Assembly: GCF_038007965.1 (NCBI RefSeq)
Contig: NZ_JBBOYD010000001.1
Span: 4,194,501-4,258,500, forward strand
Direction: 5' to 3'
DNA from: Niallia sp. FSL W8-0635
GTDB taxonomy: Bacteria; Bacillota; Bacilli; Bacillales; Cytobacillaceae
Length of the DNA stretch: 64,000 nucleotides
The notes under the pieces are model-generated. The model was not told the DNA's origin, did not search any database, and saw only the letters and a list, made by a program, of their open reading frames with translations. Positions 1 through 64,000 of the stretch are shown here, piece after piece. Position 1 is the stretch's first letter, and each line of letters starts with the position of its first letter. A program made the position numbers and the translations under genes.

Positions 1-885
1 AAACCTTTCTGAAAAAATCCTACTTGATTGCCATCCATGCCCAAATATCTTATAAATTCCAGGAAAATCATTAAACGCTGCGAGCCCGTCATACCATCTT
101 AAAATTCTCCATTCAAAGGAATTTATTTGATCTGTATATTGATTCCCATAACTCATATTGAAGATTCTAGTAGTCATTAATAAACTCTCCGAAACTTTAA
201 ATACTATTAATAATAAAAATGAGATAATTGATATTCTTAATACTGTTCGTATTTTATCTCTACTTCTTAAAAAGTAATTAAAGACTAAAATTATTAATAA
301 CGTTATAAAAGATGTTCTAGCACCTGTTCCTAATAAAATCATTGCCATCATAAAAAAAATATATAAGTAATAGAAATTTTTATGTCTTTTGTATTCCTTA
401 TCAAAATTTAATTTTTCTAATATAAAGATAATAATTACTATTAAATATATAGAATAGAAATTAGGATGACTAAACAAACTTTCAACTCTACCAGAATCAC
501 CCAACATAATATATTGATATACACCCACGAAATTAAAAAGAAACGAGAACTTTATCAAATAAATTGATAAATCATACTTTCTCCATACTACAAAAACAAA
601 AATGGGAATATATAATATCACCCTAATAAACTGTCCAATATCATATTTATCATTCAATAAATAAAACACTACAGTTGGAATAGTAATACCTATACTAATG
701 AATAGTACTATAATAATAACCTTTTTATTCAAATCATTTGTTTTTTTTAACATAAATGGTAAATAAAACACAACTATAATGTAGGATATTAAAATAAGAC
801 TACCATATTTAAATAAAAAAAAGCTTCTAAACTCTGGATTTAACGGTGATAATAATCCATAAAAAACACCCGTTAAAAATGTCAT
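1..885 (-). CDS. O-antigen polymerase/ligase-like membrane protein (Wzy), 3' end outside window
   Basis: An open frame of 295 codons runs from ATG at 885 to the window edge without a stop, so the C-terminus is missing. AGGAG lies about 8 bases upstream. The product is a chain of hydrophobic segments with short polar loops. It ends at the edge in a soluble-looking stretch containing FGHGWQSS, the kind of loop seen in Wzy_C/O-antigen ligase-type proteins. It is the last visible gene of the exopolysaccharide operon, where a repeat-unit polymerase is expected. The family call rests on topology and context; a flippase is less likely. The base composition is very AT-rich. Confidence 0.7.
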   Translation of the reverse strand, partial: MTFLTGVFYGLLSPLNPEFRSFFLFKYGSLILISYIIVVFYLPFMLKKTNDLNKKVIIIVLFISIGITIPTVVFYLLNDKYDIGQFIRVILYIPIFVFVVWRKYDLSIYLIKFSFLFNFVGVYQYIMLGDSGRVESLFSHPNFYSIYLIVIIIFILEKLNFDKEYKRHKNFYYLYIFFMMAMILLGTGARTSFITLLIILVFNYFLRSRDKIRTVLRISIISFLLLIVFKVSESLLMTTRIFNMSYGNQYTDQINSFEWRILRWYDGLAAFNDFPGIYKIFGHGWQSSRIFSERF

Positions 886-932
886 TTTTTTACTCCTAAT
901 TAATTTATTTGATATTCTTTTTTTATAAAGTA

Positions 933-1538
933 TTATTTATCAAAATTCCACTCATCTGTCTTATTGGATAACATTGAAGGAAACAATAAATTCTCTGAGC
1001 CATTATTATTAATCATTTTTGCTGGGACTCCAGCAATAGTCTTGTTAGGAATTATGAAAGACTTATTAACAACAGAATTTGCCCCAATTGCAATTCCGTC
1101 CGCAATAATTATATCTCCATATATTTTAGCACCTGGACCAATATAAACATTATCACCTATTTGCGGTACCTGAGCAAAATTATCGTTCGCAGTACCAATA
1201 TTTGTACACGCATGTAATCTACAATTTTTCCCCACTCTAGCCTTACCGTTAACTACAATAGTACCTCTATGTGCAATTGATAATCCGGGACCAAAGACAT
1301 TAACAGGGATATCAAAACCTAATGATTTTGATATCTTATGAAATCTATATTTAATATATAAGATATAAATTTTATTAAAAAAACCTTTTTTACAATTTAA
1401 ATAATACTCTAATTTTCTTAATATCCTTTCAAATCTCCAAATGTCATCTACAATTGGTCGAGGGAATCTACTTTTAATATTCAACGCTTTTTTGTCAGCC
1501 ATTAAATATTTTTTATAATCACTTTTATTTTTTATCAA
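933..1538 (-). CDS. Serine-acetyltransferase-like hexapeptide O-acetyltransferase
   Basis: This is a left-handed beta-helix acyltransferase of the CysE/EPS type. Hexapeptide repeats occupy roughly residues 80-175, including the stretches GKNCRLHACTNIG and IGDNVYIGPGAKIYGDI and the closing AGVPAK motif. I chose a TTG start at 1538, six bases after AGGTGGAG, because relatives begin MIK(S/N)K.DY; a GTG at 1550 is the alternative. The enzyme probably acetylates a sugar of the exopolysaccharide or an activated precursor. It sits between the polymerase and a GT4 glycosyltransferase in the same operon. Its position argues against a housekeeping role in cysteine synthesis. Confidence 0.8.
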   Translation of the reverse strand: MIKNKSDYKKYLMADKKALNIKSRFPRPIVDDIWRFERILRKLEYYLNCKKGFFNKIYILYIKYRFHKISKSLGFDIPVNVFGPGLSIAHRGTIVVNGKARVGKNCRLHACTNIGTANDNFAQVPQIGDNVYIGPGAKIYGDIIIADGIAIGANSVVNKSFIIPNKTIAGVPAKMINNNGSENLLFPSMLSNKTDEWNFDK

Positions 1539-1565
1539 TTCAAACTCCACCTAAACTTCCATTTT

Positions 1566-2624
1566 TCATTTTGAAATTTCACCGTATAATCCAATCAAAT
1601 CCTCCAAAGAATTATATATATTATAATTCTTCTTAATTTCTTCGAAATTATTATTAGCCATTTTATTTTGAAGTTCTATCTCGTTTAGTAATGTTACAAT
1701 TTTATTTGCCAAAGAATCAATATCCCCTGGTTTAATTAAATAACCGTTTACTCCATTTTTTATGACAGTTGGGATAGATCCTACCTCCGTAGATATTACA
1801 GGTATTCCATAACTCATAGCCTCTAATATTGACATAGGCATACCCTCATTATAGGAAGGCAATACATATATAATACTTTTAATATATATGTCTTCAATAG
1901 TTTCTTCTGACGAAACCCAACCTGGAATCAAAAACATTTCGTTTAGTGATAAAGTATTTATTTTTCTTTTAATATTATTTATCTCTCCATCGCCAGCTAA
2001 TACAAATTTATATTTATTATCGATTTTCCCCTTTAAAGTGCTTGCTACATCTATTAAGTCATATGATCCTTTTCTTTTAGAAAGTAACCCCATACATGTG
2101 ATTAAGTATTTCTCTTCGGAATTGCAAATCTTCTCTTTCGGAAATACAGCGTTGTTTAATACAACCACTCTTGTATCACAAATAGATTTATAATAGGTTT
2201 CCCATTCTTCTCCTAAAGCAAGAATTACAGTTGCTTTATTTAAAGTTCTTACTATTAAAGTTTTTTGTTTACTAGTAGATCTATCGTAATAATCCTTAAA
2301 CTGTGATCCATGCATATGCAATATTATGGGTATCCTTTTTTTATTCAAAATATTTATTATTAGTCTTTTTCTGTGAAAACTTCCTTTATATGACATGTGT
2401 ATGTGTGCAACATCATATTTTTTATTATATATATTTATATTGATATATAATTCAAAAAATTTAATTATAAAATATATTATCTTAACTAAATGATTTCCAC
2501 CGATATATGTCGGTAAATAAGTGAAATTCACTTTATTACCTATTCCAGCTTTTATATAATTTTTAACTACTCTGGTTATTCCTCCAGAAACCTTTAAGTG
2601 CGATCCAATCATTAGTACATTCAT
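1566..2624 (-). CDS. Glycosyltransferase family 4
   Basis: This is a GT-B fold glycosyltransferase of about 352 residues. The N-terminal lobe starts with a Rossmann strand and glycine loop (MIGSHLKVSGGI). The C-lobe carries the usual YNEGMPMSILEAMSYGIPVI motif, with the glutamates that contact the nucleotide-sugar ribose and phosphates. The ATG at 2624 is preferred over upstream TTG codons because AGGTGA lies 8 bases before it. It presumably adds one sugar to the undecaprenyl-linked repeat unit at the cytoplasmic face. Donor and linkage cannot be read from sequence. Confidence 0.88.
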   Translation of the reverse strand: MNVLMIGSHLKVSGGITRVVKNYIKAGIGNKVNFTYLPTYIGGNHLVKIIYFIIKFFELYININIYNKKYDVAHIHMSYKGSFHRKRLIINILNKKRIPIILHMHGSQFKDYYDRSTSKQKTLIVRTLNKATVILALGEEWETYYKSICDTRVVVLNNAVFPKEKICNSEEKYLITCMGLLSKRKGSYDLIDVASTLKGKIDNKYKFVLAGDGEINNIKRKINTLSLNEMFLIPGWVSSEETIEDIYIKSIIYVLPSYNEGMPMSILEAMSYGIPVISTEVGSIPTVIKNGVNGYLIKPGDIDSLANKIVTLLNEIELQNKMANNNFEEIKKNYNIYNSLEDLIGLYGEISK

Positions 2625-2667
2625 TTTACTGTTCACCTTTTCCAACAATCTAATAATTATTGAGATA

Positions 2668-3150
2668 TTATAACCTTTCGATGAATTCTTGAATAAGATT
2701 TATAATATTATTTGTATTAGACTTATAATCATTAAAATTGATATATTTGATTTCATTTAAAGCCTTTTCTAAATATTCAATTTCTTTTAACCCATATATT
2801 AAATTTGATTTTTCAAATTGCTCTACTATATCAAACTGATGATTATCAACATGCTCTCCATATTCAGCCAGTCTAGGAACTGCGATAACTTTTTTCTTAG
2901 ACTTAACTCCGTTAATTATTGCACCTGTTCCACCATGAGTTAACAATACATTACAATTCTTTACCATTTTTACAAATTCATCGTTATTCAAAAATTGCTT
3001 ATATTTATATAATTTCGGTTGGTAGTTCGAATGACCTGATTGAGCGAAAACATCATCGGGTTGTATTACATTTTTCTCTATTAATTTATCAATTTCAATC
3101 AATAATCTATTGAATTGAAATTTTTGAGAACCAACTGTAACAAATATCAA
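2668..3150 (-). CDS. Alg13-like glycosyltransferase catalytic subunit (PssE/Cps14G type)
   Basis: This 160-residue protein corresponds to the C-terminal half of a GT28-type enzyme. It begins IFVTVGSQ.FQFNRLL and contains LLTHGGTGAI followed by KKVIAVPRLAEYGEHVDNHQ, the UDP-sugar-binding region of Alg13/MurG-like proteins. A TTG start follows GGAGGAGG. It overlaps the stop of the upstream Alg14-like gene by 4 bp, so the two subunits are probably translationally coupled. The pair is expected to form one membrane-associated transferase that adds the second sugar of the repeat unit. Confidence 0.87.
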   Translation of the reverse strand: MIFVTVGSQKFQFNRLLIEIDKLIEKNVIQPDDVFAQSGHSNYQPKLYKYKQFLNNDEFVKMVKNCNVLLTHGGTGAIINGVKSKKKVIAVPRLAEYGEHVDNHQFDIVEQFEKSNLIYGLKEIEYLEKALNEIKYINFNDYKSNTNNIINLIQEFIERL

Positions 3151-3602
3151 TATATTCCTCCTCCATACGTTGCTTTAGGATATAACTCTTTCAATTCTTC
3201 CCATTGTACTATGAAGAGATCGGCATATTTATACATTAATTTTCCTGTTAATGTTGATGAGTTTATTTTAGAAAATGACTCAATAAAAACTATCTTCTTT
3301 TTAAAAATTTTAGCTATAATACATATTGGTACTGTAGATAATGCACCTGTGGAAATAATAACATCTGGTTTTTCTTTTATATAAATATTTAAAGATATAA
3401 TAATTATATAAATAAATTTAATAATAAAAGACAACTCTTTTCTGTTAATCTGGGGAACTAAGTAACTATCTATACCTATAGAATTGAACTTATAGTTAGT
3501 TTTTTCAGTCAATATCACACTATCATATTTTTCCATAATAGGTCTTAGCATCATTATTTGTTCTAAGTGACCACCTGATGATGCTGTAAAACATAGCTTC
3601 AA
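3147..3602 (-). CDS. Alg14-like glycosyltransferase membrane-anchoring subunit (PssD/Cps14F type)
   Basis: The protein starts KLCFTASSGGHLEQIMMLRP, the signature N-terminus of the Alg14 family, and has a hydrophobic segment near residues 68-85 followed by KPDVIISTGA. It is 151 residues, the normal size. It starts with TTG, preceded at some distance by GGAGG. It docks the Alg13-like partner encoded immediately downstream to the membrane, so that the shared active site can act on a lipid-linked sugar. The 4-bp overlap with its partner supports coupled synthesis. Confidence 0.87.
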   Translation of the reverse strand: MKLCFTASSGGHLEQIMMLRPIMEKYDSVILTEKTNYKFNSIGIDSYLVPQINRKELSFIIKFIYIIIISLNIYIKEKPDVIISTGALSTVPICIIAKIFKKKIVFIESFSKINSSTLTGKLMYKYADLFIVQWEELKELYPKATYGGGIY

Positions 3603-3637
3603 ATGAATTCAAACCTCCTCAGTATTTTAACTAACTT

Positions 3638-4312
3638 TTAATATGCATCTTTTGATCCGAACAGTACAACTACAGTTTTCATTAATATAATAAAATCAAC
3701 TAATAAAGAACGTTTCCTAATATATTCCAAATCTAGTTCTACCATCTCTTTGAATCCTATATTACTTCTCCCACTAACCTGCCAAAGCCCCGTACACCCC
3801 GGCGTCACTAACAACCTCTGCTTATCATAAGCAGAATACTCCGCAACCTCCCTAGGAAGTGGCGGTCTAGGCCCAACCAAACTCATATCCCCTCTAAACA
3901 CATTAAACAACTGCGGCAATTCATCCACACTAGTCTTCCGAATAAACTTCCCAATCTTCGTAACCCTCGGATCATCCTTCATCTTAAACATCGCACCAGA
4001 AACCTCATTCAAAGCCAATAACTCTTTCAACCGCTCCTCCGCATCCGAAGCCATCGACCGAAACTTATACATATAAAACTCTTTCCCATCTTTCCCCACT
4101 CTCAATTGCTTAAAGAAAACTTTCCCCTTTGGATCCTCTAATTTGATCAATAGCGCAATAATAATAAAAAGAATACTTAGCACAACCAAGCCACATAATG
4201 AACCAATGATGTCTATCGCTCTTTTCATTACAAGGTAGCTACGAGCTGTATTTACAGATATATTCTTTTTCTTTTCCAAATACAGAGATTGATCCTTATA
4301 AAACTCAGACAT
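3638..4312 (-). CDS. Initiating sugar-phosphate transferase (monotopic phosphoglycosyl transferase)
   Basis: This is a bacterial sugar transferase (PF02397 type) of about 224 residues. One re-entrant hydrophobic helix (near residues 30-55) follows KRAIDIIGS. Then come FRSM, the catalytic Asp-Glu pair in TSVDELPQ, and the MSLVGPRPPLP and GCTGLWQVSGR motifs. It lacks the polytopic N-terminal domain of WbaP-type enzymes. It transfers a sugar phosphate from a UDP-sugar to undecaprenyl phosphate and so starts repeat-unit synthesis. ATG at 4312 is favoured over 4318 because AGGTGG would be too close to the latter. Codon and base composition change within this gene, as noted in the findings. Confidence 0.9.
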   Translation of the reverse strand: MSEFYKDQSLYLEKKKNISVNTARSYLVMKRAIDIIGSLCGLVVLSILFIIIALLIKLEDPKGKVFFKQLRVGKDGKEFYMYKFRSMASDAEERLKELLALNEVSGAMFKMKDDPRVTKIGKFIRKTSVDELPQLFNVFRGDMSLVGPRPPLPREVAEYSAYDKQRLLVTPGCTGLWQVSGRSNIGFKEMVELDLEYIRKRSLLVDFIILMKTVVVLFGSKDAY

Positions 4313-4374
4313 CACCATACCACCTATCTTCCCTTAATTTTTCTGTCTACTTATCTTCTCTCTATGTATCTGTC

Positions 4375-4426
4375 AGATAACTAGCGATAAAATATATTTA
4401 CTTTTACATTCTATCGTTAGTTATCT
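4375..4426 (-). repeat. 15-bp inverted repeat in the exopolysaccharide operon
   Basis: The arms 4375-4389 and 4412-4426 match at 14 of 15 positions around a 22-base loop. They lie in the 122-bp gap between the phosphatase and initiating-transferase genes. No uridine run follows on the transcribed strand, so it is not a canonical terminator. A processing site, attenuator or stabilising stem-loop is possible. Confidence 0.6.
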
Positions 4427-4440
4427 AGTAAACTTCCTTA

Positions 4441-5205
4441 TTAAAAAATCCCCAAAAACTTCTTTCTCTGTATACGTTCAGGAACCTCTTTTATCACGTT
4501 TTTATCTTCCAAAAGCAACTCCCCATTCTCTTTAAAAAGATAAACATAATCCACCCCAAAGTTCTCTTCCACCACATCTAAACCTTCCATCATCTTATAA
4601 CTACGATTATGGACATTATGGGCATCTGACGCTAGAAAGTGCGTTAAATTATGCTCAATCAACTGCTCCGAAAACTTCTTCACATTCTTCCCAAAATAAC
4701 CAGCCACACTAGAAGCCGTCACTTGCGTCAACGCCCCATTCTTCACAAATTGATAAAGGAGATCTGACTTTTCTTGCAATTCTTTATTTCTCTCTGGATG
4801 TACAATAATAGGAATGATTCCCTCTGTTTGCAGTTCATACAATAATCTCTCTGCATATCGTGGAACAGAGGAAGAAGGAAACTCAATGAAAAGGTATTTT
4901 GTATGATTAAGTGTTAGAATTTCTTCCTTATAATAGTCTTCTAACACTTCCCCATAAATTCTCACTTCCTGTCCGGGAAGTATCGTAAGAGGAATATTTT
5001 CTTGTTTTAAAACGGTGTTTAAGTCATTTACTTTTGTAAGAATAGAAGATTTCGAATTACTAAACTGATTATTCTTATGATGAGGTGTAGCGATAATTGT
5101 TGTTATCCCTTCTTTCACAGCGGCATTTGCCATCGCTACACTATCTTCAATTGTCGCTGCCCCATCATCAACCCCAGGTAATATATGACAGTGGATATCA
5201 ATCAT
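4441..5205 (-). CDS. PHP-family protein-tyrosine phosphatase (YwqE/CpsB type)
   Basis: This is a 254-residue polymerase-and-histidinol-phosphatase fold protein. The metal ligands are visible as MIDIHCHILPGVDDG at the N-terminus, ATPHH near residue 43, and VHPERN and ASDAHN later. In Firmicutes these manganese-dependent phosphatases dephosphorylate the BY-kinase encoded next to them and tune polymer length or amount. It is encoded 122 bp downstream of its likely partner kinase. The start is ATG at 5205 with GAGAGGGG upstream. The length is normal for the family. Confidence 0.92.
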   Translation of the reverse strand: MIDIHCHILPGVDDGAATIEDSVAMANAAVKEGITTIIATPHHKNNQFSNSKSSILTKVNDLNTVLKQENIPLTILPGQEVRIYGEVLEDYYKEEILTLNHTKYLFIEFPSSSVPRYAERLLYELQTEGIIPIIVHPERNKELQEKSDLLYQFVKNGALTQVTASSVAGYFGKNVKKFSEQLIEHNLTHFLASDAHNVHNRSYKMMEGLDVVEENFGVDYVYLFKENGELLLEDKNVIKEVPERIQRKKFLGIF

Positions 5206-5327
5206 CGTGCTACCCCTCTCTATTTTTTTACTAATCTTTTATTATTTTCCTATAACAATATAAAATAGTACCATTGAACTATTTATTCGTAAATAGCGAA
5301 GAATGTCGAATCCTGACTAATAAATTG

Positions 5328-6035
5328 TCAATTTGTTCCATAATAATAATAATCACCTTTTTTGTCGGCTTTTTTATTATTTAATACAACTCCTAATATT
5401 TTCCCGGAAGTCACTGAAAGCTTTTCCTTCGTTTTAACAACCGCTTCTTTATCCGTTGTGCCACTACTAACAACTAAAATACTTCCATGACAAAGATTAG
5501 CGAGCACTTGTGCATCTGTAACAGCTAATACTGGTGGTGTATCAAATAAAACAATATCAAACTCTTCAAGAGCCCGTTCTAAAAAATGTTCCATCGCACG
5601 AGAGCCTAATAACTCAGAAGGATTCGGCGGAATTGGACCACTAGGTAAAACATACAGATTCTTCTCATCATTTTCCTGCACAGCCTCCATTAAGCCTAGC
5701 TGATTAGTTAGAACAGATGTTAACCCAGTTGTATTATTCAAGTTAAACGTATAATGAACAGTCGGTTTCCGTAAATCAGCATCTACCAATAAAACGGTCT
5801 TTCCTTGCTGTGCAAAAACAATCGCTAAGTTCGCTGCTGTCGTCGATTTCCCTTCTCCAGGTCCTGAAGATGTCACTAAGATAGAACGAATTTCTTCATC
5901 GATACTAGAATAAAGGATATTTGTACGAATGGTTCGGTATTGCTCAGAAATAGGAGATCTTGGATCATATTTTGTGATAAGCTTTCTTCTATTTAAGGAT
6001 AAACCGCCTTTTTTTGCTCTCTTACTTGCTGCCAA
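5328..6035 (-). CDS. CpsD/CapB-family protein-tyrosine kinase (BY-kinase)
   Basis: This is a cytoplasmic BY-kinase with Walker A SSGPGEGKST (about residues 56-66), Walker A' LLVDADLRKP, Walker B IVLFDTPPV and a C-terminal tyrosine cluster (GDYYYYG) for autophosphorylation. A longer frame begins at 6116. However, GGGGGGA followed after five bases by TTG at 6035 gives a 235-residue protein whose N-terminus (MAASKRAKKGG, then DPRSPISEQYRTIRTN) matches the family. This start overlaps the end of the modulator gene by 14 bp, implying translational coupling. It works with the membrane modulator upstream and is opposed by the PHP phosphatase downstream. Confidence 0.93.
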   Translation of the reverse strand: MAASKRAKKGGLSLNRRKLITKYDPRSPISEQYRTIRTNILYSSIDEEIRSILVTSSGPGEGKSTTAANLAIVFAQQGKTVLLVDADLRKPTVHYTFNLNNTTGLTSVLTNQLGLMEAVQENDEKNLYVLPSGPIPPNPSELLGSRAMEHFLERALEEFDIVLFDTPPVLAVTDAQVLANLCHGSILVVSSGTTDKEAVVKTKEKLSVTSGKILGVVLNNKKADKKGDYYYYGTN

Positions 6036-6771
6036 GTAAATCCCCCCTACTACTTCTGCCTTTTTGATTGCCTCTCTGCTTTGCATCTTGACTTTCATCA
6101 ATGGTTGTAATGGCACCTAATACTGGTAAATCCAGCAATTTTTCAATATCTTGTTCTGTTTTCACTGTATTATCCAAGTATTCTAATAAAAATGCTAATC
6201 CTACCCCAATCATTAATCCTACTACTGCTGCAATCGCAATATTTAATGGAGGATTTGGGCTAATTGGTGCTTGATTCTCTTGATCTACCGCAAGTGGCAA
6301 TACTTTTACATTATCAATTGACATAATATTCTTAATTTCTTTTTCGAAAACCTCTGCCGTTTTATTCGCAATTTGCAACGCTACTGTTGGGTCAGAGTCC
6401 GTAACGGAAAGAGTCATTATCTGTGAATTTTGTGCACTTTCCACAGTAATTTTACTGTTCAGCTCTGGAACACTCATATCTAAATTTAATTCTTCTTTTA
6501 CATTATTTAAGATAGCCGCACTTTTTAGAATGACACTATATGTGCTAATCATTTGCACGTTTGCCTGTACTTCACCTGAATTAATGACAGCTGATGATTC
6601 ATCTTTCTTTTGGTTAACAAGAATCTGTGTCGAAGATTTATACTCCGGTGTAATAATAAAATAACTAACTACTCCACTAACAATCATCGCGATTAAAGTA
6701 AGGGAGATTATAAGCACTATGCGTTTCTTAAGTGTGTCGAATAATTCTTTCAAACTGATCGTTTCTTCCAT
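6022..6771 (-). CDS. Wzz/CpsC-family polysaccharide chain-length regulator and kinase modulator
   Basis: This 249-residue protein has a transmembrane helix near residues 18-40, an extracellular domain with a typical EYKSSTQILVNQK start, and a second helix near 178-200 preceded by the proline-rich QAPISPNPPLNIAIA. This is the Wzz/EpsA architecture that activates the separate BY-kinase and controls polymer length. It is the first gene of the minus-strand exopolysaccharide operon. The start is ATG at 6771 with GGAGG upstream. The 236-bp gap to the divergent gene at 7008 must hold the operon promoter, but I see no convincing -35/-10 pair there. Confidence 0.92.
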   Translation of the reverse strand: MEETISLKELFDTLKKRIVLIISLTLIAMIVSGVVSYFIITPEYKSSTQILVNQKKDESSAVINSGEVQANVQMISTYSVILKSAAILNNVKEELNLDMSVPELNSKITVESAQNSQIMTLSVTDSDPTVALQIANKTAEVFEKEIKNIMSIDNVKVLPLAVDQENQAPISPNPPLNIAIAAVVGLMIGVGLAFLLEYLDNTVKTEQDIEKLLDLPVLGAITTIDESQDAKQRGNQKGRSSRGDLLGSK

Positions 6772-7007
6772 GACTTCCTCCTAAAAAAAGATAAAAAACT
6801 AGTAATATTATATCATATATCATTGCATAATCTGTCATTTCTTGTCATAATTTTAATAGTGTTGAAATCTTATTACGAATAATACTATACCAATTAATTG
6901 ACATTTTTCCTATCTATATTTCAAAAAAGGGATAAATTCCCTGTCTATTCGACAATTTTACGGTATACTACTACCAAACTACTATATTTAATCTTCTGGA
7001 GGTTTAC

Positions 7008-7799
7008 ATGAAAGCAGCTATTATTTCTACTCTTTCCATTGTTCTCGTTGTTGTTCTAGTGATTGGCAATATACATTGGAATATCCGTGATGAAAGTCCT
7101 CTTTCTCCCATTCATTCTACTAATACTCCTAATGAAGAAGAGTCTGAGCCATACTTTAATCTTGATTACTATAAGAGCTATGCCGCCTTATGGCCAGAAC
7201 AAGCTCAAGAAGTTTTCGAGAAGAAATTAACGGATAAACAAAGATTTCGCATTTTACTCGTTGGTTCGGATGCTATTGGTGATCAAGATCTTGGCTTAAT
7301 CACTCCTTTAAAGGAAGTGTTGGCCAATAAATACGATCAATATGTAACAATAGAGAGTATTGTTTATGATGGGACTACATCGGATTATGTAAAGGATGAC
7401 GCCTATGAAGATCTGATAGACAAGAAACCAGATATGGTTATCTTCGAGCCTTTCTTGTTGCATGATAATAAGGAAAAATTCGATACTTCCCAAACGTTAG
7501 TAAACATCAATACGGTAATTAAAGCGACGAAAAAAGAGTTATCGGATGTTACATTTATTCTGATGCCAGCACATCAGTTGTATAATGCGAATCTCTATCC
7601 TATGCAAGTGAGTGATATTCAGAAATATGCAGAGGCACAGGACATTCCTTTCTGGAACCACTGGGAAGTTTGGCCAGATGGCAAGGATGAAAAAGTAAAG
7701 GATTATTACGAAGAACTAGATGATAATACATCGATTGCAAATGAACAAGGCTTTGAGCTTTGGAGCAATTACCTAACTAAAAAGCTTATTGCCGACTAA
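7008..7799 (+). CDS. Membrane-anchored SGNH/GDSL-hydrolase-like protein
   Basis: An N-terminal hydrophobic helix (residues 3-22) is followed by an extracytoplasmic domain of about 240 residues. LVGSDAIGDQDLG near residue 83 resembles SGNH block I, with GSD in place of GDS. DMVIFEPFLLHDN and FILMPAHQLYNANLY resemble later blocks, and the C-terminus has FWNHWEVWP. Such proteins occur beside exopolysaccharide loci and may remove or transfer acyl groups on the polymer. It is divergent from the exopolysaccharide operon, and CTGGAGG precedes the ATG. Activity is inferred; the catalytic triad was not fully assigned. Confidence 0.72.
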   Translation: MKAAIISTLSIVLVVVLVIGNIHWNIRDESPLSPIHSTNTPNEEESEPYFNLDYYKSYAALWPEQAQEVFEKKLTDKQRFRILLVGSDAIGDQDLGLITPLKEVLANKYDQYVTIESIVYDGTTSDYVKDDAYEDLIDKKPDMVIFEPFLLHDNKEKFDTSQTLVNINTVIKATKKELSDVTFILMPAHQLYNANLYPMQVSDIQKYAEAQDIPFWNHWEVWPDGKDEKVKDYYEELDDNTSIANEQGFELWSNYLTKKLIAD

Positions 7800-7847
7800 T
7801 ATCAAAAGGCCATATAATGATGGATTCTTTATATGACCTTACTTTCT

Positions 7848-7872
7848 AAGCGAGGAATACTCGCTTTTTCTT
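7848..7872 (+). terminator. Rho-independent terminator after the SGNH-like gene
   Basis: A 7-bp perfect stem AAGCGAG/CTCGCTT with a 5-base loop is followed by TTTTTC. A second inverted repeat with arms around 7805-7816 and 7830-7842 lies just upstream. The rest of the 7800-8115 gap is AT-rich, with no gene that I can see. Confidence 0.85.
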
Positions 7873-8115
7873 TTCGTTCTATATAACGTACAATCATCAT
7901 ATCATACTTTTTGAATATTCGTAAATACCAAATTGCAACAAATAAAAATGTAAGCGCATCCTAGTTTCTTCTATTATATTAGGTAATTATTTTCTATATT
8001 GAGTTATTGTAATAGATGATTGTTAATTCTATGTTAAGCAAATATTAATTCTATATTTTCCAGAGCTAGTTTATTCTATCTTCACCTATAAAAAAAGGGA
8101 TATACCCTCACCACT

Positions 8116-9717
8116 TTATAGTGATGAAGATCTATCCACAATGGTTAATGTAGCATCTATATTATTTACAATATAATCAAATTCTTTTCCTCTAATAAAG
8201 AATTGCTGTTTATCCTTACTGAAAATAACGTCTTCTTCAGTGATTGTTTCAGGCTCTATTTGTTGAATATCCTTTATCACAATCCCTGAAACCTCATCTT
8301 GATTTATTAAGTAGTACATATTCTCATATGGCAAGAATAAAGCAGGTTCTCCTTTATACTCACTCATCTCTCCACCATTTACACTTTGCTCTAAATCACT
8401 TGCAGCAGAGCCCATAAACGCCATTAAGAATTGATAAGAAAGCTGGACTCTTTCGGAAAAATAGGGTTCGAAACGGGAGGTAACGACTTCCCCACTCTCA
8501 CTTTTTAGAGAAGAGACGTCCTCTTTATGGATATAATACCTTTCATCGCCATACTCTATCTGCGCAACGTTAGCATTTTGCGCAATGAAACCCACTGTGT
8601 TTCCAAAAGGCAGTTTCACCTGTGAAGCTGTATTAAGACTATCGTCTGTATATAATGTGATATCAGGTTGAAGAATGATACCTTCTTCCTCTACATCCTC
8701 CCATGATGTTTCCTTAACCGCATCCTTTTGCCCTGGTTCGGCTACTGTCGTTGTTTCTTTTGTAAATAAAGAAATGGAAGGTAACTTTCTTAATGATTGT
8801 TCAATAAATAAAGAACCTCCACTTATTAATAAGAACAGGGTAAGAATAATTAGTTGGATTTGAGATCCTTTCTTACGCTTACTTTTTTTAGATTTTGAAG
8901 TTAGACGTGTGGATGTCTTACTTACAAGTGGTTTTTTTCGTGCTTCTTTATTTTTTTGTTGATAGTCTAACTTCCCTTCTTTTGGAAGCTTATTAAACCA
9001 ATTAATAAATTTCTTATATTCCTCTACTACTACTTTTGTTTCATCAAACATAATTAATTCGCCATAATGCATCCAGGCGACACGGTCACAGATTTTTTCA
9101 ATCTGACTGATTGAATGACTAACAAAGAAGATTGTTTTTCCCTGCTCTTTGAATTCCGTAATTCTATCCACGCATTTTTGATAAAATGTCTGATCCCCTA
9201 CGGACAAAGCTTCATCTATTATTAGTATATCCGGGTTATTATGAATCGAAATCGCAAAACCTAAACGAGACTTCATCCCACTTGAATAGCTCTTCACAGG
9301 TTGGTCAATGAACTCACCAATATCGGCAAATTCAACAATAGAATCATACATTTCTTCTATTTCTTTCTTCGTAAAACCCATCATTAAACATTTTAAATAT
9401 ATATTATCTTTTCCAGTAAGACTATTATTTAGTCCCGCTGCAATCGCTATAAGAGAGGGTTGTCCATCCATATCAATTTCCCCAGATGTTGGCGGAATCA
9501 TTCTTGCTAATAGATTAGACATCGTAGATTTACCAGAACCATTTATTCCAACAAATCCAATCGTTTCCCCTTCCATAACGTTAAAAGTTATATTTCTTAC
9601 TCCATAAAATCCTGCCTTACTATGATTAGGAAAAAACAATTCCTTGATTTTTTCCTTTTTACTTGTCGTTAGACTATATTTTTTCGAAACATCATGAAAC
9701 GAAACCTTGAGATTCAT
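8116..9717 (-). CDS. tagH: Teichoic acid exporter ATP-binding subunit TagH with extracytoplasmic extension
   Basis: The N-terminal ABC ATPase (residues 1-245) has Walker A GINGSGKST near 55, the signature SYSSGMKSRLG near 140 and Walker B ILIIDEALSVGD near 162. The spacing is that of polysaccharide/teichoic exporters. A lysine-rich linker then leads to one transmembrane helix (about 286-305). Beyond it lies an extracytoplasmic region of about 230 residues beginning with an SH3-like stretch (ILQPDITLYTD). At 533 residues it is as long as Bacillus TagH. It is encoded directly downstream of tagG, 26 bp away. Together they flip undecaprenyl-linked wall teichoic acid outward. Confidence 0.93.
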   Translation of the reverse strand: MNLKVSFHDVSKKYSLTTSKKEKIKELFFPNHSKAGFYGVRNITFNVMEGETIGFVGINGSGKSTMSNLLARMIPPTSGEIDMDGQPSLIAIAAGLNNSLTGKDNIYLKCLMMGFTKKEIEEMYDSIVEFADIGEFIDQPVKSYSSGMKSRLGFAISIHNNPDILIIDEALSVGDQTFYQKCVDRITEFKEQGKTIFFVSHSISQIEKICDRVAWMHYGELIMFDETKVVVEEYKKFINWFNKLPKEGKLDYQQKNKEARKKPLVSKTSTRLTSKSKKSKRKKGSQIQLIILTLFLLISGGSLFIEQSLRKLPSISLFTKETTTVAEPGQKDAVKETSWEDVEEEGIILQPDITLYTDDSLNTASQVKLPFGNTVGFIAQNANVAQIEYGDERYYIHKEDVSSLKSESGEVVTSRFEPYFSERVQLSYQFLMAFMGSAASDLEQSVNGGEMSEYKGEPALFLPYENMYYLINQDEVSGIVIKDIQQIEPETITEEDVIFSKDKQQFFIRGKEFDYIVNNIDATLTIVDRSSSL

Positions 9718-9743
9718 ATATAGATAATTCTCCTTTGTTTACT

Positions 9744-10547
9744 TTAAAGAAAATCGACAAACTTATCCCTAAACTTAAGGTGAAGAATAGACCCTGCAAG
9801 TAAAAGGACTAACGTAACTAACCAAAAATAAATTGTATACTTCAAATCTTCGAAAAACCATGTTCCATTCAGAAAACTATTTCGATAACCACTTACTATA
9901 TAATAAACTGGATTTAGCTTTAATATCGCTTGAACTGTATTACTCATATGAGACGGATCCCAGAATAAAGGCGTAACAAAAAATAGCAATCTCGTAAATG
10001 CTTGTATTAATTGCTGGTAATCTCTTATTAAGACACTGATCGTTGAATTTAATAGAGTTAAGGCAAACATAAACGCTACCATACAAACCAAATAATAGAG
10101 AAACTGCAGCCAATGAAGGGACGGATAAACGCCATTAAACAATAGCACAATAATATAAATAGCAACCATCACAAAATGAACAATTAAATTAGACGCAATG
10201 ACAACAGAAGGCAAGGAACTTATCGGAAAGTTCATTTTCGCAACCATATTTATTCGTTTAAATACACTATTCGATGCCTCTACAACGGTAGGACTGATAA
10301 AGAACCAGGCAATCATACCACCTAGCATCCATACAATAAAATCATATTCTCCAACAGGCTGTCCTTTGCGAATACCAAAGCCAAAAACAAACCAATATGC
10401 GAATACTTGAATTAACGGATTTAGCCATTGCCATAGAACACCTAGATAATGCTGCTCATATTTTGATCTTGTTTCATAAATCGCTAAGCGAATAATTAAA
10501 GGGATGGATCTATACTGTTCTTTTAATAGTATTTTTATTTCATTCAT
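9744..10547 (-). CDS. tagG: Teichoic acid exporter permease TagG
   Basis: This is a 267-residue ABC-2 family permease with six hydrophobic segments. The conserved cytoplasmic N-terminus [22 protein letters not shown] is typical of TagG/RfbA permeases, as is the [12 protein letters not shown] segment before the last helices. The start is ATG at 10547, with GGAAG upstream. It forms an operon with tagH. Neighbouring tagD and the CDP-glycerol transferase fusion suggest that glycerol-phosphate polymers are the substrate, although the exported polymer cannot be proven from sequence. Confidence 0.93.
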
Positions 10548-10823
10548 TAAAAATCTTCCTTAGTCGAATTTTGTAGATAGGTGGACACCAATAACAAATG
10601 TCATTATCCCATAATATCAAGGATTTTTAAAGTATTACCTGTTTGGAAACACTAAGTACTCTTCCTTATTTTTTGTTTCTTCTCCTCATTTCTTCCTATT
10701 TTATAATGTTAGTATCTAGCTAAATATTCACATTTATTATTTCCTTGTACCAGTTATTTAGCAACGATAAGGAAGTATGATAAAATGAAGGTCTTAATAA
10801 CACTTCATACTAAGGGGAATTAC

Positions 10824-12134
10824 ATGAGTAACATTAAATTGGCTGTAATTGGAAGTTGTGTAAGTAGGGACGCATTTAATTCACATTTCATTAAAAATTA
10901 TAAAGAATTTTATCGATGTGTTGTTAGCCAAAACCACATGTCTATGATTTCTTTAATGTCTGAACCCATTCCGTTTGAACCAAATAAACTAGAAGGTAAT
11001 GTTACTGACTTTAATAAGCAAATCCTCATGACAGAACTGACAAAAGGTGTATGGGATGCATTAAAAATACAAGAACCTGATTATTTAATACTAGACTTTT
11101 ATGCAGATGTTTATTTTGGAATCAGAAAAGTTGGAAATAGCATTATGACGGACAAAACACCGTTATTTCAAAAAACTCCCTTCTATGAAACATTACCATT
11201 AGGAGAAACGTTAAATATAGAAGATCATTATCTTGAATACATGGAGTTATGGAAAAAATCAGTAGATGCATTTATGAAGAAAATGGAACTAGAATTCCCT
11301 TATATAAAGGTCATTATTAATAAAGTTCATTTTACTGATTTATACTTTGAAAAAGAAGCTCAAGAATTAAAGAAAATTAGTGAATCCGGTATTCGAAAAG
11401 TTGATGTTGCTAAAATAAACGATACTTTAAATGCATTTTATGAATACTTCGAATCTACTTATAATGTAGACGTGATTGAATATGAGAAAGAATATTATTC
11501 TGAAGAGAATCATCTCTGGGAATTATTTTATGTCCATTATACAAAAGACTTTTATGAAGATTTCACTACGAAGCTACTACATATTATCTTAGTTGATTTG
11601 CATGAAACTAGGATGAAAGAACGTAACAGCCTCTCTAGAGAGTCTTTTAATCTACTAAAGAATCCTACTTTCAACCAAGGAAAGTCTTTTTGGACCTATT
11701 GGCATAATGATTTTAAAATTTCGCAACCAGAAGAAGATGCTCCTAACGCTTCTATTGTATCCATCTGCCATAATGGTAGCGAAAAAGATTTACATCGACA
11801 AATATGGTCACATGCCGTTGAAATAAATACGGATGGAAAACAAGAATATGAACTAACATTCGACATTAAGATTAAAGATATAGAGGATATAGATAGCTTA
11901 AAATCAATCTTTGCGTTAAGAACATTCCAGAAAATTGATTTAATATTCCAGAAGGATGCCCAATGGTTTAAAAACATAAAGGTTTGGGAAATAGAGGGGA
12001 TTAATAATGATGAATGGACAAAATGCTCCTTCCTTATTAAACCAACAAAAGGTAAATTCATGAAAATCGGCCCTTATTTAATGAGAAACGGCGAAGTATC
12101 TTGGCGAAATATTTCATTAGAAAAACTCTATTAA
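10824..12134 (+). CDS. DUF6270 domain protein (SGNH-like N-terminus, C-terminal beta-rich domain)
   Basis: The protein starts SNIKLAVIGSCVSRDAFNS, the DUF6270 signature. It continues with ISLMSEPIPF and YLILDFYADV, giving an SGNH-like core over residues 1-255. A C-terminal domain of about 160 residues (NLLKNPTFNQGKSFWTYW onward) resembles a carbohydrate-binding beta-sandwich. ATG at 10824 is chosen because AAGGGGAA precedes it; an in-frame ATG at 10785 lacks this. There is no signal peptide, so it acts in the cytoplasm or at its membrane face. It lies divergent from tagG and has a relative at 14227-16293, which links the family to surface-polymer modification. The function is unknown. Confidence 0.82.
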   Translation: MSNIKLAVIGSCVSRDAFNSHFIKNYKEFYRCVVSQNHMSMISLMSEPIPFEPNKLEGNVTDFNKQILMTELTKGVWDALKIQEPDYLILDFYADVYFGIRKVGNSIMTDKTPLFQKTPFYETLPLGETLNIEDHYLEYMELWKKSVDAFMKKMELEFPYIKVIINKVHFTDLYFEKEAQELKKISESGIRKVDVAKINDTLNAFYEYFESTYNVDVIEYEKEYYSEENHLWELFYVHYTKDFYEDFTTKLLHIILVDLHETRMKERNSLSRESFNLLKNPTFNQGKSFWTYWHNDFKISQPEEDAPNASIVSICHNGSEKDLHRQIWSHAVEINTDGKQEYELTFDIKIKDIEDIDSLKSIFALRTFQKIDLIFQKDAQWFKNIKVWEIEGINNDEWTKCSFLIKPTKGKFMKIGPYLMRNGEVSWRNISLEKLY

Positions 12135-12220
12135 CCTATTATTAAGAGAGTTAAACAAAATCGGAGAAACTATCCTTTCAAAAAAGAATATATCTTCGGT
12201 CATCTACGTATATTGCATAC

Positions 12221-12269
12221 TATAAACGTTCGAATTACTTAAATCATGTAAGTAATTCGAACGTTTATA
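12221..12269. repeat. Perfect 20-bp inverted repeat between two surface genes
   Basis: The arms 12221-12240 and 12250-12269 are perfect complements around a 9-base loop. There is no clear T-run on either strand. It may end transcription of the DUF6270 gene or act as an operator or RNA-stability element for the next gene. Confidence 0.75.
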
Positions 12270-12332
12270 TTCATTCAGGAAGAGTAACTTCTCTTCTTGT
12301 TAATGATCAAATAAAGAAGAAGGAAATATGAT

Positions 12333-13877
12333 ATGTCTATTCGAAAACACAAAAACAAACATATAGTTATACGGCATAAATTTATCTTCGTTATTGTAGG
12401 ACTATTACTTATAAGTGCCTGCTTCCTCTACTTGAATAAGGAAGAAACATCTTCTCCACCTAAGCCACTTACGAATGTCAATGTTCAAGACTTTGGTGCA
12501 GAAGGAAATGGAAAGACAGATGATACTAGCGGTATTCAAAAGGCGCTAAACCTAGCCAAAAATAACGAGGATATAGTTACTGTTCATATCCCTAAAGGAA
12601 TCTATAAATTATCAGAAACGTTAGTAGTATATAGTAATACACATCTTATTCTAGAAGATGGTGCCATTATACTAAGAGACCATCTTTCATCGATGCTAGT
12701 GAACGGGGAAGCTAACCATAACTATTACGGCTATAACGGAGAAGGAAATATCACCATAGACGGCGGGACTTTTGATGGGAATATACAAGAATATCCAACA
12801 GGTTTTAACGGGATTGGCATAGCACGCGGCAGTAATATTACCATTAAAAATGTGACAATAAAAGATATTGCCCAAGGACATGCGATTGATATAAACGCAT
12901 CAAAAAATGTGTTAATCGAAAACTGCAAATTTATTGGATACTCTGATCCAACTGCTGACCATTCGCGTAACTATACAGAGGCCATTCAAATCGCAGAACA
13001 TACAAAAATGGGGTTTCCTCGCTTTGGTGCATACGATGGCACTCCTTCCAAAAATATCACGATTCAAGATAATTATTTTGGAAATAGCGATACGACTGGA
13101 GCTAGTCCTTGGCCAGTAGGTGTTGGAAATCATTTAACCGTCCAAGATAAATATAATTCAAATATAAAAATCATCAATAATACGTTTGACGGGATGCCAT
13201 TAGCTGGTGTTCGCCCTTATAAATGGCAAGATACTACTATTAGTAACAATACATTCCTTTCTTGCTATATCGGTGTATTATTATCAAATCCTAATGGAGA
13301 AGGAGAATCTTCTCGCACTGCAGATGGTGTTCAAACATCCCAACCGCAGTCAGGAAGTAATTACACGATTCACAAAAATATTTTTAATAAAACCCAAAAA
13401 GACGGCATTTATGGCAGAGGCTGGAATAGCAATAACACCCTCTCTACCATGAACACCATTAAAATTACAGAAAATATCTTTAACAATCAGGATCTAGAAC
13501 AGAAAGGCTCAGCGATTAATCTCTCTTGGATAGAAGATGTAGTAATCGAAAAAAATGAAATTTCAAATGTCTATCGAAGTATCTACCTTACATTTGGAAG
13601 TAATATCTCTATCCTGCAAAACAAGATGAGTTCGATTGCTTCTGATGCTATTCTAGTAGACGAACCAAATAATCCATCGCCAAACAACCGATTTACCAAA
13701 AATATTCTTGTAGATAATAATACGATTAGAAACTTTGCTGGAGTGGGAATATGGGCAAAAAACATCGATACCCTGACCATTCATAATAATGAACTAGAAC
13801 CCGCTATTAATAACCCAAACAGCATACTCTATGATTCATCTTCGAATCTAAATATCGCTAATAATAAAGTTAATTAA
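12333..13877 (+). CDS. Membrane-anchored right-handed beta-helix (pectate-lyase superfamily) protein
   Basis: A short basic N-terminus and one hydrophobic helix (about residues 15-33) anchor a large extracellular domain. That domain begins VNVQDFGAEGNGKTDDTSGIQKAL, the Pectate_lyase_3 signature, followed by many parallel beta-helix coils rich in N-x-(I/T)-I-x-N, such as NITIKNVTIKDI and NISILQNKM. Such proteins are polysaccharide lyases, hydrolases or epimerases. In this neighbourhood it may trim or remodel the surface glycan. GAAGGAAA precedes the ATG. Catalytic residues were not assigned, so the enzymatic class is open. Confidence 0.82.
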   Translation: MSIRKHKNKHIVIRHKFIFVIVGLLLISACFLYLNKEETSSPPKPLTNVNVQDFGAEGNGKTDDTSGIQKALNLAKNNEDIVTVHIPKGIYKLSETLVVYSNTHLILEDGAIILRDHLSSMLVNGEANHNYYGYNGEGNITIDGGTFDGNIQEYPTGFNGIGIARGSNITIKNVTIKDIAQGHAIDINASKNVLIENCKFIGYSDPTADHSRNYTEAIQIAEHTKMGFPRFGAYDGTPSKNITIQDNYFGNSDTTGASPWPVGVGNHLTVQDKYNSNIKIINNTFDGMPLAGVRPYKWQDTTISNNTFLSCYIGVLLSNPNGEGESSRTADGVQTSQPQSGSNYTIHKNIFNKTQKDGIYGRGWNSNNTLSTMNTIKITENIFNNQDLEQKGSAINLSWIEDVVIEKNEISNVYRSIYLTFGSNISILQNKMSSIASDAILVDEPNNPSPNNRFTKNILVDNNTIRNFAGVGIWAKNIDTLTIHNNELEPAINNPNSILYDSSSNLNIANNKVN

Positions 13878-13921
13878 TAGAAATTGGGTAAAAACTAATT
13901 CGTTCAACACTTTGTTTTTAA

Positions 13922-14132
13922 AGCTTGTTTTTCTAAAAAATATTTTGAAATAGAAAAAATTTAATTAATTGGAAAAACGGAGCAGCCTGAATACACGTAG
14001 ACTCCTGTGGGAGCTGCGAGAAAGTCCGAGACCCCGCAGGAACGTTAGTGACGAGGAGGCTCGGCGCTCGCCCCACGGAAAGCGAAGTGTATTCAGGCTG
14101 CGGATAACAACACCAAATTTTATTAAAAATGC
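13922..14132 (+). mobile_element. MITE-like palindromic element, copy 1
   Basis: A central 120-bp palindromic part (13982-14101) is bounded by perfect 15-bp inverted repeats GCAGCCTGAATACAC/GTGTATTCAGGCTGC. It contains GACTCCTGTGGGAG and CCCCACGGAAAGCG, words typical of a dispersed Bacillaceae repeat. Weaker outer homology to copy 2 (26915-27127, opposite orientation) extends to about 13922 and 14132. It carries no coding capacity and lies in the 3' region between convergent genes. Confidence 0.8.
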
Positions 14133-14150
14133 ATTTTTTAAAAGCAAATA

Positions 14151-14193
14151 AAAAAACCAAACAATCAACTTCCATGCGATTGCTTGGTTTTTT
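14151..14193. terminator. Bidirectional terminator between convergent genes
   Basis: The stem AAAAAACCAA-CAATC pairs with GATTG-TTGGTTTTTT around an 11-base loop. There are A- and T-runs at both ends, so it can serve the beta-helix gene (+) and the DUF6270 gene (-). Confidence 0.85.
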
Positions 14194-14226
14194 CTTTGGC
14201 TGAAATACTTATGCCCCAGCCACTTC

Positions 14227-16293
14227 TTATATTCGAGTAACCTCCATGACCCTTGGCTGTTTCATAAAGTTCTTCAACGTTATCTCATCCAATTGAGTTA
14301 AAAAGTCTCGATAATACGCTGATTCTAAATGATCTGGGGTATTATTTTCTGGATGATTATAAAGAGAATAGTATTTTCTCTTCGTCAAATCAATCACTTG
14401 CGCTTTCGGTAATAGCTGCAAGAAATAATTCTCCATATATTCAAATAAATAATTACTTCTCTTAATATGCTTCACATTGTCTTTAAACTTCTCGACATTT
14501 CCTTCTTTTGTGATAAACCCGTCCGTTTTGCGGACCTTCTGAAGGATTATTTGTTCTTCTGGAATATAGTTAACTAGTTCTCTCGCAAACTCTTGCATAT
14601 TTTTCTTCCATCGTTCTAAATACACTTCGACGTTTTCATGTGAAAGAACCTTAGCTTGATCCTTTATTTCATATAGATAGTTAAGATTTCTGCGAAGCAT
14701 ATAATTGATGGTGACAATATGCTCTTCATCAAACATTAACACATCTTTAGATCCATCTACATAAAAGTCTAGAATAAGGAATTCCGGTTTTGTTTTTTCC
14801 AATTGGGTGAAAAACTCTTTCTTATAATCACTCTTGATATACTCTACTTCCCTTTGATTAAAACCAATAAATTTCTTCTCTGGAAATGGTACAGGGTTAC
14901 TCATTATGCTGATAATGGAGGAATGGAATTGCGTGTAAACCAATTCGTATTTACTCTTATAATTCGGATTATAAAAATCAGCTGAACTAAATGCTAAACG
15001 GCTAAAACATGAACCACTTACAGCAATTTTCATACTATTTTCAGATGGTTTCACTGCTCGATCCTCACAAGTAATCATTAATTTCTCATCATTAGAAAGC
15101 TTCAATCGTTTATGATTATCAATTTCCAGTGTTTGTCCCGATACAGAAATCGTTTCACCAATAATAACCGGTGTCTTAACCATAATACCGTTGTTTGAAT
15201 CAACTAATTCAAGATAAATCGTATACTGATCCCCATCATGGAAATGAATGTTATCAAATATTTCTTTATACGGAAAGCTTATCATTCCTATTTCTTCTAA
15301 TTGTTGAAAAGGCAGCTCATTAGCTATTGTGATAAGTTCACCCTCGCTAAATGTTCCCTCTTTGACTAGACTCACTCGATCAATCTGTAAATCATCACTT
15401 ACAATACCTTGTATCACTACATTTGAATCATCATTGACTTGCCAATTAATCGTTTCAAATAGCAAGCTCTTGGTTGCAATCGTTAATGATAAAGCCTTTT
15501 TATAATTTATGTAAAAATTATAGTTAGCTAGATTTGTAATACTATGTCGCCCCATAAAGCCTGAATTCTTTTCGACAGAAAGGGGAAATTCAAGTTCTTT
15601 ACCAGATGCTCCATCGATAAACACGATATACGCATCCCATGTTTGCTTTGTCTGATTTTCATTCGTTTTTAATAAATAAGGTAGGGATACATTTGCTTCA
15701 TAAGTGTTTCCTTCTCTAGGCGTAACTGGGAAAGAAACAGTTTGTTGATAATATAGGATATCCGGTTGCAGCCTTTTTCTAAAAACAAGATTAATATCAT
15801 CCGTTTGTTGAAAGGAACCCCAATTTAATTCGAAGTTAACCGCTAAGGTATTCTCCTTTACCTTTCCCACTAAATGCTCGATAGCTATATCTTTTGTCGA
15901 AACGAGCAAGGCAAAACTATTCATTTGTGTCTCGTACAGCTTAACCTGTACAGAACTATTAGGAATAGAAATAGATTCAGTTGGAGTAAAATCACTTATC
16001 TCCATTTTAATTCTCTCAATATGATTCCCCAAAGCTAGATAGCAATCCCAAATTGCATGGTATGTAAGATATTCTCCTAATTGATCTAAATGAATGTGAA
16101 CAGTAAAAAAATCTCCCTGCCATTCTGTATCTAGAGGTATTCTATTTGGGATAAAGTAATCATCAGGTGAAATTCTCTCCTGTAGAAAGATAGATGGTCT
16201 TTCTTCCTTTCCATCCTCGTTTGTATATTGGCCTTGTAAAATAAATTCATTTTTATTTTCTAACTTTTGAAAAGATATTAACTTGGCAAACAT
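14227..16293 (-). CDS. Large DUF6270 protein with N-terminal beta-rich modules
   Basis: The C-terminal part (from about residue 430) is DUF6270. It has KIAVSGSCFSRLAFSS, IISIMSNPVPFPEKKF and FLILDFYVD, the same blocks as the protein at 10824-12134. The N-terminal 420 residues look all-beta. They include NYNFYINYKKALSLTI, reminiscent of accessory domains found on teichoic-acid glycosyltransferases. ATG at 16293 follows GGAGGG at 5 bases; 10 earlier in-frame codons are excluded. No signal peptide is seen. It is co-oriented with, and just downstream of, the glycerophosphotransferase fusion, separated from it by a likely terminator. A role in teichoic-acid or glycan modification is inferred. Confidence 0.8.
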   Translation of the reverse strand: MFAKLISFQKLENKNEFILQGQYTNEDGKEERPSIFLQERISPDDYFIPNRIPLDTEWQGDFFTVHIHLDQLGEYLTYHAIWDCYLALGNHIERIKMEISDFTPTESISIPNSSVQVKLYETQMNSFALLVSTKDIAIEHLVGKVKENTLAVNFELNWGSFQQTDDINLVFRKRLQPDILYYQQTVSFPVTPREGNTYEANVSLPYLLKTNENQTKQTWDAYIVFIDGASGKELEFPLSVEKNSGFMGRHSITNLANYNFYINYKKALSLTIATKSLLFETINWQVNDDSNVVIQGIVSDDLQIDRVSLVKEGTFSEGELITIANELPFQQLEEIGMISFPYKEIFDNIHFHDGDQYTIYLELVDSNNGIMVKTPVIIGETISVSGQTLEIDNHKRLKLSNDEKLMITCEDRAVKPSENSMKIAVSGSCFSRLAFSSADFYNPNYKSKYELVYTQFHSSIISIMSNPVPFPEKKFIGFNQREVEYIKSDYKKEFFTQLEKTKPEFLILDFYVDGSKDVLMFDEEHIVTINYMLRRNLNYLYEIKDQAKVLSHENVEVYLERWKKNMQEFARELVNYIPEEQIILQKVRKTDGFITKEGNVEKFKDNVKHIKRSNYLFEYMENYFLQLLPKAQVIDLTKRKYYSLYNHPENNTPDHLESAYYRDFLTQLDEITLKNFMKQPRVMEVTRI

Positions 16294-16386
16294 GTTAACC
16301 CTCCGTATCAAACACTGAACCATTTAATAGGAAACAAGCGTTATTTTATTACCCATCAATCTTTTTTTACTTCAAAAGAATATAAG

Positions 16387-16416
16387 AAAATTAACGATCC
16401 GTGAAAAGGATGTTAA
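16387..16416 (-). terminator. Terminator after the glycerophosphotransferase fusion gene
   Basis: On the minus strand TTAACATCC pairs with GGAT-GTTAA (one bulged base) and is followed by TTTTCTT. Confidence 0.6.
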
Positions 16417-16442
16417 GCTTTCTTATCCCATTTTAAATCTAT

Positions 16443-19400
16443 TTATAGCTTATTATAAAAAGTTTCCATCGCTTCTTGATTATACTCAGCATAATCAAAT
16501 TTAGCGGGTACAAAGGACTCTTTTTCATTGATAATCGATTCTAAACCTTGAGCCAATCCAGTAATGCTGTTTTCCACTAGCATTCCGTATTTGCCATTCT
16601 CTAAAACGGTACGATTCGCAACAATGTCTGTAGCAACAATCTTCATTTCTAGCGTCATTGCTTCTAATAACACCATTGGTTGGCCTTCATAATGGGATGA
16701 TAGAACAAAGCAATCACATTTCTTAATAAAACTAAACGGATTCTCCATTTGGCCCATTAAGTAAACAGAATCTTTTAATTCTAGGTCCTCGATAAGTTGA
16801 CTTAATTCATCATATAAGACACCTTTCCCTAAGATATAAAGCTTACTGTTTTTGTGTTTACTATGGAATAATGCAAAGGCATGAATGAGATTATCTTGAC
16901 CTTTCTCAGGAGACAATCTTCCCATATTTACAAAATTAATGTTCCCTTCTTGAGGTTCTGGGATAAATACATCGCCAACCTGAATTCCTAGTTCTTTTTG
17001 AACCTTTAACGCTCGACAATCTAACCAGCCTAAAGGTACGTCCTTTAAGATTAAATGAGAATAGCTACCTTTTTGCGTTGTAACCTCTTTATCGACTACC
17101 ACCATTTTTCCATTTAAAGCCTGGACTTTTTTAAGCACTTTTTTTGCTCCAGGCAGTCCATAAGGATTTGTCCAAATATAATCCTTTTGCCCTAGACATA
17201 TCTCAGCAATCTTTCTTACTTCGGCTTCTTTAATGACAACTGGCTGATCTTTAATTAATTCAAATGCTCGGTAATCTAGCCAACCAATTTGACTATCATT
17301 TATATAGAATTCATAATAGGTCCCTTTGCAAGTCTTATGAATGGTTTTAACTCTTGCAATTTCGCCTGTGTATTCAGCTGCCTTGCCCAATTTTTTAGCA
17401 TCCACATTCGGATACGCTTTTGTCCAAATATCATGATTATCCGCTTTAGAAATTCTTGCATACATCGTATGGCTAATGTTTCGTTCTTCCAGCGTTCTAT
17501 CATCAATATGATCGATAAACTTTTGATGCTCTTTGTAATTTTTTTCAAACAGCTTTTGTCTTTGTTTCGTAATAGCTGCTTGCTTCGCCTTAGGCATATC
17601 AGCTGTTAACGTATATTCTTCCATGAATTGCAATGCGGAAATATCAATCCAACCAATGATGACTCCATTAACAGAGAATTGACAGTAAACACCATGCTGT
17701 GTGCTAGCTTCCTTCGTAATAGAAACAATAATATCTTTATAATCATAACTAGTAGAAACCTTTTTCATGCCTGCAACCTTATATGGTAAAGACCAAATAT
17801 GATTTCCTCTAGGTCTAATGATCATTCCCACTTTATCAATATCTTTCTCTTCGATGATGGAATCTGGCAAAATCTTTAGCGCTTGCCCTTTAATCCAGCC
17901 GATCATTTGATTATTATAGCTAAATTTATAATACATATTTCCATCTACTTTTGCTTCTCTGGAAATGAGAATTTCTGCTTGATTTAACGCCTTATCTAAA
18001 TTATCCGGTTTTGCATTTGGTTGATTTGGCAATGTATTCCACACAGGATACTTGTCAAACTTCTTAATGATTGCTCTTGCCTTAAAGAAAGAAGAGATTT
18101 TTTCCTTTACTTCTTTCGTTTCTTCCTTCTTCTCAAGCTGCAGAATTTTATCTGGATTAATGGAGTTCATAATATAATCAAACTTTTCATAATCTGCATA
18201 CTCTGCTAAATTCTTTCTGTTTAATTCCATCGTACCTTTTGATACACTGACTAATTTATCAAAACGATTATAAATAGAGAAAAGTCCTCTTAAATTAATG
18301 CGATGGGGTCTTCTTTTATTAATGACTTTCTCGCTTTCTGATAGTAAATCATTATGCATATAACAGATTTTTTTCTTCGCATCTGCCACAATTAAGTATT
18401 TTGCCCAATAGAGACTATATCCACTGAAATCGATGATGTAATCAAACTTAGCTTTTCCAAATAGACGTTCATGCTCTCTAACATAGGCTTTCTCAGGGAA
18501 GAATCTTTTTCCTAAAAAGCCTCTTGCCCCTCTATTATGAACAAATCGATCACGATAAATTTCCATTATGCTATATACAGGCAATCCTGGCTTGAAAAGG
18601 AAGCGAACATTCTTATTAACCTTACTGATATTGTTAAGAACTTCCTGTGAATGAGGAGTACCAGTAAAGCAGCTGACATCAAATTTATCGTAGTCAATGT
18701 TATTCATTAAATTAATAAAGGAAGAGGTAATCCCATTATCTCGCATGCCACCAGGATAGATAAGAATCTTTTCTTTCTTAGTGTCCAAATCCTTTCCTAC
18801 ATTTAACTTATTTTGTTTCTTAAAGATATACTGAACAACTCTTTCTGTAACCTTCCCATCATCATGGTTAACAAATCTTTTCTGCATTACTTGATAGTTA
18901 TTCTTGTAACTATCATGAACCAATTCAATGTTGCTAATTGCTTCTGCCAATTCCTTTATATTTAATAGAATAGGACCTGGAAGCTCATCATTGGATAAGT
19001 ATTGTCCTCTTTCCTCGCTATAAACATCGTTATCCCACATATAGAATAAGATAGGTTTATTCGTTACAAGGAAATCAAAGAAGATACTTGAATAATCCGT
19101 TACTAATATATCCACTGTGGAAAGCAATTCATTTGTATCAACAAAATCAGGAACCAATTTAGTAGATAATTCCTCACTCTTAGCAGCTTCTTTATATAAA
19201 TATGGATGTACCTTTACCAAGACATTGTACTTATCGCCGACTTTCTCTTCTAAATAATGTAAATCCGCATTAATCTGCAGCACGTCATTATTTACTTTGG
19301 AAACATTTGTCCCCTTCCATGTTGGCGCATATAAGATATTTTCTTTCTTGTCTTCTAGCTTTAATCCTAAACCTCGTAGGAATTCATTATACTCCTGTGG

Positions 19401-20045
19401 ATTTGTGTTGATTGTGCCATCGATTCTTGGATAGCCCTCTTCCACAATCTCCCCTTTATACAAGCCATTTAATTTATAGCTATCTGTAAACATTCTTGTA
19501 GTATGTGCATTAGGACTTAACAGATATTGCGCACTTAAAAAATTTCTTAGTACGTTCTGTGAATGAGATGGATTTCCTGGGATATCAAATCCCATGCTTT
19601 TAAGCGGCGTACCATGCCATGTATTAATATATGTTTGTTCTTTTTTCGGAATAAAAAAAGATTGAAACGTTGAATTATTAATTAAGTATTCACTAGAAGC
19701 TAAGCTTTTTAAGTATTCTTTTGAATTACGTTTCACGAACTTAACATTAGACATACCCTCATAATCCTTTATTACATGGGAAAGAGCATCGAAATCGGCA
19801 ATCGACCAAATATGTTGATAACCACTGAAATCAGGATGATTTAACATATACTTAAACATCGCATAGGGACTATCTGTCATACTGTTTCCATCGCGACTTT
19901 CATACATAATTGTATTTTTCTTCACATGAATAGAAGTATAATATTTCGCATATCGATTTACACGTCTATGGTTATCCTTCGTTAAATAATTAAAGACAGG
20001 CTCTTTTATGAAGTTTATCTTTCTTTTTAATACCTTCTTATTCAC
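16443..20045 (-). CDS. CDP-glycerol glycerophosphotransferase fused to a GT4 glycosyltransferase interrupted by GW repeats
   Basis: Residues about 1-400 are a TagB/TagF-type CDP-glycerol glycerophosphotransferase: NTWHGTPLKSMG near 145, VKVHPYLY, and TDYSSIFFDF near 320. From about 425 a GT-B enzyme begins (KILIYPGGMRDNGITSSF). Its second lobe appears only near 1035 (FVNMGRLSPEKGQDN, then HYEGQPMVLLEAMTLEM). Between the lobes are four SH3-like GW repeats ending in IGWIKGQAL, IGWIDISAL, IGWLDYRAF and LGWLDCRAL (about 710-1015). The GTG at 20045 is preferred over TTG at 20057, which abuts GGGG. The enzyme probably polymerises or primes glycerol phosphate and adds a sugar. No signal peptide is present. 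Confidence 0.88.
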   Translation of the reverse strand: MNKKVLKRKINFIKEPVFNYLTKDNHRRVNRYAKYYTSIHVKKNTIMYESRDGNSMTDSPYAMFKYMLNHPDFSGYQHIWSIADFDALSHVIKDYEGMSNVKFVKRNSKEYLKSLASSEYLINNSTFQSFFIPKKEQTYINTWHGTPLKSMGFDIPGNPSHSQNVLRNFLSAQYLLSPNAHTTRMFTDSYKLNGLYKGEIVEEGYPRIDGTINTNPQEYNEFLRGLGLKLEDKKENILYAPTWKGTNVSKVNNDVLQINADLHYLEEKVGDKYNVLVKVHPYLYKEAAKSEELSTKLVPDFVDTNELLSTVDILVTDYSSIFFDFLVTNKPILFYMWDNDVYSEERGQYLSNDELPGPILLNIKELAEAISNIELVHDSYKNNYQVMQKRFVNHDDGKVTERVVQYIFKKQNKLNVGKDLDTKKEKILIYPGGMRDNGITSSFINLMNNIDYDKFDVSCFTGTPHSQEVLNNISKVNKNVRFLFKPGLPVYSIMEIYRDRFVHNRGARGFLGKRFFPEKAYVREHERLFGKAKFDYIIDFSGYSLYWAKYLIVADAKKKICYMHNDLLSESEKVINKRRPHRINLRGLFSIYNRFDKLVSVSKGTMELNRKNLAEYADYEKFDYIMNSINPDKILQLEKKEETKEVKEKISSFFKARAIIKKFDKYPVWNTLPNQPNAKPDNLDKALNQAEILISREAKVDGNMYYKFSYNNQMIGWIKGQALKILPDSIIEEKDIDKVGMIIRPRGNHIWSLPYKVAGMKKVSTSYDYKDIIVSITKEASTQHGVYCQFSVNGVIIGWIDISALQFMEEYTLTADMPKAKQAAITKQRQKLFEKNYKEHQKFIDHIDDRTLEERNISHTMYARISKADNHDIWTKAYPNVDAKKLGKAAEYTGEIARVKTIHKTCKGTYYEFYINDSQIGWLDYRAFELIKDQPVVIKEAEVRKIAEICLGQKDYIWTNPYGLPGAKKVLKKVQALNGKMVVVDKEVTTQKGSYSHLILKDVPLGWLDCRALKVQKELGIQVGDVFIPEPQEGNINFVNMGRLSPEKGQDNLIHAFALFHSKHKNSKLYILGKGVLYDELSQLIEDLELKDSVYLMGQMENPFSFIKKCDCFVLSSHYEGQPMVLLEAMTLEMKIVATDIVANRTVLENGKYGMLVENSITGLAQGLESIINEKESFVPAKFDYAEYNQEAMETFYNKL

Positions 20046-20135
20046 TACCGTATACAACCCCTTTAGTTTGCTATCATCACTTTATGTTTAGATTATATCT
20101 ATGTGAAAAAAATTCATTATTTTCGCTTGCACAAA

Positions 20136-20167
20136 GAAAAAGGTCACCTATTTCTAGACATGACCTT
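20136..20167 (-). terminator. Terminator between tagD and the fusion gene
   Basis: On the minus strand AAGGTCA pairs with TGACCTT, followed by TTTCTTT. It lies 120 bp downstream of tagD, so tagD may be transcribed separately. Confidence 0.75.
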
Positions 20168-20287
20168 CTCTTCTCATTTCTCAATAAAAGAAGAGTTCTT
20201 GATTAGAATCCCTAGTTAGATTCAACCATTCACTTAAAGTATGAATATACTTCTTTTGAAAAATTCAAACCTTCTTACCAGCATTTT

Positions 20288-20680
20288 TTATTTCACACCA
20301 GCAAGCTCTTTTTTAATTTGAGTAGTAGAAATACCATTTGTTCGTGGTAAATAGATAACATCGCAATACTGGTTCAAGAAATCGAATTTCCCTTCCCAAT
20401 CATCTCCCATAACAAAGAGATCAATATTATGATTTACAACGTCCTCTACTTTTTGCTCCCAGGTATGTTCTGGAATAACTTCGTCCACATATTTAATTGC
20501 TTCTAAGATTAACTTTCTATTTTCATAGTTATGGAAGGACTTTTTCCCTTTTATTTTATTAAATTCATCTGAAGAGATAGCAACAACCAAATAGTCCCCT
20601 AAACTTTTTGCTCTTCTTAATAAATTTATATGCCCCCAATGCAATAAATCAAATGTTCCATAAGTGATTACTTTTTTCAC
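20288..20680 (-). CDS. tagD: Glycerol-3-phosphate cytidylyltransferase
   Basis: This 130-residue nucleotidyltransferase contains GTFDLLHWGHINLLRRAK (the HxGH CTP-binding motif) near residue 8 and the ISTTQIK motif at the C-terminus. The length equals TagD/TarD. It makes CDP-glycerol from CTP and glycerol 3-phosphate, the donor used by the fusion enzyme encoded downstream. A GTG start at 20680 follows GGGAGAGTGA. It lies at the head of the minus-strand wall-polymer genes. Confidence 0.96.
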   Translation of the reverse strand: MKKVITYGTFDLLHWGHINLLRRAKSLGDYLVVAISSDEFNKIKGKKSFHNYENRKLILEAIKYVDEVIPEHTWEQKVEDVVNHNIDLFVMGDDWEGKFDFLNQYCDVIYLPRTNGISTTQIKKELAGVK

Positions 20681-21396
20681 GATTTATCACTCTCCCTTGT
20701 CCATTTTTATTGAGCTTCTATGTAAACAAAAAATTAATATAATCTTTACAAAAAATGCATATCCCGATTTAAATCTATCTATTACAATACAAATATCAAC
20801 AAGTTTACACAATATCTCTACAAACAATGTTATATTTTTGTAGAAAGTGTAATGTATAACCAATAAATTTAATAGAAATGAAATTATTATCATTTTCAGG
20901 AAAATAGATAAATTCAGAATGAAAATTAATAAATAATTTCTGTTTTTTCATAATTTTCAAACACACAAACATACAATTTAGCACATATAAATTTCTATTG
21001 TGCACCTGATCAAAAAATCAAATTTTTCCACAACCTCAAAGTTTATAGTTATATAGTATAGCATTATTATTTTAATTGTCATGGGTATTTCTTTGGAGCT
21101 TCCGTTCTTAACTTCTAGTAAATTAGTACTTAAAAATATAAAAAAAGGGCTCTGAATAAGCTTTTCAGAGCCCTTTTTTTATATTTACCTTCTTTTTTCC
21201 TAATTTTCTCTTCTTGTCTCTAATCAAGAAATAGACTCTTGATGTTCATTTAAATTTAGGTCTATTCTCGAAAATATATAGCCACCCAATGATTGAAAGG
21301 GTTTTCATTATATTAGATCTTGTTAAATTAATGAGGCTTTATTATCCCTATAATAAGTAAATCTTCTAAATGAATAAGCTTTTTGTAGATTTGTTA
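20681..21396. other. AT-rich intergenic region upstream of tagD
   Basis: Apart from the terminator at 21140-21181, I see no supported gene here. Short minus-strand frames (20687-21005) have no ribosome binding site and low-complexity AT-rich sequence. The tagD promoter must lie in the part near 20700-20850, but no strong consensus hexamers stand out. Confidence 0.5.
21140..21181. terminator. Strong symmetrical terminator
   Basis: AAAGGGCTCTGAA pairs with TTCAGAGCCCTTT and is flanked by A7 and T7. It can terminate in both directions; the minus-strand peptide gene at 21397-21552 is the likely client. Confidence 0.9.
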
Positions 21397-21552
21397 TCAA
21401 ATATAATAGCTATTGGGATTTGGAATTGTTTCCTCTTCTCTTCTATATTCAATAGTATCACCATTCAAATACTCATACTCTTCAAAATCCTTTTCTACAA
21501 CCTGGATTTCTTCTTCTCTTTTCACAAATCTCTCTTTAAGTTTCTTTAACAT
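21397..21552 (-). CDS. Small acidic/basic protein of 51 residues, unknown
   Basis: The ATG at 21552 is preceded by GAGGTGA at ideal spacing, and the frame encodes MLKKLKERFVKREEE, then an acidic tyrosine-rich tail ending NPNSYYI. It is followed, after about 215 bp, by a strong terminator. The N-terminus is amphipathic, with no signal peptide or membrane helix. I do not recognise the family. Its MLKKL start and GAGGTG leader faintly recall the peptide family at 24333-26083, but the diagnostic core is absent. Confidence 0.6.
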   Translation of the reverse strand: MLKKLKERFVKREEEIQVVEKDFEEYEYLNGDTIEYRREEETIPNPNSYYI

Positions 21553-22028
21553 AAACTCACCTCATTTAATAACTTGATTAAGTAATATTTTAGTTATGGA
21601 TTGTTAAAATTGTGTTTGTTTTCTACTAACTTTTGTTAAGTATTATGGTGAGAATTATTATTCTTAGAAAAATTACTCCTTAATTCCTATTAATAGAAAA
21701 TAAAAGAATGCAACATTATCCAATAAAGCGTTTTCACTCTATATCTGAAGCATCTTATAGATACATATTACCACGTCAACCAAATGATTACGATAAATAT
21801 ATTTAATAAAAATAAAACTTTTTTCCTTTGTAGTAGTTCTTCTTATCTATAACCTTTTTATCAAAAGTTTAATCAATAAGGTATTATTTACAGTGTTATA
21901 CCTATAATAATAGAAGTTTTATGAAAAATAGATTGGCGTGAATACTAGTCCTTTTTCCTTATATAAGATTACATCAGGCTCGTTACTCCTTGTCATATTA
22001 CAATTTATTTACTCCTGTCTTAAGGTGC
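21553..22028. other. AT-rich intergenic region, no gene seen
   Basis: This stretch has no frame with a ribosome binding site. It presumably holds the promoter of the 51-residue gene. A 12-of-14 match to a cre box lies at 21723-21736 (minus orientation), which I regard as weak. Confidence 0.4.
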
Positions 22029-22056
22029 TTGGGTTCGTCCCTTCCTATGCTATAAT
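22029..22056 (+). promoter_or_regulatory. Probable sigma-A promoter of the MscS gene
   Basis: TTGGGT and TATAAT are separated by 16 bp. They lie 20 bp upstream of the start codon, with GAGGTGAT between. Confidence 0.6.
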
Positions 22057-22076
22057 GTTTTTCGAGGTGATTTTAG

Positions 22077-23192
22077 ATGAGTGATTTACAAGTATGGTCA
22101 CAATGGGAGCGATTTATCGCTGCGTTTGAGCGTTTCAACTGGATTGATATAGGTATCGCCTTACTAATCTTTCTTGTATTCTTAGGGTTTAGAAAGCTAT
22201 TTACAACCTATATTTTCAAGTTAGTGTTAGGAATGGTAAAGAAACTACCAGTAGATATTGTTTCAAAAATATTATTAGCGTTTGAAAAACCACTTCGTTG
22301 GTTCTGGGTCATTATCGGAACTTACTTGGCATTAACCTATTTGCCATTTCCGATTACTACGTTCAAATTTGTACAACTAATATACAAGTCTTTTATTATC
22401 GGATTAGCCGGTTGGGGAATTTTCAATTATTTTTCCGATCAATCCAATCCTTTTGAACGAATGATATCAAAAACAAAGTTAGATTCAGATAGTATGCTGA
22501 TTCCTTTCTTAGGAAGAGTATTCCGCATGCTTGTCGTTATCTTTACGGCTGTTAGCATTCTAGATACATGGGATATTCAAATTGGTGCCTTTGTTGCTGG
22601 TCTCGGGGTTGCTGGACTTGCCTTCTCCCTAGCAGCACAGGACACGGTTGCTAACTTCTTCGGCGGTGTCGTCATTATTACGGAAAAGCCATTTTCTAAG
22701 GGCGACTGGATTCAAACTCCTTCTGTGGAAGGAACAGTCGAGGATATTTCATTTCGTAGTACACAAATTCGTACATTTGCTGATTCGGTTGTGACCGTTC
22801 CTAACTCGAAGCTTTCCAATGAAGCGATAACGAACTGGTCGAAGATGTCGAAGCGACAAATCAGCTATGAATTGGCGGTCTCTTATCACACGCCAAACGA
22901 AAAATTAAAGGCTGCTTTATTGGAAATAGAAGAAATGCTACGTGCAAATCCTGGTGTAAATCAAGATGTCATCATGGTACGCTTCAGTGAATTCCGTGAT
23001 TACAGCTTAGGCGTATTCGTCTATTTCTTCACAAATACAACCGTTTGGGCTGAATATTTAGGAGTCAAAGAAGAAACCAATTTAGGAATTCTTAACATTT
23101 TAGAAAAACATGGAATTGAAATTGCATTACCTAGTCAGCAGATTTATTTGCCGGAGAAAGAGGAAGGGAAGAAATTGATGGCTGGGGAGTGA
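22077..23192 (+). CDS. MscS-family mechanosensitive channel
   Basis: This 371-residue protein has three or four N-terminal hydrophobic helices. The pore-lining helix AGLGVAGLAFSLAAQDTVANFFGG near residue 190 is diagnostic of MscS. It is followed by the beta domain (EKPFSKGDWIQTPSVEGTVEDISFRSTQIR). It releases osmolytes on hypo-osmotic shock. GAGGTGAT precedes the ATG. Its 3' end is duplicated about 500 bp downstream, as listed separately. Confidence 0.95.
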   Translation: MSDLQVWSQWERFIAAFERFNWIDIGIALLIFLVFLGFRKLFTTYIFKLVLGMVKKLPVDIVSKILLAFEKPLRWFWVIIGTYLALTYLPFPITTFKFVQLIYKSFIIGLAGWGIFNYFSDQSNPFERMISKTKLDSDSMLIPFLGRVFRMLVVIFTAVSILDTWDIQIGAFVAGLGVAGLAFSLAAQDTVANFFGGVVIITEKPFSKGDWIQTPSVEGTVEDISFRSTQIRTFADSVVTVPNSKLSNEAITNWSKMSKRQISYELAVSYHTPNEKLKAALLEIEEMLRANPGVNQDVIMVRFSEFRDYSLGVFVYFFTNTTVWAEYLGVKEETNLGILNILEKHGIEIALPSQQIYLPEKEEGKKLMAGE

Positions 23193-23258
23193 GGGGTTTT
23201 GGTAGAAGACAAGGTACGGAGGTGCCTTGTCTTTTTTTGTTTGTTTGTTGGGCTGGGG

Positions 23259-23402
23259 TTGGCTGATATATTTGTAGGTTGGCTGATTTTCTCCTCTCTT
23301 TGGCTGATTTATTTCTAGTTTGGCTGATTTTCTCCTCTGTTTGGCTGATTTATTTCTAGTTTGGCTGATTTCCTCCTCTCTTTGGCTGATTTTCTTTTTT
23401 TT
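23259..23402. repeat. TTGGCTGAT tandem array, 7 units
   Basis: Core TTGGCTGAT starts at 23259, 23279, 23300, 23320, 23341, 23361 and 23382, a strict alternation of 20 and 21 nt. Two spacer types alternate (TTATTTCTAG-like and TTCTCCTCT-like). It lies just downstream of the MscS gene. The minus-strand frame through it (23127-23414) has no independent support as a gene. Confidence 0.9.
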
Positions 23403-23597
23403 TCGTTGATTCACCCATCACTTTCGCTGCTCCCTCCACTAATTTCAGCTTATCCACACCACACAATTGTTTATTTGTCGTTTTTTTGCATAAGAACACT
23501 AATTCAATGAGTAAATTCTGTTGGGAAACTGGTTGTTCCGATATATCTTAGAAGGGAATACTGTCCTTTCCAGAAATACACTTTTTGAACTTTGTCT

Positions 23598-23616
23598 TTT
23601 TATGGTGCCTGGCACC
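23598..23616. repeat. GGTGCCTGGCACC palindrome, copy 1
   Basis: A perfect 6-bp stem GGTGCC/GGCACC around T, preceded by TGTCTTTTTAT. The same word recurs at 26223-26249 and 26340-26381, there with longer stems. Confidence 0.8.
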
Positions 23617-23626
23617 GATACTTGTG

Positions 23627-23690
23627 CCTAGTCAGCAGATTTATTTGCCAGAGAAAGAGGAAGGGAAAAAGTTGATGGCTGGGGAGTGAG
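23627..23690 (+). pseudogene. Duplicated 3' end of the MscS gene
   Basis: These 64 bp match 23130-23193, the last 21 codons of the channel gene with its stop, at 61 of 64 positions. It lacks a start and upstream coding sequence, so it is a non-functional fragment. The TTGGCTGAT array lies between original and copy. Confidence 0.9.
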
Positions 23691-23846
23691 CTACTATTCA
23701 CTTCTCTTCTATTAAGAGGAGATAAGTAAATAGAATTGTTATTCCATGTACCACTTCAGGTCATTCCACCTATTTTTCCTATGAGCTGTTAGGCCAACGT
23801 TTTTTATGGGTAAAGGGACTTGTCATCTTTGGGGAGTGTTTTTTAC

Positions 23847-23960
23847 ATGGGAAACGGAAAATTTATTAAGGGCTTCACGATTGGATTAGGCATCAGTATT
23901 CCCTTATGGACTTCTTTCTTTGGATGGATAAAGCTGCTATTGCATATTTTGGAAAAATAA
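23847..23960 (+). CDS. Small membrane protein of 37 residues
   Basis: ATG at 23847 is preceded by GGGGAGTG (about 9 bases away). The product is MGNGKFIKGFTIGLG followed by a hydrophobic helix and an aromatic, lysine-containing end, LWTSFFGWIKLLLHILEK. One transmembrane segment is likely. It is followed by a strong terminator at 24040-24084, which supports a separate small transcription unit. I do not recognise a named family. Confidence 0.6.
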   Translation: MGNGKFIKGFTIGLGISIPLWTSFFGWIKLLLHILEK

Positions 23961-24039
23961 TGATTCTTCCATTTCCATGCATTTTGGTTTTCGGTTAGAT
24001 ACATAGTGGTGAAAGCAAGAGAATAACTGATGACTGGGG

Positions 24040-24084
24040 GGACAGACCTTTTGTGCATTTAGCGCATGGAAGGTCTGTCCTTTT
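24040..24084 (+). terminator. Terminator after the 37-residue gene
   Basis: A perfect 11-bp stem GGACAGACCTT/AAGGTCTGTCC with a 19-base loop is followed by TTTT. Confidence 0.85.
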
Positions 24085-24239
24085 ATTATTGCTAAATAAC
24101 TACTTTGCTTACGCATTTACCATATTCCTCTGGCTTCTCTATATTTAGTTCCTTCCCCTAATGGTGCATTTAATTATTGCTATTTGTTAAAGTTCTATTA
24201 GGCAAAAAGATACTTATTAACTATCCTAATTACCTGTAA

Positions 24240-24253
24240 TTAAAACGCTTACA
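24240..24253 (+). promoter_or_regulatory. cre-like box upstream of the first peptide gene
   Basis: TTAAAACGCTTACA matches the CcpA cre consensus TGWAANCGNTNWCA at 13 of 14 positions. It lies about 80 bp before the start codon at 24333. The other two family members lack an obvious equivalent. Confidence 0.4.
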
Positions 24254-24332
24254 AAAATAATATACAAGTACAAAATATTGTTGTAAAATAAGGATATAAG
24301 CTAATGATTCTAACGAAATGAGGTGCTTTAAA

Positions 24333-24443
24333 ATGTTGGAAAAATTGTTCAACTATATTATGGAAAAACCGTTATTAAGTGCCGAAGATAATTTAGAGTA
24401 TGAATTTCTATTGGAAGAAGAATATCTAGCTAGTGAAATTTAG
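24333..24443 (+). CDS. EKPLLSAEDN-family small peptide, member 1 (36 residues)
   Basis: The peptide is MLEKLFNYIMEKPLLSAEDN followed by LEYEFLLEEEYLASEI. The leader ACGAAATGAGGTGCTTTAAA is nearly identical to those of members 2 and 3 and contains the ribosome binding site GAGGTG. A dedicated terminator follows. The N-terminus is amphipathic and the C-terminus acidic; there is no signal peptide. After its TAG the DNA continues with a stretch homologous to the last codons of member 2 (AAATATCATTAATATA). Member 1 has therefore probably lost its last six residues to a new stop codon. The function is unknown. Confidence 0.8.
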   Translation: MLEKLFNYIMEKPLLSAEDNLEYEFLLEEEYLASEI

Positions 24444-24501
24444 ATGAAAAAATATCATTAATATATAAAAAGTCCTTTTTAGATACATTCCTAACGTGGA
24501 C

Positions 24502-24536
24502 AGAGGTTCGGATGCTGCATTCCGAACCTCTTTTTT
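24502..24536 (+). terminator. Terminator of peptide gene 1
   Basis: A perfect stem AGAGGTTCGGA/TCCGAACCTCT around an 8-base loop, then TTTTT. Confidence 0.92.
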
Positions 24537-24652
24537 GTTTTTATTCCTCCTTTTAGCGGATTACCTATCAAGTAAGAGCAAGGAAGAAAATAAAGCCAGA
24601 ATAACATTGGTTTTTTTTACGGATAATATCTTCTAATTGAGGAGGTGGCAAT

Positions 24653-24838
24653 ATGAAATGGAATGGTGCAAAAAAAATAATTTGGCTATTAATAGCGAGC
24701 ACGCTTTTATCAACTATATTTAGTACGTTTATGATGATTTTAAGCATGAAAATTAAAAATGATGTATCCTTTCTAAGAAGAAAATTATGTAATTCAGGTG
24801 ACAATGCTATAAGATTTCAAAAGTATCGGAAACCATAG
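24653..24838 (+). CDS. Small membrane protein of 61 residues
   Basis: ATG at 24653 is preceded by a near-perfect GAGGAGGTGG ribosome binding site. The product begins MKWNGAKKIIWLLIASTLLS and has one long hydrophobic helix (about residues 8-32) followed by a basic tail ending FQKYRKP. It lies between peptide genes 1 and 2 and has a terminator at 24914-24943. I do not recognise the family; a small single-pass regulator or anchor is possible. Confidence 0.65.
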   Translation: MKWNGAKKIIWLLIASTLLSTIFSTFMMILSMKIKNDVSFLRRKLCNSGDNAIRFQKYRKP

Positions 24839-24913
24839 CATTTGTTTATATAATCGCTGCCTTTTTTCATTGCTGGTACCGCTATTTGTTCTCTTTAAAT
24901 GGCTAAAATGCTT

Positions 24914-24943
24914 AAGGGTTCTCTCCTATCGAGAATCCTTTTT
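24914..24943. terminator. Shared terminator of the 61-residue gene and the HIT gene
   Basis: AAGGGTTCTC pairs with GAGAATCCTT (one G-T pair) around 7 bases, then TTT. It lies between convergent genes. Confidence 0.8.
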
Positions 24944-24944
24944 G

Positions 24945-25367
24945 CTAAACTATTTGACTTATTGCTCCCAACATCTTCACTTGCGTTTCTTTTAACTTCT
25001 CTGACTCCTCTATATTACCGCCATACTCCGAATAGAAGGATGCAAAGGACTGGTCTTTATATCTTGGGACTACATGCATATGGTAATGGGTAAGTTCATT
25101 GAATATCCCGCCGTTTTGGCATACGGTTATGCCATCTGGAAGATATAATTCCTTTATTGCTTTTGAAAGAATGATGGAGGCTGTCATTATCGACTTTGCT
25201 GTTGCTTTATCTAATTCGTCTACATCGTGAAAATGCTTTTTTGGAAGGATTAATGTATGTCCTTCGTTAAATGGTTCGTGATCTAAAAAACAACATACAT
25301 TTTCATCCTCATATACAACATATACTGGTTCGTTCTGATTTGCTAAATTACAGCCTAAGCAGTTCAC
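24945..25367 (-). CDS. HIT-family nucleotide hydrolase/transferase-like protein
   Basis: This is a 140-residue histidine-triad protein. The C-terminal motif THYHMHVVPRY carries the HxHxH core, and GHTLILPKKHFHDVDELD is the usual upstream segment. Two N-terminal cysteines (CLGC) may bind zinc, as in related Hit proteins. A GTG start at 25367 follows GGGAGAG. It is expected to hydrolyse adenosine phosphoramidates or dinucleotides in the cytoplasm; the physiological substrate is unknown. It is convergent with the 61-residue gene and stands alone. Confidence 0.9.
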   Translation of the reverse strand: MNCLGCNLANQNEPVYVVYEDENVCCFLDHEPFNEGHTLILPKKHFHDVDELDKATAKSIMTASIILSKAIKELYLPDGITVCQNGGIFNELTHYHMHVVPRYKDQSFASFYSEYGGNIEESEKLKETQVKMLGAISQIV

Positions 25368-25622
25368 TTCACACTCTCCCTTTTTATCTGTAAATATTAC
25401 CTCTTATAAAACTCCAAAAGTTTTCGGAAAACCATTCTTTTAAGACTTATGTACAACTTCCACTCAATTGCTAAAAAAAAAAGATGGACGAAAATAAAGC
25501 AAAACAGCTAATCCTTCAATAAAAGTTAATACATATTTCATAGTTGATAAACATTTCGTTAATAATACTTTTGTAAAATAAGGGTATAAGAGTATTATCC
25601 TAACGAATTGAGGTGCTTTAAA

Positions 25623-25751
25623 ATGTTTGAAAAACTGATTAACTATATCATCGAAAAACCTTTATTAAGTGCCGAAGATAATTTAGAGTATGAACAATTA
25701 TTAGAAACAGATTTTGAAGATAGCGACATAGACATAAATAAATATCATTAA
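25623..25751 (+). CDS. EKPLLSAEDN-family small peptide, member 2 (42 residues)
   Basis: The sequence is MFEKLINYIIEKPLLSAEDN followed by an acidic tail LEYEQLLETDFEDSDIDINK and YH. The upstream region from about 25572 (TTGTAAAATAAGGGTATAAG) to the start codon is shared with members 1 and 3, including GAATTGAGGTGCTTTAAA. The core coding bases TTATTAAGTGCCGAAGATAA are identical in all three. It has its own terminator at 25760. This is probably the full-length form of the family. It has no signal peptide, so it is an intracellular peptide of unknown role. Confidence 0.8.
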   Translation: MFEKLINYIIEKPLLSAEDNLEYEQLLETDFEDSDIDINKYH

Positions 25752-25759
25752 TATAGGAT

Positions 25760-25790
25760 AGGGCGCCTTTTTGGGTGCCCTATTGTTTTT
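25760..25790 (+). terminator. Terminator of peptide gene 2
   Basis: AGGGCGCC pairs with GGGTGCCCT (one G-T pair) around a T-rich loop, then TATTGTTTTT. Confidence 0.85.
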
Positions 25791-25972
25791 CTTTAAAAAG
25801 AGTTAGGAACTCTCTTTTACATAGGAAGAAGAATTGAATTCCCCAACTGAAAAAACGATAACAAGGTATAAGAAAATTTACAAAATATTAAAAAAAGCGC
25901 TGCATCTTGTTAATATTCTTATCATAAAATATGAATATAGAAGTATTATATCAACGAATTGAGGTGCTTTGT

Positions 25973-26083
25973 ATGTTAAAAAAATTATTCCATTACCTAT
26001 TAGAAAAACCGTTATTAAGTGCCGAAGATAATACTGAGTTTGAAGAGCTTTTAGGAAGCGTGCTTGAGGAAGAATACGTTTGA
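25973..26083 (+). CDS. EKPLLSAEDN-family small peptide, member 3 (36 residues)
   Basis: The sequence is MLKKLFHYLLEKPLLSAEDN followed by TEFEELLGSVLEEEYV. It keeps the amphipathic N-terminus, invariant core and acidic C-terminus of members 1 and 2. Its leader CAACGAATTGAGGTGCTTT and upstream AT-rich block align with theirs, and it ends before a dedicated terminator. It lies 221 bp downstream of member 2, in the same orientation. The function is unknown. Confidence 0.8.
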   Translation: MLKKLFHYLLEKPLLSAEDNTEFEELLGSVLEEEYV

Positions 26084-26121
26084 GTATCGCTATTACATAA
26101 AATATAATGAATTTTATTAAT

Positions 26122-26147
26122 AAGGCATCTGTTTAGGATGTCTTTTT
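26122..26147 (+). terminator. Terminator of peptide gene 3
   Basis: AAGGCATC pairs with GGATGTCTT (one G-T pair), followed by TTTTG. Confidence 0.7.
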
Positions 26148-26222
26148 GTTTTGTATTTGAATGAGTACGCTCATTGTCTTCATTTAGTATCCTTCTCATA
26201 TGGACAATTCATTCGGTTTGTC

Positions 26223-26249
26223 TTTTTATGGTGCCAGGCACCATAAAAA
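26223..26249. repeat. GGTGCCAGGCACC hairpin, copy 2
   Basis: A perfect 13-bp stem (26223-26235 with 26237-26249) around a single A, with T5 and A5 at the ends. The 50 bp before it (CTCATTGTCTTCAT and CTCATATGGACAATT) are repeated before copy 3. Confidence 0.85.
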
Positions 26250-26339
26250 AGTGATTTGGATTTGTGTATTTGGTAATCACAAAGAATGAAGACTAGGAAA
26301 ACTCTCATTGTCTTCATCCCCTGTTCCCCTCATATGTAC

Positions 26340-26381
26340 AATTGTCTTTTTTATGGTGCCTGGCACCGAAAAAAGACAATT
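26340..26381. terminator. GGTGCCTGGCACC hairpin, copy 3, terminator of the MarR gene
   Basis: A 13-bp outer stem (26340-26352 with 26369-26381) encloses GGTGCC/GGCACC. The outer arms end in T6 and A6, so it can act on both strands. It overlaps the stop codon of the MarR gene. Confidence 0.8.
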
Positions 26382-26880
26382 ACTTTTTCTTCTCTTTCGG
26401 CAAAAAAAGTACATCGAAATCCTCTAAGCTATCAATCCCATCTGCTTCCATCTTCTCGCCAACTGCTGCTACCAATAATCGGATTCCTTCTTCTACGGCT
26501 ACCTGCTCGCTTGGCTGCAAATTTTCTAATACCGAACCCATTATTTTTTGAATCGGCTTTGGTGATGTTTCTTCAATTATTTTGACCATTTTTTCTGTTA
26601 ACATAATCTGTACAGAGCGTTTGTCTTGCGGATTCGGTTTCTTAATGAGAATCCCTTTTTCTGTTAGTCTTTCCACAATATCCGAAACCGTACTTTGTGT
26701 CATGCGAAGATTTTGGGTAAGCTGCTTTACACTAATTTTTTTATTTATAAAGACCTCTAGAATGACGCGTGCTTGCGGAGCCGTTAGTCCATGCTCTTCT
26801 GCATGTCTCTGTAGGCTCTTCATAATAAAGCGATTCAAGAAATCAATCGATTCCCAAATGTATGTGGCCCTATCTAGCAT
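26380..26880 (-). CDS. MarR-family transcriptional regulator
   Basis: This 166-residue winged-helix protein has a recognition-helix region QLTQNLRMTQSTVSDIVERLTEKG near residues 55-78 and a wing IKKPNPQDKRSVQIMLTE. Both are typical MarR features. GGAGTTATCAA precedes the ATG. It lies downstream of, and co-oriented with, the two ABC exporter genes, but it is separated from them by their terminator and a MITE-like element, so it probably has its own promoter. It is the likely regulator of the exporter pair; the 26-bp palindrome at 30921-30946 is a candidate operator. Confidence 0.93.
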   Translation of the reverse strand: MLDRATYIWESIDFLNRFIMKSLQRHAEEHGLTAPQARVILEVFINKKISVKQLTQNLRMTQSTVSDIVERLTEKGILIKKPNPQDKRSVQIMLTEKMVKIIEETSPKPIQKIMGSVLENLQPSEQVAVEEGIRLLVAAVGEKMEADGIDSLEDFDVLFLPKEKKK

Positions 26881-26914
26881 TTGATAACTCCTTTCTTTAA
26901 AAAGTTTTATTTTA

Positions 26915-27127
26915 AGGCTGTTTTCGTAAAGTTTGTTGCTATGAGCCGCAGCCTGAATACACTCCGCTTTCCGTGGGGCTCGCGCTGAGCCGCGGTCTGC
27001 TTCCGCCTGCAGGGTCTCAGGCTGTCTCGCTAATCCCCGTGGCGTCTACGTGTATTCAGGCTGCTCAGATTTCCTCATTAATTGATTTTTTCTATTAAGA
27101 AAGCAACAATCTTTTAGAAAACAGCCT
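26915..27127 (-). mobile_element. MITE-like palindromic element, copy 2
   Basis: The outer inverted repeats 26915-26940 and 27102-27127 match at 23 of 26 positions and start AGGCTGTTTTC. Inside, 26948-27064 is bounded by the same 15-bp inverted repeat (GCAGCCTGAATACAC) as copy 1 at 13982-14101. Copy 2 lies in the opposite orientation, directly upstream of the MarR gene. It has no coding capacity. Confidence 0.83.
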
Positions 27128-27138
27128 ATTTTAAAGAA

Positions 27139-27161
27139 AAACTCGCAAGCATGCTGCGAGT
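27139..27161 (-). terminator. Terminator after the ABC exporter operon
   Basis: On the minus strand ACTCGCA pairs with TGCGAGT around GCATGCT and is followed by TTTTC. Confidence 0.88.
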
Positions 27162-27182
27162 CCTTCTTTGCTTAGGTAAAGG

Positions 27183-29030
27183 TTACGATGCCTCTTCAAA
27201 CTGACTATTATAAAGCTCTGCATAGAAGCCATTCTTTTCAATTAGTTCCTTATGCGTACCTGCTTCGATAATGTCTCCCTCTTTCATCACGAGGATTAAG
27301 TCTGCATTTTTTATCGTCGACAGTCTATGGGCAATAACAAAGGAAGTTTTTCCTTCTGTCAGCTTATCCATTGCTTGTTGAATCAACAATTCTGTGCGCG
27401 TATCGACAGAGCTAGTCGCTTCATCGAGAATAAGCAATGGTGCGATTTTTACCATCGCACGGGCAATAGTAATAAGCTGTTTTTGCCCTGCTGATAAACT
27501 CGTCTTGTCATCTAAGATTGTATCATAGCGATTTGGCAGTGTTTGAATGAAATGATGTAATCCTACTGCTTTGCAGGCTGCTTCCACTTCTTCATCGGAT
27601 ACACCTTCTCTAGAATACACGATGTTATCGCGAATCGAACCTTCAAATATCCATGTATCCTGAAGCACCATGCAGAATAAATCATGGAGCGCTTCTCTTG
27701 TCATTTGATTGGTTGGAACACCATCAATAGTAATTTCCCCACCATTCACCTCATAAAAACGCATAAGCAAGTTAATTAACGTTGTTTTTCCAGCTCCAGT
27801 TGGACCTACTATCGCTACCTTCTGACCAGCTTTTACCTGTACAGAAAAGTCCTTTATAACGGCTTTATCTTCACTGTATCCAAAGCGTACATGCTTAAAT
27901 TCCACATCGCCTTTAACATTCTGCAGTTTTTCTTTCTTTTCTACTTCCTTAACAAGCTCTTCTTCTGCCAAGAATTCAAAAACACGTCCACTTGCCGCTG
28001 CAGTTTGTTGTAAATTTGTTGCCGCTTGTGCAATTTGCTGAAGCGGCTGTGTAAATAAACGAATGTAGAGCATAAAGGCAACAATAACACCAAATGAAAT
28101 ACTTCCATTAACGGCAAGCACTGCACCAACAATACATACAACCACATAGCCGAAGTTTCCAATAAACATCATTAATGGCATCATCAGCCCTGACATAAAT
28201 TGCGATTTCCATGCACTTTCAAATAGTCGCGTATTAATGGACGTAAAAGCATCCTTCGCCTGTTGCTCCCCATTGTAAGCTTTCACAACATTATGACCAG
28301 AATAGATTTCCTCTATATGGCCATTCAGTTTCCCAAGCTCTTGCTGCTGTTGGGCAAAGAACTTCTGTGATTTTGAAATAATAAAAAACATAAAGGCAAA
28401 ACCAATGAATGTAGAGAGAATCGCTGTAATTGCCATAATCCAGTTAGTATAGAACATCATGATTAAAGAACCGATGAACATCGTAACAGCCGTAATTAAG
28501 CTACTAACACTTTGGTTCATCGTCTGTCCAACCATATCAACATCATTTGTGACACGGCTTAGAACATCACCTGTTGTTGTATTATCAAAATAGCTTAAAG
28601 GCAATCGATTAATTTTCCCCGAAATATCTCTTCTTAATTGTTTCGAAATCCTTTGTGTAACAGTTGCCATAATAAAGCCTTGAACATAATTGAAAATATA
28701 GCCTAACCCATAGAGGAATACCAGAAAAATAGCAACATCATAGACAGCATCAAGATCAATTTCTCCCATTAAACCTGCTGTAATATAGTCTGTCATTTTG
28801 CTTAGCTGATCAGGACCAATAATACTGAAGATCGCTGCTGCCATCGCAAGGATTAAAGCCAGGATAATAATTGGAAAATAGGCTTTACAGTAAACTCCTA
28901 ATTCCTTCAAACTCGATAAATTCATGCCTTTCGCAGCAGGAGGGATTGCTTCTGTTGGCTGTTTATCCTGCTCCTCGGTTTGGGAGGAATTTAATTTATT
29001 TTGCGCTTCTTTTTCATGACGTTTACCCAA
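27183..29030 (-). CDS. ABC exporter half-transporter, second subunit
   Basis: This is a type-IV exporter half-transporter. An N-terminal cytoplasmic stretch of about 45 residues precedes a six-helix membrane domain and an ATPase with GPTGAGKTT near residue 407, signature SLSAGQKQL near 510, and LLILDEATSSVDTRTE. A TTG start at 29030 lies 9 bases after AGGAGG and overlaps the upstream gene by 8 bp, so translation is coupled; a longer frame to 29084 lacks a ribosome site. With the partner upstream it forms a heterodimeric multidrug exporter of the BmrCD/LmrCD type. The substrate is unknown. Confidence 0.93.
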   Translation of the reverse strand: MGKRHEKEAQNKLNSSQTEEQDKQPTEAIPPAAKGMNLSSLKELGVYCKAYFPIIILALILAMAAAIFSIIGPDQLSKMTDYITAGLMGEIDLDAVYDVAIFLVFLYGLGYIFNYVQGFIMATVTQRISKQLRRDISGKINRLPLSYFDNTTTGDVLSRVTNDVDMVGQTMNQSVSSLITAVTMFIGSLIMMFYTNWIMAITAILSTFIGFAFMFFIISKSQKFFAQQQQELGKLNGHIEEIYSGHNVVKAYNGEQQAKDAFTSINTRLFESAWKSQFMSGLMMPLMMFIGNFGYVVVCIVGAVLAVNGSISFGVIVAFMLYIRLFTQPLQQIAQAATNLQQTAAASGRVFEFLAEEELVKEVEKKEKLQNVKGDVEFKHVRFGYSEDKAVIKDFSVQVKAGQKVAIVGPTGAGKTTLINLLMRFYEVNGGEITIDGVPTNQMTREALHDLFCMVLQDTWIFEGSIRDNIVYSREGVSDEEVEAACKAVGLHHFIQTLPNRYDTILDDKTSLSAGQKQLITIARAMVKIAPLLILDEATSSVDTRTELLIQQAMDKLTEGKTSFVIAHRLSTIKNADLILVMKEGDIIEAGTHKELIEKNGFYAELYNSQFEEAS

Positions 29031-30771
29031 TTTCGAGTTCCTCCTTTGATAATTGTGATAAGGCAATTTCTTGATACACATCACATGTGATCATCAGCTC
29101 ATCATGCGTACCCATTCCAACTACTTCCCCTTTATCTAAAACAAGAATTCGATCAGCATCTTTAATCGTTCCAATACGCTGTGCAACGATAATGTTTGTG
29201 GCATCATTTATTTTCTCTTTTAACTTGGAACGTAGCACGCGGTCTGTTTTATAATCCAATGCAGAAAACGAATCATCAAATAAATAGATTTCCGGATCTT
29301 TATAAATGGCACGAGCAATCGATAATCTCTGTTTCTGCCCACCAGAAAGATTCGTTCCCCCTTGCGAAATCGCTGCTTCATATTGTTCTTCCATTTTTTC
29401 AATAAAATCCTTTCCTTGCGCAATTTCTACTGCTCTTTTCACTTCCTCTTCCGTTTGCTTCTCTCCGCCAAAAGCGACATTGGAAGTAACGGAACCACTG
29501 AACATAACCGCTTTTTGGGATACATAGCCAATTTTATCTCGCAGCGCTTCTAGCTTATAATTTTTCACGTTAAGGCCATCCACCAGAATTTCGCCATCGG
29601 TTGCTTCCATAAAACGTGGAATCAGGTTGAGTAATGTACTTTTTCCACTACCTGTTGAACCTATGATTGCGACTGTTTCTCCCTTGGAAGCAGTAAAGCT
29701 GATATCTTTAAGAATATAATCATTCGCACCAGGATATTTAAAGCTAACATGGCGAAATTCAATTTCTCCTTTGCTGTCCCCTTCCGATTGTGCACCACTC
29801 TTTATTTTCACCTCAGTATCCAGCACTTCGTTGATTCTTTTCGCTGAAACAGCGGCACGAGGAAACATGACAAATGCGATAGAAAGCATCATAAAGGCCA
29901 TAATAATCTGCATCGCATAAGAAGAAAATACGACCATATCAGAGAACAATGGTAATCTATCTGCCATTGGAGCATTATTGATTAGCACCGCTCCAATCCA
30001 GTAAATAGCAAGACTCATCCCTGACATAATAAGAGTAATTGTCGGCATCATCACAGCCATTGTTCTTGTTGTAAAAAGATTCGTATCTGTTAGTTCCTTA
30101 TTCGCTTTCTCAAACTTCTCTTCGTGATAATGAGTTGCATTATAAGCATGAACCACACGAATACCTGTTAAATTTTCTCTTGTTACCATATTAAGATTAT
30201 CTGTTAGCTTCTGGATTACTTTAAATTTAGGAAGTGCCACAAGAACAAGGATAGCGATTAACACTAGTAGCACCACAATCGCGACACCAGTTGCAGCGGT
30301 CCATTCCCAGCTTTTCCCCATAATCTTAAAAACACCCCAAACCGCAATAATCGGAGCCTTTATCACAATTTGCAAGCTTAATATAATCAGCATTTGCACT
30401 TGCATAATATCATTAGTAGAACGAGTAATTAAGCTCGCTGTAGAAAAACTAGAGAGCTCTTCCATTGAAAAGGATAAGGTTTTATCAAAGACCTTTTTGC
30501 GCAGGCGATTTGAAAAGCCAGCAGCTACTTTTGCCGCAAAATAGACGGTTATAATGGATGCAACCATGCTCCCCACTGCACAAAGTAACATAAATGCCCC
30601 TTGTGTGAGAACGTCACTTAACTCACTTCCTTCTGTTTGAACAAGTCTCGTGATTTCCGCCATATAATCTGGAAGCTTCAAATCAAGCCATACTTGCCCA
30701 ACAATAAAGACTAACGCACAGACAATGAGCCACCAGTCTCTCTTCTCGAAATTTTTAAAAATCCTTAACAT
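29023..30771 (-). CDS. ABC exporter half-transporter, first subunit
   Basis: This 582-residue half-transporter has a six-helix membrane domain (WWLIVCALVFIVGQVWLDL is the first helix) and an ATPase with GSTGSGKSTL near residue 370, signature NLSGGQKQRLS and IYLFDDSFSALD. The Walker B aspartate is followed by D rather than E, as in the degenerate site of heterodimeric exporters. Its partner carries a normal DEA. ATG at 30771 follows GGGGAGGAA; earlier in-frame ATGs are less well placed. It is first in the operon and overlaps its partner. Confidence 0.93.
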   Translation of the reverse strand: MLRIFKNFEKRDWWLIVCALVFIVGQVWLDLKLPDYMAEITRLVQTEGSELSDVLTQGAFMLLCAVGSMVASIITVYFAAKVAAGFSNRLRKKVFDKTLSFSMEELSSFSTASLITRSTNDIMQVQMLIILSLQIVIKAPIIAVWGVFKIMGKSWEWTAATGVAIVVLLVLIAILVLVALPKFKVIQKLTDNLNMVTRENLTGIRVVHAYNATHYHEEKFEKANKELTDTNLFTTRTMAVMMPTITLIMSGMSLAIYWIGAVLINNAPMADRLPLFSDMVVFSSYAMQIIMAFMMLSIAFVMFPRAAVSAKRINEVLDTEVKIKSGAQSEGDSKGEIEFRHVSFKYPGANDYILKDISFTASKGETVAIIGSTGSGKSTLLNLIPRFMEATDGEILVDGLNVKNYKLEALRDKIGYVSQKAVMFSGSVTSNVAFGGEKQTEEEVKRAVEIAQGKDFIEKMEEQYEAAISQGGTNLSGGQKQRLSIARAIYKDPEIYLFDDSFSALDYKTDRVLRSKLKEKINDATNIIVAQRIGTIKDADRILVLDKGEVVGMGTHDELMITCDVYQEIALSQLSKEELEIG

Positions 30772-30920
30772 GAATCCATTCCTCCCCATGTTGCCAAACA
30801 TATTTGTTGGTTTTGATGTTAATGTTCCTTCATCTCAGCTTGTGTTCCAGCCCTTTGTTTTATTCTGGATCCATATTTTGAGGTTATTTTACAAACTAAA
30901 AACTATATCGAACAAGATGC

Positions 30921-30946
30921 ATCGCATCCGATATATCGTATGCGAT
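30921..30946. promoter_or_regulatory. 26-bp near-perfect palindrome, candidate MarR operator
   Basis: The halves ATCGCATCCGATA and TATCGTATGCGAT are complementary except at one pair. It lies 150 bp upstream of the exporter operon start. The size and symmetry suit a MarR dimer. Binding by the MarR protein encoded at 26380-26880 is inferred. Confidence 0.55.
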
Positions 30947-31007
30947 TATATTAATGATTTTATAGATGATTGTCAAACGATAATATTTACCATTATGTAG
31001 TTTAGTG

Positions 31008-31041
31008 AAAAAAAAACAGCTCCACTAGTTAGGAGCTGTTT
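31008..31041 (-). terminator. Terminator after the thioredoxin-like gene
   Basis: On the minus strand AACAGCTCC pairs with GGAGCTGTT around 8 bases and runs into T8. Confidence 0.9.
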
Positions 31042-31044
31042 CCT

Positions 31045-31602
31045 CTATTTTATGATTTCTTTTAATGTGTTCTTAAAGCTGTTATACACAAATGTCCAAA
31101 TAGCTGGCTCTGTTCGATATGTCTCTTTTAATTGCTTATAAAATTCTTTTTGTTTTTCCTCAAATGCTGGATCCTCTTTTGCTGGGAGCTTCGCGCGACC
31201 TTCATTCACCATTTCTTGTACTTCTGGTGCGCGAGGTCCCCATTTGCCGACTAATTCCCCTTGTTCATTTAAAACAAGTACCATTGGAATCGCTCTGCCG
31301 CCGTTTGTTAAATGTCTGTCGATTAAATCCGTATCCGCATCTCTTAATGCCACATTCATCTGAAGGTCTGCTGCTTCCACTAATTTGCGAAGAATCGGAT
31401 TAATCACCATCGCATCCCCACACCAATCTTCCGTTATCGTCAGGAAGTGAAGGTTATGCTGCTTTAATTCTTCCGCAAAACCATCTTCAGGCAGCGTAAA
31501 GTTTTGATACACCTCATAGCTTTCCTCTTTCAATGTACTCATATTGTCCATGTATGCTTGAATGCTTGATCCTTCTTCGAAATATTGTTGTTCTGTCTTC
31601 AT
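31045..31602 (-). CDS. Thioredoxin-fold protein with a single active-site cysteine
   Basis: This 185-residue protein of the Thioredoxin_9 type has the pattern ITEDWCGDAMVINPILRKL near residue 58. That places WCGDA where thioredoxins have WCGPC, so the resolving cysteine is missing. The cis-proline region AIPMVLVLNEQGELVGKWGPR is present. GGAGAG precedes the ATG. It may be a monothiol reductant or binding protein rather than a dithiol oxidoreductase. It is a single-gene unit with its own terminator. Confidence 0.85.
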   Translation of the reverse strand: MKTEQQYFEEGSSIQAYMDNMSTLKEESYEVYQNFTLPEDGFAEELKQHNLHFLTITEDWCGDAMVINPILRKLVEAADLQMNVALRDADTDLIDRHLTNGGRAIPMVLVLNEQGELVGKWGPRAPEVQEMVNEGRAKLPAKEDPAFEEKQKEFYKQLKETYRTEPAIWTFVYNSFKNTLKEIIK

Positions 31603-31768
31603 ATGTACACTCTCCTTTTTGTGTAAGCCTTGTCTATTATTTTACTATTTATTCGGTTTTCATTCTATTTTGAGGATTGAGGAGGATTTCCATTTTTTGA
31701 TAGATGATTGCATGGTCGTTTGTTACAATGAAGGAATAGTAGATTAATTAGGGATGGGAGTTATAGGC

Positions 31769-32827
31769 ATGAAGAAATTTCTTTCTACACTTGTGATGAT
31801 GGTGATTGGCGCAGCATTTGGCGGTGCGCTTTCGCTTCTTATTTTATCAGGGGATGTTAGTGTTGCTAGTGTTGTGACTAGCTTGATTTGTGTAGTTGTA
31901 TTTTATGTCGTACATATTATTTTGCATGAAGCAGGACATTTTATTTTTGGAAAATTAACGGGCTATTCTCTCGTATCTTTCCGCGTTTTTTCATGGATGG
32001 TTGTTCCGACAAAGAACGGCTTGGAGCGAAAAAAGCTGCATGTCCCGGGAACACTTGGTCAATGCTTAATGGCTCCTCCGCCATATATTGCGGGCAAGTT
32101 TCCATTTAAGCTGTATTTATGTGGTGGAGTGATCATGAATTTTCTTGCGAGTGCTGTCGTTGGGTTGATTGCCTGGCTTGCAGGAGAATTAGCTTTAGTT
32201 GCTAGTATCTTTATTCTTCTAGGGCTGTTCATCGGCTTAACAAATATCATTCCCTTTGGATTTAACGATGGAATGACGTTAAAAATGTCTTGGAAAAAGG
32301 AAAGCAAGCAATGGCAGCTTTTTTCCCAGTTTTATATCAATGCCCAAACTTCAAATGGGGTCACTTATCAGGAGTTGCCAAAGGAATTATTTGCATTACC
32401 TGCAGGCGATGATGGGAAGGACTATTTTTCACAGTGGACTCTCTGCATCCAGCAAGCTCTGGCAATGGACCGCCTAGATTTTGAAGAGGCAAAAAGGATT
32501 AATGATTTGCTATGGGAAAGAAAAGAACAGCTTATTACCCTTTTCCGAGTCGAAATTGCAAAAGAGCGATTGTTTTTATTGGCTGTTTTGGAGGGAGATA
32601 AGGAAGAAGCCCGTTCCATTTATGCGTCGAAGGAAGTTAAACGGTATTTGGCGATAAAACAGATGAGTAACAAGCGCATTGCTGCTGCTTATGAGCTTTA
32701 TGTGAATGGGGACCGGGAAAAGGCGGTTGCGCTTTGCGAAGAGGGTGTTGGGCTAGAGGCTAATAATCCGAATGCGGCGGATGTTTTGTTGGAGAAGAAG
32801 ATGATGGGGGTTTTATTGGGGGATTGA
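31769..32827 (+). CDS. HExxH membrane protein (site-2-protease/M50-like)
   Basis: This 352-residue protein has hydrophobic helices near the N-terminus. VHIILHEAGHFIFGKLTGY carries the HExxH zinc motif near residue 55. A further membrane region contains NIIPFGFNDGMTLK, which resembles the second M50 motif (N-P-x-x-x-x-D-G) without a clean match. The C-terminal half is soluble, with possible TPR-like helices. ATG at 31769 is 8 bases after GGGAG. It probably is an intramembrane zinc protease or a relative. It is convergent with the NERD gene across the longest TTGGCTGAT array. Confidence 0.75.
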   Translation: MKKFLSTLVMMVIGAAFGGALSLLILSGDVSVASVVTSLICVVVFYVVHIILHEAGHFIFGKLTGYSLVSFRVFSWMVVPTKNGLERKKLHVPGTLGQCLMAPPPYIAGKFPFKLYLCGGVIMNFLASAVVGLIAWLAGELALVASIFILLGLFIGLTNIIPFGFNDGMTLKMSWKKESKQWQLFSQFYINAQTSNGVTYQELPKELFALPAGDDGKDYFSQWTLCIQQALAMDRLDFEEAKRINDLLWERKEQLITLFRVEIAKERLFLLAVLEGDKEEARSIYASKEVKRYLAIKQMSNKRIAAAYELYVNGDREKAVALCEEGVGLEANNPNAADVLLEKKMMGVLLGD

Positions 32828-32866
32828 GGTTTGGGTGGGGTTGCAGGTTGATTTCAGGTCTGGGTG

Positions 32867-33328
32867 TTGGCTGATATATTTGCTGTTTGGCTGATTTCCC
32901 CTTTGCTTTGGCTGATATATTTGCTGTTTGGCTGATTTTCTCTTTGCTTTGGCTGATATGTTTGCACTTTGGCTGATTTCCCCTTTGCTTTGGCTGATAT
33001 GTTTGCACTTTGGCTGATTTCCTCTTTGCTTTGGCTGATATATTTGCTGTTTGGCTGATTTCCTCTCTGCTTTGGCTGATATGTTTGCACTTTGGCTGAT
33101 TTACCCTTTTCTTTGGCTGATATATTTGCACTTTGGCTGATTTACCCTTTTCTTTGGCTGATATATTTGCACTTTGGCTGATTTCCTCTCTGCTTTGGCT
33201 GATATATTTGCACTTTGGCTGATTTTCCCTTTGCTTTGGCCGATATGTTTGCACTTTGGCTGATTTACCCTTTTCTTTGGCTGATTTGTTTGCACTTTGG
33301 CTAATTTTCCCTTTGCTTTGGCTGATTT
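32867..33328. repeat. TTGGCTGAT tandem array, 23 units
   Basis: Core starts run from 32867 to 33318 with intervals that alternate 20 and 21 nt throughout (22 intervals, 451 nt). Spacers alternate between ATATATTTGCACT-like and TTCCCCTTTGCT-like forms. The only core variants are TTGGCCGAT (33236) and TTGGCTAAT (33297). It fills the gap between convergent genes. Minus-strand frames across it give ISQSANISAKAKGKSAK-like repeats without a credible start. Confidence 0.95.
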
Positions 33329-33392
33329 CAGTCTCATCGTGAGTAAGAGTTCCTATCCTAATCATTGTGCATTCGAAATATTGTTCAAGTGT

Positions 33393-34343
33393 TTACGGTT
33401 TATGGTACTTTCTACCCTTATTTTCTCCTGTACTTGGCAATTTCATCCTTACTAGCATCTTTGCAGCTGTTTCACGCGAGGTAATGTGGGCAAATTCGCG
33501 AAATTCCTTATTTGTGATAGTGGGTTTTATTAATAAAAGGTAATCTATAACAGCCTTTTGATGGGCAGCTGTATCATAGCTGTTACAATGAGGACAAAAC
33601 CATTTCCGTTTCTTCCGCTGCATTGCAAATTTTTCACATGCTGGGCATTGGACTCCTGTGATAAGATCACTTGGTTGTAGTCCATATTTTTTTAGTAAAT
33701 CAACGGTTTCTGTGGTGTTATTTTTCATGAAGTTTTTCGATACTTTGCGTAGCATCTTCCTATCCATCACGATCACTTTATATTTTAGATGCATTTGTTC
33801 CCATTTTTCTAAAAAACTGTGGCTGTGGATGACTTTGTCTTTAATGGCGGGATTTCCTTTTATGATTGTTGATGGATTACTAAAAATGACTAAGAATTCG
33901 ATGGGAATTGGTGGGAGGTTGTGTAGCTTGAAGTATGTTTGTAATTGGCGTTGGTGCCTTTTCGCTTGCGAAATTGGATCAGAAAATCCTTCTTCCTTTT
34001 CATCGACTTTGCGAATTAACTGATTAAAGTTGGAGTCAAAGTGAACCTCTCCATAATAGTTTTTGCATTCTAAAATGAGGGCAAATCTCTGTGTGAGAAT
34101 GAGGTAGTCTATCTGAAAATATGTTTTTCCATCGTAAAGACGGAGATTATGAATGATGAGACAATCTTTTTCCGGCAGAAACTGCAGATAATACTTCATT
34201 TCTTTTTCTCCACGAAAACCAGCTAATAGTTTCCTTAAATCTTCCATTACATTCGGTCTAAGTTTATGCGTTTCTTTTAACCTAATGATGAGCAACTCGG
34301 TGGATTTCAATCGATCACTCTTGCAAATTTCGTTTAAGAACAA
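33393..34343 (-). CDS. NERD-domain nuclease-like protein with C-terminal zinc ribbon
   Basis: The N-terminal 190 residues contain FQIDYLILTQRFALILECKNYYGEVHF, the core of the nuclease-related domain. D and ExK in that stretch sit like the PD-(D/E)xK active site. A C-terminal zinc ribbon (CPACEKFAMQ and WFCPHCNSYDT) follows, near residues 232-255, with a final helical region. A TTG start at 34343 follows AAAGGAAGTGG. The protein may act on nucleic acids; the role is unknown. It is flanked on both sides by TTGGCTGAT arrays. Confidence 0.88.
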   Translation of the reverse strand: MFLNEICKSDRLKSTELLIIRLKETHKLRPNVMEDLRKLLAGFRGEKEMKYYLQFLPEKDCLIIHNLRLYDGKTYFQIDYLILTQRFALILECKNYYGEVHFDSNFNQLIRKVDEKEEGFSDPISQAKRHQRQLQTYFKLHNLPPIPIEFLVIFSNPSTIIKGNPAIKDKVIHSHSFLEKWEQMHLKYKVIVMDRKMLRKVSKNFMKNNTTETVDLLKKYGLQPSDLITGVQCPACEKFAMQRKKRKWFCPHCNSYDTAAHQKAVIDYLLLIKPTITNKEFREFAHITSRETAAKMLVRMKLPSTGENKGRKYHKP

Positions 34344-34426
34344 TTTTCCACTTCCTTTCTTGTTTTCTATTAGTATTCTATTTGATAGCTTAAAATCCCT
34401 TTTTGGAGGGGGAGCGAAATTTGGGT

Positions 34427-34547
34427 TTGGCTGATATCTTTGTAGTTTGGCTGATATCTTCTCACTTTGGCTGATTTCCTTCCTGCTTTGGCTGATATCT
34501 TCTCACTTTGGCTGATTTCCTCTCTACCTTGGCTGATATCTCCATTT
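34427..34547. repeat. TTGGCTGAT tandem array, 6 units
   Basis: Core starts at 34427, 34447, 34467, 34488, 34508 and 34529, intervals 20 or 21 nt. It lies in the 271-bp gap upstream of the NERD gene. Confidence 0.9.
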
Positions 34548-34614
34548 TCCTACTAGCATTCATCTTCTCTCACCCAATTCGCCCGCTCCTTAAGCTTAAT
34601 TAACTTCTTTCCAC

Positions 34615-35457
34615 TCAAAACTCCTCATAAACAGCTGGATCTTGATCCGCAATCCGCCCATCAACACGCGTTAGCCCAGAAATTTGCTGCATTTGTTCTT
34701 CTGTTAACTGAAAATCGAATATTTCTAGGTTTTCTTGTTGTCTTTGTGGGGAGCTTGATTTTGGGATTGGCAAGGCTCCTAGTTGGGTGTGCCATCTTAG
34801 GATGACTTGGGATATTGTTTTGCTGTGTGCTTCTGCTATTTGTTGAATGGTTTCGTTTTCTAGGACGTTGTTTGCGCGACCGAGTGGGCTCCATGATTCG
34901 GTTATAATTCCGTTTTCTTTGTCGTAGGCTAATTGCTCTTTTTGGGAGAAATATGGATGTAATTCTACTTGGTTAATGCTCGGCAATACGCCTGTTTCTT
35001 TTTTCAAGCGATCGAGATGCTCTGGTAAGAAGTTGCACACGCCGATGGAGCGAATGAGTCCCCATTTTTGGGCGTCGATTAATGCTTGCCATGCTTCTAC
35101 GTATAAATCTGTTTTTGGGTTTGGCCAGTGAATAAGGAATAAATCGTAATAATCTAGCTTGGTGCGGTAGAGTGATTCTTGGATGGTATAGATGGCTTTG
35201 TCGTATTGATGGTGTCTGCCTGGAAGCTTGGATGTAATAAGCAATTGATCTCTGCTGACTGAGCTGCGGCGAATCGCTTCTCCAACTGCTCCTTCATTTT
35301 CGTAGTTGAAAGCAGAGTCGAGCAAGCGATAGCCCATGTCAATTGCTGATGTCATTGCCTGAACACCAGAGGCACCTCGTAAATTGTATGTACCAAGACC
35401 AATGGCAGGAATAACAAGACCATCATTTAGCGTGATTTGCGGAATCGTTGTGTTCAT
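34615..35457 (-). CDS. Aldo/keto reductase
   Basis: This is a 280-residue NADPH-dependent reductase. Visible elements are GLGTYNLRG, the catalytic Asp and Tyr in LLDSAFNYENEGAVG, the lysine in LLITSKLPG, the histidine in LFLIHWPNP, and the C-terminal cofactor loop PIPKSSSPQRQQENLEIFDF. AAGGAGG precedes the ATG. It presumably reduces small aldehydes or ketones in the cytoplasm. It is monocistronic; the substrate cannot be read from sequence. Confidence 0.93.
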   Translation of the reverse strand: MNTTIPQITLNDGLVIPAIGLGTYNLRGASGVQAMTSAIDMGYRLLDSAFNYENEGAVGEAIRRSSVSRDQLLITSKLPGRHHQYDKAIYTIQESLYRTKLDYYDLFLIHWPNPKTDLYVEAWQALIDAQKWGLIRSIGVCNFLPEHLDRLKKETGVLPSINQVELHPYFSQKEQLAYDKENGIITESWSPLGRANNVLENETIQQIAEAHSKTISQVILRWHTQLGALPIPKSSSPQRQQENLEIFDFQLTEEQMQQISGLTRVDGRIADQDPAVYEEF

Positions 35458-35601
35458 GAATATATCCTCCTTCGTTATATTAGGAAAAGATTTCCTCCTC
35501 TTAAAAGTATAGAGGATAGCGGCTCACGAATTCTACTGATATGCTTTTATTTGCTATATTAAATTATCTTTACTTCAAAACATTTTTCTTTCATTACCTA
35601 T

Positions 35602-35630
35602 TTGATATGTTAAAATATAGAATATATATT
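35602..35630 (+). promoter_or_regulatory. Probable sigma-A promoter of the AbrB-like gene
   Basis: TTGATA and TATATT are separated by 17 bp, 26 bp before the start codon. Confidence 0.7.
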
Positions 35631-35655
35631 AAAAACTGTATAGGGAGGGAAAAGG

Positions 35656-35946
35656 ATGAAAAGTACAGGAATTGTTCGGAAAGTGGATGAATTGGGTCGT
35701 ATTGTTATTCCAAGAGAGTTGCGAAGAACGTTGGGAATTGAAATTAAGGATCCTTTAGAAATTTTTGTAGAAGGGGAAAAAATCGTCTTCCAAAAGTATA
35801 AAGCCTTTGAGGAATGTGCTATTACTGGGGAAGTATCACCAGATAATATCACGGTTGGTAACGGCAAGCTTGTGTTAAGTAAAGAAGGCGCAGCGTTATT
35901 AATGAAAGAATTAGAATCGGTCTTTGCAAATGAATCTCAGAAGTAA
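35656..35946 (+). CDS. AbrB-family transition-state regulator
   Basis: This 96-residue protein begins MKSTGIVRKVDELGRIVIPR, the swapped-hairpin AbrB DNA-binding domain, and ends in the AbrB/Abh-type C-terminal multimerisation domain (CAITGEVSPDNITVG onward). GGGAGGG precedes the ATG. AbrB-like proteins repress post-exponential genes in Bacilli. A dedicated promoter and terminator make this a single-gene unit. Whether it is AbrB or its paralogue Abh cannot be settled from the window. Confidence 0.93.
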   Translation: MKSTGIVRKVDELGRIVIPRELRRTLGIEIKDPLEIFVEGEKIVFQKYKAFEECAITGEVSPDNITVGNGKLVLSKEGAALLMKELESVFANESQK

Positions 35947-35968
35947 ACCATTTAACTTCATTTATAAG

Positions 35969-36016
35969 AGGACAATTCTCTCTCGTTTACTCGACAGATA
36001 GAATTGTCTTTTTTTA
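35969..36016 (+). terminator. Terminator of the AbrB-like gene
   Basis: GACAATTCT pairs with AGAATTGTC across a 20-base loop and is followed by T7. It touches the end of the convergent gene. Confidence 0.85.
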
Positions 36017-36334
36017 TTGTCTCGGGGCAAACAGCATGACGCCTACTCCTACTAGGCAAATTCCAGCACCTATCCAGTCATACATATCTGGCGTTTTTCG
36101 ATCCATTCCCCAGCCCCATAGAACAGAGAGAATGATAAAGATGCCTCCATAGGCAGCATATACTCTTCCAAACGACATAAACGATTGAAAGGTTGCAATA
36201 ATACCATATAGAACGAGCGATATTCCGCCAAAAATCCCCCAATAATAAGACTTTCCCTCACGAAGCCATTGCCAAATGAGATAGCCTCCACCGATTTCGG
36301 CTAAACCAGCTAATAAAAAAATAAGTATTGTCAT
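36014..36334 (-). CDS. YnfA/UPF0060-family small membrane protein
   Basis: This 106-residue protein of four hydrophobic helices starts [20 protein letters not shown] and ends [19 protein letters not shown], matching the YnfA family, which is related to small multidrug transporters. ATG at 36334 follows AGGATGG; 11 earlier codons are excluded. The glutamate in AEIGGGY is the conserved membrane acidic residue. Transport activity is possible but unproven for the family. Confidence 0.92.
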
Positions 36335-36386
36335 GATAAACCATCCTAATATCCGATATTCCATCATTATACCAAAAATAGGATGA

Positions 36387-36857
36387 TTAATCTTTTCTTA
36401 TCCTCTTACTTTTATCAAGCATTTCTACCATAAATTTATGAAAAAGCATCAGGATTACATAAAGAACAGGATACGTAAAAATAGAATAGGCTTGTTTCCA
36501 TCCATTTAAATAAAAGGTACCAGTCCAAATAAAGAAGGTTTCATAAACCATTGCAATGAATCCCCAAATAAAAATGTAGACTATCTTTTTCATAAGGCTA
36601 TTTTTATATGGAAAGAAATTTAGAAAAATAACATTGATTGCAGGATAGATACCGAAAATGTAGATAATAGTCTCCCAATCAGGCCCTTTTTCGAAATAAC
36701 CATAATAGTCATATTTCAAACTAAGATAAGTATCTGTTAGCAACTGAAGTAATGTGGCAAACAATGTCGTTGTCAGTATTTCAATAGGAGTTAGCCTTTT
36801 AGGAATAAAATAAGCAATAGTATTAAATAGAATGACCATAACGATAAGAAAGAACAT
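36387..36857 (-). CDS. Five-helix membrane protein, CBO0543-like
   Basis: This 156-residue protein consists almost entirely of five hydrophobic segments, with the conserved-looking [22 protein letters not shown] and [23 protein letters not shown] precedes the ATG. It is followed by no clear terminator and lies 58 bp downstream of a second protein of similar topology, so the two are likely co-transcribed. I assign both to CBO0543-type membrane proteins from memory of that family; function unknown. Confidence 0.68.
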
Positions 36858-36915
36858 AAAATGACTCCTGTCTATATTGGCTTGTCCATTCTTATCCTTG
36901 CCAAAAATAGAGAAA

Positions 36916-37491
36916 TTACTCGAATTCTCTATCAGATTCCTGCCATTTCATAAATAATCTTGTTAATAAATATCCTCCAATGTATAGAAGCAGATAGATT
37001 AAAAAGATATGGAAATAATTGACCCATTTATAGCTTTGAAATAAGCCGATTGCCGTTAACAGTGGCTTAAATCCAAAACCAAATACAAGCGCTAAAAGCG
37101 TTGCATAAAGATAATAGTTTTTATCATGCTTTAAGGTCCATTGAAATACTAGCATAATCGCTACTGGAATAATCGATCCATCTAGCGAAAAACTTGGCAA
37201 GAATGGCAGTATTTGATATGGGTAAGACCATAATCCAAAGCGAATACCGATTGCATCTGCATATGAAAATAACATATGGACAGCAAACCCAAAGAAACCA
37301 ATAATAAAAATGCGCTTTCGATCTATAACAAAATATAAGATGATTAGCGGAACTACTAACATAAGCAAAATCACCCAAAATTGCCATGTATCTAAACCGG
37401 AATACATACTCCAATACTCTTGGGCCTCTTTTGTATACTTCTCTTGTATGGAAACTAATCGATCAAAAAAAGATCGTTGTTGGTCATTCAT
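36916..37491 (-). CDS. Polytopic membrane protein, CBO0543-like
   Basis: This 191-residue protein has a hydrophilic N-terminus (about 33 residues, including QEKYTKEAQEYWSMY) followed by five or six membrane helices. The motif GLWSYPYQILPFLPSFSLDGSIIPVA is shared in style with CBO0543-family proteins. GGAGGTGATTGG precedes the ATG. It is divergent from the HD-GYP gene and is the first gene of a two-gene unit. The function is unknown. Confidence 0.68.
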   Translation of the reverse strand: MNDQQRSFFDRLVSIQEKYTKEAQEYWSMYSGLDTWQFWVILLMLVVPLIILYFVIDRKRIFIIGFFGFAVHMLFSYADAIGIRFGLWSYPYQILPFLPSFSLDGSIIPVAIMLVFQWTLKHDKNYYLYATLLALVFGFGFKPLLTAIGLFQSYKWVNYFHIFLIYLLLYIGGYLLTRLFMKWQESDREFE

Positions 37492-37641
37492 CCAATCACC
37501 TCCGTCATATTTTTTAGTATGGACTATTTTTTAGAAAATATTTCTCTATCCCATCGCTTATTAATTAAGAAGAATGGGGCATGCTTCAATTAAAAGGGGC
37601 TTCTTCCGATTGAGTTACAAGATCAGCACTGGGGGTACTAT

Positions 37642-38562
37642 ATGCATCATCAACTATGGAATAATCCTATCTATTTCCGGTATTTTTTCTTTATTCTCTT
37701 ATTTGTTAGTGTCCTACTGAATCGATATTTTCATGAAAATCATGATAACTATTTTATTCTTTATATCCTATGTTCCATTTTGCTTGGAATTGGCTTCTAT
37801 AAAAGCCCAAGATGGATTATATTCTTGCTTACTTGCTTGGTAGTTGCCTGTAGATCGTTTTTCATCCAAGATCAGCCGGTCACTTTATCTAATTTCACCG
37901 TCTATTTATTCACCTATCTTCTCATTACCCTTATTTCTGTTGGCTTTATGTCTCGTGTCCAAAGGGTGCTTGAAGATAACTTAGCATTAACAAAAGTACT
38001 TTCCAATGCACTTGATTCAAGAGATTCTTATACAATGCATCATTCTAAAAATGTCGCTAAATACGCCATGGAAATTGCAGAGGAAATGAATTTACCCTCT
38101 TCTTTATGCGATGTTATTCATATTGGAGGGCTACTTCATGATATTGGAAAAATCGGCATACCAGAATGCTTATTAACTAAGCCCGGAAAATTAACCGAGG
38201 AAGAATATGAATTAATAAAAACGCATCCGAAAAAGGGCTACGAAATCATTAAACATGTTAAGCAATATAAAAACAATGGCATATTGGATATTGTCCTACA
38301 TCACCATGAGCGCTTTGATGGGAAGGGATATCCGAAAGGGTTAAAAGGAGAAGAAATTCCATTAGTCGCTCGCATCGTTGCAGTAGCTGACAGCTTTGAC
38401 GCTATGTCCTCCCAGCGCGTCTATCGAAAAGAACTCCAATTAGACCACATCCTCGAAGAAATAAAATGCAACAAAGGCAAACAATTCGATCCAATTGTAG
38501 TCGATGCATTTCTATCTTTATTTGAAGATGAGAGTAATCCTTTTAGAAACAGAAGAAAATAG
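37642..38562 (+). CDS. HD-GYP domain protein with membrane sensor region
   Basis: The N-terminal 100 residues form four or so hydrophobic helices. The C-terminal domain has HHSKNVAKYAMEIAEEM, GGLLHDIGKIGIPE (the HD pair) and HHERFDGKGYPKGLKGEEIP, the GYP-type signature. Such enzymes hydrolyse cyclic di-GMP. GGGGGT precedes the ATG. The membrane part has no recognisable ligand-binding fold, so the input signal is unknown. It is monocistronic. Confidence 0.92.
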   Translation: MHHQLWNNPIYFRYFFFILLFVSVLLNRYFHENHDNYFILYILCSILLGIGFYKSPRWIIFLLTCLVVACRSFFIQDQPVTLSNFTVYLFTYLLITLISVGFMSRVQRVLEDNLALTKVLSNALDSRDSYTMHHSKNVAKYAMEIAEEMNLPSSLCDVIHIGGLLHDIGKIGIPECLLTKPGKLTEEEYELIKTHPKKGYEIIKHVKQYKNNGILDIVLHHHERFDGKGYPKGLKGEEIPLVARIVAVADSFDAMSSQRVYRKELQLDHILEEIKCNKGKQFDPIVVDAFLSLFEDESNPFRNRRK

Positions 38563-38645
38563 GTGGGTGTTGGTGATTTTTCTCTCCCAACATCTACTAC
38601 ACCAAAACAATTGACGAAAATAAAAAAATATGCGACAATCCAATA

Positions 38646-38659
38646 GTTCGCATACGAAC
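38646..38659. promoter_or_regulatory. Perfect dyad upstream of the MarR-HlyD-DHA2 operon
   Basis: GTTCGCATACGAAC, five bp arms around CATA, lies 38 bp before the ribosome site of the MarR gene. Autoregulation through this site is inferred. Confidence 0.55.
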
Positions 38660-38697
38660 AGTTCTTATAAAAACAACAGAAAGGGAGAAAAATTCAG

Positions 38698-39147
38698 ATG
38701 AACGGGTCGTTAAACAACGAATTAATCCGCTCCTATTCCCGCATCAACAAGGCCTATAACAACCTAGTCCAAATGGATGCAAAAAGGTTAGATTTAACAG
38801 CCGTACAGCTTAAAACACTGTATAGGATCTACTTCCAACCCGATATCGGAATCGGAGAACTAGCCACGCAACTATCTTTAACAAAAAGCACCGTTAGCGG
38901 AATTATCGATCGACTATCCCAACGACAATTAATCGAACGAACCATTCCTGAAGACAATCGTCGAGCGGTAAACATCCAGTTAACAGAAGAAGGACACAGC
39001 ATCATGCAACAATACTTCGCTGGAACGTCCATCCTATCGAAAAAAATTAATGAAGTAATGGCACTTCCAGAAGAAGAAATAAACAAAATACTAGAACTAA
39101 ATGGAAAAATACTAGCCATTTTAAGTGACATGGAGGAGGAACAATGA
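38698..39147 (+). CDS. MarR-family repressor of an efflux operon
   Basis: This is a 149-residue winged-helix regulator. ELATQLSLTKSTVSGIIDRLSQRQLIERTIPEDNRRAVNIQLTEEG spans the recognition helix and wing. AAAGGGAG precedes the ATG. The stop overlaps the start of the HlyD gene (ATGA), and the MFS gene follows directly. This is the usual layout of a self-repressing multidrug-efflux operon. The inducer is unknown. Confidence 0.94.
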   Translation: MNGSLNNELIRSYSRINKAYNNLVQMDAKRLDLTAVQLKTLYRIYFQPDIGIGELATQLSLTKSTVSGIIDRLSQRQLIERTIPEDNRRAVNIQLTEEGHSIMQQYFAGTSILSKKINEVMALPEEEINKILELNGKILAILSDMEEEQ

Positions 39148-39797
39148 TGAATAATAAACGCATGATTTTATTAAATATTATCCTATTAATCGTGTTAGTA
39201 GGCGGAGGATTTGCCGGCTATTACTTTTACGACCAATCGATTTCCTATATTAAAACAGACAATGCCCAAATTGCCGGCCAACAAATCAGCATCGCTTCAC
39301 CTACAACAGGGAAACTAAAAGAATGGAAAGGCGAAACAGGTACCTCTTTTACTAAAAACCAAAAAATCGGAACTGTCGAAGTTGTAACAGAATCAGGCAC
39401 AACTGATATGGATATTACCGTTCCAGAAAATAGCACTATCGTACAATCAAGCGCTGTACCAAACACCTTTATCGCAGCAGGAACATCCCTAGCAAAAAGC
39501 TATGACCTAGAAAACCTTTGGGTAACAGCAAACGTCGACGAAACAGACATCAACAAAGTAAAAGTCGGCCAAGAAGTAGATTTATACGTAGATTCCTATC
39601 CAGATACCGTACTAACAGGCAAAGTAGACAGCCTAGGACTTGCAACAGCAGGTACCTTCTCCCTACTACCAAGCAACAACAGCTCAGGAAACTACACAAA
39701 AGAAACACAAGTCATTCCCGTAACCATCTCCATTGACAATTACGGCGGCCTAAAACTAATTCCAGGTATGAACGTTTCCGTAAGAATTCATAAGTAG
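39144..39797 (+). CDS. HlyD/EmrA-like membrane-fusion protein (short form)
   Basis: An N-terminal transmembrane helix (about residues 7-27) precedes SYIKTDNAQIAGQQISIASP, the lipoyl-like half-motif. The coiled-coil hairpin is almost absent, and NLWVTANVDETDINKVKVGQEVD begins the beta-barrel domain. At 217 residues it is shorter than Gram-negative EmrA, as expected for a Gram-positive cell without an outer membrane. It is co-translated with the repressor and precedes the DHA2 transporter it probably assists. Confidence 0.9.
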   Translation: MMNNKRMILLNIILLIVLVGGGFAGYYFYDQSISYIKTDNAQIAGQQISIASPTTGKLKEWKGETGTSFTKNQKIGTVEVVTESGTTDMDITVPENSTIVQSSAVPNTFIAAGTSLAKSYDLENLWVTANVDETDINKVKVGQEVDLYVDSYPDTVLTGKVDSLGLATAGTFSLLPSNNSSGNYTKETQVIPVTISIDNYGGLKLIPGMNVSVRIHK

Positions 39798-39806
39798 GTG
39801 ATGCAA

Positions 39807-41693
39807 ATGACCACATACATCACAAGCTATATTATCGGAAGCATACTCCTGCTACTCCTCATCAATCTTTTTTTACGAAAAAAGAAGACAGTAGGTAAAC
39901 AAGCAAACGTCCTAGATGATGGAAAGCGGAATAATGACATTCAGCCATCCCTTGAAAAATCGGATCTAGCTGTACATGCAGAAGCGTCTAAGGAATCGGA
40001 TGTGGAAGCTCCTTTTGAACAGGTAGAGGCTAGCAGAGAAGAAGATCTAGCCGAATCGCCTGATTCTAATAAAGCGGAGGCTCCTTTTGAAAAAGTAGAA
40101 GAAGAGGACCTCTTGCAAACAAAGGAATCCAATAAACCGAAAGCTCCTTATAAACCATTGGAAACTGCCGAAGAAATCAACCGTGGCAAGGTAATTGTTG
40201 CGCTGATGCTCGGCGCATTTGTTGCGATTCTGAACCAGACCTTATTAAATGTGGCCATTCCACATATTATGAACGACTTAAATGTTTCAACAAGCACCGT
40301 CCAATGGCTATCCACTGGATATATGCTAACAAATGGTGTGTTTATCCCAATCACTCCATTTTTAATTAATAAATTGGGAACAAGGAAATTGCTTATTGGA
40401 GCGATTTCTGCCTTTACCATCGGTTCGATTGTGTGCGCCACCTCTATTGGATTTTCCATGCTATTAATTGGACGTATCATCCAAGCAGCAGGTGCAGGTT
40501 TATTAATGCCACTTTTAATGACCGTCTTTTTAATTATTTTCCCGCCAGAAAAACGTGGAACAGCGATGGGAATCATGGGTGTTGTCATGATTTTCGCCCC
40601 TGCCATCGGTCCAACTTTATCCGGCTGGCTAATTGGCCATTATTCTTGGCGCGTACTATTCGATCTAGTTATCCCAATTGGCATTCTCGATTTAATTATC
40701 GCCATTATGTGGATGAAGGATGTAACAAAAGTTTCGAATCCTGTCTTTGATACGATTGGCTTTATCACTTGTACCGTCGGCCTAGGCACCTTGCTTTACG
40801 GATTTAGTGAAGCGGGGAATAACGGCTGGGATAGCAAAGTAGTTGTTCTTTCTTTATTAATTGGTGTTATCTTCTTAATCCTGTTTGTCTGGAGAGAGCT
40901 TACAACTGAAGCACCTATGGTTGACTTGCGTGTATTCAAATACAGTATCTTTACCTTAACAACCCTAATAAGCATGATAGTAAATATGGCCATGTTTGCG
41001 GCAATGCTGCTTCTGCCTATTTACTTGCAAAATATCCGCGGCTTTACTGCTTTGGATTCTGGACTATTAATGTTACCAGGTGCCATCATCATGGGAATCA
41101 TGTCTCCGATTGCCGGAAAGCTGTTTGACCGATTTGGTGCAAGACCACTCGCCATCATCGGCTTAATTATCACGGTTCTCACAACATATGGATTCACCCA
41201 ATTAACGATGCAAACATCCTATTCTCATTTGATGATGCTCTATATTTTCCGGATGTTTGGTATGTCCTTTATTATGATGACCGTCATGACAGAAGGAATG
41301 AATCAGCTCCCATTAAGCTTAACAAGCCACGGCACGGCTGTTTCCAATACAGCAAGAACCGTTGCCGGAAGTATCGGGACTGCCTTCTTAATTACCGTCA
41401 TGACCAATCGTACAGCATTTCATTTAGATAACTATAACAACATCATCTCTTCTGCCAATCCATATATCGCAGAAAAGTTTGCACAGTTGGGGCAAGGTTT
41501 AGCAGGTCTAACTGGGCTACCAACAGGAGCTGGCCAAACACTAGCCATCTCCACCATCTACGGAAAAGCAGCACAAGCATCTACCATCAGCGGAATAAAC
41601 GACGCCTTTCTCGTCGCAACCATTATCGCCAGCGTAGCACTGGTACTTTCCCTGTTTATCCGTAGAGCCACAACCAGTTCTAAAGATAGTTAA
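39807..41693 (+). CDS. DHA2-family drug:H+ antiporter with an extended N-terminus
   Basis: From about residue 125 (INRGKVIVALMLGAFVAIL) it is a 14-helix MFS transporter of the EmrB type, with the LNVAIPHIMNDL and GRIIQAAGAGLLMPL motifs. Before that lie one extra membrane helix (residues 5-22) and an acidic linker of about 95 residues. The linker has three related words: EAPFEQVE, EAPFEKVE and KAPYKPLE. ATG at 39807, 6 bases after AGGTG, is preferred over GTG at 39798. It exports hydrophobic drugs or metabolites with the HlyD-like partner. Confidence 0.93.
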   Translation: MTTYITSYIIGSILLLLLINLFLRKKKTVGKQANVLDDGKRNNDIQPSLEKSDLAVHAEASKESDVEAPFEQVEASREEDLAESPDSNKAEAPFEKVEEEDLLQTKESNKPKAPYKPLETAEEINRGKVIVALMLGAFVAILNQTLLNVAIPHIMNDLNVSTSTVQWLSTGYMLTNGVFIPITPFLINKLGTRKLLIGAISAFTIGSIVCATSIGFSMLLIGRIIQAAGAGLLMPLLMTVFLIIFPPEKRGTAMGIMGVVMIFAPAIGPTLSGWLIGHYSWRVLFDLVIPIGILDLIIAIMWMKDVTKVSNPVFDTIGFITCTVGLGTLLYGFSEAGNNGWDSKVVVLSLLIGVIFLILFVWRELTTEAPMVDLRVFKYSIFTLTTLISMIVNMAMFAAMLLLPIYLQNIRGFTALDSGLLMLPGAIIMGIMSPIAGKLFDRFGARPLAIIGLIITVLTTYGFTQLTMQTSYSHLMMLYIFRMFGMSFIMMTVMTEGMNQLPLSLTSHGTAVSNTARTVAGSIGTAFLITVMTNRTAFHLDNYNNIISSANPYIAEKFAQLGQGLAGLTGLPTGAGQTLAISTIYGKAAQASTISGINDAFLVATIIASVALVLSLFIRRATTSSKDS

Positions 41694-41709
41694 TAAAGGC
41701 AGTGTTTCC

Positions 41710-41745
41710 ATCCTAGAGCATAGTAGTTGCTCTGGGATTTTTTTT
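41710..41745 (+). terminator. Terminator of the MarR-HlyD-DHA2 operon
   Basis: ATCCTAGAGCA pairs with TGCTCTGGGAT (one T-G pair), then T8. Confidence 0.92.
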
Positions 41746-41821
41746 GTGGGGATGAGGAATGTGGGGTTCATTTCTTTGATGAACATCTTTTTTTCTATAA
41801 CCTCTGTTACCTTCTTTTTTG

Positions 41822-42366
41822 CTTTCGGGCACAGAGGAACGCTTCTCTGTTACCTTTTCCTCTTCTTTTTCTTGCTTTCGGGCTCAGAGACGGCTTCTCT
41901 ATTACCTTCTCCTCTTCTTTTTCTTGCTTTCGGGCACAGAGACGGCTTCTCTGTTACCTTCTCCTCTTCTTTTTCCTGCTTTCGGGCTCAGAGAACGCTT
42001 CTCTGTTACCTTTTCCTCTTCTTTTTCTTGCTTTCGGGCACAGAGAACGCTTCTCTGTTACCTTCTCCTCTTCTTTTTCTTGCTTTCGGGCTCAGAGAAC
42101 GCTTCTCTGTTACCTTTTCCTCTTCTTTTTCTTGCTTTCGGGCTCAGAGAACGCTTCTCTGTTACCTTCTCCTCTTCTTTTTCTTGCTTTCGGGCTCAGA
42201 GAACGCTTCTCTGTTACCTTTTCCTCTTCTTTTTCTTGCTTTCGGGCTCAGAGACGGCTTCTCTGTTACCTTCTCCTCTTCTTTTTCTTGCTTTCGGGCT
42301 CAGAGAACGCTTCTCTGTTACCTTTTCCTCTTCTTTTTCTTGCTTTCGGGCTCAGAGTCCTCTTCT
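41822..42366. repeat. 52-nt hairpin-containing tandem array, 11 units
   Basis: The word CTTTCGGG starts at 41822, 41875, 41927, 41979, 42031, 42083, 42135, 42187, 42239, 42291 and 42343, so the period is 52 nt (the first is 53). Each unit has a stem such as CAGAGAACGCTTCTCTG followed by a long pyrimidine tract. It lies between convergent genes. Three overlapping plus-strand frames of over 200 codons exist only because of the period and are not genes. Confidence 0.95.
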
Positions 42367-42479
42367 CCTCAAACCAAACCGGCCTTTTAGACTCTTCCTC
42401 CATCAAAGCCTCATCTTTCAAATTCATCTAATAACTTCAGCAGTTCTTCCCCCTTACACTTTCACACTTCCCCCCAATA

Positions 42480-42510
42480 AAAAGAAACACTCCCTAAAAG
42501 AAGTGCTTCT
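42480..42510 (-). terminator. Terminator of the Gfo/Idh oxidoreductase gene
   Basis: On the minus strand AAGCACT pairs with AGTGTTT (one G-T pair), followed by CTTTTT. Confidence 0.65.
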
Positions 42511-42518
42511 CCCAGCTA

Positions 42519-43496
42519 TCATTGATAATACCCCTTAATCAGCTGATCCATCACCCAGTTTGTTCTTGCTCCACTTACGCCGGTGCTTGGACTAGTTCCT
42601 TTTCCAGTTAACTCATCCACCATTAATTGAATCAAATGCTGTTGGATGTGGCGGGGATTTTCGATTACCCACTCTTCAGTTGACTCTCCAGTGGTTAACC
42701 TAATTGGCCCATTGCCAAAGGTTGCGAAGGTAATTTTGCCTTTGCTTCCGACGATTTCGTTTTCGTCGATATGGTCGTGGGCGCTGAAGCACCATGTGCC
42801 TGTCCCATGAATGCCTGACTCAAATAGGTAGGTGCCGGTTACGATATCTTCTGCTTGGTAGCTGCCATTTTGATTGGATGCGAATCCTTTTGCTTCTTTA
42901 ATTGGACCTAGCAGGAAGTCAAGAATATCTAATGTATGACTAGCTAAATCAAGGAAAAGTCCACCTCCAGCAAGTTCGGGCTGGACTCTCCATGCTTGAT
43001 CGTCTTTTAACACCGGCTGATACTGCATCGTCCGCACAAATCGAATATCGCCTAATATGCCGCTGTCGATAAGTTCTTTTATTTTCAAAAAACGAGGTAA
43101 TGCTCGTCGGTAATAAGCAACAAATAAAGGAACCTCTGCTTGTTTACATGCTTCAATCATCTCGAGGCATTCTTGGTAATTTCTTGCCATTGGCTTTTCG
43201 ACATACACCGGTTTGCCTGCTTTCGCTGCAAGAATGGTGTATTCTTTATGAAAAGCTGGAGGGGTAGCGATATAAACAGCGTCCACTTCTGGATCATTAA
43301 TAAGCGCTGCGGCATCGTCATACCATTTCGGAACGTGATGTCGTTCAGCATAGTCCTTCACCAATTCTCCATTCCGTCTCATTACCGCCACTAGCTTGGA
43401 ATTTTCCGCTAGTTGAAAGCCTGGTCCGCTCTTGACTTCTGTTACATCTCCACAGCCAATTATTCCCCATCGTACTTCCTTTTCAAATGATTTCAT
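42519..43496 (-). CDS. Gfo/Idh/MocA-family oxidoreductase
   Basis: This 325-residue protein has an N-terminal Rossmann domain (VRWGIIGCGDVTEVKSGP), the catalytic-lysine motif YVEKPMARN near residue 99, and a C-terminal alpha/beta domain with LFLDLASHTLDILDFLLG. GGAGGTG precedes the ATG. It should oxidise or reduce a sugar, inositol or related polyol with NAD(P). The substrate is not evident, and no sugar-catabolic operon surrounds it. Confidence 0.93.
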   Translation of the reverse strand: MKSFEKEVRWGIIGCGDVTEVKSGPGFQLAENSKLVAVMRRNGELVKDYAERHHVPKWYDDAAALINDPEVDAVYIATPPAFHKEYTILAAKAGKPVYVEKPMARNYQECLEMIEACKQAEVPLFVAYYRRALPRFLKIKELIDSGILGDIRFVRTMQYQPVLKDDQAWRVQPELAGGGLFLDLASHTLDILDFLLGPIKEAKGFASNQNGSYQAEDIVTGTYLFESGIHGTGTWCFSAHDHIDENEIVGSKGKITFATFGNGPIRLTTGESTEEWVIENPRHIQQHLIQLMVDELTGKGTSPSTGVSGARTNWVMDQLIKGYYQ

Positions 43497-43575
43497 CCTT
43501 TGTATTCACCTCCCTTATTCATTCGTGCTTGCCTCTTGAAAACCCTTTATTATTATTAAAATTTGTCTAGTCAAA

Positions 43576-44484
43576 TTATATTTTTATCACTTGCCCTGCA
43601 TAGATTAAATTAATATTTTTTATCTGAGGATTCTTTGCTTGAATTGCTTGAATGGTAGTGCTATAGGTTTTCGCAATTTTCGTTAAGGTTTCGCCACTGG
43701 ATACGATATGGACTGTTTCCTGATGAGGATTAATCCATGATCCAGGTTTCCCTTCTTCCTTCGTAACATTTATCATTCCTTGAGAGGTATTAAAAATAGA
43801 GTAGGTTCCTGGCTTGACGATTCCCTTTTGATTATTGCCAACTTTCGCATCCGTTGCCGTCATAAAAGCACCTAATTCCTGTTGAACAGTGTACTTATTA
43901 ATCTTTGTTGTTTCCGAACCCCAATGCCCTGGACTTTGCATTACCCGATTTCGGTCGATATTGACTCCTTCGATAATAATATTATTTTCGTGTTGGTACA
44001 TATGAATAAATGGGGCGACTTCCCCGCGAGACCATGCATAGGTTTGCCAAAAATAATCAGCATAATTCTCCATCGCATACATCACAGCATAAGAACCGTA
44101 TATCCCGACCTTGTAGGACGGCAACTGCTTTTTCACCGCTAAAAAATACGATTGAATGGTAGACATTTGCTTACCAGTCATATCACAATCGACTGCGAAA
44201 TAGATCGCTGTTCCCTCTGGCTGACCAACTGCTTTCGCCCACTTTTCCGCGTCTTTTCCATCCATGCTTCCTTGCTTTTCGGTAAAATATGAAAGCTTAT
44301 TAGCACTTTTTTGAAAAATACTAATCAGCTTGATTCCTGCCTTTTGAATGATTTCCGCCTCTTTTTTATCAAAAGACTTCCAGCTTTCGCCTAAATAACG
44401 TGCTGCATATTCGAAGCCTGCCCCCTTTAAATCCCTCGCCATTTTCTCCGTTAATTTCGTCGCACAATCAAATCCTAATGTCAT
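43576..44484 (-). CDS. DUF1906 glycoside-hydrolase-like protein with C-terminal LysM
   Basis: Residues 1-205 form a Rv2525c-like DUF1906 TIM-barrel domain (LGFDCATKLTEKMARDLKGAG, then AIYFAVDCDMTG). The last 45 residues (HIVSSGETLTKIAKTYSTTIQ onward) form a LysM peptidoglycan-binding module. No signal peptide is present, so export, if any, is not classical. ATG at 44484, 8 bases after GGAG, is preferred over GTG at 44493. It probably acts on the cell wall or spore. It is a single-gene unit. Confidence 0.9.
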   Translation of the reverse strand: MTLGFDCATKLTEKMARDLKGAGFEYAARYLGESWKSFDKKEAEIIQKAGIKLISIFQKSANKLSYFTEKQGSMDGKDAEKWAKAVGQPEGTAIYFAVDCDMTGKQMSTIQSYFLAVKKQLPSYKVGIYGSYAVMYAMENYADYFWQTYAWSRGEVAPFIHMYQHENNIIIEGVNIDRNRVMQSPGHWGSETTKINKYTVQQELGAFMTATDAKVGNNQKGIVKPGTYSIFNTSQGMINVTKEEGKPGSWINPHQETVHIVSSGETLTKIAKTYSTTIQAIQAKNPQIKNINLIYAGQVIKI

Positions 44485-44649
44485 CTCAACCACTCCTTTT
44501 TTCTTTTATATAGAAAAAAAGTCAGCAAAAAGACAGGAAAGGAGTTTTCCTATCTATATAAAAAGATATTCTTTAGCACTATTCCATATAAGCACTTGAA
44601 TAAGAATTTCTTTTCTTATCAAACTAAGAGAAAAAAAGGGGGAATCTTT

Positions 44650-44826
44650 ATGACCAACTTGTTGAACATGCTGCTGACAAATTTATTTTCTTCCTATTTA
44701 CTCCATCGTAATTTGCATTGGCATCGTAAGCTTGTAGTGCTTGCTATTCCATTATTTTTACTTTTCATGATGGTGCAGGCGGAGTATATCGTTTCCCGTT
44801 TGAAAAAGAATACCTTTCATTTATAA
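44650..44826 (+). CDS. Small membrane protein of 58 residues
   Basis: ATG at 44650 follows AAGGGGG at good spacing; a longer frame from 44596 has no ribosome site. The product has a hydrophobic central helix (KLVVLAIPLFLLFMMVQAEYI) between a histidine-rich loop (LLHRNLHWHRK) and a basic tail. A terminator follows immediately. The family is not recognised. Confidence 0.6.
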   Translation: MTNLLNMLLTNLFSSYLLHRNLHWHRKLVVLAIPLFLLFMMVQAEYIVSRLKKNTFHL

Positions 44827-44838
44827 ATCGCTTTACAA

Positions 44839-44878
44839 AAAACACCACAACCTTGGAAAAGTTGTAGTGTTTCTTTTG
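44839..44878. terminator. Bidirectional terminator between convergent genes
   Basis: ACACCACAAC pairs with GTTGTAGTGT (G-T pairs), with A- and T-rich flanks on both sides. Confidence 0.85.
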
Positions 44879-44879
44879 T

Positions 44880-45869
44880 TTAGCCTTTTAATACACGATC
44901 AATTGCTGTAAGTTCTTCTGTGCTGAAATGAATATTATCTAATGCTTTGACATTGTCTTCGATTTGACTTACTTTACTTGCGCCGATAAGAACACTTGTT
45001 ACAATACCGTCGCGAAGAATCCAAGCAACTGCCATTTCCGCAAGCGTCTGTCCGCGGTCCTTGGCAATATTGTTTAGTGCTTTTACTTTTTCAATCGTCT
45101 GCTCCACATTTTCCTTATGTAGCCAACGTCCCGTTTCTCGATTTGCTCGGGAATCTTTTGGAATGCCATTTAGATAGCGGTCCGTCAATAAGCCTTGAGC
45201 AAGGGGGCTATAGGCAATCGCGCCAAGTTGTTTTTCCATTAATACGTCCTTTAATCCATCTTCAATCCAACGATTAAACATGCTGTAGGATGGCTGGTGA
45301 ATGATGAATGGCGTTTTTTTCGCTTCAAAAATGTCTGCCATTTCCCTTGTTTGCTCTGGAGTGTAGTTAGAAACCCCAACATATAGCGCCTTTCCTTGTC
45401 GCACTAATAGATCCAATGCCTCCGCTGTTTCCTCTAATGGTGTTTCTTCATCTGGACGATGGTGATAATAAATGTCCACATAATCTAGTCCCATACGCTT
45501 TAAGCTTTGGTCAAGGCTAGAGACTAAATACTTTTTCGAGCCGCCATCGCCATAAGGACCTTTCCACATTGGAAAACCTGCTTTCGTAGAAATAACAAGC
45601 TCATCTCGATAAGGCTTTAAATCCTTGTCTAAAATCTTCGCGAAATTCTCCTCCGCACTACCAGCAGGTGGACCATAGTTATTCGCTAAATCAAAATGAG
45701 TGATCCCTAAGTCAAATGCTCTTCTCACCAAAGCACGCCCATTTTCAAAAAGATCTACCTCCCCGAAATTATGCCATAATCCTAAGGATAACGCCGATAA
45801 TTTCAAGCCACTCTTTCCAACACGATTGTACATCATCTTTTCATATCTATTTTCATCTGCAATATACAT
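44880..45869 (-). CDS. Aldo/keto reductase of the YghZ/Kv-beta type
   Basis: This 329-residue protein has the AKR tetrad: Asp and Tyr in THFDLANNYGPPAGSAEEN, Lys in VISTKAGFPMWKGPYG, and His in DIYYHHRPDEETP. The insertion GFPMWKGPYGDGGSKKYL is characteristic of L-glyceraldehyde-3-phosphate reductase-type members (YghZ, GpR). GAGGG precedes the ATG. It reduces reactive aldehydes such as glyceraldehyde phosphate or methylglyoxal in known relatives. It is monocistronic. Confidence 0.93.
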   Translation of the reverse strand: MYIADENRYEKMMYNRVGKSGLKLSALSLGLWHNFGEVDLFENGRALVRRAFDLGITHFDLANNYGPPAGSAEENFAKILDKDLKPYRDELVISTKAGFPMWKGPYGDGGSKKYLVSSLDQSLKRMGLDYVDIYYHHRPDEETPLEETAEALDLLVRQGKALYVGVSNYTPEQTREMADIFEAKKTPFIIHQPSYSMFNRWIEDGLKDVLMEKQLGAIAYSPLAQGLLTDRYLNGIPKDSRANRETGRWLHKENVEQTIEKVKALNNIAKDRGQTLAEMAVAWILRDGIVTSVLIGASKVSQIEDNVKALDNIHFSTEELTAIDRVLKG

Positions 45870-46004
45870 GATTTCCCTCTTTTCTCTTTATTTATTGGTT
45901 ATTAACAAATATTTATGTAGTTCTTGGTGAATGGGATGTACGATTTACTAGATTTATGCTGATTCTTTTGCGGATAAACCCATTTTGTTTGTGTAACGGC
46001 AAGT

Positions 46005-46224
46005 TTATTTGCGAGTCTGTGGCTTTTATTTGCGACTTTGTCATTTTTACTTGTGAGTTAGCTGCTTTTATTTGCGAGTTAGCCACATTTACTTGCGACC
46101 AACTCCTTTACTTGCAACTTCCGCTCTTTTACTTGCGACTCTCACTCCTTTACTTGCAACTCCCGCTCTTTTACTTGCAACTTCACCATTTTTACTTGCG
46201 GTTTCTCCACTCTTACTTGCAACT
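46005..46224. repeat. TTACTTGC tandem array, 11 units
   Basis: Units begin TTA(C/T)TTG(C/T) at 46005, 46026, 46047, 46068, 46089, 46108, 46129, 46150, 46171, 46192 and 46213. The interval is 21 nt except for one of 19. The first units read TTATTTGC and GAGTTAG, later ones ACTCC-rich. It lies between two minus-strand genes. Reading frames across it are not supported as genes. Confidence 0.93.
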
Positions 46225-46264
46225 CCACCTCTCCACCTTGCCCCCCAACAATTCCAACTTCCTT

Positions 46265-47140
46265 CTACTCCCCAAACGACAGCTGATAATTATAAACAGC
46301 TCCAATTAAATTGGCATCGTTCCTGAATTGGCATAATTCCACTTCTGGAAGAAAGGAGGCAACTTTAACGCTTTTGACTACTTTTTCAAGGTGGATATTT
46401 AACTCGTCGATTAAGCCTTCTTTGCTAGAAATTCCACCGCCAATGATGATTTTCTCTGGGTCAAAGCTGTATTGAAGATTGTAGATGCCTGTTGCTAAAT
46501 AGTGATAGAACGTTTCTACTTCCTCTTTTGCTACCGCATCACCTTGTTCTGCGAGCTCAAATACTTCTTTACCGCTTAATTCGGTTTCTAATTCCATTCG
46601 CTTGGAATATCGCTTTGCCATTTTGACAGGTGTAGCAAGGTCACTGAATGTTTGATCCTCTTTTAGGAGCATAAAGCCGAACTCGCCACCAAATAAATGC
46701 TTGCCGTGTTGAATTTTCCCATCTACGATGACTGCGCCGCCTATTCCAGTGCCGATGACTACAAATAGCACATTCTTCAATCCAGATGCAGCTCCCCGCC
46801 AGACCTCTGCAAGCCCTGCACAGTTTGCATCATTTTCGATCGTAACAGGACAATCCAACAATTCTTCTAGCTCGAAAAAAATGGGGAAGTGGTGAATATA
46901 TGGAAGGGCACTTGCTCCTTCAATTACACCTTTTGATTGGTTTACTGCACCTGGAGCACTGAATGCAACGCCATCAATTGTGTATTTCTTCGCCATCCTT
47001 TTTTTTAGCTGGAGCATTTCTTGTTTCAGCTCTTCCCATGATTTCGGTGTAACAAAAGAGCCTTTATCCACTAGCTGTTCTTTTTCCCATATAGCGAACT
47101 TTACGGAAGATCCGCCTATATCCATTACTAATAAAGACAA
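46265..47140 (-). CDS. ROK-family sugar kinase, beta-glucoside kinase-like
   Basis: This ROK kinase has the phosphate loop LLVMDIGGSSVKFAIW, FSAPGAVN, the catalytic region IENDANCAGLAEVWRG and VVIGTGIGGAVIVDG. The cysteine-rich zinc motif usual in glucokinases and NagC is absent: the position after LFGGEFGFML has no cysteines, as in BglK-type kinases. A TTG start at 47140 follows GGTGGTGATG, while ATG at 47158 lacks a ribosome site. With the GH1 enzyme upstream it may phosphorylate cellobiose-like sugars for cleavage. Confidence 0.88.
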   Translation of the reverse strand: MSLLVMDIGGSSVKFAIWEKEQLVDKGSFVTPKSWEELKQEMLQLKKRMAKKYTIDGVAFSAPGAVNQSKGVIEGASALPYIHHFPIFFELEELLDCPVTIENDANCAGLAEVWRGAASGLKNVLFVVIGTGIGGAVIVDGKIQHGKHLFGGEFGFMLLKEDQTFSDLATPVKMAKRYSKRMELETELSGKEVFELAEQGDAVAKEEVETFYHYLATGIYNLQYSFDPEKIIIGGGISSKEGLIDELNIHLEKVVKSVKVASFLPEVELCQFRNDANLIGAVYNYQLSFGE

Positions 47141-47161
47141 GTTAACATCACCACCCATTTA

Positions 47162-47175
47162 TGTTTACGCTTTCA
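47162..47175 (-). promoter_or_regulatory. cre-like box upstream of the ROK kinase
   Basis: On the minus strand TGAAAGCGTAAACA matches the cre consensus at 13 of 14 positions. It lies just downstream of the likely promoter (TTGCGG, 47206-47211; TATAAT, 47181-47186). Confidence 0.55.
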
Positions 47176-47180
47176 ACCTT

Positions 47181-47211
47181 ATTATAGCCTGTAGTAAAAG
47201 ACCACCGCAAA
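47181..47211 (-). promoter_or_regulatory. Probable promoter of the ROK kinase
   Basis: TTGCGG and TATAAT are separated by 19 bp on the minus strand. The -35 overlaps the terminator stem of the upstream gene, so kinase expression could be independent of GH1. Confidence 0.45.
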
Positions 47212-47228
47212 GAATGTGCGATGATCTT
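47198..47228 (-). terminator. Terminator after the GH1 gene
   Basis: On the minus strand AAGATCATCGCA pairs with TGCGGTGGTCTT (two G-T pairs) and is followed by TTACT. The weak T-run suggests partial termination. Confidence 0.65.
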
Positions 47229-47237
47229 CTTAAAATA

Positions 47238-48629
47238 TTATTCAAACCCGTTATTGGCACTTACTTCCTTGATCCAATGACCGGATTTCTTAATTGTCTT
47301 CACCTGTGTATGAATGTTGTTGGAAATAAATCCATAACGATTGCGATACGCATTCATCCAGCTCCAGCAATCAATTGGCGTCCATAAATGGTAGCCGTAG
47401 CAATTGGAGCCTTCTTCAATTCCTTTATGAACCCACTCTAAATGCTCTTGGATAAATTCGATGCGGTAATCATCTTCGATTACACCTTCTTCATTTAAGA
47501 AGCGTTCTTCTCGGGAAACGCCCATTCCATTTTCAGAAACGAACCACTCAATATTTTTATAATTATCGCGGATATTAAGGGCGATATCATATAGTGCCTT
47601 CGGATAGATTTCCCAGCCTTTATCTAAGTTCATGCGACGACCAGGCATATCATAGTTATCATAGTAACGGTCAGGCATCCAGTCCCCAACACTATTCGGC
47701 GCAACATCTGGTGCTTTTACACGGGATGGATGATAGAAATTCACTCCAAGTGTATCAATCGTATTTTCTTTCAAAATCGCAAGCTCTTCTTCAGTGGATT
47801 CCCAAATTGCTTTATCTTTTGTTAAAAGCTCTACTAATGCAGGTGGGAATTCCCCATAAACAGCAGCATGCAGGAACAGTTCATTACGCCATAAATCAGC
47901 AATTCGACCAGCCTCCACGTCTTCAGGCTTATCACTTGCTGGATAAGAAGGCGTTAGGTTTAGGATAGTTCCGATTTTCGCTCCTGTTTCATTCAGCTTC
48001 AGGTCGCGGAATTCTTTAATTGCTTTTGCAGAAGCAAGATTTAAATTGTACGCTACCTGCACTGCTTTTTTCCCATCTACTAGTTTTGGATAATGGAATT
48101 GATATAAATATTGACCCTCCACGATGACCATTGGCTCGTTAAAAGTAAACCAATGTTTCACTCGATCGCCGAATAATTCAAAGCAACGACGCGCAAATTT
48201 TGCAAAAAGATCCACAACATGCTTAGACTCCCAGCCACCATATTTATGATAAAGCTCTGCTGGCAAATCAAAATGATGCAGGTTAAATACAGGCGTTATT
48301 CCTTGCTTAATAAATTCATCAATGACATTATTGTAAAAATTTACGCCATCCTCATTTAAACTAGCTGTCTCGAAATCATCAATCAAACGCGTCCATTGAA
48401 TCGAAGTACGAACAGAGTTTAAGTTAATCTCTTTCATTAGCGCAATATCTTCTACATAGCTATTATAAAAATTCGATGCTGTGTCTGGTCCAACTTGTTT
48501 ATAAAATACTTCTGGCTCTACTTCATACCAGTAATCAAATACGTTCGCATGCTGTTTATTAAAACGACCTTCACTTTGCGGTCCAGACGTAGCTGCACCC
48601 CACCAAAAATTCTCCGGAAATTTCTTCAT
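47238..48629 (-). CDS. Glycoside hydrolase family 1 (phospho-)beta-glucosidase
   Basis: This 463-residue GH1 enzyme has the acid/base glutamate in WFTFNEP near residue 163 and the nucleophile in WFVSENG near residue 361. The C-terminal segment WSWMNAYRNRYGF has the serine and basic/Tyr pattern of 6-phospho-beta-glucosidases rather than the acidic pattern of plain glucosidases. GGAGATAGGAGA precedes the ATG. It is expected to split phosphorylated beta-glucosides in the cytoplasm. The next gene encodes a sugar kinase, and a cre box and a divergent regulator gene lie upstream. No PTS transporter is visible. Confidence 0.92.
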   Translation of the reverse strand: MKKFPENFWWGAATSGPQSEGRFNKQHANVFDYWYEVEPEVFYKQVGPDTASNFYNSYVEDIALMKEINLNSVRTSIQWTRLIDDFETASLNEDGVNFYNNVIDEFIKQGITPVFNLHHFDLPAELYHKYGGWESKHVVDLFAKFARRCFELFGDRVKHWFTFNEPMVIVEGQYLYQFHYPKLVDGKKAVQVAYNLNLASAKAIKEFRDLKLNETGAKIGTILNLTPSYPASDKPEDVEAGRIADLWRNELFLHAAVYGEFPPALVELLTKDKAIWESTEEELAILKENTIDTLGVNFYHPSRVKAPDVAPNSVGDWMPDRYYDNYDMPGRRMNLDKGWEIYPKALYDIALNIRDNYKNIEWFVSENGMGVSREERFLNEEGVIEDDYRIEFIQEHLEWVHKGIEEGSNCYGYHLWTPIDCWSWMNAYRNRYGFISNNIHTQVKTIKKSGHWIKEVSANNGFE

Positions 48630-48688
48630 TCTCCTATCTCCTTTATCTTTTGTCGTTAAGTCTTCTAATCTAGTAAATTATTTTATTC

Positions 48689-48702
48689 TGTTATCGTTTT
48701 CA
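48689..48702 (-). promoter_or_regulatory. cre box at the GH1 promoter
   Basis: TGAAAACGATAACA on the minus strand fits TGWAANCGNTNWCA at all 14 positions. It starts within the -10 hexamer and covers the expected start site, a classic position for CcpA repression. Confidence 0.8.
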
Positions 48703-48730
48703 TTATAATGTATATACTTAAAAAAGTAAA
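48702..48730 (-). promoter_or_regulatory. Sigma-A promoter of the GH1 gene
   Basis: TTTACT (48725-48730) and TATAAT (48702-48707) are separated by 17 bp on the minus strand. Confidence 0.75.
48707..48719. promoter_or_regulatory. AATGTATATACTT candidate operator for the divergent regulator
   Basis: The dyad GTATATAC lies in the GH1 promoter spacer. A near-copy AATGTATATCTT lies at 49040-49051, 55 bp before the regulator gene. Binding by the GntR/LacI-type protein is inferred from this pairing. Confidence 0.45.
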
Positions 48731-48832
48731 TGTCTAGATTAATTTTCATTTTATGAAAATTGTAGTTGTGGTATAAGGGGGATTGCGATTTGGATTATGG
48801 TGGCTTGGAGTTTGTTTGCGGTTTTTGGGCTT

Positions 48833-48996
48833 TTACTTGCGAATTCTACACCTTTACTTGCAACTCCCACTCCTTTACTTGCGACTTCCACACTTTTACT
48901 TGCAACTCCCACTCCTTTACTTGCAACTCCCACTCCTTTACTTGCAACTCCCACTCCTTTACTTGCAACTCCTCCATCTTTACTCGCAACTCCCTC
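48833..48996. repeat. TTACTTGC tandem array, 8 units
   Basis: Units start at 48833, 48854, 48875, 48896, 48917, 48938, 48959 and 48980, exactly 21 nt apart. The later consensus is TTACTTGCAACTCCCACTCC. It lies in a divergent intergenic region between the GH1 and regulator genes. The last unit reads TTACTCGC. Confidence 0.95.
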
Positions 48997-49105
48997 CACA
49001 CAATAAAAATCTAATAAACTTCAAGAAAAAACTGGAATTAATGTATATCTTCTGAATTGTCAGCATTTCTTAGAAGTAACAGTTTTTCATTTAAAGGGGG
49101 AGTTA

Positions 49106-50218
49106 ATGATGGGGCGACTTTCGAAGAAGTTGATGGTGGTTGAGGCGGTAAAGGATTGGGTGATGGATGGGAGAGTGAAGCCGGGGGAGCGGATTTATTC
49201 GGAGTATGAGCTTTCTAAACTGTTTGATGTGAGCAGGCATACGGTTCGCTTAGCGATTGGGGAGCTTGTGGATGATGGTTGGCTTTATCGGGAGCCAGGT
49301 GTTGGCACTTTTTGTGGGGAGCCTTTTGCTAGTAAAAAGGGGGATAACCGAACGAATGGGAAAAATATTGGCGTGATGACTACATATATTTCCGATTATA
49401 TTTTCCCCTCCATCATTCGTGGAATGGAGAGCTATTTGACGGATAGAGGCTATTCCTTAACCGTAGTCTGTACGGAAAATAATCATGCCAAAGAGCGGTT
49501 ATGTATTCGAAACCTCCTTGATTTGCAAATGGATGGACTTATTTTAGAGCCGACTAAAAGTAGTCAATTCAATCCCAATATGGACTATTATCTCGAGCTA
49601 GAGGAACGTAATATTCCATATGTGATGATTAATCAATATTATTCGCAGCTCTCTCCTTTTCATTTCATTATGGATGATGTCAAGGGTGGGTATATGGCAA
49701 CTGAGCATTTGATTCAGCTTGGTCATGAACAAATTCTAGGAATCTTTAAGTCGGATGATTTGCAGGGCGTTCATCGGATGAAAGGTTTTTTACAGGCGAT
49801 GCGAAATGGGAAGCTTTCGATTGTTCCGGAGCTTATGGTAACCTTTACGACGGAACAATTAAGCGATGATTTTGAGGAGAAATTATTGAATACGCTTACA
49901 AACAAAAAGACGATGCCCACTGCAATTGTTTGTTACAACGATCTCGTCGCACAATCCGCATTAAAGGTTTTACAAAAATTACAATTATCCGTACCCGAGG
50001 ATGTCTCCCTTATCGGTTTTGATGATTCGTCTTTAGCCGAGGAAATAAACCTAACAACCATTGCCCATCCAAAAAACCGTATGGGAATCGATGCCGCAAA
50101 ATTCATTATTGCAGCAGTTGAGGGTAAAGAACTCGATTCATCTACTATCTATGAACCAGAATTAATCGTACGTTCTTCCACCGACATCGGAAAAAAGAAC
50201 AAATCCGCAGTGTTCTAA
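49106..50218 (+). CDS. GntR/LacI hybrid (AraR-type) transcriptional regulator
   Basis: The N-terminal GntR winged helix (GERIYSEYELSKLFDVSRHTVRLAIGELVDDGWL, residues 27-61) is fused to a LacI/periplasmic-binding-type effector domain. The latter starts with NIGVMTTYISDYIFPSIIRG and includes PTAIVCYNDLVAQSAL and SLIGFDDSSLAEEI. This is the AraR arrangement, which senses a sugar. AAGGGGGAG precedes tandem ATGs. It is divergent from the GH1-ROK genes and likely represses them until a beta-glucoside or derivative is present. Confidence 0.92.
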   Translation: MMGRLSKKLMVVEAVKDWVMDGRVKPGERIYSEYELSKLFDVSRHTVRLAIGELVDDGWLYREPGVGTFCGEPFASKKGDNRTNGKNIGVMTTYISDYIFPSIIRGMESYLTDRGYSLTVVCTENNHAKERLCIRNLLDLQMDGLILEPTKSSQFNPNMDYYLELEERNIPYVMINQYYSQLSPFHFIMDDVKGGYMATEHLIQLGHEQILGIFKSDDLQGVHRMKGFLQAMRNGKLSIVPELMVTFTTEQLSDDFEEKLLNTLTNKKTMPTAIVCYNDLVAQSALKVLQKLQLSVPEDVSLIGFDDSSLAEEINLTTIAHPKNRMGIDAAKFIIAAVEGKELDSSTIYEPELIVRSSTDIGKKNKSAVF

Positions 50219-50235
50219 CACCTGCGGATTCTTGT
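50202..50235. terminator. Terminator between the regulator and permease genes
   Basis: AATCCGCAG pairs with CTGCGGATT, with the loop containing the regulator stop codon. T-rich sequence follows on both strands. Confidence 0.85.
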
Positions 50236-50238
50236 CTA

Positions 50239-51291
50239 CTATAATAAGACTTTTCCTATTAATCCACTAATAATCCCTAAAACAACGACGGAAAGACTGA
50301 CAAATACGAGTACTTTCCTCGGGAAGGATTTAGCGACCATCAATAAGGATGGCAAGCTAATGCTTGGTAAGGTAATAAGCAAGGCAGCAGCTGGTCCTGC
50401 TCCAAGTCCCATCAGCATTAGTGTTTGAATAATTGGGATTTCTGCGGCTGTCGGAATAACGAAAAGCATTCCAGCAATGGCAAAAATCAGAATAGCAATC
50501 AAACTATTTGACATGCTGTCACTTAATTGAGGAAAAATCCAAAAACGTGCAGCTCCTAAAATTAAAACAGACAGAACATACGCCGGAATGACATAAAGAA
50601 CCATGCTTCCTAAAGAAGTAAGCCATCTTTTCATAAAAGAACGCTTATCCTCTTCGGCATCTTCTAGTAATTTATCAACCGATACAGCTGGTGTATCTTT
50701 TACAAAGCGATTAGCGAGATAGCTAATGCCAAAGGTTAAGATTAGTCCAATCACAAGTCGTAGTAATGTAAACTTCCAAGAAAGGACAAAGGTCATGAAA
50801 ATTAAGGTTGCGGGATTGATTGTCGGGTTTCCAATCCAAAAAGCTAAGCTTGCGCCGACAGAAGCATTCTTTTTGCGAAGTCCAACAGCAACTGGCGCGG
50901 CACAGCAAGTACACATCATTCCCGGAATGGATGCAAGTCCAGCTGCAGCTGTACTGCCAAAGCTAGTTTTCCCCAGAACCTTCAGCAACCACCCCGACGG
51001 CAAAAGTACTTGAACAAGTGATCCTAGGAGAATACCTAATACAGCTGCTTTCCATACAGATTGGAAGTAGACAACAGTATAATCTACTGCCGCACTCCAT
51101 GTAAAAGAGTTTGCAAGCTGATCTTGGAGAATGGAATCTCCGATAGAATGTGTTTGAAAAGAAAGGATTGCTTTATGATAATATGGCCACCATTTCACAT
51201 AAGTAAGACCAATTACCGTAACTACTATAAATAGAAAAGCGAACCAAAACGTCCTTTTTTGGCTTGATTGCTCCTCTGTTAATGTACTCAT
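50239..51291 (-). CDS. YraQ/ArsP-like permease (UPF0718)
   Basis: This is a 350-residue permease with eight or so membrane helices in two related halves. The cysteine motif MCTCCAAPVAVGLRKKNAS in the first half is typical of this family, which includes ArsP. GNPTINPAT follows, and the second half has GAGPAAALLITLPSISLPS. ATG at 51291 follows AAGGTGA. The substrate could be a metal(loid) or thiol compound; no arsenic genes are nearby. The adjacent selD gene is divergent, so a link to selenium is only a possibility. Confidence 0.85.
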   Translation of the reverse strand: MSTLTEEQSSQKRTFWFAFLFIVVTVIGLTYVKWWPYYHKAILSFQTHSIGDSILQDQLANSFTWSAAVDYTVVYFQSVWKAAVLGILLGSLVQVLLPSGWLLKVLGKTSFGSTAAAGLASIPGMMCTCCAAPVAVGLRKKNASVGASLAFWIGNPTINPATLIFMTFVLSWKFTLLRLVIGLILTFGISYLANRFVKDTPAVSVDKLLEDAEEDKRSFMKRWLTSLGSMVLYVIPAYVLSVLILGAARFWIFPQLSDSMSNSLIAILIFAIAGMLFVIPTAAEIPIIQTLMLMGLGAGPAAALLITLPSISLPSLLMVAKSFPRKVLVFVSLSVVVLGIISGLIGKVLL

Positions 51292-51490
51292 CTCTTTCAC
51301 CTTCGATATCATTAAATTAAGTGCGTTTAAATTATATCACATATTTATTTTTAGACACTCGAAAAAGATTTACCCTCCTTTTTTTCCCAAGCAATCTACT
51401 TAACATGCATTGTCCTGCTAACTGCTTTATAATAGAGAATGAAGCTTATAAAAAAAATATTTATTTTACTAGAAAGAAGGTTGGTGTCAT

Positions 51491-52540
51491 ATGACACAGT
51501 CTTATTCCGTTAAACTTACATCTTTATCCTCAAAAGGAGGCTGCGGTTGTAAAATTGGACCTGCTGATTTATCGGAAGTGATTCGTACTCTTCCCCCAGC
51601 TGAAAAAAATCCAAATCTTCTTGTTGGCTTAGATACAAGCGATGACGCTGGCGTATACAAGCTTACAGATGATTTAGCGATTGTCCAAACCGTTGATTTT
51701 TTCACACCGATTGTGGATGATCCCTATTCATTCGGACAAATTGCTGCGGCGAATGCCTTAAGTGATATATATGCAATGGGTGGAAAACCATTAACTGCCT
51801 TAAATATCGTTGCTTTCCCTATTTCTGTATTGGAAAAAGAAATTCTGGCTGATATTATGCGTGGTGCTGGCGATAAAGTAAAGGAAGCTGGAGCTACTCT
51901 TGTTGGCGGTCATTCCATTGATGATAAAGAGCCTAAATTTGGTCTTGCTGTCACTGGTACGATTCATCCAGATAAAGTACGTACAAATGCCGGAGCTAAG
52001 CCGACTGATAAATTAATTTTAACCAAACCAATAGGTGTCGGCATATTAACTACTTCTATTAAAAGAGGACTTTTGACAACAGAAGAAATTGATCGTGTTA
52101 CGACAGTTATGGCTACACTGAATAAGAAGGCTGCCGAAGTAATGAATGCTTATGACGTCCATGCTTGTACGGATGTCACTGGATTTGGACTTCTTGGACA
52201 TGCTTCTGAAATGGCGAAAGGAAGCAATACCACTATTAAAATCGCGTCCAAGCAGGTTCCTGTTCTTCCTCGTGTAAAAGAACTTGCACAAGAAGGCGTT
52301 ATTCCTGGTGGTACGAAAAATAACTTTGCACATTTAGAAGGCGATGTTACTTTCTCTTCTGAATTGGATGAAATCGATCAATTGATTTTATGCGATGCTG
52401 TAACCTCTGGTGGATTGCTCATCTCCGTTAAAGGCGATCAAGCAGATGCATTATTACAGGAATTAGTTGGCGCTGGTGTAGAAGCTGCCATCATTGGTGA
52501 CGTCACAGAAGAACAGCCTGGTCATATTTTTGTTGGGTAA
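51491..52540 (+). CDS. selD: Selenide, water dikinase
   Basis: This 349-residue enzyme makes selenophosphate from selenide and ATP. The active-site motif GGCGCKIGP near residue 18 has a cysteine codon (TGC), not selenocysteine, at the catalytic place. GHSIDDKEPKFGLAVTG and DVTGFGLLGHASEMA are the other family motifs. GAAGGTTGG precedes the ATG. The next gene, 18 bp downstream, encodes the selenouridine synthase, so the selenophosphate is used for tRNA modification. No selA or selB is seen in the window. Confidence 0.96.
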   Translation: MTQSYSVKLTSLSSKGGCGCKIGPADLSEVIRTLPPAEKNPNLLVGLDTSDDAGVYKLTDDLAIVQTVDFFTPIVDDPYSFGQIAAANALSDIYAMGGKPLTALNIVAFPISVLEKEILADIMRGAGDKVKEAGATLVGGHSIDDKEPKFGLAVTGTIHPDKVRTNAGAKPTDKLILTKPIGVGILTTSIKRGLLTTEEIDRVTTVMATLNKKAAEVMNAYDVHACTDVTGFGLLGHASEMAKGSNTTIKIASKQVPVLPRVKELAQEGVIPGGTKNNFAHLEGDVTFSSELDEIDQLILCDAVTSGGLLISVKGDQADALLQELVGAGVEAAIIGDVTEEQPGHIFVG

Positions 52541-52558
52541 GAGAAAGGCGGAGCTACC

Positions 52559-53620
52559 TTGTTTCAAGATATAACGATTGAACGATTATTTGAATTACGG
52601 GAGAAAAAAGAATTTTCTTTAGTGGACGTTCGTTCTCCCTCTGAATTTCATGAGCACTCTATTCCAGGCAGTATTAATATTCCACTTTTTACAGATGAAG
52701 AAAGAGCAGAGGTGGGAACGATTTATAAACAAGTCAGCGTAGACGCTGCAAAGGCTCGCGGCTTGGAAATTGTTTCTGCCAAACTTCCTGCTTTCATCCA
52801 ATCCTTCCAGGAATTATCTAGGGATGTAGTGGTATTCTGCTGGCGCGGTGGAATGCGTAGTAAAACAGCGGCAACGCTTATTGATTTAATGGGTGTGCAT
52901 AGCTACCGCTTGCAAGGCGGATTCCGTACGTATCGCCAATGGGTCATTCATAAATTAGATACGATGGAAATGGCACAAGATGCGATTGTGTTAAATGGCT
53001 ACACTGGTTCCAATAAAACAGTGATTCTACAGCAATTAAAACAAGAAGGACTTCCTATTCTTGAATTGGAAGGAATGGCGAATCACCGTGGGTCGATCTT
53101 CGGACAAATTGGCCTGAAGCCTAACAATCAGAAGACATTTGATTCCTTACTTGTCGGCGAAATCGAAAAGCTCCCCTCTTCTCCCTATTTTTTAATGGAG
53201 GGAGAAAGCAAGCGCATCGGAAAAGTATTGATGCCAGACTTTCTTTTGAAAAAAAAGGAGAATGGCGTGCAGCTCTTTATCCATATGCCAATTGAGGAGA
53301 GAGTCCAGCATATATTAGCAGACTATTCTCCATGGGATCATCACGACGAATGTGTAGAAGCATTCCAGTTAATTAAGCGACGCATTCACACACCTGCTGC
53401 CGCAAAAATAGAAGATGCATTGCAGACCGAAAATTACGCCGAAGCCGTCACCTTGCTGCTAACCTATTACTACGATCCACTCTATGAAAGAACAGCAATG
53501 CAATACAAAGATGAACAAACAATTGATTTATACGTGAAAAATACAGAGGATGCGATTGCCAAAGTGAAGGAATTTTGGCAAAAGAAAAGTCGCACAGCCC
53601 AGAAGAGCGAAGTTAACTAG
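52559..53620 (+). CDS. mnmH: tRNA 2-selenouridine synthase
   Basis: An N-terminal rhodanese domain (LVDVRSPSEFHEHSIPGSIN, with the catalytic cysteine in VVFCWRGGMRSKT near residue 95) is joined to a P-loop domain. The P-loop reads NGYTGSNKTVIL, with asparagine where relatives as I recall them usually have glycine before the lysine. GGESKRIG-like sequence (MEGESKRIGKV) follows. A TTG start follows GGCGGAG. It converts 2-thiouridine at the tRNA wobble position to 2-selenouridine using selenophosphate from the upstream selD product. The two genes form an operon. Confidence 0.94.
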   Translation: MFQDITIERLFELREKKEFSLVDVRSPSEFHEHSIPGSINIPLFTDEERAEVGTIYKQVSVDAAKARGLEIVSAKLPAFIQSFQELSRDVVVFCWRGGMRSKTAATLIDLMGVHSYRLQGGFRTYRQWVIHKLDTMEMAQDAIVLNGYTGSNKTVILQQLKQEGLPILELEGMANHRGSIFGQIGLKPNNQKTFDSLLVGEIEKLPSSPYFLMEGESKRIGKVLMPDFLLKKKENGVQLFIHMPIEERVQHILADYSPWDHHDECVEAFQLIKRRIHTPAAAKIEDALQTENYAEAVTLLLTYYYDPLYERTAMQYKDEQTIDLYVKNTEDAIAKVKEFWQKKSRTAQKSEVN

Positions 53621-53789
53621 CACTTTGTTGGGTCTTGGGTTTTGGGTTATGAGTAAGCTTTACTGCTTGTGTTTTGGACGAGTGGTAGAGCTTTTTTGTT
53701 GTTGGGAATTTGGGAGAGAAGTTGGGGGTTATGATTTGGAAGTTGAGGTTTATTTTCTAAGGCTTTGGGTTGTGAGCTGAAAGTTTGGT

Positions 53790-53885
53790 TTTATTGTCCA
53801 AAGTTATTGCTTTATGATCCAAAATTTCGGGTTTATTGTCCAAAGTTCCTGATTTATGATCCAAAATTTTTGTTTATTGTCCAAA
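53790..53885. repeat. TTTATTGTCC/TTTATGATCC tandem array, 5 clear units
   Basis: Units start at 53790, 53811, 53832, 53853 and 53873 (21, 21, 21, 20 nt) and alternate strictly between TTTATTGTCCAAA and TTTATGATCCAAAA. Degenerate TTGGG/TTTGG-rich sequence from 53630 may be older units. It lies between convergent genes. Confidence 0.88.
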
Positions 53886-53985
53886 CGTATCCCCTACTAC
53901 TCTTTAATTAAGGGCCAGCGTAAAAAGCAGTAAAAATTAACAAATGAAAACCGCTTTCCCCATCCCCCTCTCCCCAAAACCAACA

Positions 53986-54033
53986 AAAAAAACACCTCTC
54001 AAATGTAGATTTCCCTACACTCAAAAGGTGTTT
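53986..54033. terminator. Terminator between mnmH and galU
   Basis: AACACCT/AGGTGTT plus TGTAG/CTACA form an interrupted stem of about 17 bp, followed by T8 on the minus strand; it can also serve the plus strand. Confidence 0.8.
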
Positions 54034-54037
54034 CTTC

Positions 54038-54934
54038 TTATAATACTTTGATTTTTGCTAAATCAGCTTTATCAAGTACTTCTTTCATATATTCAAGAAT
54101 TTCTTCTTTCATTTCATCACGTTGTAACGCAAATTCTAATGTTGTTTTTACGAATCCTAGCGTTTCGCCAACATCGTAACGATCTCCTGCGAAATCATAT
54201 GCAAATACGCGTTGAATTTGGTTTAATTGTTGGATAGCGTCTGTTAATTGGATTTCTCCGCCTGCGCCTGTTTGTTGCTTTTCTAAGTACATGAAGATTT
54301 CTGGTGTTAGGACATAGCGACCCATGATTGCTAGGTTAGATGGAGCTGTTCCAGGTGCTGGTTTTTCAATGAAATTGTTAACCTGGTATCTTCTTCCTTC
54401 GCTATCGCTTGGATCTACAATTCCGTAACGATGTGTTTCGTTGTCTGGTACTGATTGAACACCAATAACAGAAGCATGTGTTTCTTCATATTGGTCAATT
54501 AATTGTTTTAGGCAAGGTGTATCGCTTTGTACGATATCATCACCAAGTAAAACAGCAAAAGGCTCATCGCCAATAAAGCTTTTCGCACACCAAACGGCAT
54601 GTCCTAAGCCTTTAGGCTCTTTTTGTCTAATATAATGAATATCTGCAAGATTAGAAGAGTATTGAACTTTTTCAAGTAAATCAAATTTCTTCTTATCACG
54701 AAGGTTTTGTTCTAATTCGTGGGCGTAATCGAAGTGATCTTCAATCGCTCTTTTTCCTTTACCAGTAACAATAATAATATCTTCAATACCAGAAGCAATT
54801 GCTTCTTCTACAATATATTGAATAGTAGGTTTATCGACAATTGGTAACATTTCTTTCGGCATTGCTTTCGTTGCTGGCAAAAATCTAGTTCCTAGACCAG
54901 CGGCTGGAATGATCGCTTTTCTTACTTTTTTCAA
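54038..54934 (-). CDS. galU: UTP-glucose-1-phosphate uridylyltransferase
   Basis: This 298-residue nucleotidyltransferase starts [31 protein letters not shown], the GalU signature, followed by [17 protein letters not shown] and [20 protein letters not shown] start follows AAAGGAGGAAATAAC and is preferred over the TTG at 54955. It makes UDP-glucose for exopolysaccharide, teichoic-acid glucosylation and glycolipids, so it links metabolically to the surface clusters in the first 20 kb. It is monocistronic. Confidence 0.96.
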
Positions 54935-54966
54935 GTTATTTCCTCCTTTAGGCAATTCACTTTATG

Positions 54967-54994
54967 ATTATACCATTTTTTTGCTAAAAAGGAA
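54967..54994 (-). promoter_or_regulatory. Probable galU promoter
   Basis: On the minus strand TTCCTT and TATAAT are 16 bp apart, 32 bp before the TTG start. The -35 is weak. The rest of 54995-55252 is AT-rich, with no gene seen. Confidence 0.5.
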
Positions 54995-55252
54995 CTCTAA
55001 TCCGTATTTCATTTTTGTAAAATTATTACACATTTAATAGAATAGTGTTCTATATTATGTCCGAAAAAAAGAAAATACTAGATTCCAAACATAATATCGT
55101 TCTTAATAACGTACGTCTATCGTATCACTTTTTCATATCTTTGAAAATAGTTATATATGTATTTTTAATTAAACTTATCACTTCTTGAAATATTTTGTCA
55201 AATAGCCCTCCTTTTTATATGTTGAATATTCAGAAAACTTTATTTAAGCATA

Positions 55253-55286
55253 CAAAAAAAGAGCTGTAATTACAACCCTTTTTTTA
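55253..55286 (-). terminator. Terminator after the DUF1541 lipoprotein gene
   Basis: On the minus strand GGGTTGTAA pairs with TTACAGCTC (G-T pairs) and runs into T7. Confidence 0.65.
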
Positions 55287-55291
55287 CAACA

Positions 55292-55840
55292 TTATTCAGC
55301 AAATACTTCTTCCTCTGTAACCCATTTGTGATTGGTTACCATCTCGCCGCCTGTTGTTGGTTGGTAATCTACCATATACACGGTTGTGTTCTCAGCGGAT
55401 TCAATGGTTGCCTTTGCGCCTTTCATGCCTTCCATATGATCTGCTTCCAGGGTAACCTCTGTCCCTTTCTCAAGCATTTCACTTCCAGCATCCTTTATTT
55501 CATCCTGAATTACCCATTTATGATGCTTGACTGGGTCTCCTCCTGTCGTTGGAGTGTAAGTCACTTGATAGGCAATGGTATCGAACGCATTTAATACAGT
55601 CGCATCTGCTCCGTCCATCCCTTCCATGTGATCCGCTTTTAAGATCACTTGACTACCTTCCTTATAGGTGGGATCTTCTGCAGGCTCTAGTCCGTCGGGA
55701 ATATCTGTAGAGCCAGATTCTTGATGCTCATGCTCGGTGTGACTTGATTCCTTGTCACTATTTTCTTCAGCAGTTGAACAGCCATAGAACAATAGCAATA
55801 CGCAGAAAATAGCAGCGATATAAACATGTCTACTTTTCAT
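55292..55840 (-). CDS. DUF1541 (YdhK-type) lipoprotein
   Basis: A signal peptide with lipobox LLFYGC (cysteine near residue 21) is followed by a His/Glu-rich linker (SSHTEHEHQESG) and two tandem DUF1541 repeats. Each repeat has ADHMEGM(D/K)GA, YTPTTGG or YQPTTGG, and HKWV. GAGGAGG precedes the ATG. Proteins of this family are surface-exposed and often adjoin copper or metal genes, which are not seen here. Histidines and methionines suggest metal binding. It is monocistronic. Confidence 0.92.
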   Translation of the reverse strand: MKSRHVYIAAIFCVLLLFYGCSTAEENSDKESSHTEHEHQESGSTDIPDGLEPAEDPTYKEGSQVILKADHMEGMDGADATVLNAFDTIAYQVTYTPTTGGDPVKHHKWVIQDEIKDAGSEMLEKGTEVTLEADHMEGMKGAKATIESAENTTVYMVDYQPTTGGEMVTNHKWVTEEEVFAE

Positions 55841-55902
55841 TTTCTACCTCCTCTATTATGAATTCTTTCACTCTAGAGGATTTTTTAAACATACAAAAAC
55901 CA

Positions 55903-57588
55903 TTAATTGGCTAAAGGTAATCGAATGATGAAGGTTGTGCCGACACCATTTTCTGATACGAAATCGATTTCGCCTTTATGTTCTGCGATAATATTATAGC
56001 AGATGACTAATCCGAGACCTGTTCCTTTTTCTTTTGTTGTATAAAAAGGTTCGCCAAGTTTATTCTTTATTTCATTGGGAATTCCTTTTCCATTGTCCTT
56101 AATGGTGACGACAATCCATTCCCCATCCAGTCTTGCTTCCATATTGATAATGCCGCCATTATCCATTGCTTCAATTGCATTTTTGACCAGATTGATAAAA
56201 ACCTGTTTCATTTGATCAACATTACATAAAGCATATAAATTATTATCATATGTATCTAAATTAATGGCCACATTATCTAGATTGGCTTGTGACTGCATTA
56301 ATGTATAGACATCCAGGAGAATCTTCCCAATATTTATTTCTTTAATTTCTGACGTAACTGGCTTTCCTAGAAACATTAACTCGCTGGCAATGGTTTCGAT
56401 CCGATTAATTTCGATATCAAGGATTGGATAGATATCTTCTAATTTCATTGCTCCTTCGTATGCGAGCTTTAGGAACCCTTTAATAGCAGTAAGAGGATTT
56501 CTAATTTCATGGGCAATACTTGCTGCTAATTGACCCGCGATTCCTAGTTTTTCATTCTTAATCTGAAGCTGTTGATTTTCTTTTCTAACACTTATATCTC
56601 TGGCGATGATAATAATTGTTGAGCTTAAATCCTCGAAGAGAAAAGGATATGCTAAAATCTCTACCTCTACTATTTTTCCCTTAGAGGTAATAAGCTCCAT
56701 TTCGTAGGGAGCGGCTATTTCTCCTCCCCAAATAAGCTCTTCTTTTTCTAGATACTTTTCTAAGAAATCTGGTTCCATAATCTCATAAGCTGACTTTCCA
56801 ACAATGTCTTCGGTTTCTAATAGTTTTTCAGCTGCTTTATTTGCATACATAATAATATTATTGGAAGTAATGAAGACCGCATCCAGCATGTCTTCTACTA
56901 GTCGGGAATAGTAGGTTTGTGCTAGCTGAAGATTGGCAATCGTTTCTTCGTATTTGCCATTTCTTATTGGGGAAGGAACCTTTATTTCTTTTGTATAACC
57001 ATTAGATAATGAAAATTCCGTATCTGTCATCACATATGGATGGTAGTTTTTTAAATCGATATAATTGCTTGCAGATAATTGTGTCCCATCATAGACACAT
57101 ACCGCATAATTATGATAGTCCCTTATGTACTCGTCCACTTCATTCTCATATTGAAGGAGGTGGTCCATGATTTTGTCTTGATTGGAGAGAATGGGGGCTT
57201 TTCCCCAAAAACGAATCGTTATATCCCTATTGAAAAAATAACTAGAATCAATCGAGCCACTAATTGCTTCTATAATATTAGCTAAATGAAGATTTCCACT
57301 ACTATGGTAGACCTCTTCACTATCTACAAAATAAATCCGACTAATTTTTTCCTTATTCAACCCTCTTTCTTCCAGCTTTTTGATTATTAGTGGCCATATT
57401 TCCTTCTGATCTACAAAGACAACTTTTTGCTCCAAAAGCAGACCAGCTTTAATGAAGGACGCTGCATTCGTTATGTATGTATCTTCGTTGTTTGTTATGT
57501 ACATGATATGGGCGCCATAAGTCATATCAGAGAGATTTGTAAGAGCAATCTCTGGATGAAACCTTGTCTGAGGAGTATATACAGCCAT
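55903..57588 (-). CDS. MEDS-PAS histidine kinase
   Basis: This 561-residue soluble kinase has an N-terminal MEDS (DcmR-type) sensory domain (HIMYITNNEDTYITNAASFIKAGL, about residues 25-170) and a PAS domain (about 225-345). HisKA follows, with the phospho-acceptor in ASIAHEIRNPLTAIKGFLKL near residue 358, and then an HATPase with NAIEAMDNGG, DNGKGIP and GTGLGLVI. No response regulator lies beside it, as with the sporulation kinases that feed Spo0F. TTGGGGGT precedes the ATG. A role in a phosphorelay is inferred. Confidence 0.93.
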   Translation of the reverse strand: MAVYTPQTRFHPEIALTNLSDMTYGAHIMYITNNEDTYITNAASFIKAGLLLEQKVVFVDQKEIWPLIIKKLEERGLNKEKISRIYFVDSEEVYHSSGNLHLANIIEAISGSIDSSYFFNRDITIRFWGKAPILSNQDKIMDHLLQYENEVDEYIRDYHNYAVCVYDGTQLSASNYIDLKNYHPYVMTDTEFSLSNGYTKEIKVPSPIRNGKYEETIANLQLAQTYYSRLVEDMLDAVFITSNNIIMYANKAAEKLLETEDIVGKSAYEIMEPDFLEKYLEKEELIWGGEIAAPYEMELITSKGKIVEVEILAYPFLFEDLSSTIIIIARDISVRKENQQLQIKNEKLGIAGQLAASIAHEIRNPLTAIKGFLKLAYEGAMKLEDIYPILDIEINRIETIASELMFLGKPVTSEIKEINIGKILLDVYTLMQSQANLDNVAINLDTYDNNLYALCNVDQMKQVFINLVKNAIEAMDNGGIINMEARLDGEWIVVTIKDNGKGIPNEIKNKLGEPFYTTKEKGTGLGLVICYNIIAEHKGEIDFVSENGVGTTFIIRLPLAN

Positions 57589-57686
57589 TAAAAACCCCCA
57601 ACTTTCTTTATAAGTTTAATATCCTTTTATTATAGCACGGAAATTTCCGACAATTCGGCTCATTTTTGTTTTTCCATAAAAATTAA

Positions 57687-57730
57687 AGGGACAGTTCTTA
57701 ACTGCTTTAATGCAGTTAAGAACTGTCCCT
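57687..57730 (-). terminator. Terminator of the antiporter gene
   Basis: A perfect 19-bp stem (57687-57705 with 57712-57730) around six bases, then TTTAATTTTT on the minus strand. The stem contains GGGACAGTTC, similar in style to the GGACAGACC hairpin at 24040. Confidence 0.85.
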
Positions 57731-57734
57731 TCTC

Positions 57735-59759
57735 TTATTCTTCATATTCATATAATGTGGCACTTTCAATATAGTTAATAAATCGGCGCAAGTCTTTTGC
57801 CTGCTCTCGATTTAACTCCCCTTTTTCATACATTTGCTGAATGGAAGCACGCTGTTGATCAACGATGTGTAAACGTAGTTCCTCCTTCTGTTCCTGCATT
57901 TTCTCATTAAAGGCTTCACTTGGTTTTTCCCAGCGATCGACCATTCGTTGATACTCTAGAATGACTACTTGTATTTGCTGCTTTTGCTCCGATGATTCTT
58001 TCCCTTTTTCTAGATATGATATGGCGGATTTCATCGAGTTTAACTGAATTTCTTTTCCGATGCGAACTTGCTCTCTTCTATCCATCTTTGTACTACGATT
58101 CTTTCGCATGATGCGACCCCAGCTTCTCATCACTTTTCCAAAGAGAAACCTCGTTCCCGCCTGAACATTTGTGGAAAGTGCCTCTTCCCGATAATCCAAT
58201 GATTTTTCAAATACTTCAAACACTTCTTCTGTCATTTTATGCTCATCGAATAATTGGTGAATATAGTTTCGTTCTTGCTTTAAAGCGCGCAATCTTATTT
58301 CTGTCATTGTTCTTAGATTAGTCTCTTCTTCCTCTGTTCCTGCCACGTGATTTAACTGCCGAATGCGGCGTTTATATTCATCGATTAATTCATAAGCTGC
58401 TGCGCTATTTTCTTCCGTCATTTCTAGATATAGCTTATCAATGGTTGCCAGCATAATCCTTTTCTTGGTAGTGATTAATAAATCCTCATCATCCATTTCG
58501 AATGTACCACTATTTTTACTAAGATATGGCAAGAATATCGTCGCTGCAAGTAAAGTAAAGAGAATAACACCTGCAGCAAGAAAGAGAATTAATGATCGTT
58601 CAGGAAATCCTTGTCCAGTATGGATAACAAATGGGATGGATAGAACCCCTGCCATAGTTACTGCACCTCGAACTCCCGTCAAACTAACAATTAGTGTATG
58701 CTTTATACTTGGCTTCTCCATTTCATTCGTTTGATCCATCTTATATTCATAAATGGAAAATAAATACGACCAACAAAAGCGGATACCAAGTATGACAATC
58801 CCGATTAAAAGGACATAACCGATAATTAACCAATTGCTCAAGGACGGATCTTCTACCGTATCTACAATGGAAGAAGGGATATTTAAGCCTAATAATAAGA
58901 AAACTATGCCATTGAGAATAAATATAACGATGGACCAAATGTTTTCTGTTAAAACCTGTTCCTCCGCAAGCATTGTCTCTGTTCTCTCACTTACTAATGA
59001 ATGAATAATCCCACCGACCACTACAGCAATAACACCAGAAGCATGAAGCATTTCCTCTGCAACAATAAAGATTAAGAAGGGAGTCAACACCTGTAATAAA
59101 GAGTGAAAGGTAACATCCTGTATCCCTTGTTTTCGTAAAATAAAACGAATCATGATAATAAGAAGACTCAAAACTAATCCTGCAACTGCCCCTATGAAAA
59201 AGGTGTACGTAAAATCAGTAATCGCCTCTGTAATCGAGAAATAGCCTGTAACCACAGCCGCAACCGCATAATTAAAGGCTACTAATCCTGAAGCATCATT
59301 GATAAGCGATTCCCCTCTCACTAGGTTGAGCACTTTTGCCGGAATATGAATTCGCTTCGCAATCCCATTTACTGCAACTGGATCTGTCGGGGAAAGAATC
59401 GCTGCTAATGCAAAGGCTGCAGCCAACGGAATACTTGGAATAAGCCAATGAATAAAGTATCCCCCAACAATCGTTGTCAGCAACACCAAAATAATCGCAT
59501 TCCCGAGAATGGACGTGCGCATTTTCCATAGTTCTTCTCTTGGAAAATGTCTGCCATCGTTATAAAGCAACGGAGCAACGAAGAGTAGTAAAAACCACTC
59601 TGCCTCTAGCTCGAACTCAAATTCAGAAAATAAAAGGGCCATCACAACTCCAAAAGCAATTTGCGTAAGCGCAGTGGGAATGGACGGGATATAATGGCTA
59701 ACAATATTGGATATTAGTAAACAAAATAATAGTAAAATAATTGTAATTAGCAGATCCAT
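57735..59759 (-). CDS. CPA1-family Na+/H+ (monovalent cation/proton) antiporter
   Basis: This 674-residue protein has about 12 membrane helices. The ion-binding motif ILSPTDPVAVNGIAKRIHIP lies near residue 130, and GESLINDASGLVAFNYA follows. A cytoplasmic helical tail of about 220 residues matches NhaK/YjbQ-type antiporters. ATG at 59759 follows AAGGAGA; an upstream in-frame ATG at 59801 is less well placed. It exchanges Na+, K+ or Li+ for protons at the cell membrane. It is monocistronic with a strong terminator. Confidence 0.93.
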   Translation of the reverse strand: MDLLITIILLLFCLLISNIVSHYIPSIPTALTQIAFGVVMALLFSEFEFELEAEWFLLLFVAPLLYNDGRHFPREELWKMRTSILGNAIILVLLTTIVGGYFIHWLIPSIPLAAAFALAAILSPTDPVAVNGIAKRIHIPAKVLNLVRGESLINDASGLVAFNYAVAAVVTGYFSITEAITDFTYTFFIGAVAGLVLSLLIIMIRFILRKQGIQDVTFHSLLQVLTPFLIFIVAEEMLHASGVIAVVVGGIIHSLVSERTETMLAEEQVLTENIWSIVIFILNGIVFLLLGLNIPSSIVDTVEDPSLSNWLIIGYVLLIGIVILGIRFCWSYLFSIYEYKMDQTNEMEKPSIKHTLIVSLTGVRGAVTMAGVLSIPFVIHTGQGFPERSLILFLAAGVILFTLLAATIFLPYLSKNSGTFEMDDEDLLITTKKRIMLATIDKLYLEMTEENSAAAYELIDEYKRRIRQLNHVAGTEEEETNLRTMTEIRLRALKQERNYIHQLFDEHKMTEEVFEVFEKSLDYREEALSTNVQAGTRFLFGKVMRSWGRIMRKNRSTKMDRREQVRIGKEIQLNSMKSAISYLEKGKESSEQKQQIQVVILEYQRMVDRWEKPSEAFNEKMQEQKEELRLHIVDQQRASIQQMYEKGELNREQAKDLRRFINYIESATLYEYEE

Positions 59760-59871
59760 TTTGTCGTCTCCTTGAAGTTTGCTTTGATTAGTTTCTCTCA
59801 TTTTAAAGTGGATTATGTTGTTCTTGTTGTTAGGACGATCAAAAAGGTAGCAACCCTCTTTCTGACCGACT

Positions 59872-59902
59872 AAAAAGAGACTCCTTTTAATGGAATCTCT
59901 CT
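59872..59902 (-). terminator. Terminator after the GNAT-DinB genes
   Basis: On the minus strand AGAGATTCC pairs with GGAGTCTCT (one G-T pair), then TTTTTAG. Confidence 0.85.
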
Positions 59903-59908
59903 ATATGC

Positions 59909-60418
59909 TTAAACCGTATATCTTTCTTTTATCAATTTCAAATGATGGCGTTCATGACCTGCAATAATATAGGCAAGGGCATTCACCGTAAATTCTCCAT
60001 TATTAGCAAAGCCTCTTTTTTCCCAGGCATCCTCTGAAAGACCTTTTATCAAAGCAACGCTAGACGCACGAACCGTTGCGAACTCTTGAAGAAGATCATC
60101 TATTGTTCTTGTCGAAAAATTAGCATTCTCCACATAGCTTTCATCATCATAGCCTGCTAACTGCGTTTGATCTCCCCTTGCGATTCGCAGTAAGCGATAA
60201 GCCTGAATTCTTTCCGTGTCGATAATATGACCAATCACTTCAATAAGAGACCACTTGCCTTCCGCATAACGAAAATCCTTGCGATCTTCCTTTGCCTTCA
60301 CATATGCAATCGTTTCCTCTAGCTGAGAAGCAAGGATTTCAATGATGTTTCCTGCTGGAACTAAGCCTACGTAACCTCTATAATGTTCTGGATAATCCGT
60401 AATTGCTGGTATAGTCAT
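59909..60418 (-). CDS. DinB-family protein
   Basis: This 169-residue four-helix-bundle protein has the three metal-binding histidines of the DinB_2 group in WSLIEVIGHIIDTERIQAYR and IIAGHERHHLKLIKERY. AAGGAGG precedes the ATG. Members may act as thiol-dependent transferases (bacillithiol S-transferase-like), but the substrate is unknown. It lies 12 bp downstream of the acetyltransferase gene, so the two are probably one operon. Confidence 0.92.
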   Translation of the reverse strand: MTIPAITDYPEHYRGYVGLVPAGNIIEILASQLEETIAYVKAKEDRKDFRYAEGKWSLIEVIGHIIDTERIQAYRLLRIARGDQTQLAGYDDESYVENANFSTRTIDDLLQEFATVRASSVALIKGLSEDAWEKRGFANNGEFTVNALAYIIAGHERHHLKLIKERYTV

Positions 60419-60430
60419 CTTTATTCCTCC

Positions 60431-60943
60431 TTATCCTTCTTTAGGGGATTCTGGTCCTTTTAATTCTAGCTGATAAAAAGCCAAATCTAGCCATTTCTCA
60501 AATTTATAGCCTGCTTTTTTAATCGTGCCTGAATAAGTAAAGCCTAGTTTCTCATGAATGAAAATACTGCCTTGATTCGTACTGTCGATACCCGCAATAA
60601 GCGTTGCGTAGCTCTCCTCTTCTGCACGCTCGATTAGTACTTTTAATAGCTTTGTGCCAATTCCTTTTTTTCGTGCCTCTTTATGGACATACACAGAATG
60701 CTCAATGGAATACTTGTATGCTGGCCATGCCCGAAATGGACCATATGTAGCAAACCCAAGCACTTTCCCATCCTCCTCAAAAACAAAAAGAGGATATCCC
60801 CCCTCCGTTTTCTGGTTAAACCACACTTTTCTATCTTCCAAGGAATGCGCACGATAATCATATACAGCCGTTGTATGTAAGATTGCATCATTATATATTT
60901 CTAAAACCTCTCCTAAATCTGTTTCCTTCATCTCTCGGATCAT
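60431..60943 (-). CDS. GNAT N-acetyltransferase (phosphinothricin acetyltransferase-like)
   Basis: This is a 170-residue GNAT protein. YNDAILHTTAVYDYRAHSLEDRKVWF is typical of the Pat/YncA group. The acetyl-CoA pyrophosphate-binding motif is in VHKEARKKGIGTKLLKVLIE near residue 92, and FIHEKLGFTYSGTIKKAGYKF closes the domain. AAAGGGGA precedes the ATG. It acetylates a small amine, perhaps methionine sulfone-like compounds. It is the first gene of a two-gene unit with DinB. Confidence 0.92.
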   Translation of the reverse strand: MIREMKETDLGEVLEIYNDAILHTTAVYDYRAHSLEDRKVWFNQKTEGGYPLFVFEEDGKVLGFATYGPFRAWPAYKYSIEHSVYVHKEARKKGIGTKLLKVLIERAEEESYATLIAGIDSTNQGSIFIHEKLGFTYSGTIKKAGYKFEKWLDLAFYQLELKGPESPKEG

Positions 60944-61067
60944 CGCTATATCCCCTTTTTTCTACTATTGGAAAAATTCCATCAAAACTTTATAATCTTA
61001 TTAAGTAAGATACCAATTCGTGGAGAAAAATGAAAGTATTTTTTATTAGAGGAGGGTAACATTTTTA

Positions 61068-61099
61068 TAAAAAAAAAGATGCCATTTTAGCTGACATCT
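61068..61099 (-). terminator. Terminator after the GIY-YIG gene
   Basis: On the minus strand AGATGTC pairs with GGCATCT (one T-G pair) around 9 bases, then T9. Confidence 0.85.
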
Positions 61100-61100
61100 C

Positions 61101-61454
61101 TTACTTTTTCTGGCTATTATAGCCTTTATCTCCAAATGGCTCGAGTTTATCTAGCCACTTTTCTTCTAGCTTTGCTAGCTCTTCTTTTTCATTATAATAA
61201 GGATCCTCTTTCGGCTTTAACACCTCTACTATCTCGAAGGAAAATGCATCCTTCCCATATCCCTTCCATTCATCCACTAATTTTTTATTGGCATATCCGC
61301 CATTTTCTAAGGAGAATTTAACTCCATTGATTGTTTTAAAATTTCGTGTGCTAACTACACAAACTTTACCATTCTTAGTATTTGTTATCGTATAAATACC
61401 AGCCTCAATCGGAATTTCTCGATATTGCTGTTTTAGCTCTTTTTTGCGGTCCAT
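61101..61454 (-). CDS. GIY-YIG nuclease family protein
   Basis: This 117-residue protein has IEAGIYTITNTKNGKVCVVSTRNF as its N-terminal strand pair, where GIY is intact but the second element reads VCVVSTRN rather than YIG. WKGYGKDAFSFEIVEVLKPKEDP and the closing GYN follow. GAGAAGGG precedes the ATG. It lies 15 bp downstream of the DUF2087 regulator and is probably co-transcribed with it. Nuclease activity is uncertain; the small cytosolic GIY-YIG/DUF2087 pair may have a regulatory role. Confidence 0.88.
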   Translation of the reverse strand: MDRKKELKQQYREIPIEAGIYTITNTKNGKVCVVSTRNFKTINGVKFSLENGGYANKKLVDEWKGYGKDAFSFEIVEVLKPKEDPYYNEKEELAKLEEKWLDKLEPFGDKGYNSQKK

Positions 61455-61469
61455 ATTTTTTCCCTTCTC

Positions 61470-62216
61470 TCATTTTTTTAGCCAATAAAGACTTCCATCT
61501 GCCTTGCGATCAAGAAATCCGTATTCAATTAAATATCTTCTGATTACAACATAGTCATCATAAATAGTCATTAAAAGCTGATTTAGTTCCTTTTCCGAGT
61601 AGCTTTCCTGTACCTCTAATCGCTTTGCTATTTCACGAAGCACCATCAACTTTTGCTTTTGTTTAATCGGAAATTTACTCAAGACCCCAGCGTTGAAATA
61701 TTTAGCCACTATTTCTTCCTGTTCTTCTGCCGTAATATTATATCGGTCATCTACCATCGTTGCCGTTTTATGGACAGGTACAAAACTAGGCGCATAATTG
61801 TCCTTTTCCTTCATTAACTCCATAATCGCCAGAAAATTTCTTGCTTGCCTCTCTTTTTCCTTCAAAGCAAAACGATGATGCCTAATCGTTGAAGCACTGC
61901 CAATATCCAGCTCCTTCTTCACCTCTGCATCACTTTTCCCTTGATAAAAAAGCTCCAGCAATTTCGTCTGATGCTCCGTTAACCCCGTCATCTTTTTATC
62001 CAGACCAATCAAATAATGAAAAACAGATTGATGAACAGCTTCAATATGGCCCTTCATAAACTTCTCCGCCTCATATAATTTCCCATCCTGCGGATAAATA
62101 ACGCCTTTCTCTACCTGCTCCCCACATAAAAGACAAAGATAACTTTCAGTTTCCTCTATATACCCCCTTTTTAATTCATCGATTGTCGCATGTTGAAAAG
62201 AAGATGAAACATCCAT
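61470..62216 (-). CDS. DUF2087 transcriptional regulator with HTH
   Basis: The middle region (LTEHQTKLLELFYQGKSDAEVKKELDIGSASTIRHHRFAL, about residues 100-140) is a LuxR-type helix-turn-helix. The C-terminal 75 residues (FPIKQKQKLMVLREIAKRLEV to YGFLDRKADGSLYWLKK) are DUF2087. An N-terminal CLLCGEQVEKG may bind zinc. ATG at 62216, about 9 bases after AGAGGTG, is preferred over GTG at 62228. The adjacent GIY-YIG gene is its likely operon partner; targets are unknown. Confidence 0.9.
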   Translation of the reverse strand: MDVSSSFQHATIDELKRGYIEETESYLCLLCGEQVEKGVIYPQDGKLYEAEKFMKGHIEAVHQSVFHYLIGLDKKMTGLTEHQTKLLELFYQGKSDAEVKKELDIGSASTIRHHRFALKEKERQARNFLAIMELMKEKDNYAPSFVPVHKTATMVDDRYNITAEEQEEIVAKYFNAGVLSKFPIKQKQKLMVLREIAKRLEVQESYSEKELNQLLMTIYDDYVVIRRYLIEYGFLDRKADGSLYWLKK

Positions 62217-62386
62217 TAAAACAAACACCTCTTTATTTTGTTTGTTATTTTATAAACAAATTTTATTTTTGTTAGTTATATAATAAGTGAGTTTTGGTTA
62301 ATCGTCAATGTTTTTTGGGGTGGGGATTGCTTTTGGGTGGCTGGGTTTTGGCATTTTTGTGGGGGGACTTTGGCTTTTATTAATTT

Positions 62387-62490
62387 GATGAACGCCACTT
62401 TTTGCTATACGGCTTGGCTTTTTGGCATTCATTCTCTTCATGAACACCACTTTTCAATTCGTTACTTTCCTTTTTAGCGTTCATCCCACT
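62387..62490. repeat. Two 52-nt units with internal inverted repeats
   Basis: ATGAACGCCACTTTT (62388) recurs as ATGAACACCACTTTT exactly 52 nt later, and GGCATTCAT (62424) recurs as AGCGTTCAT 52 nt later. Within each unit the two words are inverted complements, giving a stem-loop. It lies in the divergent gap 62217-62574, otherwise without a gene. Confidence 0.75.
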
Positions 62491-62574
62491 TCCTCCCTCT
62501 CTAGTAATCTCCCAATAGACTTACCAAAATAAGTATATTAACATAGAAGAAACAACATTGATGGAGGATTCTAT

Positions 62575-63150
62575 ATGAATATTCTTTGGGATTTTGATGG
62601 AACGTTATTTGATACGTATCCTGCTTATACCGATATTCTTTACAAGGTACTTGGAGAACAAGTAGATAAAGAGGCTATATATAAAGAGTTAAAAATTTCT
62701 TTTTCTCATGCGATTCAATTTTTCCAGCTAACGGAACAGCAAGTAAGGGAGATTAAGGCTATGAATAAAGCTATTGATGCGAAGGATGTATTGCCTTTTC
62801 CTGGGGTTGAGGAGATTTTAAAAGCAGCAGATACGAATGTGATTATGACACATAAAAGCTATGCAGGTGTTACCAATTTTCTTCGGCATTATGGATGGGA
62901 GAAATATTTTACAGAAATAGTCACTTTAGAAAATGGGTTTCCTCGGAAGCCTGCAGTAGATTCCTATCACTATTTACATACGAAGTATTCCATTGATTTG
63001 GCGATTGGGGACAGAGAGCTGGATTTAATTCCAGCCAATAAATTAGGGATTCAAAGCTGTATGTTCCAAAACGAGTGTGAAATTGCTGACTATCATCTAG
63101 TAGACTATGCCGACTTTTTCACGGTATATCGGATGACAGGTAAAGCATAA
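62575..63150 (+). CDS. HAD-family hydrolase (phosphoglycolate-phosphatase-like)
   Basis: This 191-residue protein starts MNILWDFDGTLFDTYPAYTDIL, with the nucleophile and acid aspartates of HAD motif I. VIMTHKSYAGVTNFLRHYG carries motif II (threonine), a lysine lies in FPRKPAVDSY (motif III), and the motif IV acids lie in LAIGDRELDLIPANKLG. A short helical cap follows motif I. GGAGG precedes the ATG. It dephosphorylates a small metabolite; the substrate is unknown. Confidence 0.93.
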   Translation: MNILWDFDGTLFDTYPAYTDILYKVLGEQVDKEAIYKELKISFSHAIQFFQLTEQQVREIKAMNKAIDAKDVLPFPGVEEILKAADTNVIMTHKSYAGVTNFLRHYGWEKYFTEIVTLENGFPRKPAVDSYHYLHTKYSIDLAIGDRELDLIPANKLGIQSCMFQNECEIADYHLVDYADFFTVYRMTGKA

Positions 63151-63154
63151 TATA

Positions 63155-63199
63155 AAAAAAGAGCATTCTGAGATATTAAAACTTCTTCTCAGAATGCTC
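63155..63199 (-). terminator. Terminator of the metallophosphoesterase gene
   Basis: On the minus strand GAGCATTCTGAG pairs with CTCAGAATGCTC and runs into T7. The stem overlaps the stop codon of the gene. Confidence 0.9.
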
Positions 63200-63998
63200 C
63201 TCCGTTTATCACTACTTCCACAATCTCTGGTCTATTAAAAATTCGCTGGGGAATAATGCTATTTCCTAAACCTCTGTTAACTATCATTACCATATCTTCT
63301 TTTTTATACATGCCGGCTGTGTATTTGGGCATAAATCCTTGATCTGGTGCTACTATGCCACCGATAAATGGTAATCTTACTTGACCACCGTGTGCGTGGC
63401 CTGTTAAAACTAAATCCATTTTTTCATAGAGGGAAAACAACTCGGGTCGATGGGATAGTAGTAAATTGAAATGTTCTTTATGAGAGAGACTATCTACTAT
63501 TTCTGCTAGTTCCTCCTCACCTGATAAAAAGGTTGGATCATCCACCCCGATAAGATTTATCGTTTCCTCTCCAATATTCACTAGTGTCTGTTCATTTCGT
63601 AAGACGTAAATACCTGCTTCTAACAATTTCTCTTCTAATGCAGGAAATTTCCCTGACCAGGATTCATGATTTCCAGTTACATAATAGGTTGGTGCTATTT
63701 GTACGAGCTCTTCCATTAACGTTATGCTTTTCTGTTCATCATAGGTTTCCGAATCAACTAGATCACCGGTGAAGGCAATAATATCTGGTTTTAGCTTTTT
63801 TACTTGCTTGACTAACTGGTTTTGATTCTTTCCAAATTGTTTACTATGTAAATCCGATAGCTGCACTACTTTTATCGGTTCTGTTATTTTTTCAGACGAA
63901 AGCGTAAAGGTTGAGGTAGATAGACTATTATTTTGGTAGTAGGAAAAGAGCATAAGAATGCATATGCTTATACCAACTATTAACATTCTTTTTTTCAT
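63189..63998 (-). CDS. Membrane-anchored metallophosphoesterase (YkuE/YaeI type)
   Basis: A signal-anchor helix (residues 3-21) precedes a calcineurin-like domain with the metal motifs LSDLHSKQFG, FTGDLVDSETYDE, VTGNHESWSG, LLSHRPELF and LTGHAHGGQVRLP. The length (269) is normal. The ATG ends 2 bp from the window edge, so its ribosome site is not visible. Relatives such as YkuE and LpxG-like enzymes act on phospholipid headgroups or other phosphoesters at the membrane. Confidence 0.93.
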   Translation of the reverse strand: MKKRMLIVGISICILMLFSYYQNNSLSTSTFTLSSEKITEPIKVVQLSDLHSKQFGKNQNQLVKQVKKLKPDIIAFTGDLVDSETYDEQKSITLMEELVQIAPTYYVTGNHESWSGKFPALEEKLLEAGIYVLRNEQTLVNIGEETINLIGVDDPTFLSGEEELAEIVDSLSHKEHFNLLLSHRPELFSLYEKMDLVLTGHAHGGQVRLPFIGGIVAPDQGFMPKYTAGMYKKEDMVMIVNRGLGNSIIPQRIFNRPEIVEVVINGGAF

Positions 63999-64000
63999 TC

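Follow-up and report, generated by a model that had tools for sequence, protein, structure and literature searches.

Gene finders and family libraries readily overlook very small proteins. In the window analyzed here, a 64,000-nucleotide stretch of the genome of Niallia sp. FSL W8-0635, an earlier note had pointed to three small open reading frames whose products share a common core, raising the question of whether these frames are genes maintained for their protein products and, if so, how far the family extends and in which process its members may take part. The coordinates and lengths given for the frames (36, 42 and 36 residues) are correct, and the residues EKPLLSAEDN are, as claimed, identical in the three products, designated here A1, A2 and A3.

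24333..24443, + strand: A1, 36-residue microprotein MLEKLFNYIMEKPLLSAEDNLEYEFLLEEEYLASEI; open frame, with relative P0007 identical at 34 of 36 residues
25623..25751, + strand: A2, 42-residue microprotein MFEKLINYIIEKPLLSAEDNLEYEQLLETDFEDSDIDINKYH; open frame, with relative P0005 identical at 35 of 42 residues
25973..26083, + strand: A3, 36-residue microprotein MLKKLFHYLLEKPLLSAEDNTEFEELLGSVLEEEYV; open frame, with relative P0011 identical at 30 of 36 residues

The identical 20-base stretch reported for these genes lies at positions 24372-24391 (A1), 25662-25681 (A2) and 26012-26031 (A3). The core pattern GAAAAACCNTTATTAAGTGCCGAAGATAATNNNGAGT, searched with up to 3 mismatches allowed, occurs 3 times in the 64-kb window, each time with 0 mismatches, and has a mean of 0 occurrences in 100 dinucleotide shuffles of the window. 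Repeat analysis recovers two three-copy families, the leaders (68 nt, at 74% and 76%) and the coding stretches (98 nt, at 70% and 81% to the reference).

Leaders and terminator-like sites

The leader GAGGTGCTTT and the AT-rich block upstream of it can be aligned across A1, A2 and A3, and a terminator-like site follows each gene (three sites, with a shuffle mean of 0.5), in agreement with what had been proposed from the sequence.

24274..24332, + strand: shared promoter/leader block of A1 (TAAAAT..G..TATA...GAGGTGCTTT), from the alignment and found again by model R1, which was built from it
25564..25622, + strand: shared promoter/leader block of A2, from the alignment and model R1
25914..25972, + strand: shared promoter/leader block of A3, from the alignment and model R1
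24320..24329, + strand: Shine-Dalgarno-like GAGGTGCTTT of A1, read from the sequence
25610..25619, + strand: Shine-Dalgarno-like GAGGTGCTTT of A2, read from the sequence
25961..25970, + strand: Shine-Dalgarno-like GAGGTGCTTT of A3, read from the sequence
24502..24531, + strand: terminator-like hairpin after A1 (24444-24545 folds at z -4.8)
25757..25784, + strand: terminator-like hairpin after A2 (25741-25800 folds at z -4.3)
26122..26144, + strand: weaker terminator-like hairpin after A3 (26084-26155 folds at z -1.7)

The hairpin after A3 is weak, with an equally good fold in 11 of 200 shuffles, and the three hairpins are unlike one another in sequence. Model R1 scores strongly at five places, which are the five genes used to build it; its weaker matches (best E 6e-4) precede unrelated frames or no frame in the 16 loci read, in a search that scored 150 of about 1,600-3,600 first-look candidates per genome. 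The promoter type of the three genes is unsettled: promoter-like sites were listed at A1 (TATACA-17-TAAAAT) and A2 (TTGTAA-16-TATTAT), among 17 sites compared with 11.1 in shuffles.

Selection on the coding sequences and extent of the family

The changes that separate the members of the family are mostly silent. Over the first 28 codons of A1 and A2 we count 6.5 silent changes in 13.7 sites and 5.5 replacement changes in 70.3, and the proportions of silent versus replacement change are 0.587 versus 0.166 for A1-A3 and 0.693 versus 0.185 for A2-A3. A lack of homologues outside this strain would, by the earlier note, have refuted its reading; homologues exist, and those with DNA at hand change in frame and mostly silently. 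In a second group of sequences, subfamily B, the copies L007 and L008 from two genomes differ by 6.0 silent changes in 23.5 sites versus 6.0 replacement changes in 117.5, and in a third, subfamily C, L147 differs from its three relatives by 10.5-11.5 silent changes in about 25.7 sites versus 4.5-6.5 replacement changes in about 106. A1-A3 are coding genes under selection on the protein, as had been proposed.

This result bears on two further readings of the three genes. One holds that the frames are translated leaders or attenuators, with translation mattering more than the peptide and the terminator acting as the output. We give it very little credence, even though a terminator-like hairpin follows each frame and the core bases of the window genes are silent-invariant, as it is the protein that is under selection, the hairpin sequences are dissimilar and, after A3, only short frames are found on its strand, before or over the opposite-strand frame at 26380-26880. 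The other attributes the identity of the core to gene conversion or to an element acting at the RNA level, and here silent variation appears in 0 of 7 core codon columns versus 5 of 10 flanking columns with the same residue (probability 0.04), a comparison on small numbers, made after seeing the data, that is suggestive and not strong. It lends slight support, within the window, to the earlier suggestion that third-position identity reflects an RNA-level constraint, but L007 writes K-P-L as AAG CCA CTA where A1 has AAA CCG TTA, and this use of other codons for shared residues indicates that an RNA element is not common to the family. Furthermore, P0005, P0007 and P0011 are each nearest to a different window gene, which argues against conversion of whole genes. 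On balance we regard this second reading, too, as improbable, and the 20 identical bases are more readily explained by common descent, or by conversion, together with selection on the protein.

The relatives behind this comparison come from a final protein search with an E limit of 10; it returned 15 proteins, none with an E above 0.0093, including the window's own A2 (P0001) and P0008, which is identical to A3. One of them, P0006, is labelled Mycobacteroides abscessus; the label presumably stems from a contaminated or mislabelled assembly. P0005, P0007 and P0011, which probably lie on one 6,166-base contig, match A2, A1 and A3, respectively, better than they match the other two window peptides, and from this one-to-one correspondence the set of three genes probably predates the strain. 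A1 ends where P0007 continues for a few residues, which suggests that the tails are free to change.

The three genes thus belong to a real paralogous family, as first supposed, but the decapeptide EKPLLSAEDN, put forward as its invariant core, is not kept throughout. PLLSAEDN is retained in 12 of the 12 short subfamily A sequences of alignment A4, and EKP varies even within A (KKP in P0009, EIP in P0010). Subfamily B, which comprises L007 (genome G003), L008, identical to P0012 (G004), and P0013-P0015, carries EKPLFV within the pattern MLEKLF(N/H)Y......EKPLFV(E/D)E. The block upstream of B is very similar to the one before the window genes. Subfamily C consists of 44-residue peptides of the form MIKSVWSLINYALERPL(F/W)SEHDSFLMDDEED..., with ERPLF or ERPLW at the core. 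By eye, TTTTGTAAA is seen 52 nt before the ATG of C and 54 nt before that of A2; MAFFT does not align these two sites, so a shared promoter is not claimed for C. The invariant columns of alignment A7 are Y8, P13, L14 and E24, in the numbering of the first sequence.

Subfamily C came to light in G002, G005 and G007 through a profile in which it was not represented, at E 0.041-0.049, and was recognized on reading the frames; a profile including C then detected a further copy in G006 at E 1.7e-11. In pairwise comparisons, for which the pairs were chosen after the search, alignments as good as those of A1, A2 and P0005 with C were obtained in 0 or 1 of 5000 shuffles, and in 1 or 5 for A3. The corresponding figure for B with C is 61 to 618 of 5000, and since B reaches C poorly, the link between them rests on A as a bridge.

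With the full profile, convincing members are found in 7 of 13 Niallia genomes, at E 1.7e-11 or better and with one subfamily in each genome; the E-values of sequences used to build the profile are not independent, and that of G006 is. G000 carries three copies of A, G003 and G004 one copy of B each, and G002, G005, G006 and G007 one copy of C each. The other 6 Niallia genomes yield no match, or matches of 0.069 and weaker, and the family is therefore dispensable. Outside the genus, the best E-value in 180 genomes of the taxonomic family is 0.031. With the A+B profile, outside matches in the order sample (397 genomes) are no better than 0.0098, and none is found up to E 0.01 in the class sample (398 genomes). 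The order match at 0.0098 (L105) is a frame without a start codon and was set aside, as were, upon reading, the weak matches L004, L009, L011, L012, L015, L106 and L157. L108, from a genome of another family of the order (G572), is a 51-residue frame at E 0.032 with LLSAEVNAEFENLL; only 0 or 1 of 5000 shuffles match A1-A3 as well, yet it has neither the KPL turn nor the first helix. L005 and L006, which are matches to the 20-mer in genome contigs, share LLSAED (in L006 also N) and no further likeness to the peptides.

Relatives of A and B on phages or plasmids, as would be expected of mobile cargo, were not found. A2 has no match in phages and plasmids, neither the 20-mer nor the A+B profile has any in viral contigs, the DNA of the window shares only 28-36 base matches with phages, and the best PHROGs E-value is 0.068.

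The claim that no described family has this core agrees with searches of the profile libraries. Pfam returns a single match (E 0.021, 15.3 bits) that lies below its cut-off of 27, and NCBIfam a single match, at a best E of 0.018, that is not convincing. Rfam gives two matches, both far below the gathering score, and A and B have no match in PADLOC or among PDB sequences. No paper was found with the letters EKPLLSAEDN, EKPLFVEED, KPLLSAED or PLLSAEDN, and no literature title on such a microprotein family. The family comprises stand-alone acidic microproteins of roughly 35-47 residues and is new to the libraries used, although small intracellular binder proteins of Bacillus are, as a kind, already known. 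It forms a coherent whole of three subfamilies in which purifying selection was measured, and those profile libraries do not name it.

Properties of the peptides and their likeness to known systems

The earlier note had seen no signal peptide, and by hydropathy, the sole measure used, there is no strongly hydrophobic stretch, the highest 17-residue value being 0.36-0.55 in 5 sequences. Net charge ranges from -6 to -10 in 6 sequences. The first helix, spanning residues 2-11 (2-14 in B and C), is amphipathic in 6 of 6 sequences, its moment being reached by 1 to 115 of 5000 shuffles; for C the count is 16, or 61 with a shorter cut. The second half is not amphipathic, with 970 to 4052 of 5000 shuffles as good in 5 sequences. 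AlphaFold2 predicts helices at residues 2-11 and 21-32 in A and at 2-14 and 21-45 in B, in models that are weak (pLDDT 64.9 and 69.5, pTM 0.31 and 0.26), and a PDB fold search with these models gives 0 and 1 matches, the best at E 6.5. Taken together, the small size, the conservation of one face and of the turn, and an acidic tail free to change mark the peptides most plausibly as protein binders.

Type I toxin peptides are hydrophobic and membrane-spanning. The net charge and a hydropathy of at most 0.55 do not fit a toxin of this kind. On toxin-like peptides in general, and on partners of a kinase or phosphatase, both offered as possibilities in the earlier note, the analysis yielded evidence neither for nor against. 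Precursors of AgrD type, which are likewise small with an amphipathic N-terminus, carry at a fixed position the Cys or Ser that closes the ring and are encoded beside AgrB/AgrC-type genes. That the peptides are precursors of an exported or cyclised signal of this type, a resemblance that extends to the acidic C-terminus, seems scarcely credible: no ring residue is shared (alignment A7 has no conserved Cys or Ser for a ring, and the Ser of the A core is missing from B), and no Pfam or NCBIfam model is matched above its cut-off. In a reading of the window frames by eye, with profiles run on MscS alone among the nearest genes, no AgrB/AgrC-type gene was recognized.

Parallels are also offered by small proteins of Bacillus that act by docking on a partner. 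In PMC7430163, Sda is described as an inhibitor of KinA, with 46 residues and two helices joined by a loop, and SR1P as a 39-residue protein that binds GapA and is encoded by a dual-function sRNA. Like Sda, the Niallia peptides are stand-alone and small and are predicted, by weak models, to have two helices; unlike it, they show no link to a kinase, and neither Pfam nor NCBIfam lists its family for them at E up to 10. To our knowledge, neither an acidic tail nor a PL turn occurs in Sda. With SR1P they would share the character of a small intracellular enzyme-binding protein, binding being in their case a supposition; by description they are set apart from it, as the window has short genes with Shine-Dalgarno-like sites instead of a dual-function sRNA.

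A bolder reading takes its lead from the similarity of B to the N-terminal domain of RNase R, a domain that, according to PMC10901742, anchors RNase R on the 30S subunit and whose deletion lowers the association. Searching the order sample with the B profile places RNase R at 4.3e-4, and 5 of the top 6 matches (L088, L089, L091, L092 and L093) are RNase R N-termini by eye; two further matches, L090 and L100, are other proteins. Compared with an alignment of 13 Niallia and 3 search-picked RNase R sequences, B reaches an hhalign probability of 89.5 over 21 columns with 43% identity; single sequences give 89.8 and 87.5 (two picked ones) and 16.9 (that of its own genome), and the values of 97 other open frames do not exceed 2.0, figures that are flattered because RNase R was picked after a search. 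For L007 and its own RNase R, 1 of 2000 shuffles is as good. The likeness is confined to the first helix and the KPL turn and ends after those 21 columns, and A shows little of it: 141 to 654 of 2000 shuffles do as well for its own RNase R and 13 to 70 for the picked one from G474, hhalign gives 7.4 (A1 profile) and 29.6 (A6 profile), and with the A6 profile two RNase R sequences score 20.3 and 13.5 where a control scores 9.0 and its own RNase R falls outside the best 8. An explanation built on RNase R is bold but most unlikely.

Genomic neighbourhoods and the possible partner

We favour, with a probability of about 0.4, the reading that these are intracellular microproteins whose amphipathic first helix would bind a partner, perhaps in surface-glycopolymer synthesis; location, binding and pathway are all conjectural. 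Each gene would be expressed from its own leader and ended at its own terminator-like site. The product would have an amphipathic helix at its N-terminus, then a conserved turn, in most cases (E/K)(K/R)PL with L, F or W next and D some residues later, and finally an acidic tail that changes quickly. Helix and turn together may dock on a partner protein inside the cell and alter its activity. The likeliest place for such a partner would be the surface-glycopolymer (teichoic acid) machinery, a suggestion made because of the neighbourhoods, which for A include two genes of this kind.

20288..20680, - strand: glycerol-3-phosphate cytidylyltransferase of TagD type (TIGR01518, 208.3 bits, cut-off 165.4)
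16443..20057, - strand: CDP-glycerol glycerophosphotransferase with GW repeats and a group 1 glycosyltransferase (PF04464, PF13457, PF00534)

A lies 3.7 kb from the TagD-type gene and near the glycerophosphotransferase, with an MscS gene in between, and is only loosely linked to teichoic acid genes. For B, the distance to galU is 0.9 kb in each of its two genomes (G003 and G004; the galU profile was run for G004), and one 163-residue frame, which has no Pfam match in G004, separates the two; in that genome a CBO0543-family gene stands on the other side of B. The frames further away, mostly named by eye, appear unrelated, and galU is the sole surface-polymer neighbour seen for B.

In all 4 of its genomes, as read by eye, C sits between LCP-like and TagO/WecA-like frames, with a hairpin-like sequence after it. 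Its neighbours were profiled in G005 only, where the general LCP model accepts the LCP neighbour (133.6 bits against a cut-off of 62.3), the TagU model does not (227.6 versus 441), and the TagO-like protein matches Pfam Glycos_transf_4 and falls below the cut-off of TIGR02380 (156.8 versus 326). The same 19-kb stretch holds TagH (365.9 versus 320), a TarF-like protein below its cut-off (468.3 versus 550), galU and a second LCP protein that passes as TagU (475.4 versus 441). Finding all three loci close to surface-polymer genes exceeds what we would expect by chance, a matter of judgement and not of a computed statistic; galU also serves other pathways.

The same kind of partner-binding microprotein might instead act outside cell-wall synthesis, for example on a sporulation or stress kinase as Sda does on KinA, the neighbourhoods being due to chance or to a variable accessory region. 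We treat this as possible, if doubtful. It is favoured by the helical hairpin of Sda, by the single surface-polymer neighbour of B and by the variable stretch in which A is found: in G012 the order of MscS, a 61-residue gene, HIT and MarR is kept, the A peptides are absent and other genes are present. The recurrence of C at one position in all 4 of its genomes, in G005 among teichoic acid genes, and the absence of an Sda family match in Pfam and NCBIfam speak against it.

A more specific form of the surface-glycopolymer reading would make the family a Niallia-specific set dedicated to the teichoic acid machinery, with a single subfamily per species, each beside a different surface-polymer step and tuning one of the enzymes, for instance TagO or an LCP transferase, thereby setting the amount or type of wall polymer; we hold it to be speculative and rather unlikely. 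Were the teichoic acid link true, the family would offer a way into a cell-wall pathway through a small protein, and the position of C, flanked by LCP- and TagO-like genes, lends itself to a clean test.

HIT, MarR and ABC-transporter genes in the vicinity of A were named by eye. They include the opposite-strand frame at 26380-26880, which is MarR-like, and two ABC-transporter-like frames at 27183-30801.

Reading frames near the microprotein genes

At positions 16443-20057 of the window, a single frame of 1204 residues combines a glycerophosphotransferase domain, GW repeats and a group 1 glycosyltransferase. A 61-residue frame whose N-terminal half is hydrophobic occupies positions 24653-24838, between the subfamily A genes A1 (24333-24443) and A2 (25623-25751), and is kept in the same place (positions 3479-3664 of locus L048) in G012, a genome that does not have the peptides. 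Near the gene of the second subfamily (B, with an EKPLFV core), a 51-residue frame is present in both Niallia genomes that carry this gene, on the minus strand at 577-732 of locus L007 and on the plus strand at 2337-2492 of locus L008; it appears similar to SinI-type anti-repressors.

Repeats around the MscS gene and A3

Repeat analysis of the window identified a 64-base repeat with 95% identity between its copies, one forming the final 64 bases of the MscS gene (23130-23193) and the other lying 497 bases downstream, outside that gene (23627-23690). A tandem array with a 41-base period (23218-23422) is located directly past the MscS gene. The same analysis revealed three copies in the window of the repeat TTTTTATGGTGCC(T/A)GGCACC, at 23597, 26223 and 26348, the last two constituting an inverted pair between A3 (25973-26083) and the MarR-like gene.

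Database matches labelled as outside Niallia

The subfamily A protein P0006, encoded on a 344,775-base contig, is labelled Mycobacteroides abscessus, which probably reflects a contaminated or mislabelled assembly. The weak profile match L108, in a genome (G572) from another family of the order, is a small frame of 51 residues that contains LLSAEVNAEFENLL and is preceded by AAGGTG; it may be either a very distant relative of the microprotein family or a chance likeness.
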